The notes beneath the pieces were generated by a model. It did not search any database and was not told the origin of the DNA. It saw only the letters and a list, made by a program, of their open reading frames with translations. DNA of 59,738 nucleotides. It comes from Chloroflexia bacterium (lineage in GTDB: Bacteria > Chloroflexota > Chloroflexia > Thermomicrobiales > CFX8). Location: positions 1 through 59,738 of the forward strand of contig JAUIIK010000011.1 of the NCBI GenBank assembly GCA_030431755.1, in the 5' to 3' direction. This document shows positions 1 through 59,738 of this stretch, piece after piece (the stretch's first letter is position 1; the number at the start of each line of letters is the position of its first letter). A program made the translations under genes and the position numbers.

Positions 1-107
1 TGAAACGAAAGGGAGAGGCCGGCAACCGAATCTGACGCCGAACAGAGCCTGCGGGGCTTTGGCGGCGGTCAACACCGGGCCATCATTCATACCTGAACGA
101 GGTCGCC

Positions 108-168
108 GGTTAGGAATTGGAGCGTGGTGGCGAGCCGGACGTTTGCCGGCATGCTCCAGTCCCTAACC
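108..168 (+). promoter_or_regulatory. Long stem-loop in the pnp 5' leader
   Basis: Bases 108-125 pair with 151-168, with one mismatch (115/161) and two G-U pairs. An inner helix of 134-138 with 146-150 closes a 7-base loop. No T-run follows, so it is not an intrinsic terminator. In E. coli a leader stem-loop upstream of pnp is cut by RNase III and then lets PNPase repress its own mRNA, so the same kind of control is a reasonable inference here. Bases 1-107 hold no gene that I can support. They may contain the end of the transcript upstream, where rpsO often sits. Confidence 0.6.
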
Positions 169-263
169 AGCGCACACGCGACAGCTTTGTGGCCCATTTT
201 GAGAGACGTAGAGTGAACGCACCTGGGCGGACGCCGCCCAGCACGAAGAGGTGAAGAGAACCA

Positions 264-2807
264 ATGCAGCAACTGCACGAAAGCCAAGTAGAGAATATGC
301 CCGTCATTCACGAGGAACGGGTCAACGTCGGCGGCCGCGAGATGATCTTTGAAGTTGGCAGGATCGCCGAGCTAGCTGGCGGCGCGGTCACCATCAGGTA
401 TGGCGACACGCTGATCCTGTCGGCCGCGACGGCGTCGAAGCAGCCCCGTGAGGGCATCGACTTCTTCCCGCTGACGGTTGACTACGAGGAGCGCATGTCG
501 GCGGCGGGCAAGATCCCCGGCGGCTTCCTGAAGCGCGAAGGCCGTCCGGGCGAACACGCGGTCCTGTCGGCGCGCTTGACGGATCGCCCGATCCGGCCGC
601 TCTTTCCCAAGGGCTACCGCAACGATGTCCACATCGTGACGACCGTCTTCTCGGCGGACCAGCAGAATGACCCTGACATCTTGTCGATCACTGGCGCATC
701 TGCGGCGCTGACGCTGTCGTCAATCCCGTTCCAAGGCCCGGTTGCCGGCGTCCGGCTCGGCTATGTTGACGGTCAGATCGTCATCAATCCCACCTACGAG
801 CAGCTCGAAGAGTCCGAGATGGACATGGTCGTCGCCGGTACCCGCGACGCAATCATGATGGTTGAAGGCGAAGCGCTCGAGGTCTCGGAGGAGATCTTCG
901 TTGATGCGATTGACCTCGGACACCGCATTATCAAGATGTTGGTCGATGCCCAGGTGCGCCTTGCCGAGGCTGTTGGGGCGGTCAAGGAAGAGGTCGAGAT
1001 CCCGAGCCGTGATCCCGGCGTCGACCGGGCTGTCAACGCCTTCCTTGGCGACCGACTGAGCAACGCGATGCAGCTCCCGGAGAAGACCGAGCGCAACGAC
1101 GCTATCAGCGCGCTGAAGAATGAAACCGTCGCCTTCTTCGTCGACGAGTTCGAGTCGAACCGCATGGCGGAGATCCGCGAGCTACAGAACACCAACTCGC
1201 TTGAGATGGCTGAGGCGATGATCGGTTTCGCTTCCGAGGTCGCCGGCGTCCGCAAGGCTGTTTCAGATGCCTACGACGACGCCCGCAAGGCGACAATGCG
1301 CGGCCTGATCCTCAGCGATGGCTACCGCGCTGACGGCCGTCGTCCGGAGGAGATTCGTCCGATCTGGTCTCAGGTCGGCTATCTCCCGCGCACCCACGGA
1401 TCGGCGATCTTCACCCGTGGCCAGACTCAGGTTGTCAGCACGGCGACGCTGGGTTCGACCCGTGATGATCAGATGGTCGATAACCTGACGCCGGAAACGT
1501 CGAAGCGCTATCTGCACCACTACAACTTCCCGCCGTACAGCGTCGGCGAGGCACGTTTCATGCGCGGCCCTTCCCGGCGCGATATCGGCCACGGCGCGTT
1601 GGCAGAGCGGGCGCTTGAGGCAGTCCTGCCGGACCAAGAGGACTTCCCCTACGTTATGCGAGTCGTCTCCGAGGTCGTCTCGTCGAACGGTTCGACGTCG
1701 ATGGCCAGTGTCTGCGGCAGCACGTTGTCGCTGATGGACGCCGGCGTGCCGATCTCGGCCCCGGTTGCGGGCATCGCCATGGGACTCATCACCGACGGCG
1801 AGGGCGGCTACACCATCCTCTCCGACATCCAGGGCCTCGAAGACTTCCTCGGCGACATGGACTTCAAGGTTGCCGGCACACGCGACGGCATCACAGCCAT
1901 CCAGATGGATATCAAGGTTGCCGGCATCACTACTCAGATCATGCGCGAGGCGCTGGCCCAGGCCCGTGATGGCCGGATGCACATCCTCGACAAGATGATG
2001 GAAGTGCTGCCGACGCCGCGCGATGAGCAATCGCCGTTCGCGCCGTCGATTCGATCGGTCACGATCAACCCGGAATTCATCGGTATGGTCATTGGCCCGG
2101 GCGGCAAGAACATTCGTGCCATCCAGGAAGACACCGAGACCGAGATCGACATCCAGGAAGACGGCACGATCTTCGTGGCCGGCGTCAACTCCGCCGGTGT
2201 GACGGAAGCAATCGAGCGCATCGAGCAGATCGTATGGGAACCGAGCGCTGGCGATGTGCTTTCCGGCGCGGTCAAGACGATTATTCCAGTCGGCGCATTC
2301 GTCGAACTGACACCTGGCCGGGACGGCTTCGTCCATATCTCCGAGCTGAGCACCGAGCGTGTCAACCGCGTCGAGGATGTCGTCAGCGTCGGGGACGTTG
2401 TCGAGGTCAAAGTGACCGAGATCCGTAACGACGGCAAGATCAACCTGACGATGCGCGGACTGTCGAATGACACCGGGCCGGTTGAGCTTCCCGAAGAAGG
2501 CGAGGTCGTCAGCGGACCGGTTCGGAACATCATCCAGATCGGGGCGTTCGTCCAGGTAGCGCCGGGCCGCGACGGTTTCGTGCACATCTCGAACCTCACC
2601 GAGGGTCGGGTGAACCAGGTCTCCGATGTCCTGAGTGTCGGCGATGTCGTCAACGTCCGGATCACCAAGATCCGTGACGACGGCAAGATCGACCTGACCA
2701 TGCGTGGCGTTAGCCAGAACGGCGACGGCGGGGGCCACGAGGGAGGCCATGAGGCCGAAGACGCCTACGCGCCCCGTTCGCGACGGCCTGGCTTCATCGA
2801 GGACTAA
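264..2807 (+). CDS. pnp: Polyribonucleotide nucleotidyltransferase (PNPase) with two S1 domains
   Basis: Phosphorolytic 3'-5' exoribonuclease that degrades RNA to nucleoside diphosphates, normally a trimer of the RNA decay machinery. The 847 residues contain two RNase PH domains (about 20-240 and 340-560, with an alpha-helical segment between them), a KH domain (IGPGGKNI near 609) and two tandem S1 domains, about 663-734 and 746-816. Both S1 copies carry GRDGFVHIS and DGKI-LTMRG. PNPases usually have one S1 and about 700-750 residues, so the second copy and the Gly/His-rich acidic tail are extra. The ATG at 264 follows a purine-rich stretch; an ATG at 297 is an alternative. The gene stands alone, with a leader hairpin in front and a strong terminator behind. 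Confidence 0.97.
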   Translation: MQQLHESQVENMPVIHEERVNVGGREMIFEVGRIAELAGGAVTIRYGDTLILSAATASKQPREGIDFFPLTVDYEERMSAAGKIPGGFLKREGRPGEHAVLSARLTDRPIRPLFPKGYRNDVHIVTTVFSADQQNDPDILSITGASAALTLSSIPFQGPVAGVRLGYVDGQIVINPTYEQLEESEMDMVVAGTRDAIMMVEGEALEVSEEIFVDAIDLGHRIIKMLVDAQVRLAEAVGAVKEEVEIPSRDPGVDRAVNAFLGDRLSNAMQLPEKTERNDAISALKNETVAFFVDEFESNRMAEIRELQNTNSLEMAEAMIGFASEVAGVRKAVSDAYDDARKATMRGLILSDGYRADGRRPEEIRPIWSQVGYLPRTHGSAIFTRGQTQVVSTATLGSTRDDQMVDNLTPETSKRYLHHYNFPPYSVGEARFMRGPSRRDIGHGALAERALEAVLPDQEDFPYVMRVVSEVVSSNGSTSMASVCGSTLSLMDAGVPISAPVAGIAMGLITDGEGGYTILSDIQGLEDFLGDMDFKVAGTRDGITAIQMDIKVAGITTQIMREALAQARDGRMHILDKMMEVLPTPRDEQSPFAPSIRSVTINPEFIGMVIGPGGKNIRAIQEDTETEIDIQEDGTIFVAGVNSAGVTEAIERIEQIVWEPSAGDVLSGAVKTIIPVGAFVELTPGRDGFVHISELSTERVNRVEDVVSVGDVVEVKVTEIRNDGKINLTMRGLSNDTGPVELPEEGEVVSGPVRNIIQIGAFVQVAPGRDGFVHISNLTEGRVNQVSDVLSVGDVVNVRITKIRDDGKIDLTMRGVSQNGDGGGHEGGHEAEDAYAPRSRRPGFIED

Positions 2808-2829
2808 TCTCGACTGAGAGTTAGAACGA

Positions 2830-2866
2830 CAGAGGCGCGCCGGACACCCGGCGCGCCTCTGTTTTT
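2830..2866 (+). terminator. Intrinsic terminator of pnp
   Basis: A perfect 14-bp GC-rich stem (2830-2843 with 2848-2861) with a 4-base loop is followed by five T (2862-2866), 22 bases after the pnp stop codon. Confidence 0.93.
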
Positions 2867-2885
2867 CCTGCGGATGGATCTTGGA

Positions 2886-3221
2886 TCATGCTGTGAGCGC
2901 CGTGTAGCCAGCTTCGGTCATGCAGAGTTCGAGCTGCTCGCCAGCGGGTAGAAATCCAGGCCCGCGAGTGGTCCAGCGACCTTCATCCGTCATTGTGAGT
3001 AGATCTAGAATCAGCAACTGCTTGAGCCGGGCGCAGTCTTTCTCTCGAACGTCCCTGGGCTCGGGATGCGGCTCCGAGTAGCAGAGTTCAACCAACCCAA
3101 GCCGACGGAGCCCCTCGACAGCCTCGGCAATCTCGAAGCGTGTATCGCTGCCGGCTTCCTCACACAGCCACAGAACATCTCGCTGCATTGGCGTAAGGCG
3201 GAGCCGCGGCCGTCGCGTCAT
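2886..3221 (-). CDS. Small protein of unknown function, possibly winged-helix
   Basis: 111 residues, not assigned to a family. The helical N-terminal half (LTPMQRDVLWLCEEAG, then a segment predicted as two helices) and a later TDEGRW-TRGPG stretch resemble the helix-helix-wing order of winged-helix proteins, but no residue pattern proves this. The start codon overlaps the stop of the hydrolase gene by four bases (ATGA), so it is translationally coupled and belongs to the same transcript. It might regulate or accompany the hydrolase; that is inference from position only. Confidence 0.6.
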   Translation of the reverse strand: MTRRPRLRLTPMQRDVLWLCEEAGSDTRFEIAEAVEGLRRLGLVELCYSEPHPEPRDVREKDCARLKQLLILDLLTMTDEGRWTTRGPGFLPAGEQLELCMTEAGYTALTA

Positions 3222-4006
3222 CGGTCGGTGACTGAGTTGAGGAAGGTCCGGACATGTGGAACGACCAGATCACTGCGAAGAAACACGTCGAGATGATCCA
3301 ACCCGGCCAATGCGGTGAACTGCCCTGGTGATCCAAGCTCGGCGACTGACTTGTAACGTTCCAGGGCCGGCTCTTCGCCTCCGGCAATCTGTAGCAGCGG
3401 CACGTGTGCCGCCGCAACCTGCGCCGATACGTCCGGGAGATGGCCAAACGCGGTGGCCTGAGCGGCCATGGATCTTGCGCACTCCCGCAACCATTCACGA
3501 CGGCACCACGCAGGATATTGTCCGAACATCTCCGTCGCTTCCGCGAACCACCAAGGCATGCCGCATGCTTGGAACATATTGGCCCACCGTTGATAGAACT
3601 TCAGGCTCTCGGGCCCGGTTCCATAGGGATGGGCACTCAGCAGCACGAGGCGCCGCACGCGCTCAGCGTGGCGGGCCGCAATATCGAGCGCGACTTCACC
3701 GCCGAGCGAATAGCCGACGAAATCGGCTTGCTGAATGCCCTCAGCGTCCATGACTGACAACACATCGGCTGCAGCGAGTTCCGGCTCGAAGCCGGCGGCA
3801 TCGTCCAGCTTCGAGCTCTTGCCATGACCGCGCGCATCGATCAGGATCAATTGCCGATCGGACCCCATCGCACTGACATACCCGGCGTGGCGCCACCAGC
3901 GGCGATTGCATGTGAAACCATGGAGCATGATCGTTGCCGACCCTGCTCCATGGATTTCGTATGCGACACTTGCGCCATCCAGGTCATTGGATGTGAATCT
4001 CGTCAC
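3218..4006 (-). CDS. Alpha/beta-fold hydrolase
   Basis: 262-residue cytoplasmic hydrolase of the alpha/beta superfamily. Visible signatures are the oxyanion-hole loop HGFTCN near the N-terminus, the nucleophile elbow GYSLGG with the catalytic Ser near residue 97, and a C-terminal GLDHLD that would supply the catalytic His. Length and order fit the family. The substrate cannot be told from the sequence: esterases, lactonases and C-C hydrolases share this pattern. It is followed with a four-base overlap by a small protein of unknown function, and starts 12 bases after the end of rocA on the same strand, so a rocA-hydrolase-small protein operon is likely. Confidence 0.85.
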   Translation of the reverse strand: MTRFTSNDLDGASVAYEIHGAGSATIMLHGFTCNRRWWRHAGYVSAMGSDRQLILIDARGHGKSSKLDDAAGFEPELAAADVLSVMDAEGIQQADFVGYSLGGEVALDIAARHAERVRRLVLLSAHPYGTGPESLKFYQRWANMFQACGMPWWFAEATEMFGQYPAWCRREWLRECARSMAAQATAFGHLPDVSAQVAAAHVPLLQIAGGEEPALERYKSVAELGSPGQFTALAGLDHLDVFLRSDLVVPHVRTFLNSVTDR

Positions 4007-4018
4007 TGAGGACGCGTT

Positions 4019-5581
4019 CTATAGCTTCTCGCCGACAGCCTTCGTCTCCATGAAGTTCTGGAGATAGTCGGGGCCGCCGCTCTTCGTGTTCGTGCCGCTT
4101 AGCTTCAGGCCACCGAAGGGGTGGATGCCCATCATCGCGCCGGTGCACTTGCGGTTGAAGTAGAGATTGCCGACCTCGAAGTCGTAGCGGGCGCGTTCCA
4201 GGATCTCGCGGTTGTTCGAGTAGACCGAGCCGGTCAAGCCATATTCGGATGCGTTGACGATCTCCAGCGCCGTGTCGAAGTCGGGAGCTTTGACCATTGC
4301 GAGCACTGGCCCGAAGATCTCCTCTGTCGCAACGCGGGCGTCAGCCTCAACTGCGAAGATCGTCGGCGGGACGTAGTAACCGTTGTGGTTGATGTCTGCG
4401 GCCTGGTAGAGCAGCTGGCCTTCGGACTTGCCGATCTCGATGTACTCGCGAATCGAGTTGTACTGCTTCTCGTCGACGACCGCGCCAACGGTCGTGTCGC
4501 CGTTGCGAGCTGGGCCGTATGTGACGATCTCCTCGGTCAGGTTGACGACGCCTTCGACGACCTCGTCGTAGACATCCGCGTGGATGATCGCGCGCGAGCA
4601 GGCCGAGCATTTCTGACCCTGGAAGCCGAAGGCTGAGATGACGATGCCTTCGATGGCGTCGGGCACGTTGGCGTCTTTGTCGACGATGATGGCGTCCTTG
4701 CCGCCCATCTCGGCGGTTACGCGCTTGAGCCACTTCTGGCCGGGCTGCACCTTGGCGGCCCGCTCGTAGATGCGGATGCCGACGGCCTTGGAGCCGGTGA
4801 AGGCGACGAAGCGGGTGAGCGGATGGTCGACCAGGGCATCGCCGATCTCTTCGCCGCCGCCGGGCAGGAAGTTGACGACGCCGGGTGGGACACCGGCCTC
4901 TTCCATGAGCTCGATGAGCTTGTAGCCAATAACTGGGGTGTTGCTGGCTGGCTTGACGACGACGGTGTTGCCGGCAATGACCGGGGCCAGGGTCATGTTG
5001 GTGAAGATGGCGCAGGGAAAGTTCCACGGCGGGATGATCGCCCCGACACCCAGCGGCAGGTAGTGGAAGGTGTTGGCCTCGTCCGGCAACGCGGCAAGCT
5101 CCTCGACCGGTTGGTCGAGCTTCAGCGCCTGGCGGCCGTTCCACTCCATCATGTCGATGGCTTCTGCGATCTCGCCGTCGGCTTCGTCCCAGGCCTTGTC
5201 GAGCTCGAAGACCATCCAGGAGGCGAGCTCCAGACGGTTCCTACGCAGCAGCGCCGCCATCTTGAAGGCGATGCTGGCGCGACCCTCGGCCGACATCCTG
5301 CGCCAGGATTTGAAGGCCTCTGCGGCTGTCTCGATCGCTCGGTTGACAAGCTCGAAGTTGCCTTTTGAGACTTCACCAACGACCTGGTTGAGATCACCTG
5401 GATTGCGGGAGACAATCACGCTGTCAGTCGTGATCCGTTCACCACCGATGACGATCGGATACTGCTGGCCGAGGTGCGTCTCGGTCTCCTCCAATTGGGC
5501 CAGCATCGCATAGCGATTCTCCTCTACGGTGAAGTCCAGCCCTGGTTCGTTCTGAAATGGTCCACGCATAGTGCTTGTCAT
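4019..5581 (-). CDS. rocA: L-glutamate gamma-semialdehyde (P5C) dehydrogenase
   Basis: NAD-dependent oxidation of glutamate semialdehyde to glutamate, the second step of proline breakdown and also reached from arginine/ornithine. The 520 residues match the RocA/PruA type of aldehyde dehydrogenase along the whole length: Rossmann segment with [10 protein letters not shown], catalytic general-base Glu in AEMGGKD, catalytic Cys in GQKCSACSR, and C-terminal IFGPVL and NRKCTGA motifs. The usual partner, proline dehydrogenase, is not adjacent, so it is encoded elsewhere or the substrate comes from ornithine. An ornithine cyclodeaminase-family gene lies 25 kb away in this window, but no link can be shown. 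Confidence 0.92.
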
Positions 5582-5686
5582 TGCCTTTCACGGTCGCGCG
5601 ATGCCGGTGAGCGCAATTGCCCCACCGCCGCGCTCGATCATGCCCAGAGTCTAGCCTGTCGGCCGGTCCGATTTCTCGTACCGGCG

Positions 5687-5726
5687 TTCGAACCGTCCCG
5701 CAGGTCGCGCTACGATGTGACATCGT
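5687..5726 (+). promoter_or_regulatory. Candidate promoter with a 15-bp palindrome, capA/rocA intergenic region
   Basis: TTCGAA (5687-5692) and TACGAT (5711-5716) are 18 bases apart and could form a weak sigma-70 promoter for the CapA-like gene. Bases 5712-5726 form a perfect palindrome, ACGATGT-G-ACATCGT, that overlaps the -10 element. This looks like an operator for a dimeric repressor. The regulator is unknown. Confidence 0.4.
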
Positions 5727-5760
5727 GACCGCTCGCGCCTATCAACCTGGAGGATATCGA

Positions 5761-7071
5761 ATGGCTGACCGCATGACGGTGACTGCAACCGGCGACGCGC
5801 TGATAAGCGTGCGCTTGCCCGACTATCCGGACGAGGGCTTTGCCGGCCTCGTTGAGCTGATCAAGTCCTGTGATGTCGCGTTCACCAATATGGAGATGGT
5901 GCTGAGCAACTTCGAGGGCAGCCCCGTCGTCGAGAGCGGCGGCGGCAATCTCTCGGCGCACCCGGATGTGGCGCGGGATCTGATGCGGATTGGGTTCAAT
6001 CTGACGGCTTTCGCGAACAACCACACGCTGAACTACGGCGAATACGGCTGTCTCGTGACGCTCGACGCGCTGGCTGAGATGGGCTTCACCTGTGCCGGCG
6101 CGGGGCGCAATCTGTCCGAGGCCCGCGCGCCGGTCTACCTGCAGACCGACAAGGGACTGGTTGGGCTCGTCGCCTGCGCGTCGTCGTTCGCGCCGGGCCA
6201 GCGCGCGGGGCAGCAGATAGGCGCGATGCCGGGGCGGCCGGGGCTCAACCCGCAGCGCTTCGACATGCTCTACGTCGTCGATCAGGCCCACTATGACGCC
6301 ATCAAGAGCGTCGCCGTGCAAACAGGCGCGGAGGCACAGCGTGAGTTCGGAATCTGGCTTGGGTTCCGCCATCCACCGAAGCGTGACGGCGAGCTCCAGT
6401 TCGCCGAGCGCTCGTTTGTCGTGGGCGACGAGTTTGGCATACGCACAGAGGCGCACGAGAAGGACCTGGCGGGGAACTCCGCGGCGGTTGCGGATGCCGC
6501 CTGGCGTTCGGATCTGACGCTGGCGAGCATCCATGCCCACGAGCAGGGTGGCGAGCGTTGGATTCCGGCCGACTTCCTGACCGAGTTCGCTCATGCCACT
6601 GTTGATGCCGGCGCGGATATGGTGATCGGGCATGGACCGCATCTCCTGCGCGGCATCGAGATCTACAAGGGCAAGCCGATCTTCTACTCGCTCGGCAACT
6701 TCATCTTCCAGCCAGAGCTGATTAAGTGGTTCCCGCCGGACGACATGGAGGCGCTCGGCGTCGCGCCCGACGCCACGACATCTGAGATGTACGAGCAGAT
6801 GACCCAGGGCGGCGAGCGCGGCTTCATCGCCGACCGCCGCTATTGGGAGTCGGTGTTGCCACTCTGCACATATGAGGACGGCGAGCTGGTCGAATTGACG
6901 CTGCATCCTCTTACACTCGGTTATGGCACTGAGCTGCCAATCCGTGGCATCCCCCGGCTGGCACGCGGCGAGCTGGCGCTGGAGATCCTCAACTGGACCG
7001 CCGAGCTCTCCGAGTCTATGGGTACGACGATTGAGATCGAGAATGGCGTTGGCAGGGTCCAGCTCGGATAG
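5761..7071 (+). CDS. CapA-family (poly-gamma-glutamate synthesis-type) metallophosphoesterase-fold protein
   Basis: 436 residues from the ATG at 5761, chosen because GGAGG lies just upstream (5749-5753). The frame is open further upstream, but that part does not look like protein. CapA/PgsA-family hallmarks are TGDALI at the N-terminus, NMEMVLS, the ANNHTLNYGEYG metal-ligand region, HAHEQGGERWIP, IGHGPH and the closing KPIFYSLGNFIF. Family members have a calcineurin-like fold, and some act in capsule or poly-gamma-glutamate synthesis. No signal peptide or membrane segment is visible here, so a soluble enzyme is more likely than a capsule anchor. The substrate is unknown. Confidence 0.85.
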   Translation: MADRMTVTATGDALISVRLPDYPDEGFAGLVELIKSCDVAFTNMEMVLSNFEGSPVVESGGGNLSAHPDVARDLMRIGFNLTAFANNHTLNYGEYGCLVTLDALAEMGFTCAGAGRNLSEARAPVYLQTDKGLVGLVACASSFAPGQRAGQQIGAMPGRPGLNPQRFDMLYVVDQAHYDAIKSVAVQTGAEAQREFGIWLGFRHPPKRDGELQFAERSFVVGDEFGIRTEAHEKDLAGNSAAVADAAWRSDLTLASIHAHEQGGERWIPADFLTEFAHATVDAGADMVIGHGPHLLRGIEIYKGKPIFYSLGNFIFQPELIKWFPPDDMEALGVAPDATTSEMYEQMTQGGERGFIADRRYWESVLPLCTYEDGELVELTLHPLTLGYGTELPIRGIPRLARGELALEILNWTAELSESMGTTIEIENGVGRVQLG

Positions 7072-7159
7072 TCAGGACTCGGTTGCGGACATGCGGCTGA
7101 CCGAAACGCGACCAACTGCTGCGCGGCGCACTGGCGGGTGAGCGAGGGCCTGGTTGGAC

Positions 7160-7846
7160 CTACCGTCGCGGCTCATCGGCGAACGTGTGCCAGGTCGCGA
7201 TGTCAATGTGGAGCACGATCCTATCGGTCGTCTGATGATCGATTGCCACGAGCGGCACTTTCCGGTGTCGTCTGCGCCAGAATGGCCCGTGCTGGACATT
7301 GATCCAGCGCGGACGACCACGATCATCGATGTGGCCCTGAAACGTCCCAAGCTTACGGCCTCCGGAGCCAACGACTTTCGCGCCGATCTCCGGGAGATCC
7401 GGTCCGGTAAGGAGGTGGGCGACCGGATCGCGCGGGATCTCGATCTCGCCGGAGCTGGTCGTCATCAGCGCCTTGAACTCTTCGCGCTCAAGATGCCCTT
7501 CAAGCTCGCCATCTGCGCTGACGACCGGGAGCAGCCCGAGCGTTGTCACGCTCGTCGCGCCAAACTCCGCCAGCGCTTCTGAAACGCTTACGCCGGGCAG
7601 CACCGTCGGCACATCCGTCTCGGCGTATCTGACCACGGGTTGGGACAGCTCTGCTGGTGTGAGATTGCGGATCGCCTGCCAGTTGACGACGCCGAGGTAG
7701 CGTCGATCCCGCACCACGACCAGCGAGCGGACGTGGTTGGCTTCCATGCGGCGCACGGCTACACGGGTCTGATCATCCCACTCCAGTGTTCGGTCTGGAG
7801 GCCGCACGTAAGCATCGATAGGCGTCGTCTTCGGGTCGCTCAACAC
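7160..7846 (-). CDS. CBS-domain protein with PRC-barrel-like C-terminus
   Basis: Two CBS motifs form the N-terminal two thirds: one contains VRRMEANHVRSLVVV then YLGVVNW, the second VSEALAEFGATSVTTLGLLPVV. CBS pairs usually bind adenine nucleotides. The C-terminal segment (IGAKVVGSGGRKLGTFQG, then RPRWINVQHG) resembles a PRC barrel. The frame stays open to 8050, but residues upstream of the GTG at 7846 are basic and low-complexity, and that stretch carries the promoter of the divergent gene, so I place the start at 7846 (228 residues). The exact start is uncertain. Function: probably an energy- or ligand-sensing cytosolic protein. Confidence 0.72.
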   Translation of the reverse strand: MLSDPKTTPIDAYVRPPDRTLEWDDQTRVAVRRMEANHVRSLVVVRDRRYLGVVNWQAIRNLTPAELSQPVVRYAETDVPTVLPGVSVSEALAEFGATSVTTLGLLPVVSADGELEGHLEREEFKALMTTSSGEIEIPRDPVAHLLTGPDLPEIGAKVVGSGGRKLGTFQGHIDDRGRPRWINVQHGPFWRRRHRKVPLVAIDHQTTDRIVLHIDIATWHTFADEPRR

Positions 7847-7997
7847 ATCCCCCGCTGGCTTGTTGTTCGGACTGCTTGATGCTGAATGGTACTTGACGAT
7901 GGCCCGGAGGTCATGCGCCAGCCGGGTGCGACGTCGCGTCGTGCGTCTCTGTGCGGATCCTATCGTTGAATGTGCCTCTCTAGCTGGCCGCGCTGAT

Positions 7998-8025
7998 TTG
8001 GCGTTGTGGTGGATCAACCTACAAT
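7998..8025 (+). promoter_or_regulatory. Sigma-70-type promoter of the 8052 gene
   Basis: TTGGCG (7998-8003) and TACAAT (8020-8025) are separated by 16 bases. They lie 27 bases ahead of the start codon at 8052. Confidence 0.5.
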
Positions 8026-8051
8026 CCAGGATGTGACGGAAAGGCGGCAAT

Positions 8052-8357
8052 ATGACGACTGATAGCCGGCGCGAGTCCGAGCTTCACAGGTTGGCGGAGC
8101 AGCAGGGGCTCTTGTTGCGATGCATCGAGCAAGCTCCTGGCGAGGATGCGTCAGACGCAAGGTTCCAGCTCGTCGACCCCGGCGACAACTCCTCCGTGAC
8201 CGGGAGCGGGCCCGCCGAGTTTGATCTGACGCTCGATGACGTCGAGCGCTTTCTGAAAGCTGACCATTCGACACCCCAGGGCAGTGTCGAGGATTCGGTG
8301 CATAGGGTAAGGCGCGCGTCAGCCGAGTCTGACCCTGAAAGCAGCGAACACAGATAG
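8052..8357 (+). CDS. Small acidic protein of unknown function
   Basis: 101 residues, no family recognised. An AAAGGCGG ribosome-binding site sits just upstream of the ATG, a promoter lies at 7998-8025 and a hairpin terminator begins at the stop codon, so the unit has complete expression signals. The middle (RFQLVDPGDNSSVTG then FDLTLDDVERFL) reads like a small alpha/beta fold; the C-terminal third is polar and probably disordered. No signal peptide or membrane segment. Confidence 0.62.
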   Translation: MTTDSRRESELHRLAEQQGLLLRCIEQAPGEDASDARFQLVDPGDNSSVTGSGPAEFDLTLDDVERFLKADHSTPQGSVEDSVHRVRRASAESDPESSEHR

Positions 8358-8382
8358 AGCCCGTCAAAGTAGCGACGGGCTC
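8357..8382. terminator. Hairpin terminator between the 8052 gene and the tRNA genes
   Basis: A perfect 9-bp stem (8357-8365 with 8374-8382) with an 8-base loop. It directly follows the tRNA-Gly gene on the minus strand and the 8052 gene on the plus strand, so it can serve both transcripts. T-runs are poor on both sides. Confidence 0.65.
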
Positions 8383-8389
8383 GTTGGAG

Positions 8390-8462
8390 AGCGGGGGACG
8401 GGACTCGAACCCGCGACAGCCTGCTTGGAAGGCAGGTACTCTACCAGCTGAGTTACCCCCGC
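8390..8462 (-). tRNA. tRNA-Gly (anticodon TCC)
   Basis: Cloverleaf on the minus strand: acceptor GCGGGGG with CCCCCGC, D arm CTC-AGCTGGTA-GAG, anticodon arm CCTGC-CTTCCAA-GCAGG, and T arm around TTCGAGT. The CCA end is not encoded. It is transcribed after tRNA-Pro. Confidence 0.95.
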
Positions 8463-8500
8463 GTATTGGATTGTCACGACCACCGGCGAACCGGTATCGG

Positions 8501-8574
8501 TCGGGGTGAGAGGATTCGAACCTCCGACCTCAGCGTCCCAAACGCCGCGCGCTGCCAGGCTGCGCCACACCCCG
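8501..8574 (-). tRNA. tRNA-Pro (anticodon TGG)
   Basis: Cloverleaf on the minus strand: acceptor CGGGGTG with CACCCCG, anticodon loop TTTGGGA, T arm GGAGG-TTCGAAT-CCTCT. The body closely resembles bacterial tRNA-Pro. CCA is not encoded. It is the first gene of a two-tRNA unit with its own promoter. Confidence 0.95.
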
Positions 8575-8588
8575 AATCTGGGCGCTCA

Positions 8589-8618
8589 AGTATATGGCGC
8601 GAGCGGAGAGCATGTCAA
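8589..8618 (-). promoter_or_regulatory. Strong sigma-70 promoter of the tRNA-Pro/tRNA-Gly unit
   Basis: On the minus strand TTGACA (8618-8613) and TATACT (8594-8589) are separated by 18 bases. The expected transcription start is within about ten bases of the tRNA-Pro 5' end. Confidence 0.85.
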
Positions 8619-8653
8619 AGCACCCTTTCGCACGCGATTGTTTCAGCGCCGGG

Positions 8654-9886
8654 CTACACGCCGGGAAGGACGCGCGCGAAGCGGCGACGGCCAGCCTGGA
8701 GGACAATGGGCGTGTCGAAGGTCAGTTCGGCGTCGGTGTCTTCGACGCGCTCGCCGTCGATACGGACGCCGCCCTGCTGAACGAGCCGCCGAGCTTCGTT
8801 GTTGCTGCCGGCGAATCCTACTGCACGGAGGAGGGCAACGATGGTCGCGGGGTACGCAACGCTGAATTCCTCGATGTCGTCCGGGACCTGCCCTTGCTGA
8901 AACACGCGCTGGAACGCCTGTCGCGCGCCGTCTGCGGCAGCCTCGCCGTGGTAAGTGGCAACGACGCTTGCCGCCATCTTGTCTTTGATGTCGCGCGGGT
9001 GGCCGGTGCCGTCGGCGAGGCTCGTCCGGAGCGTATCGATCTCGCTCGCTGGGAGGTTGGCGGCCAGGATGAGGTACTCGTCGAGCGCGGTGTCGGGAAT
9101 TGACATAAGTTTGCCGTACATGTCGTTTGGTTCATCGGTCACGCCAACGTAGTTGTCGAGGCTCTTCGACATCTTCTGTACGCCGTCGGTGCCCGCCAGG
9201 ATCGGGACGGTGAGAATGTCCTGCGGTTTCTGATCCATCTCGCGCTGGATATCGCGGCCAACGAGCAGGTTGAAGGTCTGGTCGGTGCCGCCCATCTCGA
9301 CGTCGGCGTGGACCGCAACAGAATCGTAGGCCTGCATCAGCGGGTAGAGGAACTCGACGATGCCGATGGGCGACTCGGACTCGAAGCGCGTGCGGAAGTC
9401 CTCGCGGGCCATCATCTGCGCGACGGTGAACTTGCTCGTCAGCCGCAGCACGTCGGCCAGGTCGAAGTCGCCGAACCAGCTCGACTGCCAGGCAATCTCA
9501 ACCTTTTCCGGGTTGTCATCGACGACCTTGAAAAACTGATCGAGGTAGGTCTGGGCGTTAGCCTGGACTTCCTCGGCCGTGAGCATCCGGCGCTGCGCCG
9601 AACGGCCGGAGGGATCGCCAATCTGGGCCGTCCAGTCGCCGACGATGATGACGATCTTGTGGCCGAGATCCTGAAACTCGCGGAGCTTGCGCATACCGAC
9701 GGCGTGGCCAATGTGGATATCCGGCGCGCTTGGATCGAATCCCATCTTGACCCGCAGCTGCCGGCCGGAGCGCAGCTTGCGCTCCATGCTCTCCCGCACC
9801 TGCACGGTCACTGTGCCGGTGTTCAGCACGCGTTGAATGCGTTCCTCGTCGGTGACGATCTCCGGGGTGTTGCCCTGGCTGTTCAT
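8654..9886 (-). CDS. tyrS: Tyrosyl-tRNA synthetase
   Basis: Charges tRNA-Tyr with tyrosine. The 410-residue class Ic synthetase shows HIGH (in PDIHIGHAVG, near residue 57), KMSKS (GVQKMSKSLDN), an alpha-helical anticodon-binding middle, and a C-terminal S4 RNA-binding domain (SNNEARRLVQQGGVRIDG). The start overlaps the ribF stop by four bases (ATGA). It is the last protein gene of the nusA operon, an unusual place for tyrS. No T-box leader is present, as expected inside an operon. Confidence 0.97.
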   Translation of the reverse strand: MNSQGNTPEIVTDEERIQRVLNTGTVTVQVRESMERKLRSGRQLRVKMGFDPSAPDIHIGHAVGMRKLREFQDLGHKIVIIVGDWTAQIGDPSGRSAQRRMLTAEEVQANAQTYLDQFFKVVDDNPEKVEIAWQSSWFGDFDLADVLRLTSKFTVAQMMAREDFRTRFESESPIGIVEFLYPLMQAYDSVAVHADVEMGGTDQTFNLLVGRDIQREMDQKPQDILTVPILAGTDGVQKMSKSLDNYVGVTDEPNDMYGKLMSIPDTALDEYLILAANLPASEIDTLRTSLADGTGHPRDIKDKMAASVVATYHGEAAADGARQAFQRVFQQGQVPDDIEEFSVAYPATIVALLRAVGFAGSNNEARRLVQQGGVRIDGERVEDTDAELTFDTPIVLQAGRRRFARVLPGV

Positions 9887-10857
9887 CGCGCTTCACTCCA
9901 CTCAGGTTCCGGGCCGCGCTCGCGTAGTATCTCGCGGGTGGCGATTTCGTCCCGGCGTATCTGGTCGAGCAGCGCCTCGACCGACTCAAACTTCTCGTCA
10001 CCCCGTATGCGGGAGACGAATTCAATCTCGATGTTGCGCGCATAGAGGTCGCCGTCGAAGTCGAGGATGTGCGCCTCGACGGTGCGGTCGCGCGGCTCGA
10101 ACGTGGGGCTGGTGCCAATGTAAATCAAGCCCTGACGCGGGTCCTGGCGGCCATTGAGGATATGGACGTAGGCGGAGTAGATGCCGCTGTCAGGCACGAG
10201 GAGCTCGCCGACGACCATCAGATTGGCTGTCGGGTAGCCGAGCTCGCGGCCACGGGCGAAGCCCCGTTCGACGACACCACGCAGACGAAAGCGCCGCCCG
10301 AGCAGCTCTTCGGCCGCCGAGACATCGCCGGTCGAGATTGCTTCGCGAACGCGGGAGCTGCTCACAACCTGGCCACTATCTTCGAGACGCTGGAGAATCG
10401 TTGCCTTGAAGCCGTGTTCGCGGGCGAATTGCTCGATGAATGCGCTGTCGCCGGCGCGTCCGCGACCAAAACGGAACCCGTCGCCAACGATGATCTCGCG
10501 CGGTTGCACGCGCTCGTGGATGAGCGTCAGAAACTCCTCCGCTGTCAGTGATGCGAACTCCTGCTCGAAGGGCACAACGACGACGTCATCGACTCCACAG
10601 CGCCGGATTGCCTGGACCTTGAGCGTTGGAAGCGAGATGCGTGGCATCGGGTGTTCCGGGCGTAGAACCGAGACGGGATGTGGCTCGAAGGTAACGACAA
10701 GCGGCCGGACGCCGAGCTCACGGGCACTGTCGACGACGAGCGCGAGCAGCATCTGGTGGCCGCGATGGACGCCGTCGAAGTTGCCGATGGTCACCACCGA
10801 AGGCGCGTCGCCGACCGCCGTAAATCGTTCGATGACGTGAGCCGGAACCGTGCTCAT
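9883..10857 (-). CDS. ribF: Bifunctional riboflavin kinase / FAD synthetase
   Basis: Makes FMN from riboflavin and then FAD from FMN. The N-terminal adenylyltransferase domain has GNFDGVHRGHQ, GDGFRFGRGRAGD and SSSRVREAI; the C-terminal kinase domain has GFARGRELGYPTANL. The ATG at 10857 gives 324 residues. An in-frame TTG at 10872, directly after the truB stop, would add five residues and cannot be excluded. The position after truB is a common bacterial arrangement (truB-ribF). Confidence 0.95.
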   Translation of the reverse strand: MSTVPAHVIERFTAVGDAPSVVTIGNFDGVHRGHQMLLALVVDSARELGVRPLVVTFEPHPVSVLRPEHPMPRISLPTLKVQAIRRCGVDDVVVVPFEQEFASLTAEEFLTLIHERVQPREIIVGDGFRFGRGRAGDSAFIEQFAREHGFKATILQRLEDSGQVVSSSRVREAISTGDVSAAEELLGRRFRLRGVVERGFARGRELGYPTANLMVVGELLVPDSGIYSAYVHILNGRQDPRQGLIYIGTSPTFEPRDRTVEAHILDFDGDLYARNIEIEFVSRIRGDEKFESVEALLDQIRRDEIATREILRERGPEPEWSEAR

Positions 10858-10872
10858 CAGTCGCGAGGCCAA

Positions 10873-11793
10873 TCAGTCTGCATGAAAAACGAGCACCGGA
10901 CGGAGCTCGTTCTCTGTCTCGAATCTTCCCAGGCCGGCGAAGTTGCCGCTGGCCGCGTACACGCGCACTGGCGTGTTCGTCGCTGCGGGTGGCGCACTGA
11001 GGCCGTCCCGAAGCGACTGGCCATGATACCACGCTGTCGTCTGGCGTTCGGTGAGGCTGATCGGATCGAACTCCATCACCGCCGCGTCGGGCGGTCGCGC
11101 GAGCGCCGGCCACAGCTCGCGGAAGTTGTCGCGGGTAAGCTGGTCGAGTTCCACCGCATCGCTGACTTCGAAGGAGCCCGAAGCGGTTCGTCGTAGCACT
11201 TCACAGTAGGCGTAGGTTCCAAGGGCGCGGCCAATGTCCCGCGCCAGCGACCGGATGTAGGTCCCGGTCGAGCAGCGCACGCGCAGTCCGAGATCTGGTG
11301 GCGTATAGTGCGCGATGGCGAGTTCGTGGATGGTCACCGCGCGCGTGGGTAGGTCGAACGCTTCGCCGGCCCGGGCACGCTCATAGGCACGCTTGCCATC
11401 GACGTGGACCGCCGAGTGCGCTGGCGGGATCTGGTCAATCTCGCCGGTGAAGCCTGCAAGGACCGCCACAACGGCGTCTCGAGAGGGCCAGGCGTTGATA
11501 TCGGCTGTGGAAGTTACCGTGCCTTCGGTGTCATGTGTATCAGTCTCTGCACCAAGCCGTAGCGTCGTCTCGTAGGTCTTGGCGGTGTTCTGGACATATT
11601 GGATGAGCCGGGTCGCCCTGCCGACGCCGACGATGAGCAGCCCGGTCGCGAAGGGGTCGAGCGTACCGGCGTGACCGACGCGGCGGATGCCGGAGAGGGA
11701 ACGCACGCGGGCGACGACGTCATGCGATGTCCAACCGGCCGGCTTGTCGATTGCGAGGAAGCCGGCGAGATCGCTAGCCCGCCTGCGCGGCAT
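10873..11793 (-). CDS. truB: tRNA pseudouridine(55) synthase
   Basis: Converts U55 of the tRNA T loop to pseudouridine. TruB motifs: DKPAGWTSHDVV at the N-terminus, catalytic Asp in GHAGTLDPFATG, YETTLRLG, then GTYIRSLARDIG; a PUA-like tail follows. The frame is open to 11949, but the conserved N-terminus begins at MPRRRASDLAGFLAIDKP, so the ATG at 11793 is used (306 residues). This overlaps the nrnA 3' end by 20 bases and indicates translational coupling. Confidence 0.94.
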   Translation of the reverse strand: MPRRRASDLAGFLAIDKPAGWTSHDVVARVRSLSGIRRVGHAGTLDPFATGLLIVGVGRATRLIQYVQNTAKTYETTLRLGAETDTHDTEGTVTSTADINAWPSRDAVVAVLAGFTGEIDQIPPAHSAVHVDGKRAYERARAGEAFDLPTRAVTIHELAIAHYTPPDLGLRVRCSTGTYIRSLARDIGRALGTYAYCEVLRRTASGSFEVSDAVELDQLTRDNFRELWPALARPPDAAVMEFDPISLTERQTTAWYHGQSLRDGLSAPPAATNTPVRVYAASGNFAGLGRFETENELRPVLVFHAD

Positions 11794-12829
11794 GTTCCGG
11801 CCGTGATCCAGCGTCGTCCGGTAGCTTGTCGAGTTCGCCGGCGATGTATGCCAGGAACTCGTCGACCGGCTCGCGGCCCGGCTCCAGCCGGCAGCCGGCG
11901 GCCCGTGGGTGCCCGCCGCCGCCAAAGTGACCGGCAAGCTGGGAGACATCGACAGCGGCCGTCGTCGAACGCAGGCTCACCCGCCAACCGTCGGAGGTCT
12001 CCTGAATCAGGGTCGCTGCGAACGCGCCTTCGACGCCGGCCAGGAAGTTCACGAGGCCCTCTGTCTCGGACGACTCCGCGCCCGTGCGTTCGAGCATGTC
12101 GTTGGTGACGATTGACCAGACGAGCCGGCCCTGCCAGCTGGCGCGCGCCTGGACCTCGCCCCACAGGTGGGCGGTGGACATCGGCTTCTTGCGGAAGAGC
12201 TTATCGACGATGAGATCCAGGTAGGCGCCCGCCTCGTAGAGATCGGCGCAGGCGCGCATCGTGGCCGGTGTCGTGCTGGGCGTCTTGAGGCCGAGCGTGT
12301 CGCCGTATGCGCCGGCCATGAGCGCCGTCGCGAGGTCAGGCGCAATCGGGAGCTCCAGGGCGTCGAAGACATGCACAAGGATTTCGCAGGTCGCTGCCGC
12401 ATCCGGCACGACCAGATTCAAGTTGCCGAAGCGCGTATTGGTGACATGATGATCGATATTGATTGTCGTGCAGGCGTCCTTGCGGCTCTCAAAGGTCTTG
12501 GAGAATGCCCCGGCCCGATGCTCGTCGGCGCAGTCCACGAAGATGACGAGATCCGCGCTCAAGATCGGCGTTGTGTCGTTCTCGATGAGTTGGCGGTCAG
12601 GATCGATGAACTCCAGCGTCGGCGGCAATTCGTAGTCTCCGGCGCGGGTAGCAACGGGTTCACGGCCAAGCGCCCGGCAGATGTTCAGCAGCCCAATGGC
12701 AGATCCGACAGCATCGGCGTCGACGCGGGCGTGGGTTGCAATCGCAATGCGCTGCGCTGCCTTGATTGCCGTTCGCATGTCGTTCGCGAGGCGCGGGATA
12801 TCGGCGAAGGTCTCGTGTCGGGTATTCAA
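11774..12829 (-). CDS. nrnA: DHH-family phosphoesterase, NrnA-like (nanoRNase / pAp phosphatase)
   Basis: Degrades very short RNA oligomers and, in characterised homologues, 3'-phosphoadenosine 5'-phosphate. DHH-family motifs: HARVDADAVGSAIGL (usual D-x-D with one substitution in the HxDxD context), VDCAD, the namesake DHH in NIDHHVTNT near residue 120, and the C-terminal DHHA1 motif GGGGHPRAAG. 351 residues is a normal length. It lies between rbfA and truB, the usual place for nrnA in Gram-positive-type nusA/infB operons. Confidence 0.92.
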   Translation of the reverse strand: MNTRHETFADIPRLANDMRTAIKAAQRIAIATHARVDADAVGSAIGLLNICRALGREPVATRAGDYELPPTLEFIDPDRQLIENDTTPILSADLVIFVDCADEHRAGAFSKTFESRKDACTTINIDHHVTNTRFGNLNLVVPDAAATCEILVHVFDALELPIAPDLATALMAGAYGDTLGLKTPSTTPATMRACADLYEAGAYLDLIVDKLFRKKPMSTAHLWGEVQARASWQGRLVWSIVTNDMLERTGAESSETEGLVNFLAGVEGAFAATLIQETSDGWRVSLRSTTAAVDVSQLAGHFGGGGHPRAAGCRLEPGREPVDEFLAYIAGELDKLPDDAGSRPEHAAQAG

Positions 12830-12855
12830 CGTGCCTCCAGGATAGTCGGCCAGCG

Positions 12856-13224
12856 CTACTCGCCTGGCTCTTCAGACTCAGTCTCGGCTTGGACTTCGGC
12901 GAGAATCCGGGAGACCTGCTCCGCATGCTCCATCGAGCGGTCGAGCACGAAGCGCAGCCGTGGGATGGTCCGCAACGACAAGCGCGGGGCAAGCTGCCGG
13001 CGGATATAGCCGCTGGCGTGTTCGAGCCCCTCGATTGTCGCTTCGCGTTCTTCCTGGCTGCCGAAGACGCTGACGAAGACGCGCGCAAAGCTCATGTCCG
13101 GCGCAACTTCAACCCGCAGGATGCTCGCGAACCCGAGACGCGGGTCTTTGAGCTCCTGCTGGATGATCTGGCTCAGCTCCTCGCGGAGAATCGAGCCAAC
13201 CTGTCTTCGGCGTCTTGCGCTCAC
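12856..13224 (-). CDS. rbfA: 30S ribosome-binding factor A
   Basis: Small KH-like protein needed for late 16S rRNA processing and 30S maturation, important in the cold. 122 residues starting from GTG at 13224. The conserved body includes LREELSQIIQQELKDPRLG, SFARVFVSVFG and RLSLRTIPRLRFVLD. The longer open frame to 13449 lies inside infB and is not homologous. The infB stop and rbfA start share one base (TAGTG), so translation is coupled. The C-terminus is acidic. Confidence 0.93.
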   Translation of the reverse strand: MSARRRRQVGSILREELSQIIQQELKDPRLGFASILRVEVAPDMSFARVFVSVFGSQEEREATIEGLEHASGYIRRQLAPRLSLRTIPRLRFVLDRSMEHAEQVSRILAEVQAETESEEPGE

Positions 13225-15089
13225 TAGGCCCGGCTGATTTCCTCGATGCGGTAGACCTCGATGAGGTCCCCGACTTCGACTTCGTTGTACCCATCGAGCG
13301 TCAGCCCGCACTCGTAGCCGGATGTGACTTCGCGGACATCGTCTTTGAAGCGCTTGAGCGTGGCGATTGTCGTATCGGCGATCACCGCGCCGTTGCGTAG
13401 CAGCCGCGCCTGGGCATTGCGGGTGATGCGGCCGTCGGTGATATAGCACCCGGCGACGGTCACACGGTTTGGCAGCCGGAACGTGTCGCGCACTTCGGCG
13501 TAGCCGTCGGTGACCTCGCGCCGCTCCGGATCGAGCAGGCCGCGCATCGCCGCGCTGATGTCTTCAGTCAGATGGTAGATGACGTCATAGAAGCGGATGT
13601 CGATGTTCTCGGCGTCGGCCAGCCGCGAGCCGGCCGGGTCCGGGCGCACATTGAAGCCAATGATGATCGCGCCCGATGCGACGGCGAGATTGACGTCGGA
13701 TTCGGAGATTGCGCCGGTGCCGGTGTGGACGATGGTCAGCGCGACTTCGTCGATGCTCTCGGCGACCTTGGCGAGGCTACCGGTGACTGCTCCGAGTGAA
13801 CCGGTGCTTTCTGCCTTGACGACGAGCAGCAACTCCTTCGAGCCGCCTTCCTGCACCTGTGTGTAGAAGTCGTCGAGGTTGACGCGAGTCTGGCTCATCG
13901 TCTCAGCGCGAGCCGTGCTGCGCTCTTCAGCCATGTCGCGCGCTGTGCGCTCGTCAGCCACAACCTCGAAGATGTCACCGGCTTCTGGGAGCTCAAAGAG
14001 CCCGAAGACCTTGACCGGCGTCGACGGACCGGCTTCTTCGACCTCGTTGCCGTGATCGTCGACCATCGCTCGGATGCGGCCATAGGTCGCGCCGGCGACG
14101 GCGATATCGCGGACGTGAAGCGTGCCGGCCTGCACGAGCACCGTCGCGGCAACGCCACGCGAGCGCTCCAGCTCGGCTTCGATGATGACGCCGATGGCGT
14201 CGCGGTCGGCGTTCGTCCGTAGCTCCTGCAGGTCCGCCACGAGCAGGATCATCTCGAGCAGTTCATCAATGCCGGTATTGGCCTTCGCCGAGAGCTCGAC
14301 GGTTGGCACGTCGCCGCCGTAGTCCTCGGGGATGACGTCGACCTCGGAGAGCTGCTGCTTGACGTAGAGCGGATTGGCGGATTCGAGGTCCATCTTGTTG
14401 ATGGCCACGATGATCGGAACGCCGGCAGCCTTGGCGTGGGCGATGGCCTCGCGTGTCTGCGGCATGACGCCGTCATCGGCCGCGACGACGAGGATCGCGA
14501 TATCGGTCGCTTGAGCGCCACGGGCACGCATGGCCGAGAAGGCTTCGTGGCCGGGTGTGTCCAGGAAGGTGATCTTGCGGTTGTCGATCTCGACCTGATA
14601 CGCGCCGATGCGTTGAGTAATGCCGCCGGCCTCGGTGCCCTCGACGCGCGACTCGCGGATAGCGTCGAGCAGCGCGGTCTTGCCGTGGTCGACGTGCCCC
14701 ATGATCGTGACGATGGGCGGGCGTTCGATGGCTTCGTCCGAAGAGGCGCTTTCGATCAGCGCTTCCTCGAAGGCATCGCGGCCGTCTTCGTCCGAGCCCT
14801 CGGCGGGCAGCGGGACAGCGCCGAAGCTCTCGGCGACCTTGGCGGCTGCGTCGTAGTCGATCTGCTGATTGATCGTCGCCATCACGCCATCGGTCATCAG
14901 TTCTTTGATGACATCAACGGCCGAGCGCTGGAGTAGTTCCCCAAGCTCTCCGACGGTGATTGCTGATCCGATTGCAATGGGTTCGTCGTAGGTCGGCTCG
15001 ATCGTCGCGACCTGTTGTTCGCGCTCCGTGTTTTGATCGCGCCGTCTACGGCGCCGGCCGCGTGACCGGCCTCTGCTGGATGCACTCAT
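13224..15089 (-). CDS. infB: Translation initiation factor IF-2
   Basis: GTPase that delivers fMet-tRNA to the 30S subunit and promotes subunit joining. 621 residues is short for IF-2: an Arg-rich N-terminal tail, a single IF2-N-like domain ([19 protein letters not shown]), then the G domain with [20 protein letters not shown] and SAK, followed by the beta-barrel and IF2-C domains. The long N-terminal region of enterobacterial IF-2 is missing, as in several Gram-positive and deep-branching bacteria. GGAGGG precedes the ATG, which overlaps the ylxR stop (ATGA). Confidence 0.97.
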
Positions 15090-15454
15090 GTGTTGTTCCC
15101 TCCACTAGCCCTGTCGTTGCGCGCTTGATCTTCATCGTCGGGGGGAAAGTGCGTGCGCGCGTAAGTCCACAACCGCTCCCGATCTGTCTCGCTTAACTCT
15201 ACTTTCAATGCCTTCGCAATAGCGCCGCTTTCGAGCGCGGCGGCCCAGCAGCCACGCGAGCGGTGCAAATACGCGCCTCTGCCGTTTGCCTTGCCGGTCA
15301 GGTCGATCTCAACGGCACGCTCATGCGTGCGCACGAGCCGGATGTACTCGCGCTTGGCGTCAACTTCCCGGCAGGCGACGCACGTGCGCTGCGGGATGTG
15401 GCGTGGTCGTGAGCGCCTCCGACGCTTGCCGTCGGGGGCCGTCTGGGCCGCCAA
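15086..15454 (-). CDS. ylxR: YlxR/RnpM-family RNA-binding protein
   Basis: DUF448 protein, 122 residues, with the conserved PQRTCVACR motif, KREYIRLVR, and GRGAYLHRS. The family occurs between nusA and infB in many bacteria. A Bacillus homologue was recently named RnpM for binding RNase P RNA, so a role in RNA metabolism is expected but not shown here. The Arg/Lys-rich N-terminus would favour RNA binding. The stop overlaps the infB start by four bases. Confidence 0.93.
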   Translation of the reverse strand: MAAQTAPDGKRRRRSRPRHIPQRTCVACREVDAKREYIRLVRTHERAVEIDLTGKANGRGAYLHRSRGCWAAALESGAIAKALKVELSETDRERLWTYARTHFPPDDEDQARNDRASGGNNT

Positions 15455-15481
15455 ACTGCTGGCTCCGTTTCATCGCTCGAT

Positions 15482-16852
15482 CTAGTCGGCCGGGTCGAGC
15501 ACCATCTCGTCATACAGCGGCAGCATCTCGCCCGACTCGAAATCGAAGCGCGCGCGCAGGTCGCGGTTGTAATGGACGTGGACGATATCCTCGACAACCT
15601 CGACGTCGACGCTCATCCCGATCAGGTCATCCGGCAATGGGCCGAAATCCTTCTCGATATGGGTGAATGTGCCATCCGGGCGGACCAGCCGCGGCTGGCG
15701 GCCCTGGATGAAGAAGTCCTGCTCGGCGCGGACGGCGGCGAGCGCCTCCTGGGCCTGGCGCAAGAAATCGTCTTCGTCGCCGTCGACGGAGCGCAGCGAT
15801 TCCGGGTCTTTGACATCAATCCGCCAGCCGGTCAGCTTGTAGGCCAACCGCGCATTCTGCCCGTCTTTGCCGATAGCCAGTGACATCTGGTCGTTCGGGA
15901 CGATGACGCGGGCGACTTTCTGCTCGCCGTCTTCGATGAGCTGGACGCTAATAGGTTTGGCCGGCGACAGCGCGTTCGAGATAAAGGTCTGGATATCCGG
16001 CGAGTACTCGATGACGTCGATCTTCTCGCCCTGGAGCTCATCGACGATGTTGGTGATGCGCACGCCGCGAATACCGACACAGGAGCCGACAGGGTCGACG
16101 TTATCCTGACGGGCGGCGACTGCCACTTTGCTGCGGAGGCCTGGCTCGCGGGCAATAGCCTCGATCTCGACCGCGCCGGAATGCACCTCCGGCACTTCCA
16201 GCTCGAACAGGCGTTTGATCAACGCGCCGTGCGTCCTGCTCACGATGAGCTGCGGTCCGCGAGATTCGCTGTTGACTTCCTTGAGGTAGACCTTGAGGCG
16301 CTGGCCGGGTGAATAGCGCTCATTTGGCACCTGTTCGCGGGCCGGCATGATCGCCTCGGCCTTGCCGCCGAGCTCGACGATGACGGCGCGTCGGTCCGCG
16401 CGCTGGATCAGGCCCGTCAGCACCTCACCGACACGATCTTTGAACTCCTCGTAGACCGTCTCGCGCTCGTAGTCGCGAATCCGCTGGAGGATGACCTGCT
16501 TCGCTGTCTGTGCCGCGATACGCCCGAAGTCCGGCGGCGTCTGGTCTGTCCGGTATTCCTTGCCCACGTACGCGTTCGTGTCGACCGTGAGAGCTGCTTC
16601 GAGAGGAAGGTCGCGCGTCTCATCCTCGATTGACTCGACGTCCTCGACGACGCGCTTCACTTCGATAATGCGAAACTCACCGGTGGTGGAGTCGACCGCG
16701 ACCTCGACGTATGTGTCGGGCGCGCCGCGTTGCTCGCGCTCGCGTCGGAAGACAGTCTTGAGCGCCTGTTCGAGCGCGGTCTGGACCGCTTCACGAGGAA
16801 TGCTCCGTTCGGCGGCGATTTGGGCGATGGCGGTGTACAGGTCACTTTTCAT
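15482..16852 (-). CDS. nusA: Transcription termination/antitermination factor NusA
   Basis: RNA polymerase-binding elongation factor controlling pausing, termination and antitermination. Domains in order: N-terminal RNAP-binding domain (to about 130), S1 (GEVLTGLIQRAD then AIMPAREQVPNERY), KH1 and KH2 (DPVGSCVGIRGVR; SLAIGKDGQNARLA). 456 residues. After KH2 there is a tail of about 100 residues that is not a typical acidic-repeat domain. A good AGGTGG site precedes the ATG. It heads the minus-strand operon: rimP, its usual upstream neighbour, is absent, and a terminator-like hairpin sits in the leader. Confidence 0.97.
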   Translation of the reverse strand: MKSDLYTAIAQIAAERSIPREAVQTALEQALKTVFRREREQRGAPDTYVEVAVDSTTGEFRIIEVKRVVEDVESIEDETRDLPLEAALTVDTNAYVGKEYRTDQTPPDFGRIAAQTAKQVILQRIRDYERETVYEEFKDRVGEVLTGLIQRADRRAVIVELGGKAEAIMPAREQVPNERYSPGQRLKVYLKEVNSESRGPQLIVSRTHGALIKRLFELEVPEVHSGAVEIEAIAREPGLRSKVAVAARQDNVDPVGSCVGIRGVRITNIVDELQGEKIDVIEYSPDIQTFISNALSPAKPISVQLIEDGEQKVARVIVPNDQMSLAIGKDGQNARLAYKLTGWRIDVKDPESLRSVDGDEDDFLRQAQEALAAVRAEQDFFIQGRQPRLVRPDGTFTHIEKDFGPLPDDLIGMSVDVEVVEDIVHVHYNRDLRARFDFESGEMLPLYDEMVLDPAD

Positions 16853-16913
16853 GGTCGGCCACCTCTCTGGGAATCCGGTTCAGGGCGTTTGCGGCTGGGC
16901 GTGCGCCCCGGAC

Positions 16914-16941
16914 AAAAAAACAAGTGGGCACTAGCCCACTT
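16914..16941 (-). terminator. Intrinsic terminator inside the nusA operon leader (candidate attenuator)
   Basis: On the minus strand a perfect 8-bp stem (16941-16934 with 16929-16922) and a 4-base loop are followed by G and seven T. No gene lies upstream on this strand: the next gene, yvcK, is divergent. The terminator therefore sits between the probable nusA promoter and nusA, about 60 bases before the start codon, where it can only control the operon itself. NusA-dependent attenuation of the nusA operon is reported in other bacteria. Confidence 0.85.
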
Positions 16942-16971
16942 TGCATTCGGGCACTGACTTCAGCGCCTTCG

Positions 16972-16980
16972 ATTCTACCA
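16972..16980 (-). promoter_or_regulatory. Extended -10 promoter of the nusA operon
   Basis: TGGTAGAAT on the minus strand is a TGn-extended -10 element, identical to that of the tRNA-Asn promoter at 31571-31579. No good -35 is visible. Transcription would start about 25 bases ahead of the leader terminator. Confidence 0.55.
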
Positions 16981-17054
16981 GAAATCTGCGCGTTCCGGCG
17001 CAGTTCGCCGCCCCGTTGACTGCCGCTTGTGGGCACGGGTTGCAGCGCCTCCCA

Positions 17055-17063
17055 TGCTATACT
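17055..17063 (+). promoter_or_regulatory. Extended -10 promoter of the yvcK-gap-pgk-tpiA operon
   Basis: TGCTATACT (TGn plus TATACT) lies 41 bases before the yvcK start. It is back to back with the nusA promoter. No clear -35. Confidence 0.6.
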
Positions 17064-17103
17064 CAAGCGCCCGAAGACGGTGTAGGAGGCGGGGCATCAC
17101 AGG

Positions 17104-18540
17104 ATGAGATACCGAACCTGGCTGCGGCCGGGGATGAGGGTGAAACGATGGATTATCGTCCTCTTCGGCGGCGTAGTCCTGACAAGCCTCGCGACCGCGA
17201 TGGGCCTCGCCTGGCTCTATCGAAACTACAGCGTGCCGGGGCAGTTCTCCAACGTCGTCTACTATGCGACACTGCAATTCATCGACCATCCCTACCGCGA
17301 GCTGCTGGTGATTGTGCCGGGCGCGGCGCTGCTCATCTGGGGCGTCCTGCAACTCTCCCGATCCCTCACCGGCCCGTTGATGGAATCACGCCCCGACGAG
17401 GGCGGGCTGGCGAAGATCATCGAGACACATCGGCTTGGCGAGAGCGAGCCGCGCCTCAAGATCGTGACCATCGGCGGCGGCACCGGCCTCTCAACGCTCT
17501 TGCGCGGTATCAAGCTCGAACCGGTTGCCATCACGGCGATCGTTACCGCCGGTGACGACGGCGGCTCGTCGGGCCGTTTGCGAACTGAGTTTAACGTGCC
17601 CGCGCCGGGTGACATTCGCAACTGCCTTGTGGCGCTGGCCGATTCCGAGACGTTGCTCGGCGACCTGTTCCAGTACCGCTTCGACGCAGAGGGTTCGAGC
17701 CTCGACGGCCATTCTTTCGGCAACCTGTTCATTACCGCGCTGGCGAAGGTGAGCGGCAGTTTCGAGCAAGCCATCATCGAGTCCGGGCGCGTGCTCAACA
17801 TCCGGGGCGCGGTCTATCCATCGTCCACCGAGAACATCGTCGTGGGCGCGGAGATGGCGGACGGCACTGTGTTGCGCGGCGAGACGACTATCGTCGATGC
17901 CAAGGCCGGCATCAATCGGGTCTTTCTCGATCCGCCGGATGCCGAAGCGTATCTACCGGCAGTCACGGCGATTCTGGAAGCCGACCTCGTCGTGCTTGGC
18001 CCGGGCAGCCTCTATACGTCGGTCATCCCGAATCTGCTGGTCGATGGGATTGCCCACGCATTGCGACACAGCACGGCGGAGAAAGTCTATGTCTGCAATG
18101 TCGCGACCCAGCCGGGGGAGACCGACGGCTACGATGTGGCGGATCATATCCGTGGCATTCAGCGCCAGCTTGGCGACCTGCCGATAGATCGGGTCATCGT
18201 CAACTCGAATCTCGAACCGTCCGCCGACGGCATCAAGCCGGAGTGGGGTGTCTCGGCCGTCCGGTTCAATGGGTTGGGCGACTTCGAAGGACAGCTGGTC
18301 GTGGAGCCGCGTGATGTCGTCAACCCCGACTTCCCGCTGCGGCATGACCCGCAGAAACTTGCCCGCGTGCTTGTCGAGCTCGCCCAGCGCTTCTCAGGTC
18401 CACCGAGACAACCGCCCGTCGCCACACAGTCACCTGCGGCCCAGCCGCGAAATGGCCGTGCGGTTCGCGTCGCGACCAATGGACATACGCCGGCCCGGGG
18501 CGGCACCCGGCAATCATCGCTTCCACATGCGGATGCTTAG
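17104..18540 (+). CDS. yvcK: YvcK-family gluconeogenesis factor with N-terminal membrane anchor
   Basis: YvcK/CofD-fold protein; homologues bind UDP-sugars and are needed for growth on gluconeogenic substrates and for normal cell shape. The core starts near residue 118 with [16 protein letters not shown], followed by [35 protein letters not shown] and [14 protein letters not shown]. Ahead of it are two predicted membrane segments (about 13-35 and 62-80), which Bacillus YvcK lacks. The C-terminal 60 residues are low-complexity. AGGAGG lies 14 bases before the ATG; the ATG at 17134 is an alternative. It leads the glycolytic genes, 23 bases from gap. Confidence 0.92.
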
Positions 18541-18563
18541 AGACGATCAGGAGAGAAGGGAAT

Positions 18564-19583
<1,020 letters not shown>

Positions 19584-19632
19584 GGGCTTGAACAGAGCCC
19601 TGCACTCAACGGCGATGTTTGATCAGTGAGCG

Positions 19633-19661
19633 CGCGGGTTGCCGGTGTCCGGCAGCCCGCG
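19633..19661 (+). other. Hairpin between gap and pgk
   Basis: A 13-bp stem (19633-19645 with 19649-19661, one G-U pair) with a 3-base loop. The following bases (TCTTGT) are only weakly T-rich. It may be a partial terminator or an mRNA stability or processing element that sets gap above pgk-tpiA. Confidence 0.5.
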
Positions 19662-19714
19662 TCTTGTATCCACGAACTTATGCGCTGTGCCGCGATGAAC
19701 GAAGAGGAGCCGCG

Positions 19715-20899
19715 ATGGTACTGAAGACTCTCGACCAACTGGAGGTAGGCGGCAAGCGCGTGCTTGTCCGCGTCGACTTCAATGTACCGCTGGACGATGG
19801 CGCAGTTGGCGACGATACCCGCATCCGGGCTGCGCTTCCGACGATCGAGAAGCTGCTCGAGCGCGACGCGGCTGTCATCCTCTGCTCCCATCTGGGACGA
19901 CCAAAGGGTGAGCGGGTGCCGGCGCTCTCACTGGAGCCGGTCGCCGAGCATCTTTCGAGCCTGCTCGGCCGCGAAGTCGCGTTTGCCCCCGACTGTGTCG
20001 GACCAACGGCCAGGGATGCGGCAGGGGAACTGGCTCCCGGCGATGTGCTGCTCCTCGAGAACTTGCGCTTCCACGGAGCCGAGGAGCAGAACGATCCTGA
20101 GTTTGCGCAGCAGCTCGCGGAGCTGGCTGATTGCTACGTCAACGACGCTTTCGGAGCAGCCCACCGGGCGCACGCATCGACGGAGGGCGTCGCGCATCTC
20201 CTGCCGTCTGCGGCGGGGCTGCTGATGGCCAGCGAGGTCGCGGCGTTATCGTCCGTTCGGGATGACGCCGCGTCGCCACTGGTGGTGATCATCGGCGGGG
20301 CCAAGGTGTCGGACAAGATCGGTGTGATCGAGTCATTCATCGGCCGGGCCGCATCAATTCTCATCGGCGGCGGCATGGCGAATACGTTCCTGCTGGCACA
20401 GGACCAAGAAGTCGGCAGGTCGTTAGCTGAACCGGAATTGCGCGAGCAGGCGCTTGACCTACTGGAGCGCGCCGCTCAGGCCGGCACTGAAGTGCTGCTG
20501 CCGGTCGATGTCGTGACCTCGACCGACCTAGATGCTCCGGACGACGCAACGACAGTTTCTGCGGATGGCGTCCAGCCCGACCATGCGATCTTCGATATTG
20601 GATCGGAGACCGTGCGGACCTACGGCGAAGCAATCCGGAGCGCGGCAACAATCATTTGGAATGGGCCGATGGGGGTCTTCGAGTGCGAGCCGTTCGATCG
20701 TGGGACGCTGGGGATTGCGACGGCGGTTGCTGAATCGCCTGGATACTCGCTCGCGGGCGGGGGCGATTCCGTTGCGGCTATCAACGCCGCCAACCTTGCC
20801 GACAAGATCGACCATGTATCGACCGGTGGCGGCGCATCGTTGGAGTTCCTTGAGGGCAAGACGCTACCTGGTATCGCGGCGCTGGAAGGCGGGGAGTGA
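19715..20899 (+). CDS. pgk: Phosphoglycerate kinase
   Basis: Transfers phosphate between 1,3-bisphosphoglycerate and ADP. 394 residues from the ATG at 19715, preceded by AGGAG seven bases upstream. Substrate residues in RVDFNVPL, SHLGRPKG and LLENLRF; nucleotide domain with GGAKVSDKIGVIE and NGPMGVFE; C-terminal STGGGASLEFLEGK. The frame extends upstream to 19619, but that part is not homologous. The stop shares one base with the tpiA start. Confidence 0.97.
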   Translation: MVLKTLDQLEVGGKRVLVRVDFNVPLDDGAVGDDTRIRAALPTIEKLLERDAAVILCSHLGRPKGERVPALSLEPVAEHLSSLLGREVAFAPDCVGPTARDAAGELAPGDVLLLENLRFHGAEEQNDPEFAQQLAELADCYVNDAFGAAHRAHASTEGVAHLLPSAAGLLMASEVAALSSVRDDAASPLVVIIGGAKVSDKIGVIESFIGRAASILIGGGMANTFLLAQDQEVGRSLAEPELREQALDLLERAAQAGTEVLLPVDVVTSTDLDAPDDATTVSADGVQPDHAIFDIGSETVRTYGEAIRSAATIIWNGPMGVFECEPFDRGTLGIATAVAESPGYSLAGGGDSVAAINAANLADKIDHVSTGGGASLEFLEGKTLPGIAALEGGE

Positions 20900-21663
20900 T
20901 GACACGCACGATGATCGTTGCCGGCAACTGGAAGATGAATCTCAGCCGCGCTGAAGCCGTCGCACTGGCGGAGGGCGTCGCTGAGATCAAGACAACCGAC
21001 GCCGTCGAGGTCGCGGTGTTTCCGACGTTTCCGTGGCTTGTGCCGGTAGAGGATGCGCTAGACGAGGGATCGGTCGTCCTGGGGGCGCAAGACTGCTACG
21101 TGGAGACAGCCGGGGCATTTACCGGCGAGGTGTCGCCGGCGGCGTTGGCCGAGCTGTGTGGCGCGGTCCTGGCCGGCCACAGCGAACGGCGGCATGTATT
21201 GGGCGAGACGAATGAATTGGTTGGCGCGAAGGTCCGGGCGATCCTGGATGCCGGCATGACCGCGTATCTGTGCGTCGGCGAAACGCTGGACGAGCGCGAG
21301 CAGGGCCGGGCTAAGTCCATCGTCGAAGAGCAGCTCGAGCATGGCCTGGCAGCAGTTGGAACCACCGAGCTTGCTCAGATCGTCGTCGCCTACGAACCGG
21401 TCTGGGCGATTGGCACCGGTGTGGCCGCGTCGGCGGACGATGCTCAGTCGATGTGCGCATTTGTGCGCGGTTGGCTCGGAGCTCGGCATGGCGACGCTGG
21501 CACTGCGGTGCGCGTATTGTACGGCGGAAGTGTGTCACCGGCGAATGTCGATGAGATCTTCGCCTGTGAAGATGTCGACGGCGGTCTCATCGGCGGCGCA
21601 AGCCTCGACGCGGAATCCTTCGGGGCGCTCGTCGCGGCAGCCGGCCGGATCGCTGCGGTATAG
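20899..21663 (+). CDS. tpiA: Triosephosphate isomerase
   Basis: Interconverts dihydroxyacetone phosphate and glyceraldehyde-3-phosphate. TIM barrel with Lys in GNWKMN, catalytic His in AGHSERR, catalytic Glu in YEPVWAIGTG, and phosphate-binding YGGSVSPAN and GGASL. 254 residues from ATG 20899 (TGATG overlap with pgk); GTG 20896 would add one residue. Completes the gap-pgk-tpiA set; eno and gpm are not in the window. Confidence 0.97.
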   Translation: MTRTMIVAGNWKMNLSRAEAVALAEGVAEIKTTDAVEVAVFPTFPWLVPVEDALDEGSVVLGAQDCYVETAGAFTGEVSPAALAELCGAVLAGHSERRHVLGETNELVGAKVRAILDAGMTAYLCVGETLDEREQGRAKSIVEEQLEHGLAAVGTTELAQIVVAYEPVWAIGTGVAASADDAQSMCAFVRGWLGARHGDAGTAVRVLYGGSVSPANVDEIFACEDVDGGLIGGASLDAESFGALVAAAGRIAAV

Positions 21664-21708
21664 TTTGGTGCCTGATTGAGGTAACCTGGCAGGTTGTGGG
21701 AGAGACAA

Positions 21709-21933
21709 GTGCAGACAGCCATTGACATCGCTCAGATCCTCGTTGCCGTCGGCGTCATTATCATCATTCTGACGCAATCGCGCGGCACGGGCCTCGGAAG
21801 CGCCTTTGGCGGTGACTCGGGGTCGATCTATCACACGCGGCGTGGGATCGAGAAGACCTTATTCAATTTCACGATCGGCGCTGTGGTCGTATTCATCGTG
21901 CTCTCGATCATCGCAACGGTCTTTTTCGGCTAG
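21709..21933 (+). CDS. secG: Preprotein translocase subunit SecG
   Basis: Small subunit of the SecYEG channel. 74 residues with two membrane helices (IAQILVAVGVIIIILTQS and a C-terminal FTIGAVVVFIVLSIIA) and the conserved GLGSAFGG between them. GTG start at 21709 after GGGAGA. Association of secG with tpiA is widespread in bacteria. It is 45 bases after tpiA and probably on the same transcript. Confidence 0.9.
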   Translation: MQTAIDIAQILVAVGVIIIILTQSRGTGLGSAFGGDSGSIYHTRRGIEKTLFNFTIGAVVVFIVLSIIATVFFG

Positions 21934-21975
21934 CGCGAGGGCCGGTGATTCACGGCACATATCCGTATCGGCGGG

Positions 21976-21981
21976 TATAAT
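21976..21981 (+). promoter_or_regulatory. -10 element upstream of tatA
   Basis: A perfect TATAAT in the 180-base space between secG and tatA. No convincing -35. If used, it gives a leader of about 125 bases that contains a GGGGA-CGCGA-TCCCC hairpin. Confidence 0.45.
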
Positions 21982-22113
21982 CAGCGCGAATCAACGACCT
22001 GAGGCACGTCCACTTTCGTTCTTGCGTCGTAGGTTGCAATGAATGGGGACGCGATCCCCACCAGGCGGCATCCAGAGAGGTCGCCCGCGGCAAATGTGTA
22101 GGAGGACAGCTCG

Positions 22114-22332
22114 ATGCCAGTAGGACCACTCGAACTAGGGATCATCCTGGTCATTATCATCATCATCTTTGGTGTGGGCAAACTACCGCAGATCGGCGGA
22201 GCGCTCGGCCAGGGTATTCGCGAGTTCCGGGAGACTTCCCGGAACGAAGATGGCGAAGTCGAAGGCGGCGAGCAGCCGAAGCAGGTTGACGCCAACGTCT
22301 CGACGAGCGAACCGGCCAAGGAAGAGCTCTAG
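22114..22332 (+). CDS. tatA: Sec-independent (twin-arginine) translocase subunit TatA/E
   Basis: Pore-forming subunit for export of folded proteins. 72 residues: a short hydrophobic helix (LGIILVIIIIIFGVG) with the characteristic FG hinge, then an amphipathic helix (KLPQIGGALGQGIREFR) and an acidic tail. GGAGG precedes the ATG. A strong hairpin terminator follows. tatC is not in this window. Confidence 0.9.
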   Translation: MPVGPLELGIILVIIIIIFGVGKLPQIGGALGQGIREFRETSRNEDGEVEGGEQPKQVDANVSTSEPAKEEL

Positions 22333-22364
22333 CTCCAGGCCATCGCATCCAGTTCAGCACATCA

Positions 22365-22392
22365 AGACGCCCCGGCAACTGCCGGGGCGTTT
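22365..22392 (+). terminator. Terminator of tatA
   Basis: A stem of 10 Watson-Crick pairs, extendable to 12 (22365-22376 with 22381-22392), with a 4-base loop that ends in TTT, 32 bases after the tatA stop. Confidence 0.8.
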
Positions 22393-22456
22393 GACGTTAA
22401 TCTGAGTGTCTCGACAAGCGCGTTGCGCGCGCGATCAGATGCGTGCGCGCAGCGGG

Positions 22457-22708
22457 TCAGGCGCTCTCCCGGAAGAAGCCCATGACCGCCTCGCGGTTGG
22501 AATCCTCATTGAAGAATTCGACGAAGGTGATCCGCGACCAGGGATAGGCAATGCTCGTTGCTCGCTCATCGAGCAAGGTGAGCGGTTTGCCGTCTTTCCT
22601 CGTGGGGTTGCGGACCTTGAGGAACATGTGGGTTGGGTCCGGCATCTCGTCAAGCTCCCCGAGAACGGGGTCCTCGCTCATAATGTGAATAAGCGCGCGG
22701 ATGGCCAT
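22457..22708 (-). CDS. Conserved-looking small protein of unknown function
   Basis: 83 residues with a good AAAGGTGG ribosome-binding site, 21 bases downstream of the kinase gene on the same strand. Sequence features: ALIHIMSEDPVLGELDEMPDPTHMFLKVRNPTRKDGKPL, read in short parts, looks like a compact beta-rich fold with two predicted strands, then ITFVEFF. I do not recognise a family. The overlapping plus-strand frame (22406-22798) looks like its shadow. Position suggests that it is co-expressed with the kinase. Confidence 0.7.
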   Translation of the reverse strand: MAIRALIHIMSEDPVLGELDEMPDPTHMFLKVRNPTRKDGKPLTLLDERATSIAYPWSRITFVEFFNEDSNREAVMGFFRESA

Positions 22709-22729
22709 CTATGCGCCACCTTTCTATGC

Positions 22730-24832
22730 TCACTGGCTCGTGAGATCTGCCAGTTCATCGTCTGTCAGGCTTACGCCGTAGATGTTTCCGTCAATTGAAC
22801 CGACCACCAGCACGTCGCCCGCCAGGATCGGTGAGGAGACGATTGGGCCGCCGAGGCGGTGCTTCCAGGCCATCTCACCGGTGGCGATGTTCACTGCGAG
22901 GCAGTCGCCGTCGATAGTGCCGACATAACAGGTCGAGCGGCCAGCAAGCGCGGTCGATGTAATCTGGTTTGCGAAGCGCGCAACCCAGGCCTGGGCGCCT
23001 GTCTTCGCGTTCAGGCCGATCAATGCGCCGTCCGTCACGCCAAGAATCAGGTGGTCGCCTTGAATCACCGGGGATGAGGCAACGTCGGCTTCGAGGCTCT
23101 GCTGCCAGGCCCGCCGGCCATTCGTGATATTGAAGCAGGTGACGATACCGTACCAACTGCTGACGAAGACCTTGCCGTTACTCACGGCCGGTATCGACCG
23201 GACAGGTCCGCCGCATGGTTCGCGCCAGACTGTGCTGCCGCTGTCCCGGTCGAGACAGTAGAGATAGCCGTCGTCCGACCCGACAATCAGATTGTCGCCT
23301 TCAATAGCTGGTGATGAGCGTACCGGACCCCACAGGCGCGAGCGCCATGCAATATCGCCCGTAAGCGACTCGAGCGCGTAGATGGACCCGTCGTCGGAGC
23401 CGACGAATACGGTGTTGTCGAGGACGGCCGCGGAGGAGCGCACGGCCCGGCCGGTCCGGCAGGACCAGCGCAGTGCCCCAGAATCGGCGTCAATGCCGTA
23501 GACCGAGCTATCTTCCGAGCCGACGACATAGAGATCACCGACCCGCACCGGGCGCGCGACGACGCCGTTGCCTGTCGGGAACTTCCAGATTGTCGTGCCT
23601 TCGCTCGGGTCGAGCGCGTAGAGGTACCGATCGTAAGAGCCGATTGTTACGCGCGCGCCGTCCCAACGCGCCGTGCCGCGCACTTCGTCGCCGGTCTGGA
23701 GCTGCCAGGCGACGCGATCGTCGACCTCTTCGTGGCGCTCGCTACGCCGGCGAGGCCGGCGCTTGCGCGAGGCGCGCCGGCGCTGGAAGCCAACCGCCGT
23801 CGCCGGGGTCGAATCGACGGGACCGGTAAAGACCGTGGTCTGTGGGACGCTCTGCTCCGGCAGCTCCTCATCGAGCGACGCGGGCCTGGCGTCCGACTCG
23901 TGCGGAGGCGGCGGGTGGCCCAGCAATTCGGTGTCGCGCCGCTGTCTGCGATAGAGGAGCTCTTCGGTTTCGGAGATAACCTCTTCGATGGTCTGGAAAC
24001 GCTGGTCCGGGTGATAGGCGACCATCTTCGAGACGATGGCGGCGAACTCTTCGCTAACGTCCGGGTTCAGTGTGCGGACCGGCCGCTCGTGAAAGGTAAA
24101 TGGCGCTTCCTGGCGCGGGTCCGAGTTCGTGATCAGGTGATGCAGCGTTGCGCCCAGCGCGTAGATATCGCCGCGGGCGTCGGCGATGCCGCGATACTGC
24201 TCCGGGGGCGCATAGCCTTCGGTGCCGATCATGGTGCCGCGTTGGCGACCCTGGAACATGCGCGCGATGCCGAAGTCGATCAGCGCAATCTGGCCGCTCG
24301 ACCGGAGCATGATGTTGGATGGCTTGAGGTCGCGGAAGATGATCGGGTCCGGCTCGAAATTGTGGAGCATCTTGAGAACGCTGCCGATCTCCAGACTCCA
24401 GCGGATGACATCCGGTTCCTGGTAGGGGCGGCCGCGCGACATGAGACCGCGTTCGAGATCGGAGCCGTCGATGTATTCGATAACGAGATAGACGAGCCCG
24501 CTCTGGGAGAAATAGTCGTAGATCTTGGGCACCGCGGCATGCGCGATCGTCGCGAGCAAGGCCGACTCACGCTCGAAGTTGACGAGCCGCAGCGCCCGCG
24601 TGCCGGGGTCCGGATCTTCGTCGACCATTTCTTTGATCGCGGTGATGCGTTCGACCTGGCCAAAGCGGAGGTCGCGGGCGGAATAGACTGTGCTCATGCC
24701 GCCACGTCCGATGACGCGCTGGATCTGGTAGCGGCCTTCGAGGATCGTGCCGGCCGCCAATGAGCGATGCGGCTTGTTAATCCCGCCACCCGACGCGCGC
24801 GCGTCCTGCTTCTGCGCCGATGCTTGCGACAT
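22730..24832 (-). CDS. Serine/threonine protein kinase fused to a PQQ-type beta-propeller
   Basis: 700 residues. The kinase domain (about 30-290) has GRGGMSTVY, AIKEM, FRDLKPSNIM (HRD is FRD), DFGIARMF, GTEGYAPPEQY and DIYALGATL. A basic/acidic linker (about 300-390) leads to seven or more PQQ/WD-like repeats such as YLYALDPSEGTTIWKF, VFVGSDDGSIYAL and LVVGSIDGNIYGV. Similar kinases in other bacteria often have a membrane helix and an external propeller. Here no hydrophobic helix separates the two parts, so both appear cytosolic. The propeller may sense a ligand or dock substrates; it need not bind PQQ. Confidence 0.9.
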   Translation of the reverse strand: MSQASAQKQDARASGGGINKPHRSLAAGTILEGRYQIQRVIGRGGMSTVYSARDLRFGQVERITAIKEMVDEDPDPGTRALRLVNFERESALLATIAHAAVPKIYDYFSQSGLVYLVIEYIDGSDLERGLMSRGRPYQEPDVIRWSLEIGSVLKMLHNFEPDPIIFRDLKPSNIMLRSSGQIALIDFGIARMFQGRQRGTMIGTEGYAPPEQYRGIADARGDIYALGATLHHLITNSDPRQEAPFTFHERPVRTLNPDVSEEFAAIVSKMVAYHPDQRFQTIEEVISETEELLYRRQRRDTELLGHPPPPHESDARPASLDEELPEQSVPQTTVFTGPVDSTPATAVGFQRRRASRKRRPRRRSERHEEVDDRVAWQLQTGDEVRGTARWDGARVTIGSYDRYLYALDPSEGTTIWKFPTGNGVVARPVRVGDLYVVGSEDSSVYGIDADSGALRWSCRTGRAVRSSAAVLDNTVFVGSDDGSIYALESLTGDIAWRSRLWGPVRSSPAIEGDNLIVGSDDGYLYCLDRDSGSTVWREPCGGPVRSIPAVSNGKVFVSSWYGIVTCFNITNGRRAWQQSLEADVASSPVIQGDHLILGVTDGALIGLNAKTGAQAWVARFANQITSTALAGRSTCYVGTIDGDCLAVNIATGEMAWKHRLGGPIVSSPILAGDVLVVGSIDGNIYGVSLTDDELADLTSQ

Positions 24833-25049
24833 GCTGGTTCTTCACAATCCGTAACGCTAGACCGTCTGGTTCGATTTCTTAGTCGTGCCGAAGTCGTTAT
24901 CCAGAGACGAGCCTTCCCGCTATTGAGGATACTGACCCAGGCGCGCGTCTCAATGCAGCGAAAGTACCAGTTATCGACAGAGCATGGTGCGGGGCTGGTT
25001 GTATACTCGCACCTGTGCCAGCAGGCATTCGTACCGGTTCGGAGACTTG

Positions 25050-25829
25050 ATGACAGACGACCCACCACGCTTCCGCTCACTCGGCTCGCACGATGCTCCG
25101 ACGGGACCAGCTGCGCCGACCCCGCCAAGTATCGAAAACCGTGTCAACGCGACCTTTAGCAGCGACCTGGGCGTCAGTGTGCCGGCGAGCGATGACGCGC
25201 CGCCGGCGGAGGAGCGCGAGCACGACGGCGGCATCCTCTGGGAGATAACGGAAACACTCGTGCTCGCGCTGCTGATCTTCCTGGCAGTCCGCACGGTGGT
25301 GCTCAACTTCCGGGTGGACGGCCTGTCGATGGAGCCGACGCTCAACACTGGCGAGATGCTACTGGTGAACCGGCAGATGTATTCGCATTTCGACGTCAAC
25401 GGCGTCCTCAATGTGCTGCCCTTCGTTGAGCGCGACGGCGAGAGCGAGTTCTACCCGTTCCACCCTCCGCAGCGCGGCGACATTATTGTCTTTGACCCGC
25501 CGATTGGCGCGATTGACAAGCCGTACATCAAACGGGTGATCGGGTTGCCCGGTGAAACCATTGCGATCCACGACGGCGGCGTCTACATCGACGGAGAGCG
25601 GCTCGACGAGGGCTACCTCGGCACGACCGCGACGCGCTGGCCCGGAAGGCCGGACAACTTCGAACTGGTTGTGCCCGAGGGACACATCTTCGTGCTTGGC
25701 GACAACCGCAACAACTCCACCGACTCGCGCAGCTTCGGCCCGGTTTCTGAAGACGCGATAATTGGCCGCGCCTGGATCGCCTACTGGCCGGCCGGCCTCT
25801 TCGGTATCTTCCAGACGCCAGCCTACTGA
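25050..25829 (+). CDS. lepB: Signal peptidase I
   Basis: Membrane serine protease that removes signal peptides of Sec and Tat substrates. 259 residues from the ATG at 25050 (GGAG just upstream). An unstructured 60-residue N-terminus is followed by one membrane helix (ETLVLALLIFLAVRTVVL), catalytic Ser in DGLSMEPTL near 93, catalytic Lys in YIKRVIGLPGE near 160, and GDNRNNSTDSRSFG. The catalytic part faces outside. The cytosolic N-terminal extension is longer than in most homologues. A TATACT at 25002-25007 could be its -10. Confidence 0.95.
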   Translation: MTDDPPRFRSLGSHDAPTGPAAPTPPSIENRVNATFSSDLGVSVPASDDAPPAEEREHDGGILWEITETLVLALLIFLAVRTVVLNFRVDGLSMEPTLNTGEMLLVNRQMYSHFDVNGVLNVLPFVERDGESEFYPFHPPQRGDIIVFDPPIGAIDKPYIKRVIGLPGETIAIHDGGVYIDGERLDEGYLGTTATRWPGRPDNFELVVPEGHIFVLGDNRNNSTDSRSFGPVSEDAIIGRAWIAYWPAGLFGIFQTPAY

Positions 25830-25952
25830 CCCCGCACGGCCGCGGATTCGGGCGGACACTATCGCGGGACACGGTACAATTAATCCGACATCCTTTGTCG
25901 TTAACGCCGCCCGCCCGCCGAGGAACGGACGAGGTCAGAAAGGTAGCGATTT

Positions 25953-26489
25953 GTGATCGAGACCGTTGTCGAGAGCATTCGGGTGAGCCTGGTCACGCAG
26001 CATCGGGTTGTGATTCTGCGTGAGGTGGGCGGAGATCGCCATCTGCCGATCTGGATCGGCCGCTTCGAGGCCGAGGCGATTGCCATGGTGCTTCAGGGTG
26101 TCGATGCAGCGCGGCCGTTGCCCTACGATCTCTTGACGAACGTCCTTGGCGAGCTCGATACGAAGATCGAGCACATCGTCGTGAGCGACCTCAATCAGGA
26201 TGTCTTCTACGCGGCGATCATCCTTGATCGTAGCGGCTCGATGGTCCAGATCGATTCGCGGCCATCTGATGCCATAGCCGTCGCGGTGCGTGCCGAGGTG
26301 CCTATCCTTGTCGACGAGTCCGTGATGGACCGAGCCGGTATCACGATGGGTGACGAGGATGAGGCCGAAGCTCCGGCGACGCGCCCATTCGAGGAGGCCG
26401 ACGCGCCGATTGACGAAGAGGGGCTCTCGGCGTTTCGCGACTTCATCGACACACTCGATCTCGACGACTTTGGACGCCGGCGCGACTAA
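25953..26489 (+). CDS. Bifunctional nuclease (BFN, DUF151) family protein
   Basis: 178 residues; GTG start after AAAGG. The DUF151 core (LREVGGDRHLPIWIGRFEAEAIAM, then RPLPYDLLTNVLGELD and SRPSDAIAVAVRAEVPI, seen in short parts) is characteristic. Family members have been reported with DNase/RNase activity in plants and are common in actinobacteria, Thermotoga and Chloroflexota, with the bacterial role unclear. The C-terminal 40 residues are acidic. It stands between lepB and the sigma factor, all on the plus strand. Confidence 0.88.
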   Translation: MIETVVESIRVSLVTQHRVVILREVGGDRHLPIWIGRFEAEAIAMVLQGVDAARPLPYDLLTNVLGELDTKIEHIVVSDLNQDVFYAAIILDRSGSMVQIDSRPSDAIAVAVRAEVPILVDESVMDRAGITMGDEDEAEAPATRPFEEADAPIDEEGLSAFRDFIDTLDLDDFGRRRD

Positions 26490-26595
26490 CCGGCGCATCG
26501 ATTATCACCGTTGACAGCCCCGGAGCGACGACGCAGTCGCGAGATTCAGGCGTGCAGCGACCCTGCCGCCTTGCCTTAGACGGGAATATGATTCC

Positions 26596-27246
26596 ATGGC
26601 GGAATGTTTGACAAATACGGAGCGGGCCGAGAACAGCCTGAGCCCGGAGGGCGCGACAGATGTTGCGCCGGAGGTACGCGCCGAGCTCGAAACCGAAGCG
26701 CTTGGTTACATCGATTCGCTCTACCGGACGGCGTTGCGGATGACGCGCAACCCGACCGACGCGGAGGATCTTGTTCAGGAAGCCTATCTGCGAGCGTTCC
26801 GGTCGTTGCATCAGTTCAGGCCCGGCACGAACCTGCGAGCCTGGATATTCCGGATCATGACGAACGCGTACATCAATGAGTACCGGAAGCGGTCGCGGCG
26901 GCCCACGAACTCATCGCTCGACGACATCGAGGACTTCTATCTGTACGATCATCTGATCGACTCCGGCGTCCAGCCGACGTCGGAACGTCCTGAAGATGTC
27001 GTGCTGGACCGACTGACTGACGATGACGTGATTGGCGCGCTGGATAACCTCTCCGACGACTTCCGCGAGGTCGTGCTGTTGGCGGATGTCGAGGGATTCT
27101 CCTATCGGGAGATCGCGGAGATCATGGACATCCCCGTGGGAACGGTGATGTCGCGTCTCTATCGCGCGCGCCGGCGCTTGCGGGAGTCACTCTACGGCTT
27201 TGCCGTTGAGGAAGGCTATATCTCTGGTACGGTGGAAGATGCTTAA
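26596..27246 (+). CDS. ECF-type RNA polymerase sigma factor, SigR-like
   Basis: 216 residues with sigma region 2 ([27 protein letters not shown] in parts; [11 protein letters not shown]) and region 4 ([41 protein letters not shown] in parts). The long linker between regions and the adjacent zinc anti-sigma gene resemble the SigR/SigH thiol-stress group of actinobacteria. No clear ribosome-binding site precedes the ATG at 26596. The last eight bases overlap the anti-sigma gene. Its regulon presumably responds to oxidative or thiol stress; this is inferred from the pair. Confidence 0.9.
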
Positions 27247-27487
27247 TTGTAAGAAGACAATCGAACTACTCTATCCCTATCTCGACCGCGAATTGTCGGC
27301 GCAGGAGCTCGAGGAGATACAGGAGCATCTGGACATGTGTCCACCCTGTGCCAGGCATTTTGCGCTCGAGTCGGGCATGCTCAGGATTGTGAGCAAGGCC
27401 TGCAAGTCCGTCCAGGCGCCGGCAGCCTTGCGTGCGCGGGTCATGTCGACCTGCATGAAGGCAGCCGAGCCCCCACGCAGCCAGTAG
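27239..27487 (+). CDS. Zinc-binding anti-sigma factor, RsrA-like
   Basis: 82 residues from the ATG at 27239, inside the end of the sigma gene. The HLDMCPPC motif is the HxxxCxxC zinc site of ZAS anti-sigma factors, and an upstream Cys at NCKKT matches the first ligand. In RsrA, disulfide formation at this site releases zinc and frees the sigma factor. It should therefore hold the SigR-like factor inactive in reducing conditions. Two more Cys in the C-terminal half (KACKS and STCMK) resemble RsrA's extra cysteines. Confidence 0.9.
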
Positions 27488-27528
27488 CCCCGCATCCAGC
27501 CCGCCCACAAGCCCCGCTGAACCATCCT

Positions 27529-27537
27529 TGCTATACT
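27529..27537 (+). promoter_or_regulatory. Extended -10 promoter of nuoEF
   Basis: TGCTATACT, the same nine bases as the yvcK promoter, is 45 bases before the nuoE start. No clear -35. Confidence 0.55.
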
Positions 27538-27582
27538 CGCCTCGGAGGGCGAGAAGCGCCAGACGAAGCGCAGGAGCGAAGG

Positions 27583-28134
27583 GTGACACGCGGAATGGCG
27601 CACAAGTCGACCGTAGAACAGGCAGATCTCGACCGCCTGCAAGCCCACCTCGAAGAGCACTTCCAGCCAAGAGACCACGAAGAAGCCCAGGAGCTGATCC
27701 TCGGCGCGCTCCAGCATGTACAGCACGAGTTTGGCTGGGTCCCGCTCGAAGCGTCCCAGGCAATTGCCGACCATCTCGGTGTCAGCGTCAACCGCATCTA
27801 TGGACTGTTGACCTTCTACGCTGATTTCCGTACCGAGCCACCCGGCGAGCACTTCATGCTGCTGTGTCATGGCGCGGCATGTTTCGTCGGCGGCAGCCAG
27901 AAGCTGATCCACGAGCTGCGTGACAACTATGGCATCGGGCAGGGTGGCACGACTGCCGACGGCAAGCTGACGGTTCAGATTGTCAATGGTTGTCTCGGCG
28001 TATGCGACCTCGCCCCGATTGTTCAATTTGATCATGAAAAGTATGTCGGTAATCTCGATGTCGACAGCTTCAATGCCGCCATCGAGGAGATCACCGCCAA
28101 CGGTAGCCAACGGGAAGACCATGGTGCTGACTGA
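27583..28134 (+). CDS. nuoE: NADH-quinone oxidoreductase subunit E-like [2Fe-2S] protein
   Basis: Thioredoxin-fold ferredoxin subunit of NADH-dehydrogenase modules. The four ligands are visible in LCHGAACF and NGCLGVCDLAP. The preceding helix bundle contains FGWVPLEASQAIADHLGV and IYGLLTFY. GTG at 27583 is chosen (183 residues) because AGGAG lies six bases upstream; ATG 27595 is an alternative. It overlaps nuoF by 14 bases. No other complex I gene is present, so the pair may serve a soluble NAD-linked enzyme such as a formate dehydrogenase or hydrogenase encoded elsewhere, or a dispersed complex I. Confidence 0.92.
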   Translation: MTRGMAHKSTVEQADLDRLQAHLEEHFQPRDHEEAQELILGALQHVQHEFGWVPLEASQAIADHLGVSVNRIYGLLTFYADFRTEPPGEHFMLLCHGAACFVGGSQKLIHELRDNYGIGQGGTTADGKLTVQIVNGCLGVCDLAPIVQFDHEKYVGNLDVDSFNAAIEEITANGSQREDHGAD

Positions 28135-29842
28135 CCGCGCCGCATTCGACGCGCACGCCGCCCGCGTCCGGGCCGAGTTTGAGAGCTATACGTCCGATTC
28201 GGAGTGGACCATTTCGGTCTGCGTGAGTGAAGACTCCAAGGCCAAAGGCGTTCTCGATACGTTCGAGCACTTGCGGTTCCGGATCGAGAGTGGCGATATT
28301 GAAGCGCGCCTGCGAACGACCGGCGGCGGTGGCTGGGCCTGGGCGGACCCGTCGATTATCGTATCGGGGCCAAACCACCCAGCCGTGCTCTATGGCAACG
28401 TTGGTTCGGACGACGTGCCCGGGCTCGTCGCGGCGCTTGCAAGCGGGCATACGTACGACGCAGGTTTGATCGGGGCATTCGGCGAATCGGATACGTTGCC
28501 GGCCGTCGCCGACCATCCGTATTTCAAGCTCCAGACCCGGCTACTCACCCAGAACTGGGGCATGATCGATCCCTATTCGATTGACGATTACATTGCCAAT
28601 GACGGTTACGCTGCCTGGATCAAGGCGCTCTTCGACATGACGCCGGAAGAGGTTGTCGACGAGGTCAAAGCCTCGGGCGTGCGTGGGCGTGGCGGCGCGG
28701 GTTTTCCCGCGGGCATCAAGTGGGAGAGTGGCCGTCGAGCGCAGGCGCGTCCGAAGTTCATGGCCTGCAATTCGCACGAAGGCGAACCAAACGTCTACAA
28801 GGACCGGCGGCTGATCGAGAGCGATCCGCACCGCATCCTCGAAGGCATCATGCTCGGTTGCTACGGCGTTGGGGCTGAACGCGGCTACAACTACGTCGGC
28901 GGTGAGCACTTGCTGGCCGTTGAGCGCTTTCGTCATGCCGTAAACGAGGCCTACCGGCTCGGCTTGCTCGGCGATAACATCCTGGGCAGCGGCGTCAACT
29001 GCCACATCCGGTTACTGACGGGTGGCGGTGCCTATATCTGCGGCGAAGGTTCAGCCCTGATGTACTCCGTCATGGGTGAACGCGGCCAGCCGCGCACAAA
29101 GCCGCCCCGGAGCGTCGAGGAAGGGCTCTGGCGCAGACCGACGGTGCTGAACAACACCGAGACACTCGCGCCGGTACCGGACATCATCCGCAATGGCGGC
29201 GCCTGGTATGCGTCGCTCGGGACCGAGCGCAGCACTGGCACGAAGCTCGTCTCGATGCAGGGTCCGCTTGCGCGGCTTGGCGTCGTCGAAGTCGAGATGG
29301 GCGTCAGCCTGAAAGACATCCTCTACGAGACCTATGGCGGCATGGCCGAGGGCAAGACGCTCAAGGGCGTCCAGACAGGCGGCGTATCCGCGGGACCGCT
29401 ACTGCCTGACCAGCTCGACGTCGCAGTGGACTTCGACTCGCTACAGCAGTACGACTGCATGCTCGGGTCAGGCGGCTTCGTCGTCTTCGATGACTCGGTC
29501 GATGCTGTCGAGTTTGGCCGCTACCTGATGGACTTCAACCGCTGGGAATCATGCAGCAAGTGCACGCCGTGCCGTCTCGGGAACAAGGCGCTCGTCGAGG
29601 TCGTGGACCGCATATTGAACGGCCGCGGGCAAGAGCGGGACATGCAGCTGATCGAGTCAACGGCCAAGCATGTGATGGAACTCAGCCTGTGCGGACTGGG
29701 GCAGGTCGCGCCAGCGCCGCTGATCGGCATGATGCGCTGTTTCCCGGAGGACTTCGAGGCGCGGATTGACGCAGCGAGTGAACCCATCGAAGCTGGCGAG
29801 CAACAACGCTTCGTCATTCCACTCGCTGCTGTCGGCGCGTAG
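28121..29842 (+). CDS. nuoF: NADH-quinone oxidoreductase subunit F-like flavoprotein
   Basis: NADH-oxidising, FMN- and [4Fe-4S]-containing subunit. FMN/NADH site in RGRGGAGFPAGIKW and ACNSHEGEP; GAYICGEGSAL; SLBB region; the four cluster Cys in ESCSKCTPCR and SLCGLGQ. 573 residues is longer than E. coli NuoF because of an N-terminal domain of about 150 residues that resembles a thioredoxin-fold ferredoxin but keeps only one Cys (SVCVSED), so it probably binds no cluster. The C-terminal extra ferredoxin of HydB/HndC types is missing. Ends two bases from the convergent cyclodeaminase gene. Confidence 0.94.
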   Translation: MVLTDRAAFDAHAARVRAEFESYTSDSEWTISVCVSEDSKAKGVLDTFEHLRFRIESGDIEARLRTTGGGGWAWADPSIIVSGPNHPAVLYGNVGSDDVPGLVAALASGHTYDAGLIGAFGESDTLPAVADHPYFKLQTRLLTQNWGMIDPYSIDDYIANDGYAAWIKALFDMTPEEVVDEVKASGVRGRGGAGFPAGIKWESGRRAQARPKFMACNSHEGEPNVYKDRRLIESDPHRILEGIMLGCYGVGAERGYNYVGGEHLLAVERFRHAVNEAYRLGLLGDNILGSGVNCHIRLLTGGGAYICGEGSALMYSVMGERGQPRTKPPRSVEEGLWRRPTVLNNTETLAPVPDIIRNGGAWYASLGTERSTGTKLVSMQGPLARLGVVEVEMGVSLKDILYETYGGMAEGKTLKGVQTGGVSAGPLLPDQLDVAVDFDSLQQYDCMLGSGGFVVFDDSVDAVEFGRYLMDFNRWESCSKCTPCRLGNKALVEVVDRILNGRGQERDMQLIESTAKHVMELSLCGLGQVAPAPLIGMMRCFPEDFEARIDAASEPIEAGEQQRFVIPLAAVGA

Positions 29843-29844
29843 CG

Positions 29845-30846
29845 CTACCCGAGATCGACGACCCCGCCAACTTCTCGCTGTTCAGCTCGTTCCAGCGCGA
29901 CCGCGCCTACGATCATGTCCTGGATCGCGTTCCCTACCGACTTGAAGAAGGTGATCTCCTCGTCGGAGGTTCGCCCAGGAATGTCGCCATTCACAATCTG
30001 GCCAAGCTCGTCCCGCACGCTGTCGCGCGCGACCATGCCCGCATCGATGGGGATGATGAAGTCGCCGGCTTCGTGGAGCACCGCCTCAACCTGATCGACG
30101 ATGACACGCGCGCCGAGCAGTGTCTCGACCGGGATCTCCTGCATCTGAGGCGTGAAAGCGCCGACGGCGTTGATGTGCGTGCCGGGCCGGACGTGCTCGT
30201 GGGCGTAGACTGGCGTCGCCGACGTGGTCGCGGTGCAGATGATGTCCGTCTCCGCAAGCGCCAGCGCGACATCGTCGGCGATCAGGACGCGTGCCGCGGC
30301 GGCTTCATCCCAGGGCGCAAGGCGATCGCCGAAGCTCGAGGCAGTTGCTGCCTGGGCGTCGATCACGTAGATCTTGTCGAGCGCCCGGACGGAGGCGACG
30401 GCAGCCGCCTGGGTTACACCCTGAACGCCGGCCCCGATGACTGTTAGCACGCTGGCATCGCGGCGGGCGAGGAGGTCGGTTGCCGCCCCAGAGACCGCGC
30501 CGGTGCGCAGGGCGGTCATCGCGCCGCCTTCGATGATCCCGATCGGGACGCCGGTTGTTGGATCGAGCATGATGACGACGGCGTTGATCGTCGGCAGGTC
30601 GCGCGTGGCGTTGTCGGGATAGACCGAGACGATCTTCGCGCCGGAACCTGCTGGGAAGCCCGCGTTTGCCGGGACGAATGCCGGCATGTAGAGCGAAACA
30701 CCGGAGCCGTCCGGCATTTCGATTGGCGTCCGTAGCGGACTGATCGTCTCGCCACTGCTGGAGCTGGCGAAGACTGCTTTCATCAGCTCGACTGCATCCC
30801 GCATCGGCACGAGTTCGCGTAGCTGACTGGCGCTCAGGCTTCGCAT
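29845..30846 (-). CDS. Ornithine cyclodeaminase / mu-crystallin family protein
   Basis: 333 residues from the ATG at 30846 (AAAGG upstream); the longer frame to 30891 is not needed. The family uses NAD(P) for cyclodeamination of ornithine to proline or for imine/amino-acid reduction. Motifs: GSGAKIVSVYP with the substrate Lys, GIIEGGAMTALRTGA, Rossmann VIGAGVQGVTQA, CTATTSATPV, HINAVGAF and GNAIQDM. The precise substrate is undetermined, since alanine dehydrogenases and ketimine reductases share this pattern. Convergent with nuoF. Confidence 0.88.
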   Translation of the reverse strand: MRSLSASQLRELVPMRDAVELMKAVFASSSSGETISPLRTPIEMPDGSGVSLYMPAFVPANAGFPAGSGAKIVSVYPDNATRDLPTINAVVIMLDPTTGVPIGIIEGGAMTALRTGAVSGAATDLLARRDASVLTVIGAGVQGVTQAAAVASVRALDKIYVIDAQAATASSFGDRLAPWDEAAAARVLIADDVALALAETDIICTATTSATPVYAHEHVRPGTHINAVGAFTPQMQEIPVETLLGARVIVDQVEAVLHEAGDFIIPIDAGMVARDSVRDELGQIVNGDIPGRTSDEEITFFKSVGNAIQDMIVGAVALERAEQREVGGVVDLG

Positions 30847-30905
30847 GATGACTGCCTTTCGTAGGGCGTGGCCGCGCTTCGAGTCTAGCACCGGCAGTGT
30901 TGGCC

Positions 30906-30937
30906 AAAAGAAGAACCTCCGGACTTGCCGGAGGTTC
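30906..30937 (-). terminator. Terminator of the RRM gene
   Basis: Minus strand: a perfect 10-bp stem (30937-30928 with 30922-30913), 5-base loop, then TTCTTTT. Confidence 0.9.
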
Positions 30938-30962
30938 CCAGAGTCTTGTTCAGGCGGTCGCG

Positions 30963-31238
30963 CTAGTAGCGGCGCGGCCCGCGGTTGTCGCGCGGCTCAC
31001 GCGGACGCGCTTCATTGACATTGAGCGGGCGGCCTTCGAACTCGACGCCGTCGAGCGCTGCGATGGCAGCGCGCGCTTCATCATCGTTGGGCATCTCGAC
31101 GAAGCCGAAGCCACGCGACCGGTTAGTTTCGCGGTCGGTGATCACACGGGCGGAGGCGACATCGCCATAGGCGGCGAAGTGCTCGCGGAGTGTCGCTTCG
31201 GTCGTCCTGAAATTCAGGTTGCCGACGTAGATATTCAT
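30963..31238 (-). CDS. RRM-domain RNA-binding protein
   Basis: 91 residues: one RNA recognition motif with RNP2 (IYVGNL) at the N-terminus and RNP1 (RGFGFVEM) near residue 42, then an Arg/Pro-rich tail. Such small RRM proteins are known from cyanobacteria (Rbp) and other bacteria and often rise in the cold. GGAGGAAGG precedes the ATG. It has its own terminator and a leader of up to about 245 bases, typical of cold-responsive RNA chaperones. Confidence 0.93.
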   Translation of the reverse strand: MNIYVGNLNFRTTEATLREHFAAYGDVASARVITDRETNRSRGFGFVEMPNDDEARAAIAALDGVEFEGRPLNVNEARPREPRDNRGPRRY

Positions 31239-31484
31239 GGCCTTCCTCCAGGGGGCCTTGGCGTTGTTACCCAGGAGCGCGACCAGGGCAGCCGACCGTT
31301 GTCTCGCCGAACACCCGGTAACGACCGGGTTTACCCACTTTCGGTCTCTTCCAAGCCGGGAACTTCAAACTGGAGGAAGCGCCGATCAGGAGAGGAGTAG
31401 GAGGGGTTGGCGTGGCGATTGGCTATGGTCGCGGCGGATGTACAACCCCATCAGTCACAAATCAGGGCCACCTGGCCCTGCCGG
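31239..31484 (-). promoter_or_regulatory. Leader / spacer between tRNA-Asn and the RRM gene
   Basis: No protein gene is visible. It contains a perfect 7-bp hairpin (31313-31319 with 31324-31330, loop AACG on the plus strand) and the tRNA-Asn terminator at its far end. The pyrimidine-rich plus strand means that the minus-strand RNA is rich in GGAGG-like tracts. I could not place the promoter of the RRM gene. Confidence 0.4.
31463..31480 (-). terminator. Hairpin after tRNA-Asn
   Basis: An 18-base perfect inverted repeat (CAGGGCCA with TGGCCCTG around two bases), followed on the minus strand by ATTTGT, five bases after the tRNA 3' end. Confidence 0.6.
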
Positions 31485-31556
31485 CTCCCCGAGGAGGACT
31501 CGAACCTCCAACCTGCGGATTAACAGTCCGTCGCTCTACCATTGAGCTATCGGGGA
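31485..31556 (-). tRNA. tRNA-Asn (anticodon GTT)
   Basis: Minus-strand cloverleaf: acceptor TCCCCGA with TCGGGGA, anticodon loop CTGTTAA, T arm GGAGG-TTCGAGT-CCTCC, discriminator G. CCA is not encoded. Confidence 0.95.
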
Positions 31557-31570
31557 ATACGTTGTGGCGC

Positions 31571-31599
31571 ATTCTACCAGAGGCATTCATCGACCGCAA
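31571..31599 (-). promoter_or_regulatory. Promoter of tRNA-Asn
   Basis: Minus strand: TTGCGG (31599-31594), 17 bases, TAGAAT (31576-31571) with a TGG extension. The start would lie about 8 bases ahead of the tRNA. Confidence 0.75.
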
Positions 31600-31654
31600 A
31601 GCGCCAATGCAGCAGCCAACCTCGCGCTGCTCGCGACGTCGAATGCTATCATGA

Positions 31655-32728
31655 GTGCTGCTTGTGACACACGTTCCCGCAGGCATTTCAGCAATCTTTG
31701 AGCGCCACGTATGGTCGTGCAGCGCCTGGAAACTGGATCGTCAGATAAGCCCAACCGAGGAGCGCCGCTGCGCGCTCGGCATCGAAGTCGGCAGCCGCGG
31801 CCTGCGCACCGCATTGATCACGCGCGAGGCGCGTATCGTCGAATCTGTCCACGGCATCTCCGCGCCCCTCACGGCGCAGTCGGCGATGGACCAGCTGTTC
31901 AACCTCGTCGAGCAGCTCTTTGAGCATCCCAATGCCCGCGGCTGGACGGTCGAAGCGGCCGGCGTCGCGTTCGGTGGGCCAGTCGACGCGGGGCGTGGTG
32001 TGACGATCGATGGACTGCGTTCGTCAGGATTCGAATCCTATCCGCTGGCGGGTCTGGTGGAGGAGCGCTTCGGCATCCCGGTGGCGCTGGAGAACGATGC
32101 CCGTGCGGCAGCCTTCGGGGAATACTCATTCGGCGCAGGGCGTGGTTCGCACGGCCTGCTCTACATGCAGCTTGGCATCGGTGTCGGGGGCGGCATACTC
32201 TTTGGCGGGCGTCTGCTGCGGGGCGCGGGCATGACGGCAGGCGAATTCGGGCACATCCCGGTGACGGCGACGGGGCCGCGCTGCTCCTGTGGCAAGCCAG
32301 GCCACCTCGAAGCCTATGTCTCCGAGCTGGCGATTCTCAGTCGCGCCCAGGAAGCGCTCGATGACCTGACTACGGCAACGAGCCAGACGGACGATATGCG
32401 CATCGAAGAGGTCTTCGCACCGGACGCGCCGCCCGGTGTTGCCGCCATCGCCGAGGAAGCAACGCAAATGATCGGTATGGCGGTGGCGAGCCTGGCGACG
32501 GCCCTGAGCTGCGACACCGTCGTGCTTGGCGGCTACGCAGGGCGTATCGGTGGCGACTTCATAGGAAGCGTGCGGGCGCGCATACGCCAGTATTCACTCG
32601 AGTCGGCGGTGCGGCGGCTGATCGTCTCGCCGGCACAGCTAGGCGCAGACGCGGCGCTCCTTGGCGCGAGCGCGTTGGCATTCCACAGCCGGGCCGGCGG
32701 CGCGGAGCTTGAGCGCGTGGTGATGTAA
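31655..32728 (+). CDS. ROK-family protein (glucokinase-like)
   Basis: Sugar kinase or kinase-like protein. ROK core: LGIEVGSRGLRTALI (first phosphate loop), GVAFGGPVDAGRG, ENDARAAAFGE, GIGVGGGIL, AGEFGHIPV, and the zinc motif CSCGKPGHLE, where the usual third Cys is His. A DNA-binding N-terminus is absent. The start is uncertain: the only in-frame starts are GTG 31655 and GTG 31664, neither with a ribosome-binding site. They add about 40 residues unlike ROK proteins, and a TGCTATCAT element at 31644-31652 would start RNA at the same place. An N-terminal frameshift is possible. Confidence 0.8.
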   Translation: MLLVTHVPAGISAIFERHVWSCSAWKLDRQISPTEERRCALGIEVGSRGLRTALITREARIVESVHGISAPLTAQSAMDQLFNLVEQLFEHPNARGWTVEAAGVAFGGPVDAGRGVTIDGLRSSGFESYPLAGLVEERFGIPVALENDARAAAFGEYSFGAGRGSHGLLYMQLGIGVGGGILFGGRLLRGAGMTAGEFGHIPVTATGPRCSCGKPGHLEAYVSELAILSRAQEALDDLTTATSQTDDMRIEEVFAPDAPPGVAAIAEEATQMIGMAVASLATALSCDTVVLGGYAGRIGGDFIGSVRARIRQYSLESAVRRLIVSPAQLGADAALLGASALAFHSRAGGAELERVVM

Positions 32729-32769
32729 ACTTCCGGATTGCAGGCTGACACGAAGGGCGGCTAGAAGAG

Positions 32770-32877
32770 ATGATTCCCGAAGAGCAACGCAAGATGCTGC
32801 TGGATGTGCTTGCCGAGAGCAAGAAGCCGGTGAGCATCCGAGACCTCGTCGCCGCGCTCAAGGCGGCCAACAAGTAG
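32770..32877 (+). CDS. Possible 35-residue protein
   Basis: ATG-TAG frame preceded by AGAAGAG. The product, MIPEEQRKMLLDVLAESKKP followed by VSIRDLVAALKAANK, would be two helices with a turn, like a truncated helix-turn-helix. It has protein-like composition and no competing gene on the other strand. It lies between the ROK gene and the acidic 625-residue protein. Function unknown. Confidence 0.5.
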   Translation: MIPEEQRKMLLDVLAESKKPVSIRDLVAALKAANK

Positions 32878-32973
32878 CTTGACACACTCCACCGTCTTCA
32901 ACCGGGCTGGGACCCGTTGTGGGCGACGACGCTTTTCCACCCTGGAACAGATTGAAACGAGCGAGATCCGACG

Positions 32974-34851
32974 ATGGTGAATTCAGCGACCCAGGCGACA
33001 GGACCAACCTACGAAGGTAGCGAGGCGGAACAACAACTAGCCCAGACGCTCTTTGGGCTCTACCAGGCGCGCGGCGCGTTCTTCGCGGCGACAGCGCCGA
33101 TTATCTTGACTGTGGAGAGCCTCGTCGAGGCGCTGACGTCGATGGGCCATGACGCGTCGGCGAGCAATGTTCAGGCGGCGCTTGAGGCGAATGGGCAGAT
33201 CTTCGCCCCCGCCGACGTAGACGATGGCCCCGCCTTCGTGACAACCAAGAACGGGACACCGCCCGGCGGCGCCCACGTTGCTGAAGATGATCACGGTCTC
33301 GCTCAGCGCTTCGCGACCCCCGAACCGCCGCGCGAACGCGTTCGGCCCCGGAGCACGATCCAGGACCTGGATAGCGATATTGCGGACGAGTCGGTTGCAC
33401 CGCAACCCGAGTTCCCGCCAGACTCCTGGCAGGCGGCCGTTGCAGCCGCGCTGCGCGAGGCGGGCCAGGAGACCTCGGACGTCATCCTGCCGGTTGCCGA
33501 TGAGCCGCAGGCGGAGATATCGGAGATCCTTGCCGGCGAGCCAGAGGACGCCGGTGAGGTCGATGTTGAGCTCGTCGCTGAGCCAGAGCCGGAGGCCGTC
33601 GCGGAAGTCGTCGATGACGAAGTCGTCGCGGAGCCCGAGGTCGATGAAGAGATCGAGGACGAGGTCGTCGCCGAGGCTCCGGTTGTCGTAGCCGAGCCGG
33701 AACCGGCGGAGGAGATTGAGATCTCTGACGCGTCGGATGACGAGCTCGCGGATGCGATTGAGATCGCGTTGCGCGATGAGCCAGATGCGCTGCGCTGGGG
33801 CAACACCTGGATGCACCGCTCGAACGTCGCTGAGCTAACACAGGATGATCTGAACAAGATCCAGGAGATCCTCGGCGGCGCGAGCGAAGCGGTGTCAGAC
33901 TACGCGCTGGTGCGCGACCTCGGCACAGACGCGACGCCCGGCTCGGAGGAGTTCGAGATCGAGCGCTTCTCGCTGAACTACCGCATGTCGCTTGAGCTGA
34001 GTCTATTTGAGTTCGTTGGGACGGCGCGGCAGTCACTGTGGACAACCGCCGGTGTCCCGGCGATTGCGACCGAGAAACGCTCGAATAACGATATTGGTCA
34101 GGATTACCGCTTCTTGCTCGACTACCGCACGCCGGACGATTTGCCGGAGCCTGGTCTGGTCGAACATGTGCTGACTTTCTATGAACACCGCCTTGGTGTC
34201 CTGCCGCTGAACGCCAATTTCGCGACGATCATGCCGAAGGCCGCGTTCAACGATCAGCGCAGCACACGCTTGACGGTCGAGTCGCCGCAGACGTTCGAGA
34301 CCTTCGAGGTTGACCTGCGCTATCCGACGAGTAACCGCGGCGGGTTCATTGTCGGATTCGAGGAGTTCTTCGCCGAGAACCTGGTTCCGGGTGCGGTGAT
34401 ATCCATAGAAGCGACGCGCGATCAGGAAACCCACTTCATCATCGAGTTCTTCCAGATCTCGCGTCAGGACCGCAAGCTGCTGCAATTCAATGAACGTAGA
34501 GAAAAGTTCGTCTTCCAGGCCGCGACCTACTTCTGCGCGACCCAGGACGACATGCTGATCGACGACAATCATTTCGAGCGCCTTGCTGATGTCGAGCCGC
34601 TCGATGAAGAGGCCCGGCGCCAGGTTGACCAGGTCGTGCGCGCCACGTTCGAACGCGTTGGTATCCGTGCTGAGGATGGCGACACGGTGAGCTATCGCGC
34701 GCATATCGTCGACCTGCTCGCAGGCGCGAACATCGAGCGCCCGATATCGGAGCCCTACCTGCGCGACATCTTGCACGGCGGAGCCTACCCGGAGTTCACC
34801 GCTGACGAGAGTGAAGAGGACGTGTTCGTCTATGCGGCGCCCGCCTCCTAG
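32974..34851 (+). CDS. Large acidic protein of unknown function
   Basis: 625 residues, no known domain recognised. Three parts: an N-terminal helical domain (about 20-75, LAQTLFGLYQARGAF then SLVEALTSMGHDASASNV) that may be a helix-turn-helix-like fold; a very acidic Glu/Val/Ala-rich, probably disordered stretch (about 180-265); and a C-terminal 330-residue alpha/beta region with NYRMSLELSLFEFVG, LVEHVLTFYEHRLG and FEEFFAENLVPGAVISIE. No signal peptide or membrane helix. It overlaps the next gene, a HEAT-repeat protein, by 20 bases, so the two are coupled and may act together. Confidence 0.8.
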   Translation: MVNSATQATGPTYEGSEAEQQLAQTLFGLYQARGAFFAATAPIILTVESLVEALTSMGHDASASNVQAALEANGQIFAPADVDDGPAFVTTKNGTPPGGAHVAEDDHGLAQRFATPEPPRERVRPRSTIQDLDSDIADESVAPQPEFPPDSWQAAVAAALREAGQETSDVILPVADEPQAEISEILAGEPEDAGEVDVELVAEPEPEAVAEVVDDEVVAEPEVDEEIEDEVVAEAPVVVAEPEPAEEIEISDASDDELADAIEIALRDEPDALRWGNTWMHRSNVAELTQDDLNKIQEILGGASEAVSDYALVRDLGTDATPGSEEFEIERFSLNYRMSLELSLFEFVGTARQSLWTTAGVPAIATEKRSNNDIGQDYRFLLDYRTPDDLPEPGLVEHVLTFYEHRLGVLPLNANFATIMPKAAFNDQRSTRLTVESPQTFETFEVDLRYPTSNRGGFIVGFEEFFAENLVPGAVISIEATRDQETHFIIEFFQISRQDRKLLQFNERREKFVFQAATYFCATQDDMLIDDNHFERLADVEPLDEEARRQVDQVVRATFERVGIRAEDGDTVSYRAHIVDLLAGANIERPISEPYLRDILHGGAYPEFTADESEEDVFVYAAPAS

Positions 34852-35782
34852 AGCGGACGAAACCCGCGAGCTCGACAACACCCTCGCAACGCTTGAGCGT
34901 GACGGCGCGGCGCTCGTAACTGTCGAGCCGCTGGCAGATCTGACGCTCGTCCAGGCTCGACGGTTACGCGAACGCTGGCACGACTTGCCCGAAGCCCTGC
35001 GCATCGAGGCCGTCCATCAGATGGCGGCAAGCTCCGGCGACGACGTGCGCTTGAACTTTGAACGCGCCCTCCTCGTTGCGTTGCGAGACTCGCATGAGGA
35101 TGCGCGTCGCGCTGCGATCGAAGCGCTGTGGGAGTCGGAATCGACAACCTATCTGCGAGATCTCCTCGACCTTTTTGAGATAGAAGACGATGCCGGTGTG
35201 CGCGTACGCATCGCCGAGTCATTGGGCCGATTCGCCGGACTCGCCATCGCCGACGCAGTCGACAGCGAGCTCAGCGACGAACTCGAACGAGCGCTCATTG
35301 CGACCGCGCTTGATGATGCGCATGAGGCCGTGCGCCTCGCGGCGCTCGCGGCGGCGGCATACTACCGTCCAATCGAGCTCGAACCAGCGATTGCGGCTGC
35401 GTATGACGAGGGCCACGATGACGCGCGCGAGACGGCGATCATTGCGATGGGCCGGTTCGGCGGAAACCGCTGGGCTGCGCGGGTTACCGACGCGCTGCTC
35501 GTCGGGGACAATGATCTCCGCGTCCAGGCCGCCCGTGCCGCGCCGTACGTCGAGGATCGTCGTATCGTCCACTACCTCTACGAGGCTGCCGAGGACGATG
35601 ACCACGACGAAACACAGCTCGCCGCGATCTGGGCGCTCGGCGAGATCGGCGGCCCGAATGTCCAGTCGTTCCTCGAAGCGCTCCGTGACACGACCGATGG
35701 CGCGGTCAACGAGGCCGCCGAGGCAGCCCTGGAGAACGCCGCGCTGTTGGAGGGTCTCGTTGACGCTGCGCCCGTGCACTAG
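34832..35782 (+). CDS. HEAT-repeat protein
   Basis: 316 residues built mostly of HEAT-like alpha-solenoid repeats: RLNFERALLVALRDSHEDARRAAIEALWE (in parts), VRVRIAESLGRFAG, EAVRLAALAAAAY, ARETAIIAMGRFGGNRWAA, DETQLAAIWALGEIGG and AVNEAAEAALENA. Such scaffolds bind proteins. ATG 34832 lies inside the end of the upstream gene; an in-frame GTG at 34811 is an alternative start. The tandem Ala/Glu repeats match EZ_HEAT/PBS-lyase-type repeats by eye. Confidence 0.82.
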   Translation: MRRPPPRADETRELDNTLATLERDGAALVTVEPLADLTLVQARRLRERWHDLPEALRIEAVHQMAASSGDDVRLNFERALLVALRDSHEDARRAAIEALWESESTTYLRDLLDLFEIEDDAGVRVRIAESLGRFAGLAIADAVDSELSDELERALIATALDDAHEAVRLAALAAAAYYRPIELEPAIAAAYDEGHDDARETAIIAMGRFGGNRWAARVTDALLVGDNDLRVQAARAAPYVEDRRIVHYLYEAAEDDDHDETQLAAIWALGEIGGPNVQSFLEALRDTTDGAVNEAAEAALENAALLEGLVDAAPVH

Positions 35783-35815
35783 AGCGCTGAAACGCTCGTC
35801 CTACGCGTCGCAGCT

Positions 35816-37360
35816 ATGACGACATTGGAGCCGGCGCAGACGTTCGGAGGGCTCCTGGCGCGGGTCAGCGACGCTCACCTGATACGCGGCGGGGAGATCC
35901 CGGTGACGGCGATCGCCTACGACAGCCGCCGGGTAGTGCCTGGCGGGTTGTTCGTGGCGTTGCGTGGCTCCTATGTCGACGGTCACGACTATCTGGCAGC
36001 GGCCCGTGCCAACGGCGCTGCCGCCTGTCTGGTCGACCGCGAGCCGGCAACGCTCAGCCTCGATGGATACCTCGCCGTGGCCTGGTCGCCGAATGCCCGG
36101 CAGGCGCTTGCACAGCTTGCTTGCGCGTTCTACGACGATCCTAGCCGTGCGCTGCGACTGGTTGGGGTGACCGGGACGGACGGCAAAACGACGACCTGTC
36201 ACATGATCGAGCACATATTGAGCCAGGCTGGTCGCCGCGTTGGGCTCATTGGAACTGTCGCCACCGTGATCCCAGGGCAAGCGGCGCAGTCATCAGGCCG
36301 GCAGACAACGCCAGAATCCCTGGATACCCAGCGGCTACTGGCGGAGATGGGCGCTGCCGATGCGGATGCCGTGGTCCTCGAAACCTCGTCGCATGGGCTC
36401 GAAACGCACCGCGTTGATGGATGCGCGTTTGACGTCGGCGTGGTGACGAACATCACCCACGAGCACATTGATTTCCACGGCACAGAAGCCGCCTATCGTC
36501 GGGCAAAGGCCCGGCTGATCGAACAGGTTGCCGCTGCGCGGGCTACTGGCGGTCTCGGTATCGCCGTCGTCAACATGGATGACTCCGGCGCGCGGTCGGT
36601 GCTGCCATATGCCGGCGATCTGAGCGTTGTCGGCTACGGCCTCGCCGAGCACACTTCAGCCGATGTGCGTGCAACAACCGTGCGGCCGAGTACCGATGAC
36701 ACACGGTTCGATCTAGTCACACCTGCCGGTCACATCGCGACAAGCATCCCGATGATTGGCATGTGGAACGTGTCGAACGCACTCGCGGCGGCGGCGGTTG
36801 GGATCTCGCTCAGGCTGTCGCTGGATGAGGTCGATGCTGGACTGCGGACGCTGCCGCCCGTGCCGGGACGGATGGTATCTGTACGTGCCGGTCAGCCATT
36901 TCAGGTGCTTGTCGACTACGCGCATACAGCGCCCGCGTTGGATGCGCTTCTGACGGCGGCGCGTGACGCGACCGCCGGGCGTGTGTTGGTGCTGTTCGGA
37001 TCCGGCGGCGAGCGGGATATCGAGAAGCGGGCAGAGATGGGCTCCGTTGCAGCGTCGCTGGCGGACTTCATCGTGATTACGAGCGAGGACCCGCGCTTCG
37101 AGGATCCCGACGCGATTATCGGCCAGATTGCGAATGGCGCGCTCCAGGCGGGAGCGGCCGAGGGTGTAGACTTCGTCCGCTTGGAGGATCGCCGAATGGC
37201 CATCGAATGTGTACTGGAGCGTGCCGCTCAGGGGGATACGGTGATTCTTGCAGGTAAGGGCCATGAGCGGTCGCTGATCTACGGCGCGGATGAGCGTCCG
37301 TGGGATGAAGCTCGCGTCGTCCTGGACGTGCTGGAGACCATGGGATACGTGCAAGATTGA
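35816..37360 (+). CDS. murE: UDP-N-acetylmuramyl-tripeptide synthetase (MurE)
   Basis: Adds the third amino acid of the peptidoglycan stem peptide. 514 residues: N-terminal UDP-binding domain (TAIAYDSRRVVPGGLFVAL), ATP loop GVTGTDGKTTT (Asp in place of the common Asn), ETSSHGLETHRVDG, NITHEHIDFHGT, the carbamylated-Lys region YRRAKARLIEQ, and C-terminal VDYAHTAPALD. The substrate motif reads SEDPRFEDP. The Arg is shared with diaminopimelate-type enzymes (DNPR), but I cannot fix the amino acid from this. The stop overlaps the next gene's ATG. murF and mraY are not in the window. Confidence 0.93.
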   Translation: MTTLEPAQTFGGLLARVSDAHLIRGGEIPVTAIAYDSRRVVPGGLFVALRGSYVDGHDYLAAARANGAAACLVDREPATLSLDGYLAVAWSPNARQALAQLACAFYDDPSRALRLVGVTGTDGKTTTCHMIEHILSQAGRRVGLIGTVATVIPGQAAQSSGRQTTPESLDTQRLLAEMGAADADAVVLETSSHGLETHRVDGCAFDVGVVTNITHEHIDFHGTEAAYRRAKARLIEQVAAARATGGLGIAVVNMDDSGARSVLPYAGDLSVVGYGLAEHTSADVRATTVRPSTDDTRFDLVTPAGHIATSIPMIGMWNVSNALAAAAVGISLRLSLDEVDAGLRTLPPVPGRMVSVRAGQPFQVLVDYAHTAPALDALLTAARDATAGRVLVLFGSGGERDIEKRAEMGSVAASLADFIVITSEDPRFEDPDAIIGQIANGALQAGAAEGVDFVRLEDRRMAIECVLERAAQGDTVILAGKGHERSLIYGADERPWDEARVVLDVLETMGYVQD

Positions 37361-38385
37361 TGATCCACGAGAACGTGAAATCAAGAGGACGGCCCCTTGC
37401 GCTCGCCCTGCTTGCGGCTGTTGTGGCGGTTGCCGGTCTCGCGGGGTGCGGTACTGCTGAGTCGTTTCAAACTGGCCAGGCCGCCGAGACGAACGGGCAA
37501 ATACTCTTCGTTGCCGAAGGTCAGGTCAAGTTGTGGCGTGACGGTGATATCACCACGCTCACCGAAGAGGGCACGGCCCAGTCTCCAACCTGGTCCCCGG
37601 CAGGTGACCGGTTCGCCTATGTCCAGGTTCACGAGGATTACTCGGAAGTCGTCATTGCCGACCGCGACGGCGATCCGCTGCTGCAGCTGACGTCGAGCGA
37701 CTCGGGGCTAGCGCCCTACTCCGAGGATCACGTCTATCTCGCTGCATGGGCGTTGGAGCCGGATTGGTCGCCCGTCGGTGAAGAGCTCGTCTACATCTCG
37801 GACAAGGGTGGATTGGACACCTTCTCGCGCAACACCTATATCTGGCTCTCCGAGTTTGGCGTGGGCGCATCCCCCTACGGGCTCGAAGCCTCCTACTCGG
37901 TCTCGTTGAGCCAGGAGGGTCCGTCATACTCGCCGGATGGCGAGCAGCTCGCGTTCTCTGTACGGGCTGATGAAGGCTCCGGCCTGCGCTACGAGGAAGT
38001 CTGGACGATGAATCTCGAGACCGGCACGTTCAAGCCGCTCGTCGCGGGCAATGAGGCCGGCGCATTCGACCCCGACTGGTCTCCGGATGGCGACAACATC
38101 GTCTACGTCCAGCGCGAAGGCGAAGCAAACAACGTCTGGATCGCGCCGGTCTCGGGTGATGCACCATACCAACTGGTCGCTGCCGACACTGCCGTTGAGC
38201 CAGTCTGGGCGCCTGACGGTAGCCAGATCGCCTATTTCAAGGTGGTCGACGCCGAGTTCGAGGTCTGGGTTGTCGACGTGGAGTTGGACGCCGGTGGTGT
38301 GTTGGTGGCGGGCGAACCACGCAAGCTCTTCGGCGCGGACGGCATCGACTCGATCTCCGGTCTCTCCTGGTTCGTAGCCAACTGA
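37360..38385 (+). CDS. Lipoprotein with TolB/PD40-like beta-propeller
   Basis: 341 residues. A signal peptide with basic n-region (KSRGRP), hydrophobic core and the lipobox LAGC (Cys near 31) predicts a lipid-anchored extracytoplasmic protein. At least five propeller repeats of the PD40 kind are visible: SPTWSPAGDRFAYV, EPDWSPVGEELVYI, GPSYSPDGEQLAFS, DPDWSPDGDNIVYV and EPVWAPDGSQIAYF. Likely a binding scaffold in the cell envelope. It starts within the murE stop codon (TGATG), so it is coupled to peptidoglycan synthesis. The 215 bases after it, up to 38600, hold no gene that I can see. Confidence 0.88.
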   Translation: MIHENVKSRGRPLALALLAAVVAVAGLAGCGTAESFQTGQAAETNGQILFVAEGQVKLWRDGDITTLTEEGTAQSPTWSPAGDRFAYVQVHEDYSEVVIADRDGDPLLQLTSSDSGLAPYSEDHVYLAAWALEPDWSPVGEELVYISDKGGLDTFSRNTYIWLSEFGVGASPYGLEASYSVSLSQEGPSYSPDGEQLAFSVRADEGSGLRYEEVWTMNLETGTFKPLVAGNEAGAFDPDWSPDGDNIVYVQREGEANNVWIAPVSGDAPYQLVAADTAVEPVWAPDGSQIAYFKVVDAEFEVWVVDVELDAGGVLVAGEPRKLFGADGIDSISGLSWFVAN

Positions 38386-38600
38386 TCCACAGCCGCTTCG
38401 GGCACAACATCCAATATAGGATAAGGTTGCGGCGTTCCTGTTTCCTGGTTCGCGTGGTCGTGGCCGGCGACGCATCGCCTCGCAGCTACCCATGATGCCG
38501 GCGCCATGCCGTTCTGGCGAGTTCGTTCGCTGCTATTGGCAACTCATCGCATGGTCGTTCGCACCCGCTCTTCAGGGCACGATGGCCGCAACGCGACGGA

Positions 38601-39038
38601 CTACAGGAGTTGTGACAGGATCTGCGCCGTGCCTTCTAGCTCTTCCTGGAGTGCGCTGTCCTGGCTCGCGGAGATGGCGACGAGCGCCGCGCAGCAACAG
38701 CAGATCAGCAAAAACACGATGAAGATGCCGCCGAGGATGTACCAGGTGCGGCGGTTGCCGGATGACGGCGGCGGAGGTGGCGGTGCGGCCGTGGTCCATG
38801 TGGGCTGTGCGGGCGGCGTGTAGCCGGAGTTGGTCGCCTGCGGCGGTACCGGTGGCGCGGGCGGAGGTGGCGGCGCTGAAGCTGCTGGCTGGACTGCCGG
38901 CGCAGCGGCCGGTTGCTGGGCTTCGGGCGGGCGGTAGCTCGGATTCGGCGCGCCACAGCTCTGGCAGAAGCGGTCCTCTGCGCGCAGGGCTGTGCCGCAG
39001 ACGCTACAGCTGGCCGAGTGCGGCTGGTCTTGGTCCAC
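38601..39038 (-). CDS. Zinc-ribbon membrane protein with proline-rich linker
   Basis: 145 residues: an N-terminal zinc ribbon (CSVCGTAL, then CQSCGAPN), a Pro/Ala-rich linker of about 55 residues, one membrane helix (WYILGGIFIVFLLI) that runs into four consecutive Cys, then a short acidic tail. The Cys cluster at the membrane edge could be acylated or redox-active; that is a guess. Many Gram-positive and Chloroflexota proteins share this design, without known function. It is last in a minus-strand run after the flippase-like gene. Confidence 0.82.
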   Translation of the reverse strand: MDQDQPHSASCSVCGTALRAEDRFCQSCGAPNPSYRPPEAQQPAAAPAVQPAASAPPPPPAPPVPPQATNSGYTPPAQPTWTTAAPPPPPPSSGNRRTWYILGGIFIVFLLICCCCAALVAISASQDSALQEELEGTAQILSQLL

Positions 39039-39053
39039 GATGTTGCTCTCCCT

Positions 39054-40061
39054 CTACCCGGTCTCAGCTTCCAACGGCCGCTCGACTGTCGTGTCGACGC
39101 TCTCATCCGCGCCAAGCCAACGCGATGTTATGGCGAGCGCGACGAGTCCGACAGCAACTCCGAACCACAGGGTAGCAAATCGCAGAATCAAGGTCGCAGC
39201 CGCGGCAGTCGTGCCATTCATCGCCGGATCGTCAATCGTCACGACGAGCAGCGCCGCGGCTGAGGCTTCTGTCGCGCCGAGACCGCCGGGCAGGAGCGAC
39301 GCGCCACCCAACCAGGCGGAGGTTGCAAAGACAAAGGTGGAGGCCAACAGCAGACTCCAAGAGTGATCGAAGCCGAGTCCCTGGAGTATGACATACAGCA
39401 CGAGGCACTCGAAAAACCAGGACGCGGTCGAGAGCGCCGCCATCAGGGTCAGCGGTCGCGGACCGAGTAGCTTGCGTGTGCTGCGGTAGAGCTCGCGCAG
39501 CTCGTCGATGCGGCCCTCAAGGTAGCGTGTCTCGCCGATCCGCCGAAGCAGCGCTTCGACCAGCGCCTCCTGCTGAATGAAGATCAGGATTGCGGCCAGT
39601 ACTGCGGACATGAGCAGGAAGAGCGGCCAACCCACACGAAACGCAAGCAGCCCGACCGTCGAGAGTATGACCATCGAGAGGCCGTCGGTGATGCGTTCCG
39701 CAAAGACGACCGGCAATGTCCTGGTCATCGGCGTGCCGGTCTTGGCGCGGACCAGCAGCGACTTGAGGAATTCGCCCACCTTCCCGGGCGTCATCGCCAT
39801 GCTGAAGCCGCTGGTGAATATCAATCCGGATGTGCCGGTAGGCAGGTCATCGACGCCAACACGGTTGAGGTAGTACTGCCACTTGATGAAGCGGAGCAGG
39901 TAATTGCCAATGGTCAGTCCCAGAATCAACGGAATGAGGCGGGTGTCGAATGACGCCGCGGCATCGGCTAGCGCTTCGCGGTCGGAGAGAAAGATGATCA
40001 CGGATACGACGGCGATACCAAGCAACATGCCGAAGAGGAAGCGCCGCCGCAACTGGCTCAT
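39054..40061 (-). CDS. Flippase-like integral membrane protein (LPG synthase transmembrane domain family)
   Basis: 335 residues, about eight hydrophobic helices. The family signature includes PGKVGEFLKSLLV in the first third and the PGGLGATEASAAALL motif in the last third, as in YbhN/AglD2 and the membrane half of MprF. These proteins move or modify lipids across the membrane; no soluble aminoacyl-transferase domain is attached here. A GAGG-rich site precedes the ATG. The short tail after the last helix is acidic. Confidence 0.9.
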   Translation of the reverse strand: MSQLRRRFLFGMLLGIAVVSVIIFLSDREALADAAASFDTRLIPLILGLTIGNYLLRFIKWQYYLNRVGVDDLPTGTSGLIFTSGFSMAMTPGKVGEFLKSLLVRAKTGTPMTRTLPVVFAERITDGLSMVILSTVGLLAFRVGWPLFLLMSAVLAAILIFIQQEALVEALLRRIGETRYLEGRIDELRELYRSTRKLLGPRPLTLMAALSTASWFFECLVLYVILQGLGFDHSWSLLLASTFVFATSAWLGGASLLPGGLGATEASAAALLVVTIDDPAMNGTTAAAATLILRFATLWFGVAVGLVALAITSRWLGADESVDTTVERPLEAETG

Positions 40062-40092
40062 TGGGCCTCGCCTCGACAGTAGTGTGGGATGC

Positions 40093-40731
40093 TCATCGCG
40101 CTTTCACGAAGAGCATTGGGACACGCGCCTCCGCAAGCACTCGACGCGCGATACCTGCTCCGTGCCGTCCCAAACCGAGCACCACGAGGTCCGGCTGCTG
40201 CTGGAGGATCGTCTCGGTCAGCGGCACGGCAGGATCGCGGTCCTCCCGCAAGTGCGTTGACACGTCGAAGCCAGCTTCGCGCAGCGCGTGGGCAGTCACG
40301 ACGAGCGCCTCGCGGGCGCCGTGGTAGAGCAGCAATTCGCCGGTGTCCGGGTTGTTGAGTCCACCTGAGCCCAGCGGTGAATCCACAGTCCGCGGCATCC
40401 AGGTTACATGCATCAGCCCTATGACGACCGAACGCGGATCGAGCAGTTCTGCGATACTCTCCGCCATTAGCCGGTCTTTGCCTTCGACAGCTACGAGGAC
40501 GAGCCCGCCCTCACCGTCTACGGGAACTGGTCTGTCGGCGGGCAGGCAAAGGTAGGGAAGGTTGTCGTTGTCGAGATTATCTGGCTCCGTCGATCCAGCT
40601 GCCAGTGGAAAGACCGACACCCGCACGGCGTCGGCGAATGCGCCCGTTTCGACAGCACCTACGGTGACATCCTGCCGGAAACAGGTGCGGACCGCTGGAT
40701 CGATTTCTTCATGGCGCTTGCGCTGCTCCAT
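40093..40731 (-). CDS. Universal stress protein-like protein
   Basis: 212 residues. The last 140 residues have a Usp-like layout: LVLVAVEGKDRLMAES as first strand and helix, VVIGLMHVTW, then HALREAGFDVSTHLRE, QQPDLVVLGLGRHG and VLAEARVPMLFVK. The G-2x-G-9x-G ATP motif is only partly met (GLGRHGAGIARRVL). The N-terminal 70 residues are not recognised. It may sense stress or nucleotide state. Followed 31 bases later by the flippase-like gene on the same strand. Confidence 0.75.
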   Translation of the reverse strand: MEQRKRHEEIDPAVRTCFRQDVTVGAVETGAFADAVRVSVFPLAAGSTEPDNLDNDNLPYLCLPADRPVPVDGEGGLVLVAVEGKDRLMAESIAELLDPRSVVIGLMHVTWMPRTVDSPLGSGGLNNPDTGELLLYHGAREALVVTAHALREAGFDVSTHLREDRDPAVPLTETILQQQPDLVVLGLGRHGAGIARRVLAEARVPMLFVKAR

Positions 40732-40811
40732 GTCCAGAAGTATAGAGACCGCCGCGGAAAGTTACCGCAACGGTCTTATCAGGGTCGATTGCCGAGCCTT
40801 TGCTCCGGAAG

Positions 40812-41168
40812 CTACGGCTCCATCTCGTCGTTAGGACGCGGGCCGGCGTCGCTCAGATCGGACTCACTCAGGCGATAGATCACCTTGAGCTTCAGGTCGT
40901 TCTCGGTGATGATCTGGCAGGAGAGGCGGACGCTCGGCGCAAGCTCGTCCTCGCGTGCGAGCCGTTCGCGCTCGACCTCGCGCATTGCGTCGGCGTCACC
41001 ATCCACAATGTCGCACCGGCACGTCGTGCAGCGAGCACGCCCGCCACAGCGGTGCAGGATGTCGATGCCGGCATCTTCGATCGCGAGAACCAGGCGCTTG
41101 CCCTCTTCCGCTTCGAACACCAGGCTTGAGCCGTCCGGGTTCCCATTGAGTACTTCGATCGTTGTCAC
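40812..41168 (-). CDS. [2Fe-2S] ferredoxin
   Basis: 118 residues; plant/adrenodoxin-type ferredoxin with ligands in HRCGGRARCTTC (C-x5-C-x2-C) and RLSCQI. Electron carrier for oxygenases or other redox enzymes. Compared with typical members it has a charged insert between the third and fourth ligands (DADAMREVERERLAREDEL), as in adrenodoxin-type proteins. It lies 68 bases after kynU on the same strand and could share its transcript. Confidence 0.93.
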   Translation of the reverse strand: MTTIEVLNGNPDGSSLVFEAEEGKRLVLAIEDAGIDILHRCGGRARCTTCRCDIVDGDADAMREVERERLAREDELAPSVRLSCQIITENDLKLKVIYRLSESDLSDAGPRPNDEMEP

Positions 41169-41236
41169 GCGGTCTCCTTCTCCAACCGTTCTGTCGACCT
41201 GTTTGACGTTTGGTCGCTCCTATTTTCTCCGCGCGC

Positions 41237-42526
41237 TTAGGCTACCACGCCACGCTGATCCGACTGGCGGACATAGTCGCCGGAATCGACAACGTCGCGC
41301 AGGATCGCGACCGTGTCCCAGACATCGCAGAAGGATGTGTAGAGCGGGATTGGCGCGAGTCGCACGACGTTTGGCGGGCGGAAGTCCGGGATTACCCCGC
41401 GCTCTTTGAGGGCCGCATTGATTTGCGCGCCGTGCGGGTGCTCGATGGCAACATGGCCGCCGCGCCGGGTGTGCTCGCGCGGCGTTCCGATGCTGTAGCC
41501 GTATGGTTCCTGGTCCAGTCCGCGCTCTTCGACGAGCCGGATGAGATAGTCGGTAAGCTCCAGCGAGCGCTCACGCACCCGGTCGATCCCAACCTCGTCG
41601 AATATACGGAGTGAGCCGATGAGCGGCGCGGCGCTGAGAATCGAGAGAGTGCTGATCTGCCAGGCCCCAGCGGTTGCCGCGCCCTGCCACTCGTGGCTCA
41701 TGTCGAACTGGCGCGCTTTGTCATAGCCCCACCAGCCGGGCAGCGCCGGTTGGCGGTTGAAGTGCTTCCGATTGACATAGAGCGCGCCGACGCTGCCCGG
41801 GCCCGCGTTCAGATACTTGTAGTTGCACCAGAAAGCGAAGTCGACATCCCAGGCGTCGAACGCATGCGGAATCGACCCGGCGGAGTGGGCGCAGTCCCAG
41901 CCGATCAGGATGCCGCGAGCGTGCGCCTCACGGGTGAGCCGTTCGATGTCGAGGAGCTGTCCGCTGCGGTAGAGCACGCTTGGCAGGAGCACGAGCGCGA
42001 CATCCTCGGTCATAGCGGCGACGACGTCGTCCTCGTTGATTGTGCGGCCGCCGACGGAGCGGACCTTGACGAGATCCCGCTCTGGTTCGCCGCCATTGGC
42101 CGCGATCTGCGCTTCCAGAGCGTAGATGTCAGATGGGAAGTCGAGCTCGTTGACGATGATCTTGCGCCTGGTTCCCATTGGCTCATAGAAGGTCGCGACG
42201 AGCGCGTGGAGATTGACCGTTGTGCCGCCGGTTACGATGACCTCGTCGGACGCCGCGCCGACCATGTTGGCCATGCGATTGCCAAGCTCTTCGCCGAGAT
42301 AGAACCAGGGCGGGTCGGCGTTGAGCCAGCCATCGATCCCGAGCGTCTTCCAATCGTGCAGGGTCTTGTGGACAGCTGCTTCTGCATCGCGGGAGAGGAG
42401 TCCGAGGGAGTTGCCGTCCATGTAGTAGACGCCATCCTGGACGTAGAAGCGCTCGCGTATGGCCGCGAAATCGTCGCCCGTATCTCGTTCGATGGCCGCT
42501 GCCCGACCATCTCCGTACCCGATCAT
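41237..42526 (-). CDS. kynU: Kynureninase
   Basis: PLP enzyme that cleaves kynurenine (or 3-hydroxykynurenine) to anthranilate (or 3-hydroxyanthranilate) and alanine, in tryptophan breakdown. 429 residues from the ATG at 42526. Motifs: YYMDGNSLGLL, VTGGTTVNLHAL, GWDCAHSAGS, PLP Lys in WCNYKYLNAGPGS, GWWGY, and the C-terminal RLAPIPLYTSF. The start overlaps the stop of the formyltransferase-like gene by four bases (ATGA). Tryptophan dioxygenase and a classical kynurenine formamidase are not in the window. Confidence 0.95.
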   Translation of the reverse strand: MIGYGDGRAAAIERDTGDDFAAIRERFYVQDGVYYMDGNSLGLLSRDAEAAVHKTLHDWKTLGIDGWLNADPPWFYLGEELGNRMANMVGAASDEVIVTGGTTVNLHALVATFYEPMGTRRKIIVNELDFPSDIYALEAQIAANGGEPERDLVKVRSVGGRTINEDDVVAAMTEDVALVLLPSVLYRSGQLLDIERLTREAHARGILIGWDCAHSAGSIPHAFDAWDVDFAFWCNYKYLNAGPGSVGALYVNRKHFNRQPALPGWWGYDKARQFDMSHEWQGAATAGAWQISTLSILSAAPLIGSLRIFDEVGIDRVRERSLELTDYLIRLVEERGLDQEPYGYSIGTPREHTRRGGHVAIEHPHGAQINAALKERGVIPDFRPPNVVRLAPIPLYTSFCDVWDTVAILRDVVDSGDYVRQSDQRGVVA

Positions 42527-43464
42527 CGCATCGTGTTCCCTTCGTGTGCCAAGGTGGCCGGTGAAACTAGCCCGGTTGGGCTTGTGGCTGCGTCTGAGTC
42601 GAATGGTGTCACAATGAGCCAACCATCCAAGAATCGTAGCGCGATGAGTGGCGGCGGCAAGCGTGGCTCGCCGCATACGGCGGCTGTCCAGCCATGGACC
42701 GTGCCGATAACCAGCCTCTGACCACCTGGGCGTGGATAGTATGGGTGGCTGCGGACAGCGATGCCCTGGGCGAAGTTCATGGCGTGCTGCGCCGTCCAGC
42801 CAGCGTCGAGTGAGAAGTCATCGGGGCGTGGATGACGCGCCCACGTTGACTCGGTGTTGGCCTGATCGGTGTGAGCTGCCGCGCCGGTTAGCAGTGCCGC
42901 GAGCGATTCCAGTAGCAGGCTGGCCCCGAGGTTTGCCAGGAGACCGTCAAGCTCTGGCTCGGCGATGCCGTCCGGCTTTGGGATGGATGCTTGCCTGATG
43001 ATCGGCCCGGCATCGAATCTATCGGAGAGTGCGTGGACGGTCGCTCCTACGAGCCGGTCGTCGTCGCGAAAGACCCAGAAGAGCGGATCAGGTCCGCGTT
43101 TCTGTGGCAGCACCGACGGGTGGAGGTTGATGCCGCCGCAAGCGCGCTCGGCGTAGACTGCGGCCGGGATCAGTCGGTTGTAGCAGGCGACGACGACGAC
43201 ATCGGCGGAAACTGTTACGAGCTCATGCTGGACGTCGGGGTTGTCAAGATCGCCAACGCGCCAAACCTCGACCCCGTGAGCGCCTGCGAGCGCGGCAACT
43301 GTTGGAGCTGGCGTTGCGCCCATCGGGAGCATCCTGCGCCGACCGGTCTTATGTAGCGGAAGTGTCGGGCGGCCCGGCAGGCAGACGAGCCCGATGTTGA
43401 CTCGCGCCTCCAGCAGTGTCGCAAGGACGATCCGAGTCGTCAAGCAATCGAGGCCAAAGAGCAT
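42523..43464 (-). CDS. Formyltransferase-fold protein, coupled to kynureninase
   Basis: 313 residues. Resembles methionyl-tRNA/formyl-group transferases: catalytic-type Asn in CYNRLIP, His in INLHPSVLPQKRG, and Asp in SDRFDAGPII, then a short C-terminal barrel (RSHPYYPRPGG). Length equals Fmt, but the folate loop is divergent, so it is probably not the housekeeping Fmt. Translational coupling to kynU suggests an activity on formyl groups in the kynurenine pathway, which is inference. An ATT codon at 43473 would restore the usual MRVMLFG-like N-terminus; otherwise the ATG at 43464 trims the first strand. Confidence 0.8.
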   Translation of the reverse strand: MLFGLDCLTTRIVLATLLEARVNIGLVCLPGRPTLPLHKTGRRRMLPMGATPAPTVAALAGAHGVEVWRVGDLDNPDVQHELVTVSADVVVVACYNRLIPAAVYAERACGGINLHPSVLPQKRGPDPLFWVFRDDDRLVGATVHALSDRFDAGPIIRQASIPKPDGIAEPELDGLLANLGASLLLESLAALLTGAAAHTDQANTESTWARHPRPDDFSLDAGWTAQHAMNFAQGIAVRSHPYYPRPGGQRLVIGTVHGWTAAVCGEPRLPPPLIALRFLDGWLIVTPFDSDAATSPTGLVSPATLAHEGNTMR

Positions 43465-43559
43465 GACGCGAATGTCGTTGAGGCCTGATGGTAGAGTTGG
43501 CTCGGGCGTTTCCAGTGGGCCTACCGTTCGGTCCGATTGAGTGAGACGAGGTCATACGC

Positions 43560-43859
43560 ATGGCTCGCACCGTGATGTGCGTGAAACTCGGGCGCGAGGC
43601 GGAGGGCTTTGATGCGCCGCCGTTTCCGGGTGAGTTCGGGCTGAAGATCTTCGAGAATGTCTCGCTCGATGGTTGGGAGCTCTGGAAGCAGCACCAGACG
43701 ATCCTGATCAACCATTACGGCCTGCACCCTGCCGACCCTGAAACGCGCAAGATGCTGCGTGCGGAAATGGACGAGTTCTTCTTCGGCGAGGATGCGCAGC
43801 TCCCGGAAGGCTGGACGCCGCCACCGGCCGGAGCGGCGGCTGCCCCACGCAAGAAGTAG
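43560..43859 (+). CDS. yggX: YggX-family Fe(II)-trafficking / oxidative damage protection protein
   Basis: 99 residues, clearly YggX: RTVMCVKLGREAEG with the conserved Cys7, PPFPGEFGLKIFENVS, HQTILINHYGL and FFFGED. In enterobacteria YggX protects Fe-S enzymes from oxidants. The C-terminal 20 residues (Pro/Ala-rich, ending in basic residues) are extra. GAGG precedes the ATG. Divergent from the formyltransferase-kynU genes and convergent with the ATP-grasp gene. Confidence 0.93.
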   Translation: MARTVMCVKLGREAEGFDAPPFPGEFGLKIFENVSLDGWELWKQHQTILINHYGLHPADPETRKMLRAEMDEFFFGEDAQLPEGWTPPPAGAAAAPRKK

Positions 43860-43865
43860 GCCACG

Positions 43866-44237
43866 CTAGCTCGTCGCCATCGAGATCATCGGCGCGATGT
43901 CGAACTCCAGTTGTTCGTGAGCAGCGCGTAGCGCCGCTTCGACCGTCACCGGCGACTCACCTTTCGCAAAGATAAAACCCAGATAGCTCGAACCTTCAGG
44001 CAACGGCTGGATCGGGTAGTTGAGCTTGGCGGTGATCTCTACGCCCGCAATGCCCTCTACCGCAGCAGCTACCTCGACGCCGGCGATGCGTCGCAAGAGC
44101 CCACCGCGCGGGATGGGAATCATCATTACCCCAACCGCGCCGCCGCTTCGTTCGAAGGAGCGGATCGGTAGGCCGGCAGCCTGGCGTAGGATAAGTTCTT
44201 CGAGGCTCGTCCCGGAGCCAAACTCGAGTATCGTCGC
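43866..44237 (-). CDS. C-terminal domain of the ATP-grasp protein, in frame beyond a UGA
   Basis: 124 codons that continue the reading frame of the ATP-grasp gene directly after its UGA. The product (ATILEFGSGTSLEELILRQ, then MMIPIPRGGLLRRI, LPEGSSYLGFIFAKGE and AALRAAHEQL) fits the C-terminal region of L-amino-acid-ligase-type ATP-grasp enzymes (LAL_C2), including the segment just after the UGA. So the gene has lost only one sense codon. Without readthrough, this part could be made only by reinitiation at the ATG pair at 44126/44123 after GGGG, which would lack the first 37 residues. Confidence 0.75.
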   Translation of the reverse strand, partial: ATILEFGSGTSLEELILRQAAGLPIRSFERSGGAVGVMMIPIPRGGLLRRIAGVEVAAAVEGIAGVEITAKLNYPIQPLPEGSSYLGFIFAKGESPVTVEAALRAAHEQLEFDIAPMISMATS

Positions 44238-44240
44238 TCA
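44200..44240 (-). other. In-frame UGA with SECIS-like hairpin (candidate selenocysteine codon)
   Basis: The UGA is 44240-44238. On the RNA, 23 bases after it, a six-base loop CGGGAC is closed by GGCTC/GAGCC (44219-44215 with 44208-44204) and, below a four-base bulge, by TCGA/TCGA. Bacterial SECIS elements lie directly 3' of the UGA with the apical loop 16-37 bases away and a G in the first two loop bases; all of this is met. Such small hairpins also arise by chance in GC-rich DNA. Confidence 0.4.
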
Positions 44241-45113
44241 CAAGCCGCCGATCGACCGGCCGGCGATCTCCAGCAACCACGCCCGTTCGTCGAAGATGCG
44301 TAGCTCCGCATGAATCGGGCCGTTGCGTAGCCCGAGTGCAGCCGCGGCCGCGGCTGTCTCCTCGGCGATACGCTGTTGGACGACTGGCGAGTGGCGCGAC
44401 GGGGTGACATAGATCGTCTCCTCGAAGAAGGGGCCTTCGAGTGGATCGGGCTTATCGAATATCGCCAGGATTTGGACCTCTCCACGATCAACGACGCCCT
44501 CGACGGCAACCTCGCTCCCGGGCATGTACGCTTCGATGAGTAGCGCCTGGTCGGATACGGCTTCTGCCACCAGTAGTGAGCGCACGCGCTGCGTGGCGGC
44601 GGTGAGTTCAGCGTCACTGTTGACGCGGATGACCCCGCGACTGCCGGACATCGCGCGGGGCTTCACGACGGCGGGATACCCCACGTCGTGAGCCTGCGGT
44701 GTGGGATCTTGCCCGGGTTGAATCAGCGCGAAGGCGGGGCACTTGACGCCAGCGCCGCTAAGCATCGAACGCATGACAAACTTGTCCCGGGCAGCTTCCG
44801 CCGCGCGCGGGTCGTTCGCTGGCAGTCCGATGCGTTCGCTCGCGACAGCCGCCAGCTGGGTCGCCGCGTCGTCGACCGAGAGGACTGCCGCCAGCGGCGC
44901 GCGTGCGTGATAACGGGCGATCCAATCGGCGGAGTTTGCGATGTCACGGAAGTCGATCGTGTCCCGATGCTGGCGCGCCGTCGCCATCTCATCCGGCTGA
45001 TCGAAGACCGGCACGACGTCGATATCCAAGCGCCGGGCAGCGCGAGAGAATGCCTGTCCCCGGTAGCTGGAGGGCGAGATCAGCAGCATGACGCGCGGTC
45101 GCTCAATTGTCAT
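44238..45113 (-). CDS. ATP-grasp ligase, N-terminal and catalytic part up to an in-frame UGA
   Basis: 291 residues to the UGA; with the continuation 415. ATP-grasp features: pre-ATP-grasp strand VMLLISPSSYRG, VLSVDDAATQLAA, NDPRAAEAARDKFVMRSML, ATP-binding YPAVVKPRAMSGSRGV, LIEAYMPGSEVAVEG, and the metal-binding strand GPIHAELRIF..WLLEIAGRSIGG. The family forms peptide-like bonds using ATP; BacD-type L-amino acid ligases share the architecture. The gene starts 16 bases after an MFS carrier gene, as bacD is paired with bacE. The break falls at the position that reads Cys in homologues as I remember them. Confidence 0.82.
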   Translation of the reverse strand: MTIERPRVMLLISPSSYRGQAFSRAARRLDIDVVPVFDQPDEMATARQHRDTIDFRDIANSADWIARYHARAPLAAVLSVDDAATQLAAVASERIGLPANDPRAAEAARDKFVMRSMLSGAGVKCPAFALIQPGQDPTPQAHDVGYPAVVKPRAMSGSRGVIRVNSDAELTAATQRVRSLLVAEAVSDQALLIEAYMPGSEVAVEGVVDRGEVQILAIFDKPDPLEGPFFEETIYVTPSRHSPVVQQRIAEETAAAAAALGLRNGPIHAELRIFDERAWLLEIAGRSIGGL

Positions 45114-45129
45114 CGCTGCGTCCTTGCAG

Positions 45130-46371
<1,242 letters not shown>

Positions 46372-46465
46372 AGCGGGCGCGCCTGTGTCATGCGTGTCGC
46401 TTCATCCTCACCTTTGCGCCCGTCTCGAATCATCCGGCGCAACGGATTACACTTCAGCGTAGTGT

Positions 46466-46909
46466 ATGAGTGATATTCCTAGTAGTGCTACCAGGCGAGA
46501 AACCACGGAACGGTCGGTGCGCGAGCGCAACCGGCCATTTGGCGTGACCGCGATCGCCTTTCTGCAGGTTGTCATTTCAGTCGTTGCGCTCTACCGCTGG
46601 TGGTTGAGCGACCCGCTCGATGCAAGCGTTACGGAACGCGAGGTCTACCTCAGCACGGCGGCCGCGGCGCTGGCGGTTATCGGATTGATTGTCGCGGTTG
46701 GTTTGCTGGCAATCCTGCGCTGGGCCTGGCCGCTGGCGCTGTTCCTATTGTCGGTGCAGCTGGCGGTTGGGTTGTGGGCGTACTATCACAACCACCCGAC
46801 GTACGACACGATGTTCCTCAGCGCCGTCTCGATCTTCTACCTCAACTCGCGTGACGTCCGCGAGACCTACGGGTTTGTGCGCGCTCGAGAGTCGATTCCC
46901 GTTGAATGA
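46466..46909 (+). CDS. Small integral membrane protein of unknown function
   Basis: 147 residues: a polar N-terminus (to 25), then three or four hydrophobic helices (FGVTAIAFLQVVISVVALY, AAALAVIGLIVAVGLLAIL, WPLALFLLSVQLAVGLWAY in sequence) and a polar C-terminus. No family recognised; the pattern resembles small membrane proteins of the DUF2127 type, which is a loose impression. The stop overlaps the start of the Vps62-like gene by eight bases, so both are co-translated and may form one membrane complex. Confidence 0.75.
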   Translation: MSDIPSSATRRETTERSVRERNRPFGVTAIAFLQVVISVVALYRWWLSDPLDASVTEREVYLSTAAAALAVIGLIVAVGLLAILRWAWPLALFLLSVQLAVGLWAYYHNHPTYDTMFLSAVSIFYLNSRDVRETYGFVRARESIPVE

Positions 46910-48710
46910 TCTCGAGCTGCTGCGACGATTCGAGCCGGTGTTGCGGTTTACGCACGGCGAGCTCTTCTTCCCGTGTCCTGTTGATGAGTATGTTGAACGT
47001 TGCGAGCTTCATCTCGGACGCGCCGACGGCGACGGGTCGCGCATGCTTGCCGGGAAGGGCACAGTCACGCTCGAGGTGCTGGGCGAGCTGCGCCCGCCGT
47101 CACAGGATCACCAGCACTTCTTGCGCTTTGTTGATCGGCCACTCGAGGGCCGGGAGCTTGCGCGCTGGCTCTACCGCGACGAGCGGCCGGTCTTCAGCGC
47201 GCGCGGCCGGCTGGCCCGCGTCGGCCTCGCGATTCGGGCGCTGGACTCGATCTTCGAGCTGGTTTCACTCTTGCGCGGGCGTGTGCCGGGCGGCACGGTT
47301 GCCGCGGCCGAGCGGAGCTATCAGCAGATTCGCCGCGCCAAGCCAGACTATCCCTACTACGGCCGGGTCGTGAGGCGCTCCGGCTACATCGTGCTCCAGT
47401 ATTTCTACTTCTATCCAATGAACGACTGGCGCACGACCTTTCACGGCGTGAATGACCATGAGGCCGATTGGGAACAGGTCTTCATCTTTCTGGAGGATGC
47501 CGGCGAGAGCCCGAACCCGCTCTGGGTCGCCGGTAGCGTGCATGAGTTCCCTGGTCAGGATCTGCGCCGCCGCTGGGATGATCCGATGCTGGAGCTCCAT
47601 GGGGATCATCCGGTAGTCTTTGCAGCGGCCGGCTCGCACGCGAACTATCTCCAGGCGGGCGAGTACCTCGCGCGCTACGAGGTCGGGATCTTCAAGCCGA
47701 TCAGCCGCTTCTTCGACCGGGTGCGCCGGCTCTGGAATGAGATCCTGCGGCAGGGCGACCCGACGGAGATCGGCGACCGGATCGCGGGTCTCCTGCGCTT
47801 TCCATATGTCGACTACGCGCGCGGCGACGGATTGGCGATTGGGCCAGGCGAGAGCGTCGGCTGGGACCCGGTGCTGGTTGCGGCTGACGACGAATGGGCC
47901 GAGAATTTCCAGGGGTTGTGGGGTCTGGCGACGACTGACCCGTTCGAGGGCGAATCAGCCCCGGCCGGGCCGAAGTTTAATCGCGACGGCTCGATTCGCC
48001 AGACCTGGGCCGATCCGCTCGGCTGGACCGGCCTGCACAAGGTTGCGACGCCGGGCGAGTCGAAAGCGTTGCTGGAGACCCGGCTTGGCGCGACGCTGAA
48101 CGAGCTGCGGAGTACCGAGCTCGAGATCGACGCGCTGGAGCAGGCGCTGCCCCAGTTGGGTCTCGAGGCGGAGGCGCTGCGCCGCTCGGAGGTGTATCAG
48201 CCAATTCTCGATGACCGCAGCAGGACGCTGGCCGAGTCTGAGGCGGCGCTGGATGCGCTGATCGCCCGGCGCTCCGAGCTCATCCAGACCGGCGAGGCGA
48301 TTCAGCTGCATATCGAGCGTACCGAGGAGGGCGACTATGGCGACCCCACCGCGCACATCCGGCAGTTTCATGTGCCGCTCTCGCGTGAAGAGATCCAGGA
48401 GAGCCGACTAGTCGAGACCTGGGCGGCGGTCAGCGTCGGCGGTTTGCTGCTTGGGTTCGTCGTTATCCTGCTCTTCTTCCCGCAGATCTGGATCGAGGCT
48501 GCCGGTGGCATGGTGCTCGCGTTCCTGGCTATCGACGCCGCGCTGCGGCGCAACCTGACTGAGCTGCTTATTGCGACATCGGTGATCCTGGCGCTCGTGT
48601 CGCTTGGCGTGCTCCTGTACGAGTTCCTGGTCGCGACCATTGTTATCGTCGTCGCGCTGCTGTCGCTGCTGATCATCGTCGACAACTTCCGCGAGCTGCG
48701 CGGCCGCTAG
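46902..48710 (+). CDS. Vps62-like protein with C-terminal membrane helices
   Basis: 602 residues from a TTG at 46902; the frame stays open upstream but overlaps another gene there. The N-terminal part resembles Vps62/DUF946-type proteins: LQYFYFYPMNDWR, NDHEADWEQVFIFLE (the HEADWE motif), VAGSVHEFPGQD and FAAAGSHANYLQ. Residues about 400-470 form a coiled coil (LNELRSTELEIDALEQALP, LAESEAALDALIARRSEL). Three to four hydrophobic helices close the protein (VGGLLLGFVVILLFF, MVLAFLAIDAAL, TIVIVVALLSLLIIV). Orientation and function are unknown. Weak ribosome-binding site, so coupling to the upstream gene is likely. Confidence 0.8.
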   Translation: MNDLELLRRFEPVLRFTHGELFFPCPVDEYVERCELHLGRADGDGSRMLAGKGTVTLEVLGELRPPSQDHQHFLRFVDRPLEGRELARWLYRDERPVFSARGRLARVGLAIRALDSIFELVSLLRGRVPGGTVAAAERSYQQIRRAKPDYPYYGRVVRRSGYIVLQYFYFYPMNDWRTTFHGVNDHEADWEQVFIFLEDAGESPNPLWVAGSVHEFPGQDLRRRWDDPMLELHGDHPVVFAAAGSHANYLQAGEYLARYEVGIFKPISRFFDRVRRLWNEILRQGDPTEIGDRIAGLLRFPYVDYARGDGLAIGPGESVGWDPVLVAADDEWAENFQGLWGLATTDPFEGESAPAGPKFNRDGSIRQTWADPLGWTGLHKVATPGESKALLETRLGATLNELRSTELEIDALEQALPQLGLEAEALRRSEVYQPILDDRSRTLAESEAALDALIARRSELIQTGEAIQLHIERTEEGDYGDPTAHIRQFHVPLSREEIQESRLVETWAAVSVGGLLLGFVVILLFFPQIWIEAAGGMVLAFLAIDAALRRNLTELLIATSVILALVSLGVLLYEFLVATIVIVVALLSLLIIVDNFRELRGR

Positions 48711-48773
48711 CGAGGCCTGGAGCGTCGGGCAGCGCGTGTTGGTCGGTGCAGGCAGGCTGGATATGAGGTTCAG

Positions 48774-50423
48774 GTGAGCGAGCGTATCGAAACGGATGTC
48801 GTCGTCGTGGGCGCGGGGCCGGTCGGGATGATACTGGCCATTGACCTGGCCCAGCGCGGTGTCAAGGTGGCCGTGCTCGAACTGCGGGAGGCGGGCGAAC
48901 CACCGAGCGTGCGCTGCAACCACGTTGCGGCTCGTTCGATGGAGATCTTCCGGCGGCTCGGATTCGTCGCCGATGTGCGGAATGCCGGCTTGCCGGTTGA
49001 CTACCCGCACGACATCGCCTTCCGGACGACGATGACCGGGCCCGAGATCGCCCGCGTGCCGATTCCAAGTCGCGGGGAGCGCTACAGCGCCACCGAAGGC
49101 CCTGACACCGGCTGGCCGACTCCCGAGCCGCCGCACCGTATCAATCAGCTGTTCATGGAACCGTTGATCGTCAAGCACGCGCAGGCAACGCCGGGACTGA
49201 CGCTATACAACCGAACGCGCTTTGACCGCTTCGAACAGTCTGACACCGGTGTTGAGGTCCACGCGACGTCGGTCGACACCGGCGCAGGCATGGTCATTGG
49301 TTGCCGGTATCTGGTTGGCTGCGACGGTGGCCGCTCCGAAGTGCGGCGGCAGATTGGCGCGACACTCTCGGGCGACCCGGTGCTTCAGCGGGTGCAATCG
49401 ACCTTTGTCCGCGCTCCTGAGCTCATTAGGCTGCTCACGACGGCGCCTGCTTGGGGCAATCTCTCGCTGAACGCCAGGCGCAGCGGCACGGTCTATGCCA
49501 TCGACGGTACCGAGACCTGGTTGATCCACAACTACCTGCGCGACGACGAAGCGGCCTTCGACGCAGTTGACCGTGACTGGGCGATCCGGACGATCCTCGG
49601 CGTCGACGAAGCGTTTGAGTATGAGGTCATCTCAAAGGAGGACTGGTTCGGCAGGCGCTTGCTGGCCGATAAGTTTCGGGATCGGCGAGTGTTCATTTGC
49701 GGCGACGCTGCGCATCTCTGGGTGCCGTTTGCGGGGTATGGCATGAACGCGGGCATCGCGGACGCTGAAAACCTGGCCTGGTTGCTTGCTGCACACCTCC
49801 GTGGCTGGGCGCCGGCGTCGATTCTGGATGCCCATGAGGCCGAACGGCACCCGATCACCGAGCAGGTGTCGCGTTTCGTGATGCGGCACGCGCTCTCAAC
49901 CGCCCGGCAGCGGCGCGCGGTCCCGCCGGAGATCGAGGACGACACACCGGCTGGCCAAGCTGCGCGTGAGGAGCTGGGCCGCGAGACCTACGCGCTGAAT
50001 GTCCAGCAGTACGCCTGCGCCGGATTGAACTTTGGCTACTTCTACGCCGAATCACCGCTCATTGCCTACGACGGCGCGCCGCACGAGCCGTACTCGATGG
50101 CGGAATACACGCCGTCGACGGTCCCGGGTAGCCGCCTGCCGCACCTCTGGGTTGCCGGGAGGTCGCTCTACGACCTGTTGGGAGCGTGGTACACGCTGTT
50201 GCGCTTCGATCCCGCGGTTGACGTCTCGGCATTCGAGACCGAGGCGCGCCGCCAGGGACTGCCGTGCGAGATACTTGACCTATCCGCCGAACACGCCAGC
50301 AGCGCCTACACAACGCAGCTTGTCATCGCCCGTCCGGATCGCCACGTCGCCTGGCGCGGCGACCTGCTACCGGCGGATTGCACCGGTCTCGTGAGGATGC
50401 TGCGCGGCGTGTCCGTCAACTAA
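48774..50423 (+). CDS. FAD-dependent aromatic-type monooxygenase
   Basis: 549-residue class A flavin monooxygenase of the PheA/TfdB/UbiH fold. FAD-binding GAGPVGM (about 13-19), the Arg-containing CNHVAARSMEIFRRLG, the DG motif LVGCDGGRSEVR, and GDAAHLWVPFAGYGMNAGIADAENLAW near 305 (read in short parts). The C-terminal thioredoxin-like domain typical of phenol hydroxylase-type members is present (LWVAGRSLYDLLGAWYTLLRF). The substrate is unknown, probably an aromatic acid or phenol. GTG start. Converges with the TPP genes, overlapping by three or four bases. Confidence 0.9.
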   Translation: MSERIETDVVVVGAGPVGMILAIDLAQRGVKVAVLELREAGEPPSVRCNHVAARSMEIFRRLGFVADVRNAGLPVDYPHDIAFRTTMTGPEIARVPIPSRGERYSATEGPDTGWPTPEPPHRINQLFMEPLIVKHAQATPGLTLYNRTRFDRFEQSDTGVEVHATSVDTGAGMVIGCRYLVGCDGGRSEVRRQIGATLSGDPVLQRVQSTFVRAPELIRLLTTAPAWGNLSLNARRSGTVYAIDGTETWLIHNYLRDDEAAFDAVDRDWAIRTILGVDEAFEYEVISKEDWFGRRLLADKFRDRRVFICGDAAHLWVPFAGYGMNAGIADAENLAWLLAAHLRGWAPASILDAHEAERHPITEQVSRFVMRHALSTARQRRAVPPEIEDDTPAGQAAREELGRETYALNVQQYACAGLNFGYFYAESPLIAYDGAPHEPYSMAEYTPSTVPGSRLPHLWVAGRSLYDLLGAWYTLLRFDPAVDVSAFETEARRQGLPCEILDLSAEHASSAYTTQLVIARPDRHVAWRGDLLPADCTGLVRMLRGVSVN

Positions 50424-51010
50424 TCGGCGGCGATGCCAAGCTCGTCGCGGAGATCGGCGATCATCTGCGGGCGGCTCCTGCCCGGCCGGCGCTCACGCAT
50501 CCCCATCGGCAGGTTCTCGATCTCCGGCACAACCTTGACGGCGACAAAGACGGGGCCGTCCTCGTTGAGGATCTCGCCGACGCTGATGCGGAAGTCTTCG
50601 AGATCGTCGAAGTTGTAGTTGGACGCGTAGCCGGCGCTACCGGCGAGCCTGCCGTAGTCGATCTCGCTAGAGTTCGGCACCGGCTGGCCACCGGTCGTGG
50701 CATAGCATTCGTTGTCGAGCAGGAAGTGATAGAAGTTCTGCGGCTTCTTGCCGGCGATCGTCGCCAGCACGCCCAGGTTCATCAGCAGCGCGCCCTCGGC
50801 GTCAAAGAGGATGACCTTCTCATCCGGCAACCCGAGCGCTAGTCCGAAGGCTGCCGAGGTCGTCTGGCCCATTGCTCCGCCAAGCGATACGTCGCGGCGT
50901 GGGCGGTCGCTGATGTCGACCCAGGGGCGGCCGGCCGTGCCGGTCGTGATGACGATCGCGTCGCCACGATATGGGGCGAAGGCTTCGAAGACATCTTTCG
51001 ACTCGATCAT
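50420..51010 (-). CDS. TPP-dependent decarboxylase, beta subunit (pyrophosphate-binding half)
   Basis: 196 residues corresponding to the C-terminal domain of TPP enzymes: LGGAMGQTTSAAFGLALGLPD, the GDG-N-type cofactor motif as DAEGALLMNLG, then LDNECYATTGGQP. Best fit is the beta half of split sulfopyruvate/phosphonopyruvate decarboxylase-type enzymes (ComE-like). The exact 2-oxo acid cannot be read from the sequence. The alpha half lies 32 bases upstream in the same operon, and both are needed for one active site. Confidence 0.88.
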   Translation of the reverse strand: MIESKDVFEAFAPYRGDAIVITTGTAGRPWVDISDRPRRDVSLGGAMGQTTSAAFGLALGLPDEKVILFDAEGALLMNLGVLATIAGKKPQNFYHFLLDNECYATTGGQPVPNSSEIDYGRLAGSAGYASNYNFDDLEDFRISVGEILNEDGPVFVAVKVVPEIENLPMGMRERRPGRSRPQMIADLRDELGIAAD

Positions 51011-51042
51011 GGTGCTTGCTTCTCTCTACCTGGAGATCAGGG

Positions 51043-51561
51043 CTAGCGGTTCCAGCCGTGGTACTCGTCGCCAATCAGGATCGCGACCGGACGCTTGGTT
51101 GCGCGCGCTTCCTCGAAGGCGGTCGTGATGCGGTCGCCGTCGGCGTCGTATTCGACTAGATAGTAGTTGATTCCAAAGGCGTGGAGGAAGGGTTCGGTGT
51201 ACCGCGCTGCCGAGTCGCTAATGATGCCGCGCCGGGTCCAGCCCCGGTAGCCGACGATCATGACCAGCGGAAAGCCCGCGTCGAGCGCCATTCCACGCAA
51301 CGAGTCGCCGGATTCGAGCATGCCAGTGTTCTGGATCAGGCAGACGGGCGTCTTGCCGGCGACGTTCAAGCCCAGCGCGATGCCGAAGGTCTCGCCTTCG
51401 CGCGCGACCGGCACGATGTCGAGCCAATCTTGCTGCTCCATCAGCTCATAGAGGTAGTTGGTCTCGCTATCCGGGATCGTGAGAACGTGCGTCACGCCGT
51501 TCTCCTTGAACTGGTTGACCAGCGTCTCCGGTCTGAGTATCTGTGCTTGTTCGACGGCCAT
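51043..51561 (-). CDS. TPP-dependent decarboxylase, alpha subunit (pyrimidine-binding half)
   Basis: 172 residues from ATG 51561 behind a GAGGAGGG site. N-terminal TPP domain: VNQFKENGVTHVLTIPDSETNYL, the activating Glu in VAREGETFGIALG, CLIQNTGMLESGDSLRG, and VMIVGYRGW. The pattern matches ComD-like alpha subunits of sulfopyruvate decarboxylase and phosphonopyruvate decarboxylase. First gene of a two-gene operon with a strong promoter and repeated TTGAC half-sites. Sulfonate (coenzyme M-like) metabolism is one possibility, without other support here. Confidence 0.88.
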   Translation of the reverse strand: MAVEQAQILRPETLVNQFKENGVTHVLTIPDSETNYLYELMEQQDWLDIVPVAREGETFGIALGLNVAGKTPVCLIQNTGMLESGDSLRGMALDAGFPLVMIVGYRGWTRRGIISDSAARYTEPFLHAFGINYYLVEYDADGDRITTAFEEARATKRPVAILIGDEYHGWNR

Positions 51562-51639
51562 CGGGATTGCCCTCCTCAACGGGAACGTCCCATGTCTGCC
51601 CGGCTGACGGTGCGGGCGATTGGTTGAAAGATGGGGCAG

Positions 51640-51677
51640 ACTGTAGCCGCTTGACGGCGGCGCGTCAATCGGTTGAC
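51640..51677 (-). promoter_or_regulatory. Sigma-70 promoter with TTGAC/GTCAA half-site array
   Basis: Minus strand: TTGACG (51668-51663), 17 bases, TACAGT (51645-51640), a near-consensus promoter for the TPP decarboxylase operon. On the plus strand TTGAC (51651), GTCAA (51664) and TTGAC (51673) form two overlapping inverted repeats across the -35 and spacer, as expected of an operator array. Confidence 0.7.
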
Positions 51678-51696
51678 ACGGTCGGTCTTGGCCGCG

Positions 51697-53445
51697 CTAT
51701 GTGCCGGCTGTCACCGTCGTCCGGCAGACGCCGGCTTTGTCCGCGCCAACCGTCAGTTCGAAGCTTGTGCCCGCTGGGGCTGCTACAAGCCACTCGACGT
51801 GCCCGCGGCTGAGGTTCGGATACCGCCCCGATAGATGGTAGCCGGTGTACTGACTGACACGCCCCGCCAGATGCTCGATCTCCTGGGTAGCCGCCGGGCT
51901 ACCCGGTAGCAACTCGGCGCCAGCGGGCAGCGCGATATGGGCGTTGAGTGTGTTGCTTGATCCCCGACTGAGGTTGCGTTCGCTGCCGTAGGTCGGCAGG
52001 AACCCGTCGTTGCCAATGGTCGTGCTGACGCGGTAGATGCCCGGCGCAATCTGCTCGGCGCTGCTGGAGATAAAGCGCAACCTGGGCGCCGTGCCCATCG
52101 CGCCAAGCGTGAAGGGGATGGCACGTTCGAGCTCGCGCTCTAGCAGCGGCCCCGGTGGATTGAGGAGCCCGAACTTGACTTCCACGCCGCCGATCTCGAC
52201 CTCCCCGAGCTGCGGGTGCTCGAATGCGCGCCAAGGGGTGAAGCCGCGGCCGCCGGCTTCCTCGTCGAACAGGCGCAGGATCAGGCGATCATCGTCCTCG
52301 GTGCGGCGTTCCTCGTAGTCAAGGAATTCGTCGCCTGACAGGCCGGCGCGGTGGGCCAAGCCCCAGAGCTCGGTCATGAAGGAGAGGATGCCGAGGTGGT
52401 CGTAGAGCCAGTCGCTTTCGACACCGTATGAGGGCTCGTTCGGCTGGTAGGGGTTCTTGTGGAATGGCGACAAACACTCGAAACCCATCGTCGCCTCGCC
52501 GATCGCGCCGATAGCCTCAAACGCGCGGAGATCGAGCGTAGGGATCTCGGTGTCAGCGTAGCGCGCGGATGAACGCAGGATCATGCCGGCAGCTGTGTGG
52601 TGGAGCTGCGCGCCGTGGATGTTGGGATGGGCTCGCAGAAACGCGGCGACGGCGCGTGTCTCCGGCTCGCTTAGCGGGTGTGGTCCCGAACCTGTCTGCG
52701 CCCACTCTGGCTTCCAATCGGCCGGGAAGTTGCGGTTGAAGTCGAGCGCCGAGCGGGACGGCGCAAGCGTGATCTTGCCGCCATCCCAGTTCTGGATGAG
52801 TCCTTCTGGATGGACGAAGTAGTAGTCGCCGCCGTATTCGTCGGGACGGCGCGGCCGCATCATGCGCGAGTCGCGCTCCGAGACCTTCCACGGCCCTGCG
52901 GGATCCTTGATCCGCATTGAGCTGATCAGGCCGTCACCGTCGACGTCCCGCGGTTCAAGACCAGCGTAGGCAGACTCCAGAGTACCGGCTGGATACGGCG
53001 TCTCTGACGACCGGACCGCATCGGGCGTCGTCAAGAACTGCTCCGCGCCGTCGACCGCGATGCGTGGGATGACATAGAGCGTCGTCTCGTCGACAAGCCG
53101 GCGAATGCCCGTATCTGACTCGTAGCGGGTCAGGATGTGGTGGATCGTTGCCAGGGCGAGAGATGAGGTCATCACCTCGGCGGCGTGGATATTGGCGTCG
53201 ACGTAGTAGGCAGGCTTCTCCAGGTCGGGCCCGGTTGCCTTGTTCGTGACCGTGACAGCCCAGATGTCCCGCCCCTCGCCGCTCCTGCCGATGCTCTCAA
53301 GCGTGGCTAGCTCAGGATGGCTCGCGGTCCAGCCGCGCAGCAGCTCGGTCATGCGATTGTATGTGTAGTACCGGTCAGTCCGCCATTCTGCCGACGTCGC
53401 GAGGTAGTGCAGTCCGGTGAAATCAGGGGTACCCATGTTCAGCAC
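51697..53445 (-). CDS. M14-family zinc carboxypeptidase
   Basis: 582 residues. Zinc site HAAE in DANIHAAEVM near 88-91, the distal ligand in GAQLHHTAAG near 280, the substrate Arg in DFNRNFP, and the catalytic Glu in SFMTELWG near 356. This is the M14 order. The C-terminal 150 residues are beta-rich, perhaps a sandwich domain. No signal peptide is apparent, so it may work on imported or internal peptides. GTG at 53445 is preceded by GGAG; the ATG at 53436 is an alternative. Confidence 0.9.
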   Translation of the reverse strand: MLNMGTPDFTGLHYLATSAEWRTDRYYTYNRMTELLRGWTASHPELATLESIGRSGEGRDIWAVTVTNKATGPDLEKPAYYVDANIHAAEVMTSSLALATIHHILTRYESDTGIRRLVDETTLYVIPRIAVDGAEQFLTTPDAVRSSETPYPAGTLESAYAGLEPRDVDGDGLISSMRIKDPAGPWKVSERDSRMMRPRRPDEYGGDYYFVHPEGLIQNWDGGKITLAPSRSALDFNRNFPADWKPEWAQTGSGPHPLSEPETRAVAAFLRAHPNIHGAQLHHTAAGMILRSSARYADTEIPTLDLRAFEAIGAIGEATMGFECLSPFHKNPYQPNEPSYGVESDWLYDHLGILSFMTELWGLAHRAGLSGDEFLDYEERRTEDDDRLILRLFDEEAGGRGFTPWRAFEHPQLGEVEIGGVEVKFGLLNPPGPLLERELERAIPFTLGAMGTAPRLRFISSSAEQIAPGIYRVSTTIGNDGFLPTYGSERNLSRGSSNTLNAHIALPAGAELLPGSPAATQEIEHLAGRVSQYTGYHLSGRYPNLSRGHVEWLVAAPAGTSFELTVGADKAGVCRTTVTAGT

Positions 53446-53632
53446 ACGCTCCTACCGGCTCTGGCAATCATCCTCGTTGGAAGATGATAGCCGAATCCGA
53501 TCGAGGCACGTGCTAGGCAGCGCGCACAATGTCGCGTGACACCGCGTCAGGATCACGAACCTATCGCTGGCCGGCATCGTGACGCCTACGGTCGATATCG
53601 CTGCTGAACGCTCCTGCACCGCAACGAGGCCG

Positions 53633-56600
53633 TCAAGATTGCTCGAAACTCCGGTGTTTGAGACCGAGCGTGTTGGCGTTCTCGAGGACAGTGCGGCGGA
53701 GGGTGTCATCTGCGCCGTCGGGTAGCTCGACTTCTATCTCGACGTTGACGCGGACCTTTGCGCCCGGTTGACCGGCCATATGGCTGAGGATGTGCTCGCC
53801 AATCTGGCCGGCTGACGGGACGAAGTCGAGATAGTCGCTGATTTCGGCCGTGCCGTAGAAGCGCCGGTAGATGATTTCTGGCGTTGGTTCGTCGGGACCG
53901 CCTTCGCGCGTACCGGGATTCGGTCGATCTGGTCCTCCTTTGGGAGGGAGCTCGCCCGGGCCTGTTCCTGTAACGACATCCGTTGGCTTCTCGCGTTCCA
54001 TCTGTTCTGCCGCTGGCTTGGACTTGACAAGTAGGTCGTTCCCATCAGCCAGTGGCGTGACATTGTTGACGGCGACGGCTAGGCCTTCGTAGCGGTCCTT
54101 CTCCGGGTCCCAGCGCTGGGCGTAGGCGAAGGTGTCGTCGCGCCAGGTGAGCTGGGCGACGCCGCGGGTGATGCAATCGAGCAGTACGCGCGGGTCGCGG
54201 AGGCGTTCGAGGTAGAGGTACTGGGCGTAGTAGTCCTGGAGTTCGCGGATCGAGACGTGCGGCGCGCCGCCTTTGTCTGGCCAGAGGGGGACGTTGTCGA
54301 GGCGCATCTTGAGGATGGCCGGGCCGAGCTCGGTGACGAGACGGGCGTCGTTCTTCAGGCGGTTGCTGGCGCGTTCGGCGAGCGAGCCACCGCCCTGGAG
54401 ACGGATGGCATCCCACTCGATCGGGCCGGTCGGCTCGGGCTGGTAGGGGACGAGCAGCCAGCGGTAGGTCTCGGGGATCTGCCGGTCGACGGTGTCGGAG
54501 GCTTGCTCGTGGCGGGTGCGGGCCTGCCGGGTCTGGAACTGGTCGAGGTTGAGCTCCTCGCGCTCCTCGTCGATCGACCTCCAGGCCAGGAAGGTGGCGA
54601 CACTCTGCTTGAGGTCGGCGTCGAGCCGCTCGACGTCGGGCGCAAGGAAGACGAGCGTGTTCTTGTAGATGCGTGGGCCGGTGCCGCGGCTGTCGAGGAT
54701 CTCGCGCGCGGCGGCGAAGGCCGGGCTCTCGTCGTCGCCGGAGCGGTGCGGCTGGTCGGGATCGAGGACGACGAGGCGGACTTCGCGCTCGTCTGGCACG
54801 TCGCCGGTCGAACCGGGCGCGACGTGGACGCCCTGGAAGTCGCCGCGAGACCGGGATGCGGCGCGGAGCCGGCTGATGATCTCCATATCGATTGCGTCTT
54901 CGGGCTGGGCGCCGGCGCGGTCCTGAGCCAGGCGGGTGACGGTCGGTTGGGTCGAGTACCAGTGGCGATCGCCGTCGACGTAGAGGAAGGTGGCGCGGTC
55001 GCGGAGGCGGCGCAGGGCGTCGCCGAAGAGGGCCGGGCTCTCGCCGGGCTGGACCGAGCCGATCATGATGCGGCGCTCGTCGATGCCGCGGTTAGCAGCC
55101 TGGGGGATCGGGGCCGAGCCGAGGAAGATCGTCCGGGCGACGCGGCGGGTGGCGGCGTAGCGGCCGCGGCGGGCCGGGTCCTCCTGGTCGAGGATGACCG
55201 GCAGCGCGCCCTCGCCGTCGACGTCCTTCTCGACGACCGAGCCCCAGCCGAGGTCGAGGTAGTAGACCAACTCTTCTCGCACATCTGAATGATCGAGTGG
55301 AAGCGTGCCCGGCATGATCAGCGGGCTGTTGTCGCCGCGTTCCCAGAGAACGTGGATGACACTCGACATTAGCCGCAGGACGCCGCGGGTGCGCTGGAAC
55401 TTGTCGAGCGAGCCCCAGTCGTCACTGAGGCGTTGGAAGAGCTCGGGGTGAATCGGATAGGCGGCCTCCATCATCCGGCGGTAGGACTCCTCGCGGGTTT
55501 CCGAGGGGAAGTCGGCGCGGTTGTCGCGGTAGAAGGTCATCAGCTGCTGGATGACGGCGTCGCGCTTTTTGGCCAGTTCGGGGTCGTTCTGGTCCTCGAA
55601 GAGGCGGCGACGGACGATCTCGTAGCTCTCCTGGGTGCCGGCCGGACGCCAGATCGACTCGAAGCGGTGGAAGACGTGGTCGAGGCGGCGGAGCGCTTCC
55701 CGGCCAGCTTCGCCGCCGACCTCGATGTCGGAGGCGGGCAGAGAGGCGACGAGCAGGGTGCTGGGCGCAGCGACGACGGCCTCGGCCAGCGACTGAGCGA
55801 AGCTCATATTGGTGTCGAAGGTGCCGGCCGGCATGTCGTCGACGCCGTAGAGCTGGCGCAGGTAGGCGACCCACTCGTCGATCAGAATCAGCGATGGCTC
55901 GGCCTGGACGAAGAGCTCGCGCAGCAGCTCCGAGCCGGGGTTGGTGCGGTTGCGGTCGGACTCGGCGATGATGTCGTAGCCTTGGCGACCGAGCAGCTGC
56001 CAGGCCAGCTCGCCCCAGAAGGTGTTGATGAGCGTGCCATCTTCGGTCTCCCTGGGCTGGCCGGGCGCAAGGGCGGTGCCGACGAGGACGGCGCGGTTGG
56101 CGAGGGCCGGCTGGTTGACCTGCGTCTCGGCGAGGAGGGTGTCGACGCCGGGGAGATCGTTCGGATTGGTGTCGGAGAAGAGGTGGTAGAGGGCCAGCAT
56201 CGAGTGGGTCTTGCCGCCGCCGAAGTTGGTCTGGAGCTTGATGACCGGGTCACCGTGCCGCTCGCCGTCGGCGTGGTCGTGGAGGGCGTTGAGCGCGTTC
56301 TTGAGCAGCGCCTTGAGGCCCTCGGTCAGGTAGGTGCGCTGGTAGAAGTTGCGCGGGTTCTGGTATTCGCTCGTGGCGCGCCCGGCATGGACCTGGCTGA
56401 GGTCGGCTGCGAACTCGGCTTTGCGGAAGTTGCCGCCGGCGACGTCGGAGTGGGGCGTCATGATCTCGCGCCAGGGTGTCAAGCCAGCCGCGCCGGTCTT
56501 CGACTCGACCAGCGGCCCGGTCGCCTGTTGCCTCCGCACCTGCCGGGCCTGCTCGCTATAGCGCGTGCGCAGCGCTTCCTGCTTCATCTCGTCGAGCTCC

Positions 56601-56983
56601 GGCGCCTGGGGCGCGGCGATCGCTTCGAGCAGCCGGTGGGTGCTGTCGAGTGCCCGGTAGGTATCGTCGCTGCTGAAGCGGTCCTGGTGCGCCCAGCGGT
56701 TGCGAGTATCGAGCAGCTCGCTGACGATACTGCGCTCGACGTGCCCGAGTTTCTTCCCGAATACCTCGCGCCAGCGCCACATCATCAGATAGAGCAGGTT
56801 CGATGTATCGAGGTGCGGTTCGCCGTCGGAATTGATGTCGATCTTGCGGTCCAGTGCCAGTTCAGCCTCGTTGAACCACCGTACTCCATACTCGGCTTTC
56901 ATCTCGCGCCGGACATAGGGGAAGAGCCCGTCGTGAAGAAGATCCATCCCCTTGCTGACGCGATCGCGATTCGTAATCGCCAT
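53633..56983 (-). CDS. Swt1-type HEPN / DUF499 ATPase, defence-cluster type
   Basis: 1116 residues. The N-terminal Swt1-like HEPN domain (about 1-130) carries RNRWAH, an R-x4-H motif as in HEPN ribonucleases. A P-loop ATPase of the DUF499 type follows: Walker A-like TNFGGGKTHS near 255, Walker B LILIDEW near 367, and long helical regions. A Pro/Gly-rich stretch (about 970-1010) leads to a last small domain. DUF499 ATPases are found next to DUF1156 methylases and helicases in bacterial and archaeal defence islands, and the methylase gene is directly upstream here. Probably an ATP-driven DNA- or RNA-targeting component with a toxic RNase module. Confidence 0.88.
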   Translation of the reverse strand: MAITNRDRVSKGMDLLHDGLFPYVRREMKAEYGVRWFNEAELALDRKIDINSDGEPHLDTSNLLYLMMWRWREVFGKKLGHVERSIVSELLDTRNRWAHQDRFSSDDTYRALDSTHRLLEAIAAPQAPELDEMKQEALRTRYSEQARQVRRQQATGPLVESKTGAAGLTPWREIMTPHSDVAGGNFRKAEFAADLSQVHAGRATSEYQNPRNFYQRTYLTEGLKALLKNALNALHDHADGERHGDPVIKLQTNFGGGKTHSMLALYHLFSDTNPNDLPGVDTLLAETQVNQPALANRAVLVGTALAPGQPRETEDGTLINTFWGELAWQLLGRQGYDIIAESDRNRTNPGSELLRELFVQAEPSLILIDEWVAYLRQLYGVDDMPAGTFDTNMSFAQSLAEAVVAAPSTLLVASLPASDIEVGGEAGREALRRLDHVFHRFESIWRPAGTQESYEIVRRRLFEDQNDPELAKKRDAVIQQLMTFYRDNRADFPSETREESYRRMMEAAYPIHPELFQRLSDDWGSLDKFQRTRGVLRLMSSVIHVLWERGDNSPLIMPGTLPLDHSDVREELVYYLDLGWGSVVEKDVDGEGALPVILDQEDPARRGRYAATRRVARTIFLGSAPIPQAANRGIDERRIMIGSVQPGESPALFGDALRRLRDRATFLYVDGDRHWYSTQPTVTRLAQDRAGAQPEDAIDMEIISRLRAASRSRGDFQGVHVAPGSTGDVPDEREVRLVVLDPDQPHRSGDDESPAFAAAREILDSRGTGPRIYKNTLVFLAPDVERLDADLKQSVATFLAWRSIDEEREELNLDQFQTRQARTRHEQASDTVDRQIPETYRWLLVPYQPEPTGPIEWDAIRLQGGGSLAERASNRLKNDARLVTELGPAILKMRLDNVPLWPDKGGAPHVSIRELQDYYAQYLYLERLRDPRVLLDCITRGVAQLTWRDDTFAYAQRWDPEKDRYEGLAVAVNNVTPLADGNDLLVKSKPAAEQMEREKPTDVVTGTGPGELPPKGGPDRPNPGTREGGPDEPTPEIIYRRFYGTAEISDYLDFVPSAGQIGEHILSHMAGQPGAKVRVNVEIEVELPDGADDTLRRTVLENANTLGLKHRSFEQS

Positions 56984-57064
56984 AGATAGGTGTTCCTTCC
57001 GGAGTAGCTCGTTCGTTTCGGTTCATGCCAGTGATGACGGCCACAAGGTCGGGTCGAACGATCG

Positions 57065-59738
57065 CTAGACGAGTCGTCCCTGGCGGTAGTCGGCGGCTTG
57101 CCGGGTGACATCGGGCCAGGCAGTGACAAGGGCGTTGTAGCTGAGGGCTTCCTGGGCCCAGTCCTTGCGTTCGCAGATCGTGTACAGACGATAGGCGAGG
57201 TCGCGGGCGACTTCGCCGGTGCTGCCGGGGATTTGAGAAAGCAAGTGGGCAGCGCCGTCTTCGCCGTCGGTGTCGAGGGCCTGGATCAGACGTTGGGTTG
57301 CTTCCCAGATCGGGAGGCGGCTGTCGGAGCTAGGATCCCAATCATCGGAAAACTCGTCGCGGCGGAGGAGGCGGACCTTGCCGCGGCCGCTCTCGACGAT
57401 GCCGGCCTGCTCGAGGCCGCCGATGGAGGAGTTCTTGGCCTGGCTGAGCAACTCGGCCTGGCCGTAGGGGCCCTCGTTCATGCCGTACTGCTCGAACCAG
57501 CCGACGGCCCAGCGGGTGTCGCGGTCAAACTCGTTCTCCTGCTCGGCCAGCGTCTCGTCGAGGACCTGGTTGATCAGTTCGAGCGCCCGGCGGACGCGCA
57601 TCGGCGAGCCGTCGGGTTCGATGACCTGCCGGTACTTCGAGAAAATCGCCATACCTGGCCCGATGGCCGCTTGGGCCAGATCGACCGGGGCGATATTGCC
57701 ATGCTGCAGGGTGCGGAGCGCGCCAGGGAGCTGTCGGCGCAGCTCACGCAGGAAGTCGGTGCTGACGGTTCTAGTCGCTTCTGCTGGACGAGGCCGGCAT
57801 GCAAGCACAACGGAGGATGCAAGAGCATTCATCCCGATCCCGAGCAGTCTGCTTCCTCGTTCAGTTCGCATCGGCCAGGTTCCAACTATTGTGAAACCCG
57901 AATTCACCAATGCTGTCAGCATCGTTTCCCAACCAGTAGACGCCGTTTCTCTGCTTGCCCCTCGAACCTCAGTCTCAGCTTGCTTGAACGCGTAATAGAG
58001 AGTGAACGGGTAGTCGCGTGCCGATTCGTTCCGAATGTTCGAGAATACTCCTTCTAGGCCAGTCTCGAAGAAACCCTCTGCTTGATTCCGATCTCCTCCG
58101 TGACGATACGGATTCGCTATCAGTTCATTGGACTTTGGCGTAAGCAGTGTGCTGAGTAGATCCGGGTAGATCTCGCCTAGGGTCTTGCGAAACCAAACAT
58201 AGAAATGATCTGAAAGATCTGCGTAGCTGATGTTGTCGTAGTAGGGAGGATCTGTCGATATCAACGCACTGTCTAGTTCATCGAGAGAACTTAGAGCGTC
58301 CGATTGAGTTGCCCGCCCAGCAGCGCGCGCTGGCAGCCGCTCTACAGAGCGAGCAATCCAGTCAATTGCACCGTCCCAGTTCCCGGAAGCATCCGAAAAC
58401 GGATTAGCTTCCGCAAAATCCCAGGACATCGGGATCGCTTGGCGAACGAACATGTGACTAATGAACTCGCCGCTAGTCATCCAGGTAGCAATCGAGTTCC
58501 AGAAATCTGTGCTGCGACTCACTCCAAACGCGAGATATGTCGCGACAGCATCCGCGTACGCGGGAGCTGCTTTCCCACCGTCGCGTGAGCGGCTAGGGTC
58601 GTTATCAAGACCGACAGCAACGGCGTCCTCAAGAATCTTCTCTCTTGCTTCGCCCACGAGGCTACTGAATGTAGTTAGAGCCACAAGTTGACGGTGTGTG
58701 AAGAGATCTTCGAATTGCTCTAATCCGTACCCAACACACCAGATGTTTCGAGGATCCTCTGCCATTGGACCTAGTCGGGTGGCGGGGCCTGGAATACCTG
58801 CAGCGATGTCGACTTGCTGCGAAGTTGGAGACACGTATGCTCGGCCTCCAGCACCCTTCGCAACCACAGCTAACAGTTGACTACCCATTCGCTGGGCGAG
58901 TGCTTCGTTCTTGATGTGCTGGTCTTCAGCTACTTGTCCACAGGCGAGGCATCTAAACTTTGCACCCCGTCCGATCTTCGGAGGTTTTGGGGCTTCCCCA
59001 GTACCGGTTCTAACCCGAAAACTAACGGTGTTCTGGGAAGTATGGACCTCCGGCTCGATCCACGCTCGCTGTCCCTTCTTCTTCGAAAACTCCAACTTGC
59101 TGGTCAGCGGCATTTGCGCCCCGCAAGCCGGATTCGGGCACTGGACCGTCCGCGCCCAGAGCCAGGCGATCACTGTCGCCCTCCCGCCGCCCTGCTCTAC
59201 CGGCAGCTCCACCTTAGGATAGAGATGCCCAATCCGCTTCTCTGCCTCATCCCGCATCCACTGACCGTAGTAGCGGATGTCGGCCGCCAGTCCGGAAGCG
59301 CCCTGCCACTTTCCACGGCCCGCCGCTCTGGCGAACGCCTCGCCGCCCAGGCTGCCCTGTGACGCCTGCCCGTCACCTCCATCACGCGGCCGGCCGTCGG
59401 GATTGACCGGCGGCTGTCCGGCGAACTTCGGTGGGATCTCGATCAGCGCCTTGGTGATCAGGACGGCGACGGGGTTGAGGTCGGAGCCGTGCGCTTCGAG
59501 TCCGAGCCGCTGGGCTTCGAGCGGGATCGAACCGCCGCCGCAGAAGGGATCGAGGACGGGCGGCGGATTGTTGTCGGTCGACTTCATGATCTCGGCCCGG
59601 GCGCGGTCGAGCACCTCTTCGTTGGTCGTGTTCTCCCAGAGCACCAACTCCTCGATGATCTTGAAGAGCCGCTCCCGCTCGCGCTCCTGATCCTCAGCCG
59701 TCGGAAACTGATCGGGGGGTGCCGAGGGGTCGTCGACC
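57065..59738 (-). CDS. DUF1156 / Zn-ribbon adenine-specific DNA methylase, 5' end outside the window
   Basis: The frame is open to the window edge: residues before the TTG at 59647 (VDDPS..QFPTAED..RLFKIIEELVLWEN) fit the family, so the gene is truncated by the window, not by mutation. SAM-type DPFCGGGSIPLEA, a zinc ribbon (CPNPACG with CLACG), and motif IV DPPY in STDPPYYDNISYADLSDHF identify an N6-adenine methylase of the COG1743 type. Such methylases mark self DNA in defence systems; the DUF499 ATPase follows 81 bases later. The central part (about 57760-59100) is clearly less GC-rich than both ends. Confidence 0.9.
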   Translation of the reverse strand, partial: VDDPSAPPDQFPTAEDQERERERLFKIIEELVLWENTTNEEVLDRARAEIMKSTDNNPPPVLDPFCGGGSIPLEAQRLGLEAHGSDLNPVAVLITKALIEIPPKFAGQPPVNPDGRPRDGGDGQASQGSLGGEAFARAAGRGKWQGASGLAADIRYYGQWMRDEAEKRIGHLYPKVELPVEQGGGRATVIAWLWARTVQCPNPACGAQMPLTSKLEFSKKKGQRAWIEPEVHTSQNTVSFRVRTGTGEAPKPPKIGRGAKFRCLACGQVAEDQHIKNEALAQRMGSQLLAVVAKGAGGRAYVSPTSQQVDIAAGIPGPATRLGPMAEDPRNIWCVGYGLEQFEDLFTHRQLVALTTFSSLVGEAREKILEDAVAVGLDNDPSRSRDGGKAAPAYADAVATYLAFGVSRSTDFWNSIATWMTSGEFISHMFVRQAIPMSWDFAEANPFSDASGNWDGAIDWIARSVERLPARAAGRATQSDALSSLDELDSALISTDPPYYDNISYADLSDHFYVWFRKTLGEIYPDLLSTLLTPKSNELIANPYRHGGDRNQAEGFFETGLEGVFSNIRNESARDYPFTLYYAFKQAETEVRGASRETASTGWETMLTALVNSGFTIVGTWPMRTERGSRLLGIGMNALASSVVLACRPRPAEATRTVSTDFLRELRRQLPGALRTLQHGNIAPVDLAQAAIGPGMAIFSKYRQVIEPDGSPMRVRRALELINQVLDETLAEQENEFDRDTRWAVGWFEQYGMNEGPYGQAELLSQAKNSSIGGLEQAGIVESGRGKVRLLRRDEFSDDWDPSSDSRLPIWEATQRLIQALDTDGEDGAAHLLSQIPGSTGEVARDLAYRLYTICERKDWAQEALSYNALVTAWPDVTRQAADYRQGRLV

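Follow-up and report, generated by a model that had tools for sequence, protein, structure and literature searches.

An in-frame UGA at the invariant cysteine of an ATP-grasp ligase gene in a selenocysteine-using Chloroflexia genome: recent nonsense change, base error or selenoprotein?

Results

An ATP-grasp ligase frame carries one internal UGA

The window analysed here, a stretch of 59,738 bp, is one whole contig of a draft genome (5.1 Mb, 272 contigs, 97% complete). On its minus strand an open reading frame of 416 codons (45113..43866) is interrupted by just one UGA, codon 292 (44240-44238), and ends in TAG. An earlier note on this DNA had given this frame with the same coordinates and codon count, and had placed an ATP-grasp domain before the UGA and the C-terminal domain of the same protein family after it, in frame. 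The domain search agrees, with ATP-grasp_4 (100 bits) and ATPgrasp_N upstream of the UGA and LAL_C2 (51 bits) downstream. The read-through translation thus has ATP-grasp_4 followed by LAL_C2 in the correct order across the UGA, as is required of the ATP-grasp/LAL_C2 family; the invariant Cys of RSIGGxC that marks the subfamily is replaced here by the UGA. Two frameshifts that cancel each other close to the UGA were rejected as an explanation, the codons matching those of relatives one to one. The gene, its parts and its neighbours are as follows.

44241..45113, minus strand: N-terminal 291 codons, ATPgrasp_N and ATP-grasp_4, ending ...EIAGRSIGGL
44238..44240, minus strand: in-frame UGA (codon 292), in the column of the family's invariant Cys
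43869..44237, minus strand: C-terminal 123 codons, frame unchanged, remainder of the ATP-grasp fold and LAL_C2, not decayed
43866..43868, minus strand: terminal stop TAG
45130..46371, minus strand: MFS transporter, immediately upstream of the ligase gene (about 17 bases between)
43560..43859, plus strand: YggX-type Fe(2+)-trafficking protein, a conserved neighbour in relatives
42523..43464, minus strand: formyltransferase-fold protein, a conserved neighbour
41237..42676, minus strand: kynureninase, a neighbour in one same-family genome too

The E..R motif of ATP-grasp enzymes binds metal and phosphate. The UGA lies in the loop directly after this motif, a structural placing taken only from a profile alignment of nearly the whole length to the L-amino acid ligase BL00235 (PDB 3VOT; profile positions 24-407, E 1.7e-57). 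This nearest solved relative has the same two-domain layout and shares the E..R..GG motif region, but lacks a Cys at the place equivalent to the UGA. The best NCBIfam match was the argininosuccinate lyase fusion PRK02186 (NF002563), through its N-terminal ATP-grasp part (residues 60-406); the ligase lacks the lyase domain, and its score of 136 bits is far under the 625-bit cut-off.

The gene is a syntenic orthologue and its downstream half is undecayed

The ligase gene is a syntenic single-copy orthologue, with no other close copy in its own genome and an orthologue in 45 other genomes of the order, mostly at 50-57% identity. Four relatives were inspected, three from the same taxonomic family and one from a different family within the order. 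In each of them the YggX and formyltransferase genes are neighbours of the orthologue, and in one kynureninase is too. The clustering of the ligase with YggX, formyltransferase-fold and kynureninase genes (41237-46371), with the YggX and formyltransferase genes as conserved neighbours, hints at a common pathway.

After the UGA only one of 41 conserved columns deviates (S293A), against 7 of 98 before it, all of them conservative. The identity of the post-UGA part to same-family genomes is 0.61-0.65, compared with 0.65-0.80 among those genomes. On these figures the downstream half has not decayed, which leaves two readings: that it is still translated, or that the UGA is very recent or an error. 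The N-terminal part evolved somewhat faster here, with an identity of 0.51-0.52 as against 0.58-0.69 among same-family genomes; FdhA of this genome shows no such shift.

The UGA replaces a strictly conserved cysteine and was found in no other homologue searched

The UGA had been read in the earlier note as standing for Cys, on the strength of a family motif (SIGGLC, RALRFG, SLEELILR). The relatives bear this out: their sequence runs ..AGRSIGGLCSTILEFG..SLEELILR, RALRFG is found in the more remote members, and the Cys is invariant in all homologues read. A sense Cys codon is present at the site in 29 of the 29 members of the order that were read, and also in a frameshifted copy (30 in all). In a phylum-wide draw all 49 other family members have a sense Cys there, 45 of them outside the order. 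The family motif is E-x-A-[GA]-R-S-I-G-G-x-C, and the usual context of the Cys is RSIGGxC[SA].

We then searched for the DNA pattern encoding A-G-[RS]-x-I-G-G-[LF]-UGA. Among 61 genomes of the order it occurred only at the site described here; across about 85,000 GTDB species it gave 22 matches, all due to chance and without family context; and in viral contigs it gave none. A family search in 201 genomes of the phylum, a set without a congener, likewise found an internal TGA nowhere but in this gene. Taken together, the order, phylum and GTDB searches, with no congener among the genomes, yielded no UGA-containing homologue in another Sec user. Because no congener was among the genomes searched, the UGA could be common to unseen close relatives. 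Sense codons in the relatives with no UGA elsewhere had been named in the earlier note as an outcome that would refute its reading, and this is the outcome observed in all relatives that were read.

Four stop-containing candidates were set aside. Those of G122 and G179 (TGA) and of G218 (TAG) end in ordinary terminal stops, and the orthologue of G011, with three TGAs, is a frameshifted copy. This last gene (L057, G011:C42) is broken over several frames, with the Cys kept at the site.

The probability that a random single-base nonsense change in these genes lands on this Cys codon is approximately 1.1% (5.8% of the changes that give TGA). The position of the stop at this codon exceeds chance.

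The genome and its order use selenocysteine

The genome contains selA (427 bits), selB (318 bits, a 632-codon frame) and a tRNA-Sec with anticodon UCA (78 bits), together with selD, which has an in-frame TGA, and fdhA, with a TGA in ..CNRT*HAPS... The lack of selB and selC, which the earlier note had held to be fatal to a selenoprotein, is therefore not the situation here; selA, selB, selC and selD are all present. With this full machinery the cell could insert Sec here if the mRNA signals for it. Two bona fide selenoprotein genes are located elsewhere in the genome.

C193:780-2648 (L114): FdhA, NRT-U-HAPS, SECIS with a GGU loop
C13:10733-11668 (L053): SelD, STAG-U-ASK, SECIS with a GGU loop

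In both, as in the ligase gene, the in-frame UGA is at a Cys position, and in SelD it is likewise followed by GCG. Their stems of 5-7 bp close GGU(N)CU loops and they have UGA-containing homologues; the ligase gene has neither such a loop nor such homologues. Within the order, UGA-containing SelD is present in most genomes and UGA-containing FdhA or FdnG-type proteins in many. In three genomes of one genus (G010, G019 and G056), formate-dehydrogenase-like matches contain an in-frame TAG. Genes for tRNA-Arg(CCT) and tRNA-Pro(CGG) lie just upstream of selA (L061, C26:14147-14388).

The hairpin after the UGA is at background level

The earlier note had proposed a SECIS element on the basis of the following hairpin.

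44204..44219, minus strand: hairpin GGCTC-CGGGAC-GAGCC, loop 44214-44209; SECIS candidate, at background level and without the GGU loop of the clade

The geometry it described is correct, the loop starting 23 bases after the UGA with C and G as its first two bases; its reading of the hairpin as SECIS found no such support. In the published bacterial model the apical loop is small, lies 16-37 nt from the UGA and carries G in its first two bases, with G or U frequently coming next (PMC13188914). The ligase hairpin satisfies this loose model, as do 893 of the 1645 TGAs in the window (54%), 71% of synonymous resamplings and 20 of the 29 Cys-coding orthologues.

As a reference for the clade we used 54 Sec sites of the order (29 SelD, 5 FdhA and 20 FdnG-type; loci L085-L113, L129-L132 and L156-L175). 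All 54 that were read have a GGU(N)CU apical loop, a rule tighter than the published bacterial consensus. Requiring a stem of 5 bp, and GGU at positions 2-4 of the loop that it closes, recovers 47 of the 54 known sites and only 14 of the 1645 background TGAs (0.9%). The ligase site fails it, having GGG in the loop CGGGAC and no GGU within 60 nt after the UGA. When the third loop base is relaxed to any base, the ligase site passes, as do 5.5% of background TGAs. A stricter SECIS form (5-bp stem, loop of 5-8, GG at loop positions 2-3) is likewise satisfied by the ligase site and by 4-5.5% of background TGAs, and by none of the 29 orthologues. The 54 sites stem from two or three independent families, so SelB itself may tolerate more loops than the GGU rule of this sample allows.

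Folding of the 45 nt after the UGA, a check that had been suggested alongside the SECIS proposal, gave a structure no more stable than shuffled sequences in the ligase gene (z +0.09). The corresponding z values in this genome are -2.4 at the FdhA site and -0.9 at the SelD site.

Discussion

The UGA is probably a recent nonsense change or a base error

We consider that a recent nonsense change or a base error probably accounts for the UGA. The Cys codon would recently have changed to UGA, either because the sampled population acquired a nonsense mutation or because the draft consensus contains a base error, and Sec would not be inserted. If the UGA acts as a stop, the product would be 291 residues long, an ATP-grasp fragment lacking LAL_C2. 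Both the cause and the recency of the codon change are inferred. We favour an accidental stop because a SECIS of the clade's type is missing, because no UGA-containing homologue was found in Sec-using relatives, and because Sec is rare in ligases; the relatives, being Sec users themselves, could have shared a Sec form. Against it stand the position of the stop, which has a probability of only about 1.1% by chance, the completeness of the Sec machinery and the stricter hairpin form, which is present here and in none of the 29 orthologues. The undecayed downstream half would fit an accidental stop only if the change is very recent or an error.

A few nonsense changes or consensus errors are common in a draft genome. 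Since each has a chance of about 1% of falling on a conserved Cys, we estimate that roughly every tenth or twentieth genome should hold such a stop, and that this rate is similar to or above that at which new selenoprotein families are encountered in Sec-poor genomes. A codon-bias scan of 443 kb of the draft found no clear interrupted gene; the scan has low power, and the ligase gene was not flagged by it either.

Selenocysteine and other ways of passing the UGA

A new selenoprotein is a tentative reading, to which we give a probability somewhat below that of an accidental stop or base error. SelB and tRNA-Sec would decode the UGA via the weak GGCTC-CGGGAC-GAGCC element, and Sec would have replaced the active-site Cys in one lineage. 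What speaks most strongly for Sec is that the UGA takes the place of an invariant Cys. The full set of Sec genes, the two further selenoprotein genes, the normal constraint on the downstream half and a hairpin within the published consensus (PMC13188914) all point the same way. The GGG loop, however, is not the GGU(N)CU of the 54 sites of the order, the folding energy is not below that of shuffles, and the order, phylum and GTDB searches gave no UGA homologue. The UGA-GCG context is that of the SelD genes of the order, and S293A beside the UGA was considered as a sign of co-evolution, but we give these little weight because Ala follows Cys in 6 of 49 Cys-containing homologues. That Sec occupies the active-site loop of this carboxylate-amine-ligase-type enzyme, decoded with a SECIS loop unlike the GGU loops of its clade, is less likely than not.

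Decoding of the UGA by another route (an opal suppressor tRNA, general reassignment of UGA or leaky readthrough) would likewise hold the downstream half under selection. We think it very improbable, as tRNA-Sec alone has the anticodon UCA among 41 tRNA genes plus tRNA-Sec (tRNA-Cys has GCA and tRNA-Trp CCA), and many open reading frames in the window end in UGA. Gene fission, in which the halves would be separate functional polypeptides with reinitiation after the UGA, could draw on an in-frame ATG at 44126, but is the least probable of all, since this ATG comes some 37 codons after the start of the conserved downstream part, its product would lack the SLEELIL segment, and no relative is split at the UGA site.

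Relation to known selenoproteins

The earlier note knew of no selenoprotein in this protein family, and the 2026 selenoprotein catalogue (PMC13188914) indeed contains no ATP-grasp family. Neither that catalogue nor the deep-Sep paper (PMC12013277) mentions ATP-grasp or any ligase, and a literature search found no paper linking ATP-grasp with selenoproteins. Deep-Sep reports orphan candidate selenoproteins such as DUF523 (PMC12013277), which, like the ligase, come from Sec users, show UGA where a Cys is conserved and have no other UGA homologues. In the DUF523-type candidates, however, a SECIS was judged to be present (PMC12013277), whereas the ligase lacks the clade-type GGU loop and matches the loose model at background level.

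If Sec is inserted, this would be the first ATP-grasp ligase known to us among selenoproteins, the catalogue having none (PMC13188914); it would point to a redox or nucleophilic function of the invariant Cys of the family, and would show that a relaxed SECIS is used in this clade. If the UGA is a nonsense change or a base error, it serves as a caution that a UGA at a conserved Cys followed by a hairpin, in a Sec user, is insufficient to identify a selenoprotein. Either way, the strictly invariant Cys of this ligase family is of biochemical interest.
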